A stretch of 5,125 bases of DNA from the NCBI GenBank assembly GCA_021779635.1, contig JAJYAH010000567.1:1-5125 (forward strand), in the 5' to 3' direction. The translations under genes were made by a program, and so were the position numbers. The notes below the pieces were generated by a model. It was given only the letters and a program-made list of their open reading frames with translations, searched no databases and was not told the origin of the DNA. Positions 1 through 5,125 of this stretch are shown here, piece after piece; positions within the stretch are counted from its first letter, which is position 1; each line of letters starts with the position of its first letter. This DNA comes from Pseudomonadota bacterium (GTDB lineage Bacteria; Pseudomonadota; Alphaproteobacteria; Rhizobiales; Xanthobacteraceae).

Positions 1-14
1 TCCACTTCAGTCAT
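1..14 (-). CDS. possible 5' end of a divergent gene (runs off left edge)
   Basis: On the minus strand an ATG at 14-12 is followed by codons reading M-T-E-V before the edge. A purine-rich AGAGGG (minus strand, 18-23) precedes it, although the 3-nt gap is shorter than usual. If real, this gene would be transcribed away from the metallohydrolase gene and would share the operator-like region at 46-98. Four codons are far too few to identify a product, so this is only a marker for whoever has the adjoining sequence. Confidence 0.2.
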
Positions 15-45
15 TCGCCCTCTTTTGGATGAATCGTTTCGGCAC

Positions 46-98
46 CGCGTCACAGCCTATAACGCGTCACAGCTTATGACTCGCGTCATAACCCGTGA
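46..98. promoter_or_regulatory. repeat/palindrome cluster, candidate operator
   Basis: Two adjacent 17-bp units, at 46-62 (CGCGTCACAGCCTATAA) and 63-79 (CGCGTCACAGCTTATGA), match at 15 of 17 positions. A third, weaker unit at 82-98 begins CGCGTCATAA. The half-site GTCAYAR therefore occurs at 49-55, 66-72 and 85-91. Positions 74-91 form a perfect interrupted palindrome, TTATGAC-TCGC-GTCATAA (7-bp arms, 4-bp spacer). Half-sites about 17-19 bp apart with one inverted copy are typical of a binding site for a dimeric regulator that can bind cooperatively. The site lies about 260 bp before the metallohydrolase start, so it could control that operon, a divergent gene to the left, or both. The regulator cannot be named from the sequence. 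Confidence 0.5.
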
Positions 99-351
99 AC
101 TCCTAGAGTGCAGCGAACAGTGCCTGCCTTAGATCTTCGAAACAACGGGCTCCCTATTACCGTGGCTCATGAAGACTAAAGCAGAAAAAGATTAGGTAAC
201 TCTCCCTGCATAAGCAAGTTAATGATTTCCTGACTGTCGCACTGCAACGTCGAGGGGACCTTCGATCGGCGAAGTCAACATTAGAGTGGTCGATTCGTTC
301 CCAACCTCGCGGCTTCGAACGGCTCAGCCAGACACTGATGGGTAAATCGGG

Positions 352-1401
352 ATGGGCAAATTAGCATTTTTTGGTAGCCCGTTATCTCGCCCAGTTGCCT
401 GCCACGTGGGTTCTGATGAATTCGCAGGATGGGCGTTGTACCTCGCAGGCCTGGTGCTTGGGACGATCTTCGCTCTGATGCTAATTTTCTTCGCTTTGAT
501 GCTATTTTCCGACGCCAGCCGTGCGCAGGAGCAAAAAGCGCTCGCGCCGTTCGCCATCTCCGAGGTCGCGCCCGGCGTCTATGTTCATATCGGTAACATC
601 GAATTGATGACCGAGGCCAATCAGGGTGATGCGGCCAATGTCGGCTTCGTCGTCGGCGACGATGCGGTTGCCGTCATTGATTCCGGTGGCAGCGCCCGCG
701 AGGGAGCGCGCCTGCTGGCCGCGATCCGCGGCGTGACGTCAAAGCCGATTCGCTATGTCATCAATACGCACATGCATCCCGACCACACATTTGGCAATGC
801 GGCGTTCGCGCAGGATGGAACCATTTTTGTCGGACACAGGAATTTGCCCCGCGCGATGACGGCGCGAGGTGATTATTACCTGAAGGCCTTTCGTGCGGTG
901 CTCGGCGATGCGCTGATCGATGAAGTGAAGATTATTCCGCCGACGCTCCTCGTCGACGATGAATTGCAGATCGATCTCGGCCGGCGAATATTGACGTTGA
1001 AGGCCTGGGGGCCCGGGCATACTGACAATGACTTGACGGTGTTCGACAGCACAACTTCAACCCTGTTTGCGGGCGATCTCCTGTTCGTCGGGCATCTGCC
1101 GGTCATTGATGGCAGCATTATCGGCTTTCTCGCTGACCTCGAGGAACTTCAGCGCCTGGCCGCCGAACGCGTTGTGCCCGGGCATGGTCCGGTCCCAACC
1201 GATTGGCGGGGCGCCGTCGACGACGAGCGACACTATCTCGAGAGTCTTGCCGGCGAAGTGCGCAGCCTTATTGCTCAGGGGATACCCCTTACCAAAGCGG
1301 CAAGGGAGGCCGGGCGAAGCGAGCGGTCACGATGGAAATTGTTCGACGAATACAGCTCGCGCAATGTCATCGCGGCGTTCGGCGAGCTTGAGTGGCAGTG
1401 A
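352..1401 (+). CDS. quinoprotein relay system zinc metallohydrolase (SoxH-like MBL fold), probably type 2
   Basis: This 349-residue exported metallo-beta-lactamase-fold hydrolase has a complete metal site: T139-H140-M-H142-P-D144-H145 (HxHxDH), H223 in a GPGHTDND motif, D242 in AGD, and H278 in PGHGP. Residues 27-53 form a long hydrophobic segment followed by S-R-A|Q, a plausible signal peptidase site after A58, so the enzyme should act in the periplasm. The C-terminus (W-x-LFDEY-x-x-RNV...LEW) and the SoxYZ-like gene next to it fit the SoxH-related 'quinoprotein relay' metallohydrolases found with PQQ-dependent dehydrogenases. The substrate is unknown for the family; a thioester- or carrier-bound group on the SoxYZ-like protein is an inference. 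An in-frame stop at 343-345 means ATG 352 is the most upstream ATG available, but its SD is weak and the first 26 residues look unlike family signal peptides, so the true start may be internal (TTG 436, GTG 454 or ATG 478). Confidence 0.88.
469..510 (+). repeat. 21-bp in-frame tandem duplication in the signal segment
   Basis: Positions 469-489 and 490-510 are adjacent direct copies that match at 18 of 21 bases, both starting TTCGCT and containing TGATGCTA. In protein they give F-A-L-M-L-I-F followed by F-A-L-M-L-F-S (residues 40-53). This lengthens the hydrophobic core of the metallohydrolase signal sequence by seven residues without breaking the frame. Confidence 0.75.
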
Positions 1402-1473
1402 GCCCTGCTCTGGCCCCGGCGCGGCTTGTCGGTGGCTGGCAATTCATATAGACTTGCCGCTGTTTCATGATGG

Positions 1474-1480
1474 AAAAGGA
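1474..1480 (+). promoter_or_regulatory. ribosome binding site of the SoxYZ-like gene
   Basis: AAAAGGA lies 8 nt before ATG 1489. It supports that start over other ATGs in the region and is the best SD on the plus strand of this window. Confidence 0.65.
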
Positions 1481-1488
1481 ATTCGACG

Positions 1489-2325
1489 ATGTCGATTTTC
1501 TCCAGAGTGATCGCCCCTGTCCTGATCGCGACGGTTTGTTTTGCGGGATCGCCGTCGGCGCGCGCCCAGTCGGCCGCTGCCGGATCGGAGCAACCCTCGG
1601 AAGAGACCTGGAACAACATCAAGGGCGATATCTTCAAAGATCATCCGATCCTCGACGGCGCCGGCCTCGTGATCCTTGATGCGCCTCGGCGTGCCGAAGA
1701 CGCCGCCGTCGTTCCGATCGGCATGCGCGTCAACTTCACCGCCGGCGACAAGCGCACGCTTCAATCGCTGACGCTTGTCATCGACGAGAATCCAGCGCCT
1801 GTCGCCGCAACGTTCACGATCGGCCCGCATTCCGGCGTGACATCGATTTCTACACGCGTCCGGGTCGATACCTATTCCTATGTGCGCGTCGTTGCCGAAC
1901 TCAGCGACGGCCAGCTCTATGGCGTCAAGGCTTACGTGAAAGCCTCCGGCGGCTGCTCCGCGCCGGCGGCGGCGAACGCCGACGCCACCAAGTCGATGCT
2001 CGGTCAAATGAAATTCCGCACCTTCCATTCGGAGGCCGACGCGCTGCCCGAGGCCCAGATCATGCTGCGCCACCCCCAGAATTCCGGCCTGCAGATGGAC
2101 CAGTTGACGCGGCTTTACGTGCCGCCGTTTTTTATCGAGAACCTGAAGATCTGGCAGGGCGACGATCTTGTGGTAGCGATGGATGGCGGGATTGCAATAT
2201 CCGAAGATCCGAATATCCGCTTTAACTATAAGCCCAACGGCGCCGCTAACTTTCGCGCCGAAGCAACCGACACCAGCAAAGACCGGTTCAGGGACGAGTG
2301 GTTGATCGAGAAATCGATGCTATAG
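1489..2325 (+). CDS. quinoprotein dehydrogenase-associated SoxYZ-like carrier protein
   Basis: This 278-residue exported protein joins a SoxY-like and a SoxZ-like domain in one chain. Residues 1-26 are a signal peptide ending A-R-A|Q. The SoxY-like part (about 40-155) ends in V-K-A-S-G-G-C156, which corresponds to the swinging C-terminal GGC arm of SoxY. Here the cysteine is internal and followed by an Ala-rich linker (157-167). The SoxZ-like part (about 185-275) has the characteristic I-M-L-R-H-P...G-L...V-P-P-F-F-I pattern. In sulfur oxidation SoxYZ carries sulfur intermediates on this cysteine. Fused versions occur beside PQQ-dependent dehydrogenases, where the cargo is unknown. It lies 87 bp after the metallohydrolase stop on the same strand, so the two are probably co-expressed, and the hydrolase may act on whatever C156 carries (inference). 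No other sox genes are visible. The 3' end lies 24 bp from a convergent gene. Confidence 0.9.
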   Translation: MSIFSRVIAPVLIATVCFAGSPSARAQSAAAGSEQPSEETWNNIKGDIFKDHPILDGAGLVILDAPRRAEDAAVVPIGMRVNFTAGDKRTLQSLTLVIDENPAPVAATFTIGPHSGVTSISTRVRVDTYSYVRVVAELSDGQLYGVKAYVKASGGCSAPAAANADATKSMLGQMKFRTFHSEADALPEAQIMLRHPQNSGLQMDQLTRLYVPPFFIENLKIWQGDDLVVAMDGGIAISEDPNIRFNYKPNGAANFRAEATDTSKDRFRDEWLIEKSML

Positions 2326-2349
2326 CGGACGGCGATCGACGAATTCGGT

Positions 2350-2733
2350 TCAAAAGCAGCGAATTTCTGCTTCCGCTTGTGCCCGGCGGAATTCCTGCAA
2401 TGCAAGCTTGGCCGGCTCGGTCGAACGAAATTCAGAACCGACCGGCCCTGTAACCTGGGACATCGAGATAATTGTCTCGGCGGCCACGTAGTGGTCGTAA
2501 GGAATAATCGACGCAATCACGTCGATCGAGCACGAGCATTTTTGCAGAAGCTCCTGTGTTTCGCCGTTGGCCTTCATGCACCCGAAGACATAGTCAGCGC
2601 GCGCCGAGGTCGGATAATCATTGAGGTCGTCAGCCTTCGCATGCGACGTCGCAGCGACGATCAAAGCCGCCAGCAGCGCGCTCGATCGGAGCAGGGTACG
2701 CAACGGAGCCGTCGTTAACGGCTCTCGTCGCAA
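2350..2733 (-). CDS. small exported four-cysteine protein, function unknown
   Basis: With a TTG start at 2733 (4 nt after the cytochrome c stop) the product is 127 residues. A basic n-region (R2, R3, R12, R16), a hydrophobic core (LLAALIVAATS) and A-K-A|D after residue 34 form a clear signal peptide. The mature part contains four cysteines: C52 in D-Y-V-F-G-C, C66-S-C68-S-I-D-V-I, and C126 as the next-to-last residue. There is no CxxCH, so it is not a c-type haem protein; two disulfides or a metal/redox role are possible. I do not recognise a named family, but its place directly behind cytochrome c suggests a role in cytochrome function or maturation in the periplasm. The start is uncertain. 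TTG 2703 (117 aa) is possible, as are ATG 2787 (with GAGGA 9 nt upstream) and ATG 2802. The last two would overlap the cytochrome gene and give an oddly long n-region. Confidence 0.75.
   Translation of the reverse strand: MRREPLTTAPLRTLLRSSALLAALIVAATSHAKADDLNDYPTSARADYVFGCMKANGETQELLQKCSCSIDVIASIIPYDHYVAAETIISMSQVTGPVGSEFRSTEPAKLALQEFRRAQAEAEIRCF
2351..2373 (-). terminator. weak hairpin at the end of the cytochrome c / four-Cys operon
   Basis: Read on the minus strand, AAGCAG-AAATTCG-CTGCTT (2372 to 2354) forms a 6-bp stem and continues into TTTTGA, which contains the stop codon. The T run is short and the stem is half A/T, so this is at best a weak intrinsic terminator. It overlaps the last codons of the gene rather than following them. 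Confidence 0.22.
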
Positions 2734-2737
2734 TTGC

Positions 2738-3130
2738 TCAGGATTTTTTGCCGTCGGCCCCAAACTGTTTGAGATAGGCGATGACATTGTCGATGTCCTC
2801 ATCCTTTGGCAAACCGGGGAAAATCATCTTGGTGCCGGGAACCTTGGCGCGGGGATTTTTCAGATATTCCTTCAAGGTCGCCTCGTCCCAGGTGATGCCG
2901 GAATTCTTGTTGGCTTCGCTGTAGGAGTAGTCAGAATACGTGCCGGCCTTGCGGCCGACGATGCCGTTGAGCACCGGCCCGACGGCGTTCTTGGCTCCCT
3001 CGCCGATTTGGTGGCAAGCCCTGCATTTGAGAAATACCTTCTCGCCAAGGGCAGCATCCTGAGCGCCCGCGGCGCCCGCCATGCCGGCAAGCGCGAAGGC
3101 AGCGAAAATGTAAACCTTAAGATTTGTCAC
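2738..3130 (-). CDS. class I cytochrome c (mitochondrial / cytochrome c2-like), periplasmic
   Basis: From GTG 3130 the product has 130 residues. Residues 1-23 are a signal peptide with K5, a hydrophobic core and A-G-A|Q. The haem-binding motif is C36-R-A-C39-H40, preceded by G-E-K-V-F-L-K as in cytochromes c2. M92 in G-T-K-M-I-F-P-G-L is the sixth haem ligand, and the C-terminal helix D-x-D-N-V-I-A-Y-L-K is typical of the family. It is a soluble one-electron carrier, probably between a periplasmic dehydrogenase (or its cytochrome cL/XoxG-type partner) and a terminal oxidase; the specific partner is inferred from context. It is the first gene of a leftward operon with the four-Cys protein. A TTG at 3157 in the same frame would add nine residues (MDAQITDRP) before the signal peptide. 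GTG 3130 has the better SD and gives a normal signal peptide. Confidence 0.93.
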   Translation of the reverse strand: MTNLKVYIFAAFALAGMAGAAGAQDAALGEKVFLKCRACHQIGEGAKNAVGPVLNGIVGRKAGTYSDYSYSEANKNSGITWDEATLKEYLKNPRAKVPGTKMIFPGLPKDEDIDNVIAYLKQFGADGKKS

Positions 3131-3456
3131 TGGCCTATCCGTGATTTGAGCGTCCAATGAATCACAGCAGCCAATTCGCGCCGCTCCGATCGCGAACCAA
3201 CGTTTGCAAAATCAGCAGCCTTGGTCAAGCTAGGGCTTGGTATGATGTCGATGATCAAGCACCGACCCGTGAAGGGCCACCGTCATTCGCAGCTTTCGAT
3301 GATGGCAATGTTAGCGGAGGCCCGTAATATCAACTACCGTGGGGAGGACCAGTTTCGGGCCTTTATGGCATGGAGCTCATGCCTGCGCGCGAATTTCCAG
3401 ATACAGTGCCGAAGGATGCTCACGACGGGTTGGCACCTATATTGCGCTGCGAAAAC
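3131..3456. promoter_or_regulatory. non-coding divergent control region between cytochrome c and the barrel-like gene
   Basis: This 326-bp stretch separates two divergently read genes and must hold their promoters if both are transcribed from nearby. On the minus strand TTGACC (3228-3223) is a good -35-like hexamer for the cytochrome operon, but the spot 17 nt downstream (AAACGT) is a poor -10. Overlapping it is an inverted repeat CAAGC-TAGG-GCTTG (3226-3239), a possible regulator site. A GGGGAGGA at 3341-3348 looks like a strong SD but no start codon follows at a usable distance. The small plus-strand reading frame across 3221-3460 shows no protein-like features. Confidence 0.4.
3134..3140 (-). 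promoter_or_regulatory. ribosome binding site deciding the cytochrome c start
   Basis: On the minus strand GGATAGG lies just before GTG 3130, with the GGA core 7 nt upstream. The alternative TTG 3157 has no purine-rich SD (TGTGATTCA precedes it), which favours the GTG start. Confidence 0.5.
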
Positions 3457-4383
3457 ATGATTCGGATTAACGGAATTGCCAGATTGAACGAGCGCCTCAT
3501 ATTTCCCGTTCGTTTGTCGTCATGGCGGAGCTGCACGGTTAAATCATGTCTGTTGTTCGTACTTGCGCTCATTCCGACCGATGGCCACACCGAACCAATC
3601 GAGACTGAACATCTGTTCGGTTTCACCATAGGAAGCGATACCGGCGACGTCGGAGAAAGAGAGATAGAGGGGTCCGTAACTGGCCGATTTGCGAAGCAAG
3701 CCGGAACATTCGACGCGGCTTCCAGCACGATGTCTGCGGAATTCGTTCCGATGCCAAATCTCCGGACCGAACTTACCGCAGCGGTCGTTTCCTATGACGT
3801 TGCCGGCGTCAGCGGGTTCGCCGATCAGCGCTATACCGCATTTGGAGGCCTGTCTGCCGACATCCGCTACAGGATACTCGATCGTGCGACGGCGCCGTTC
3901 GGCTTTGCGATCGGCGCCGAACCCCATTGGGGGCGGGCCGATGACATCACCGGTGAACCCGTCAGCCAATACGGCAGCGACTTCGTCGCCGCCGCCGACT
4001 GGGAGATCATCCCCGAGCGTGTCGTTGCGGCCTTCAACCTGCTCTATCAGCCCGAAACCGAGCGTTCGAAGCTGACCGGCACCTGGTCGCAGCAATCCAT
4101 GGCCGGCGTCGCATTTGGCGTGATGGCGCAGGTTAAATCGGGGATTTTTGTCGGCGGCGAAGCGCGCTATCTGCGCCAGTACGATGGATTTGGGCTGGAC
4201 GTGCTCGCCGGACAAGGCTTTTTCATTGGGCCGACGATCTATTTCAAGCTTTCCGAACGAGCGTGGATCGCAGCCGCGTGGAGCGCCCAGGTTGCGGGCC
4301 AGGCAGCGACCGTCGCCGGTTCGCTCGATCTGGTAAATTTCGAACGCCGACAGGCTCGCCTCCAGTTCGGGGTAAATTTTTGA
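3457..4383 (+). CDS. exported outer-membrane beta-barrel-like protein, function unknown
   Basis: From ATG 3457 the product has 308 residues. A basic stretch (R and K up to residue 29) and a hydrophobic core C-L-L-F-V-L-A-L-I-P (31-40) form a signal peptide, with the mature part starting near the E-P-I-E-T-E sequence at about 46. The rest is rich in Gly, aromatic residues and alternating polar/non-polar segments, and the chain ends L-Q-F-G-V-N-F, with hydrophobic residues at every second position and a C-terminal Phe. This matches the signal recognised by the BAM complex on outer-membrane barrels. I do not recognise a named family. Placed in a C1-oxidation neighbourhood it could be a porin-like channel or an envelope structural protein, but that is inference. 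The start is uncertain: the frame is open from ATG 3370 (337 aa), and TTG 3514 would give the tidiest signal peptide (289 aa); none has a convincing SD. Confidence 0.72.
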   Translation: MIRINGIARLNERLIFPVRLSSWRSCTVKSCLLFVLALIPTDGHTEPIETEHLFGFTIGSDTGDVGEREIEGSVTGRFAKQAGTFDAASSTMSAEFVPMPNLRTELTAAVVSYDVAGVSGFADQRYTAFGGLSADIRYRILDRATAPFGFAIGAEPHWGRADDITGEPVSQYGSDFVAAADWEIIPERVVAAFNLLYQPETERSKLTGTWSQQSMAGVAFGVMAQVKSGIFVGGEARYLRQYDGFGLDVLAGQGFFIGPTIYFKLSERAWIAAAWSAQVAGQAATVAGSLDLVNFERRQARLQFGVNF

Positions 4384-4434
4384 GCGTGAGCCGGCGCGAC
4401 GGTTGGGTCCCGCGAACGTCCATATTGACCGCTT

Positions 4435-4776
4435 CTATTTGGTGCAGTCCTTCAGACTTTTCTCCTCGATCGAAAAGATCGATCCTGCCTTGACCTGAAT
4501 GTTCGGGACAACGCAGGTCCGTCCGCTCTTGTCGACAATCTTCACATCGTAAGTGCCAGAAGCCGTATCGGTGATCTTCAGGCGTTCGTCATGATCGACC
4601 GTATGGTCCTTGTCGTTGTCGGCCTGGTTCCGGCCCCACTCGTTCTTGCCGGTCGGTGAAAATTGCAACGACGTGATCGTATTGGCCGTCAGGTTCCAGA
4701 ACTGGGTATCTTTTGCCGACGCGCTTATCGGAATGAATACCAGAATAAAAGCTATCAGAGTCGCCGCCTTGGCCAT
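4435..4776 (-). CDS. small exported protein with an EF-hand-like (lanmodulin-like) metal loop
   Basis: This 113-residue protein has a clear signal peptide (K3, hydrophobic 5-17, A-S-A|K after residue 21), so the mature form is about 92 residues and periplasmic. Residues 53-64 read D-N-D-K-D-H-T-V-D-H-D-E, with acidic or oxygen ligands at EF-hand positions 1, 3, 5, 7, 9 and 12 and the usual hydrophobic residue at 8. Position 6, normally Gly, is His. The flanking segments look more like beta strands (T-I-T-S-L-Q-F; T-Y-D-V-K-I-V) than the two helices of a classic EF-hand. C88 and C111 could form a disulfide. ATG 4776 is chosen because GGGGAG lies 9 nt upstream and the signal peptide starts there; an in-frame ATG at 4887 would add 37 residues before the signal peptide. 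It lies downstream of fghA on the same strand after 237 bp, and converges on the barrel-like gene. Function is unknown; Ca or lanthanide binding is an inference. Confidence 0.82.
   Translation of the reverse strand: MAKAATLIAFILVFIPISASAKDTQFWNLTANTITSLQFSPTGKNEWGRNQADNDKDHTVDHDERLKITDTASGTYDVKIVDKSGRTCVVPNIQVKAGSIFSIEEKSLKDCTK
4585..4620 (-). other. EF-hand-like 12-residue metal-binding loop
   Basis: This codes for D53 to E64 of the small exported protein. The pattern D-x-D-x-D-x-T-V-D-x-x-E fits the EF-hand loop consensus at every ligand position. It also matches the lanmodulin-type loop D-P-D-K-D-G-T-I-D-L-K-E at D1, D3, K4, D5, T7, D9 and E12, but lacks the Pro at position 2 and the Gly at position 6. 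Confidence 0.6.
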
Positions 4777-4785
4777 TGCTTGCTG

Positions 4786-4791
4786 CTCCCC
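4786..4791 (-). promoter_or_regulatory. ribosome binding site of the EF-hand-like protein gene
   Basis: On the minus strand GGGGAG lies 9 nt before ATG 4776. It selects this ATG over the more upstream in-frame ATG at 4887. Confidence 0.6.
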
Positions 4792-4971
4792 GGAAAGTTG
4801 CGGCTCGATCCTCTGTTTCCGAGGCGATCCCGCTTGATGCGGTGTTCGGTGATGCCATTGGTTGGTTGGCGCAATTGTTACTATCAATCCCCGGCCCTCG
4901 TCGCAATCCCGCCTTGGGCGCGTCCGTCCGCCAAAAAGACGCAGGCACGAAGTGGCAACACCGGACGACTG

Positions 4972-4992
4972 CGCAGCGTCGAAATTGCTGCG
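4972..4992. other. hairpin downstream of fghA
   Basis: CGCAGC (4972-4977) and GCTGCG (4987-4992) are perfect inverted arms around a 9-nt loop, 21 bp past the fghA stop. No T run follows on the minus strand, so it is not a classic intrinsic terminator. It may stabilise the fghA 3' end or be chance. The rest of the 237-bp gap (4777-5013) shows no gene and no clear promoter. Confidence 0.3.
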
Positions 4993-5013
4993 TTTGACGG
5001 GGGGAGGAGTGCC

Positions 5014-5125
5014 TCAGGATCTCAATCGCGCGGCGTGCCAGCGCATGTGATCTTCCATGAAGGTCGATACGAAGTAATAGCTATGGTCATAGCCGGCCTG
5101 GCGGCGAAGGGTAAGCGGGATTGCC
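5014..5125 (-). CDS. fghA: S-formylglutathione hydrolase, C-terminal end (partial)
   Basis: The last 36 residues of a minus-strand gene enter from the right edge and stop at TGA (5016-5014). They contain G-Y-D-H-S-Y-Y-F followed by [11 protein letters not shown], which is the strongly conserved C-terminus of the S-formylglutathione hydrolase / esterase D family. The His in G-Y-D-H is the catalytic His of the Ser-Asp-His triad. The enzyme hydrolyses S-formylglutathione to formate and glutathione in the cytoplasm, the last step of glutathione-dependent formaldehyde oxidation. The family is about 280 residues long, so roughly seven eighths of the gene lie outside the window. This is the clearest evidence that the locus belongs to C1 metabolism. 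Confidence 0.9.

Follow-up and report, generated by a model that had tools for sequence, protein, structure and literature searches.

We propose that a 113-aa protein encoded in the window (the whole stretch of 5,125 nucleotides analyzed here) is a small periplasmic beta-fold member of a lanthanide-handling set of proteins, which would hold one metal ion, lanthanide(III) or calcium, at an acidic loop. The protein and its family are labeled US. Judged from sequence and structural models, this combined statement has an even chance of being right, a rating given because the metal is left open. Taken separately, the link of US to lanthanide/PQQ methanol metabolism is very likely, the function of the loop as a metal site is slightly favored by sequence and models, and a lanthanide rather than calcium as its metal is somewhat less likely than not. 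Few periplasmic lanthanide carriers are known (LanM, LanD, and LanP), and the route that the metals take to XoxF from the outer membrane is at issue; US is a promising candidate for a further component of the rare-earth-handling machinery. Being conserved, linked to lanM, and built on another scaffold, it would allow direct tests by genetics and binding assays in nitrogen-fixing symbionts, and it might provide a new protein for rare-earth separation.

An acidic EF-like loop in a small, probably exported protein

The US gene and its features are located as follows.

4435..4776, minus strand: US gene, from the open reading frame and its translation (113 aa, stop codon included)
4714..4776, minus strand: putative signal peptide, residues 1-21, a hydrophobic N terminus ending in SASA, assigned by eye
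4585..4620, minus strand: acidic EF-like loop DNDKDHTVDHDE, residues 53-64, read from genomic position 4620 down to 4585

A preliminary description of this DNA had pointed out a 12-residue loop in an exported protein of 113 aa. The position and residues of the loop were confirmed, and export is probable, as indicated by the hydrophobic N terminus ending in SASA. Cleavage is guessed to occur between A21 and K22; AlphaFold confidence was low across the putative signal peptide. Within DNDKDHTVDHDE, Asp occupies EF positions 1, 3, 5, and 9, Val position 8, and Glu position 12. Position 1 provides the chief ligand of EF-hands, and position 13 is usually a hydrophobic residue. Caution is called for by the His at position 6 and by the Arg at position 13 (Arg65).

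When the mature 92 residues of US were shuffled 200,000 times, the strict pattern D.D.D..[ILV]D..E arose in 11 shuffles and a looser EF pattern in 2,647; the loop is not a chance match. Of the 1,558 genes that were called across the window and loci L051-L128, 21 had the strict pattern, which is not a genome-wide rate because these loci were picked around the US family. Fifteen of the 21 are lanmodulins (55-68% identity), and the other six are US or members of its close clade. Gene calls for this set and for the fetched regions, including L171, were made with a home-made script.

Conservation of the loop across the family

Searches with US returned 1,978 homologues at E ≤ 1e-3. In a close set composed of the query and the best 120 of these 1,978 homologues (121 sequences), D55, D57, D61, D63, E64, and R65 were each present in 121/121, and D53 in 119/121, with one Glu and one Asn, so that position 1 was acidic in 120/121. 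Most of the more distant members were drawn from a panel of 296 genomes of the family of Bradyrhizobium locus L003, in which US was found in 67 genomes. The resulting 79 non-identical rows, minus the outgroup L043, L089, and L090 and the cut fragment L112, left 75 family rows, two of which, L005 and L116, represent one gene, L116 being a fragment of it.

EF positions 3 (Asp), 9 (Asp), and 12 (Glu) showed no variation in the 75 family rows, and position 5 was Asp in 74 and Glu in one. The acids at positions 3, 5, 9, and 12 sought in a metal loop of the Dx[DN]xDG type were thus conserved in 75/75 rows, counting the one Glu at position 5. Arg65, at position 13 and adjoining the conserved acids, was invariant. 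The Asp at position 1 is not conserved across the family: this position was acidic in 8/75 rows (Asp in five, Glu in three), six of which form part of the window's clade, a seven-row group that includes the window, the others being L022 and L042. Over all 79 rows, position 1 was Leu in 49 and Lys in 15, and Gly was found at position 6 in 19. The earlier claim that all EF ligand positions are filled therefore applies mainly to the window's own clade; as a general rule for the family it is ruled out by position 1. The alignment of homologues suggested in the same description gave the expected acids at positions 3, 5, 9, and 12 and failed to do so at position 1.

A class-wide search produced matches in 11/385 genomes, three of them full members and eight very distant (E 6e-8 to 9e-4). 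Among distant proteins alignable through the loop, the acidic run was shortened in L043 and in L089 (a family-panel protein), and in L044 and L046 other residues took its place. From these alignments we read the acidic loop as specific to the US family.

Predicted fold of US

The AlphaFold model of US is a confident small all-beta domain. The loop, modeled without metal, was ordered, with ten-residue pLDDT means of 97-98, in two models, of proteins with Asp or Leu at position 1. In both, it was preceded by a 4-residue helix and followed by a strand, EF position 8 was a lone bridge residue, and a helix-loop-helix was absent. No Pfam EF-hand match was obtained among 46 US members (E ≤ 10), whereas two LanM genes matched EF-hand profiles of the same library. 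Profile searches with the window protein and the 46 members yielded no PepSY match either. Sequence kinship between US and LanM was not detected, as LanM searches matched other genes and LanM reading frames appeared only at E > 1 with the US profile. Moreover, four EF-hand loops are expected of lanmodulin, and US has one in 113 aa. The possibility that US is a lanmodulin or an EF-hand protein was rejected on the basis of the all-beta model, the lack of EF-hand profile matches, and the helix-loop-strand setting. The model and the profile searches agree with the initial proposal of a beta-rich scaffold with one loop, unlike lanmodulin. The Asp at position 9, put forward at the same time as a lanmodulin feature, is a weak argument alone, because Asp is a usual residue at EF position 9 according to the accessible part of PMC3123361.

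Calcium loops of the Dx[DN]xDG type (Rigden et al. 2011, PMC3123361) offer a parallel, as EF-like loops found in other folds, including helix-loop-strand settings like that of US. The available text of that article describes such loops as functional in helix-loop-strand settings, reports that one inserted between two strands of CD2 sufficed for a Ca site, and places those other than EF-hands and calcium blades mostly outside the cytoplasm. US differs from them in that most members lack the first Asp and that Gly at position 6 is limited to the 19/79 rows mentioned above.

The prevalence of Leu and Lys at position 1 and the invariant Arg at position 13 both argue against a metal site. They would suit a docking patch instead, a fixed surface made up of the loop acids and Arg65 to which LanM, XoxF, or a cytochrome would attach: Arg65 varies no more than the acids do, hydrophobic and basic residues are freely accepted at position 1, and the loop is predicted to be ordered without metal. 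However, the D-x-D-x-x-x-V-D-x-x-E spacing is that of an EF loop, down to a hydrophobic bridge residue at position 8, and a patch needs no spacing of this kind. We regard a docking patch as unlikely and a metal site as the preferred reading of the loop.

US genes lie among quinoprotein and XoxF genes

Neighbors of US were tallied in 57 regions, most of which extend about 9 kb on each side of US; these are the 60 fetched regions minus L078 (<10 kb) and minus L089 and L090, which hold very distant relatives only and no marker gene. The LanM blast behind this tally left out the window, and the tally was not used for the window. The window itself contains the following other features.

352..1401, plus strand: quinoprotein relay system zinc metallohydrolase 2 (TIGR04559, 396.7 bits, cut-off 280)
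1489..2325, plus strand: quinoprotein dehydrogenase-associated SoxYZ-like carrier (TIGR04557, 262.4 bits, cut-off 140)
2350..2802, minus strand: 150-aa protein without a family, with a homologue in 48/57 US regions
2738..3157, minus strand: c-type cytochrome, c-550 CycA-like (PF00034, E 4e-11)
3370..4383, plus strand: uncharacterized protein, tentatively labeled "porin-like", with a homologue in 33/57 US regions
5014..5124, minus strand: C-terminal end of fghA (S-formylglutathione hydrolase; tblastn 87.9% identity, E 9e-20)

The cytochrome scored 168.7 bits against NF043008, under the cut-off of 240, and the protein at 3370..4383 gave a sub-threshold match to DUF6662 (18.7 bits versus 27). The cytochrome and 150-aa genes overlap by about 65 bases (2738-2802, minus strand) if the latter uses its first start codon; its true start may be further in. 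No lanM or xoxF gene was seen in the window, where US is the sole called gene with the strict loop pattern and the six longer open reading frames gave no match to EF-hand or PQQ dehydrogenase families.

The fghA end lies 237 bp upstream of the US start, on the strand that also carries US, and the reference FghA passes TIGR02821; the adjacency to a formaldehyde-oxidation gene noted at the outset is thus confirmed. The link to methylotrophy that had been drawn from it holds across genomes, but fghA turned out to be the weakest neighbor (3/57 regions), so that the argument is carried by lanM, xoxF, LutA/LutB-type, and quinoprotein accessory genes.

XoxF was called at E ≤ 1e-200 in 104/296 panel genomes. 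It was present in 58/67 genomes with US as opposed to 46/229 without (Fisher p 2e-23, a value that ignores shared ancestry), leaving nine US genomes negative at this threshold; absences are soft in the family panel, which is a sample of genomes of unstated completeness. Of 68 places where US occurs, xoxF is on the same contig in 52 and no more than 20 kb away in 49; by simple arithmetic, a random gene in a 7-Mb genome with one xoxF would be that close in about 0.6% of cases. The XoxF used as query is accepted by TIGR03075 (methanol/ethanol PQQ dehydrogenases), and we use the name XoxF because of the Asp-x-Asp signature and the cluster. This lanthanide signature was found in 59/59 PQQ dehydrogenases aligned from the fetched regions, namely, 31 close homologues (at least 73% identity) and 28 more distant ones. 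The accessible part of PMC11845868 gives the signature pair as Asp299/Asp301 of XoxF2.

A gene for a PQQ dehydrogenase, SoxYZ-like carrier, zinc hydrolase, or LanM was present in 53 of the 57 regions, the exceptions being L091, L092, L097, and L110, in which all five marker classes scored were missing. By marker, SoxYZ-like genes were counted in 44 regions, zinc hydrolase genes in 42, xoxF in 27, and lanM in 21. The association counts are uncorrected for ancestry, and US, LanM (at least 50% identity), and XoxF may all track one clade. US could accordingly be hitch-hiking in a clade-specific neighborhood with no functional link to lanthanides. We consider this very improbable: neighbor order and strand vary, yet the lanthanide/PQQ genes stay in 53/57 regions, and one genome outside the family panel (G848) has US, LanM, and XoxF without their being adjacent.

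A further recurrent pair, seen for instance at L116:484-2220 (plus strand), encodes an NMT1-like substrate-binding protein and an ABC permease, each found beside US in 33/57 regions; their substrate is perhaps a lanthanide chelator.

Association of US with lanmodulin

The same 296 genomes were searched with lanmodulin of M. extorquens (checked against PDB 6mi5) at E ≤ 1e-6. A LanM-like match was obtained in 64 genomes, 52 of them with at least 50% identity, a cut chosen after seeing the match list. US was present in 49 of these 52; over all 64, 49 had US and 15 did not. Conversely, 18/67 US genomes had no LanM at that identity. Among XoxF genomes, LanM (at least 50% identity) was found in 43/58 with US versus 1/46 without, counts that were derived by hand.

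The association extends to gene order, with lanM lying within 6 kb of 24/68 US places. In five genomes (G256, G244, G237, G197, and G136), US is located directly upstream of lanM on the same strand, at 174-205 bp. In G293, a diverged US paralogue is 1.9 kb from lanM. Within the window's clade, lanM is on another contig than US in G001 and G003, and G002 carries a lanmodulin gene (62% identity) about 6 kb from US. The gene before US in G244 (locus L128) codes for a 1071-aa TonB-dependent receptor and itself follows a gene for a small outer-membrane barrel protein; the receptor (L128:1252-4464, plus strand) has an extra C-terminal outer-membrane barrel domain and is a candidate for the receptor of lanthanide complexes at the outer membrane. 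In L092 and L096, US likewise follows genes of comparable length, a comparison of length only. In G136 (locus L060, 3023-5201, minus strand), US is preceded by genes for a histidine kinase, whose periplasmic domain is of the LapD/MoxY type, and for a LuxR-type regulator; both are possible lanthanide-switch regulators.

These arrangements bear on the reading in which US is a quinoprotein relay accessory that binds no lanthanide and serves the electron or assembly pathway of a PQQ dehydrogenase with the SoxYZ-like carrier and the zinc hydrolase, its loop being structural or holding ordinary calcium for stability. Such a role would be in keeping with the marker counts, in which both accessory genes exceed xoxF and lanM, and with the mostly extracytoplasmic location of non-EF DxDxDG calcium loops in the available text of PMC3123361. 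Yet the partner in the five tandem genomes is lanM, three tandem loci with regions of at least 10 kb (L060, L096, and L101) are devoid of SoxYZ-like and zinc hydrolase genes, and the diverged paralogue of G293 is again close to lanM. We view the accessory role as rather unlikely, while according it somewhat more weight than the docking patch, and retain the lanthanide-handling set as the better account.

Eighteen further genomes picked for LanM-like matches were probed for US. Sixteen gave no match at E ≤ 1, one (G888) gave a weak match (E 0.165), and G848 had a true member (L176:9693-10058, plus strand) whose position 1 is Ala; in G848, other contigs than that of US carry the lanM and PQQ dehydrogenase matches. 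US thus appears to be largely part of one bacterial group and not a universal lanthanide gene.

Lut-type clusters

The window's clade sits among LutA/LutB-type genes, which are found near US in L115. In G003, US is close to genes for TIGR03863 and TIGR03866 proteins, XoxF, a methanol-metabolism-related cytochrome, S-(hydroxymethyl)glutathione dehydrogenase, and FghA. In a LanM-bearing genome outside the family panel (locus L171), TIGR03863 and TIGR03866 genes head a row that reaches lanM, with an ABC ATPase (TIGR03864), further genes, and a large protein with a TonB-receptor-like start (recognized by eye) in between. The accessible text of PMC7391723 describes, for the lut genes of M. extorquens, lutA as a periplasmic binding component, lutB and lutG as coding for exported proteins, lutE/F as ABC parts, and lutH as a TonB receptor. 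Because the L171 row fits these published genes, we infer that the TIGR03863 and TIGR03866 proteins are LutA and LutB. The protein encoded beside US on the opposite strand in G003 is akin to the first protein of the L171 row (27% identity, E 9e-12, in a single comparison). The row also includes, between the LutB-type and ABC ATPase genes, a gene for a 162-aa protein (L171:3191-3676, plus strand) with no NCBIfam or PDB match.

Comparison with known systems and possible mode of action

Lanmodulin has a helical fold and binds lanthanides very tightly and selectively, and LanD has a four-ligand site. LanM (PDB 6mi5) resembles US in being a small exported protein with loops of the type D-x-D-x-D-x-T-[ILV]-D-x-x-E, and its gene often adjoins US in the same kind of cluster; it differs by its four loops and EF-hand profile matches, whereas in US a single loop, mostly non-acidic at position 1, sits in an all-beta model. 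Landiscernin (LanD), the lanthanide chaperone of M. extorquens, is presented in the accessible part of PMC11996626 as a second small periplasmic lanthanide protein functionally tied to LanM. By this description it is like US, which is small and probably periplasmic; the US profile matched no LanD entry in the PDB at E ≤ 10, in a copy whose coverage of LanD is uncertain. LanPepSY (LanP) is, in the available text of PMC12482762, a small periplasmic lanthanide-binding protein of 19 kDa on a non-EF scaffold with two PepSY domains, which US lacks by profile search.

The accessible parts of articles on Bradyrhizobium methanol growth and the lanthanome (PMC12628762, PMC12482762, PMC11845868, and PMC11996626), and likewise those of PMC12723673, PMC7391723, and PMC9260416, contain no description of the US family; most subscription papers fall outside this coverage, and we make no claim that the family is unpublished. 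The word "lanmodulin" is absent from the available main text of PMC12628762, though lanM is common in the genomes analyzed here.

In the mechanism that we propose, US would be exported to the periplasm and would belong to the lut/lanM/xoxF lanthanide-handling set of Bradyrhizobium-type bacteria. The four nearly invariant acids of its acidic helix-loop-strand loop (EF positions 3, 5, 9, and 12) would hold one hard metal ion, at a site perhaps completed by a partner, and US, acting together with lanmodulin and XoxF, would bind the metal or hand it on in the periplasm. A more specific version, which we deem improbable to a degree between the accessory role and the docking patch, casts US as a lanthanide chaperone on a beta scaffold, in which the four acids, mostly without the first EF ligand, form an open half-site. 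LanM, XoxF, or a second copy of US would complete the half-site, and the metal would be passed on, not trapped. In the window's clade, the site would be closed by the gain of an acid at position 1.
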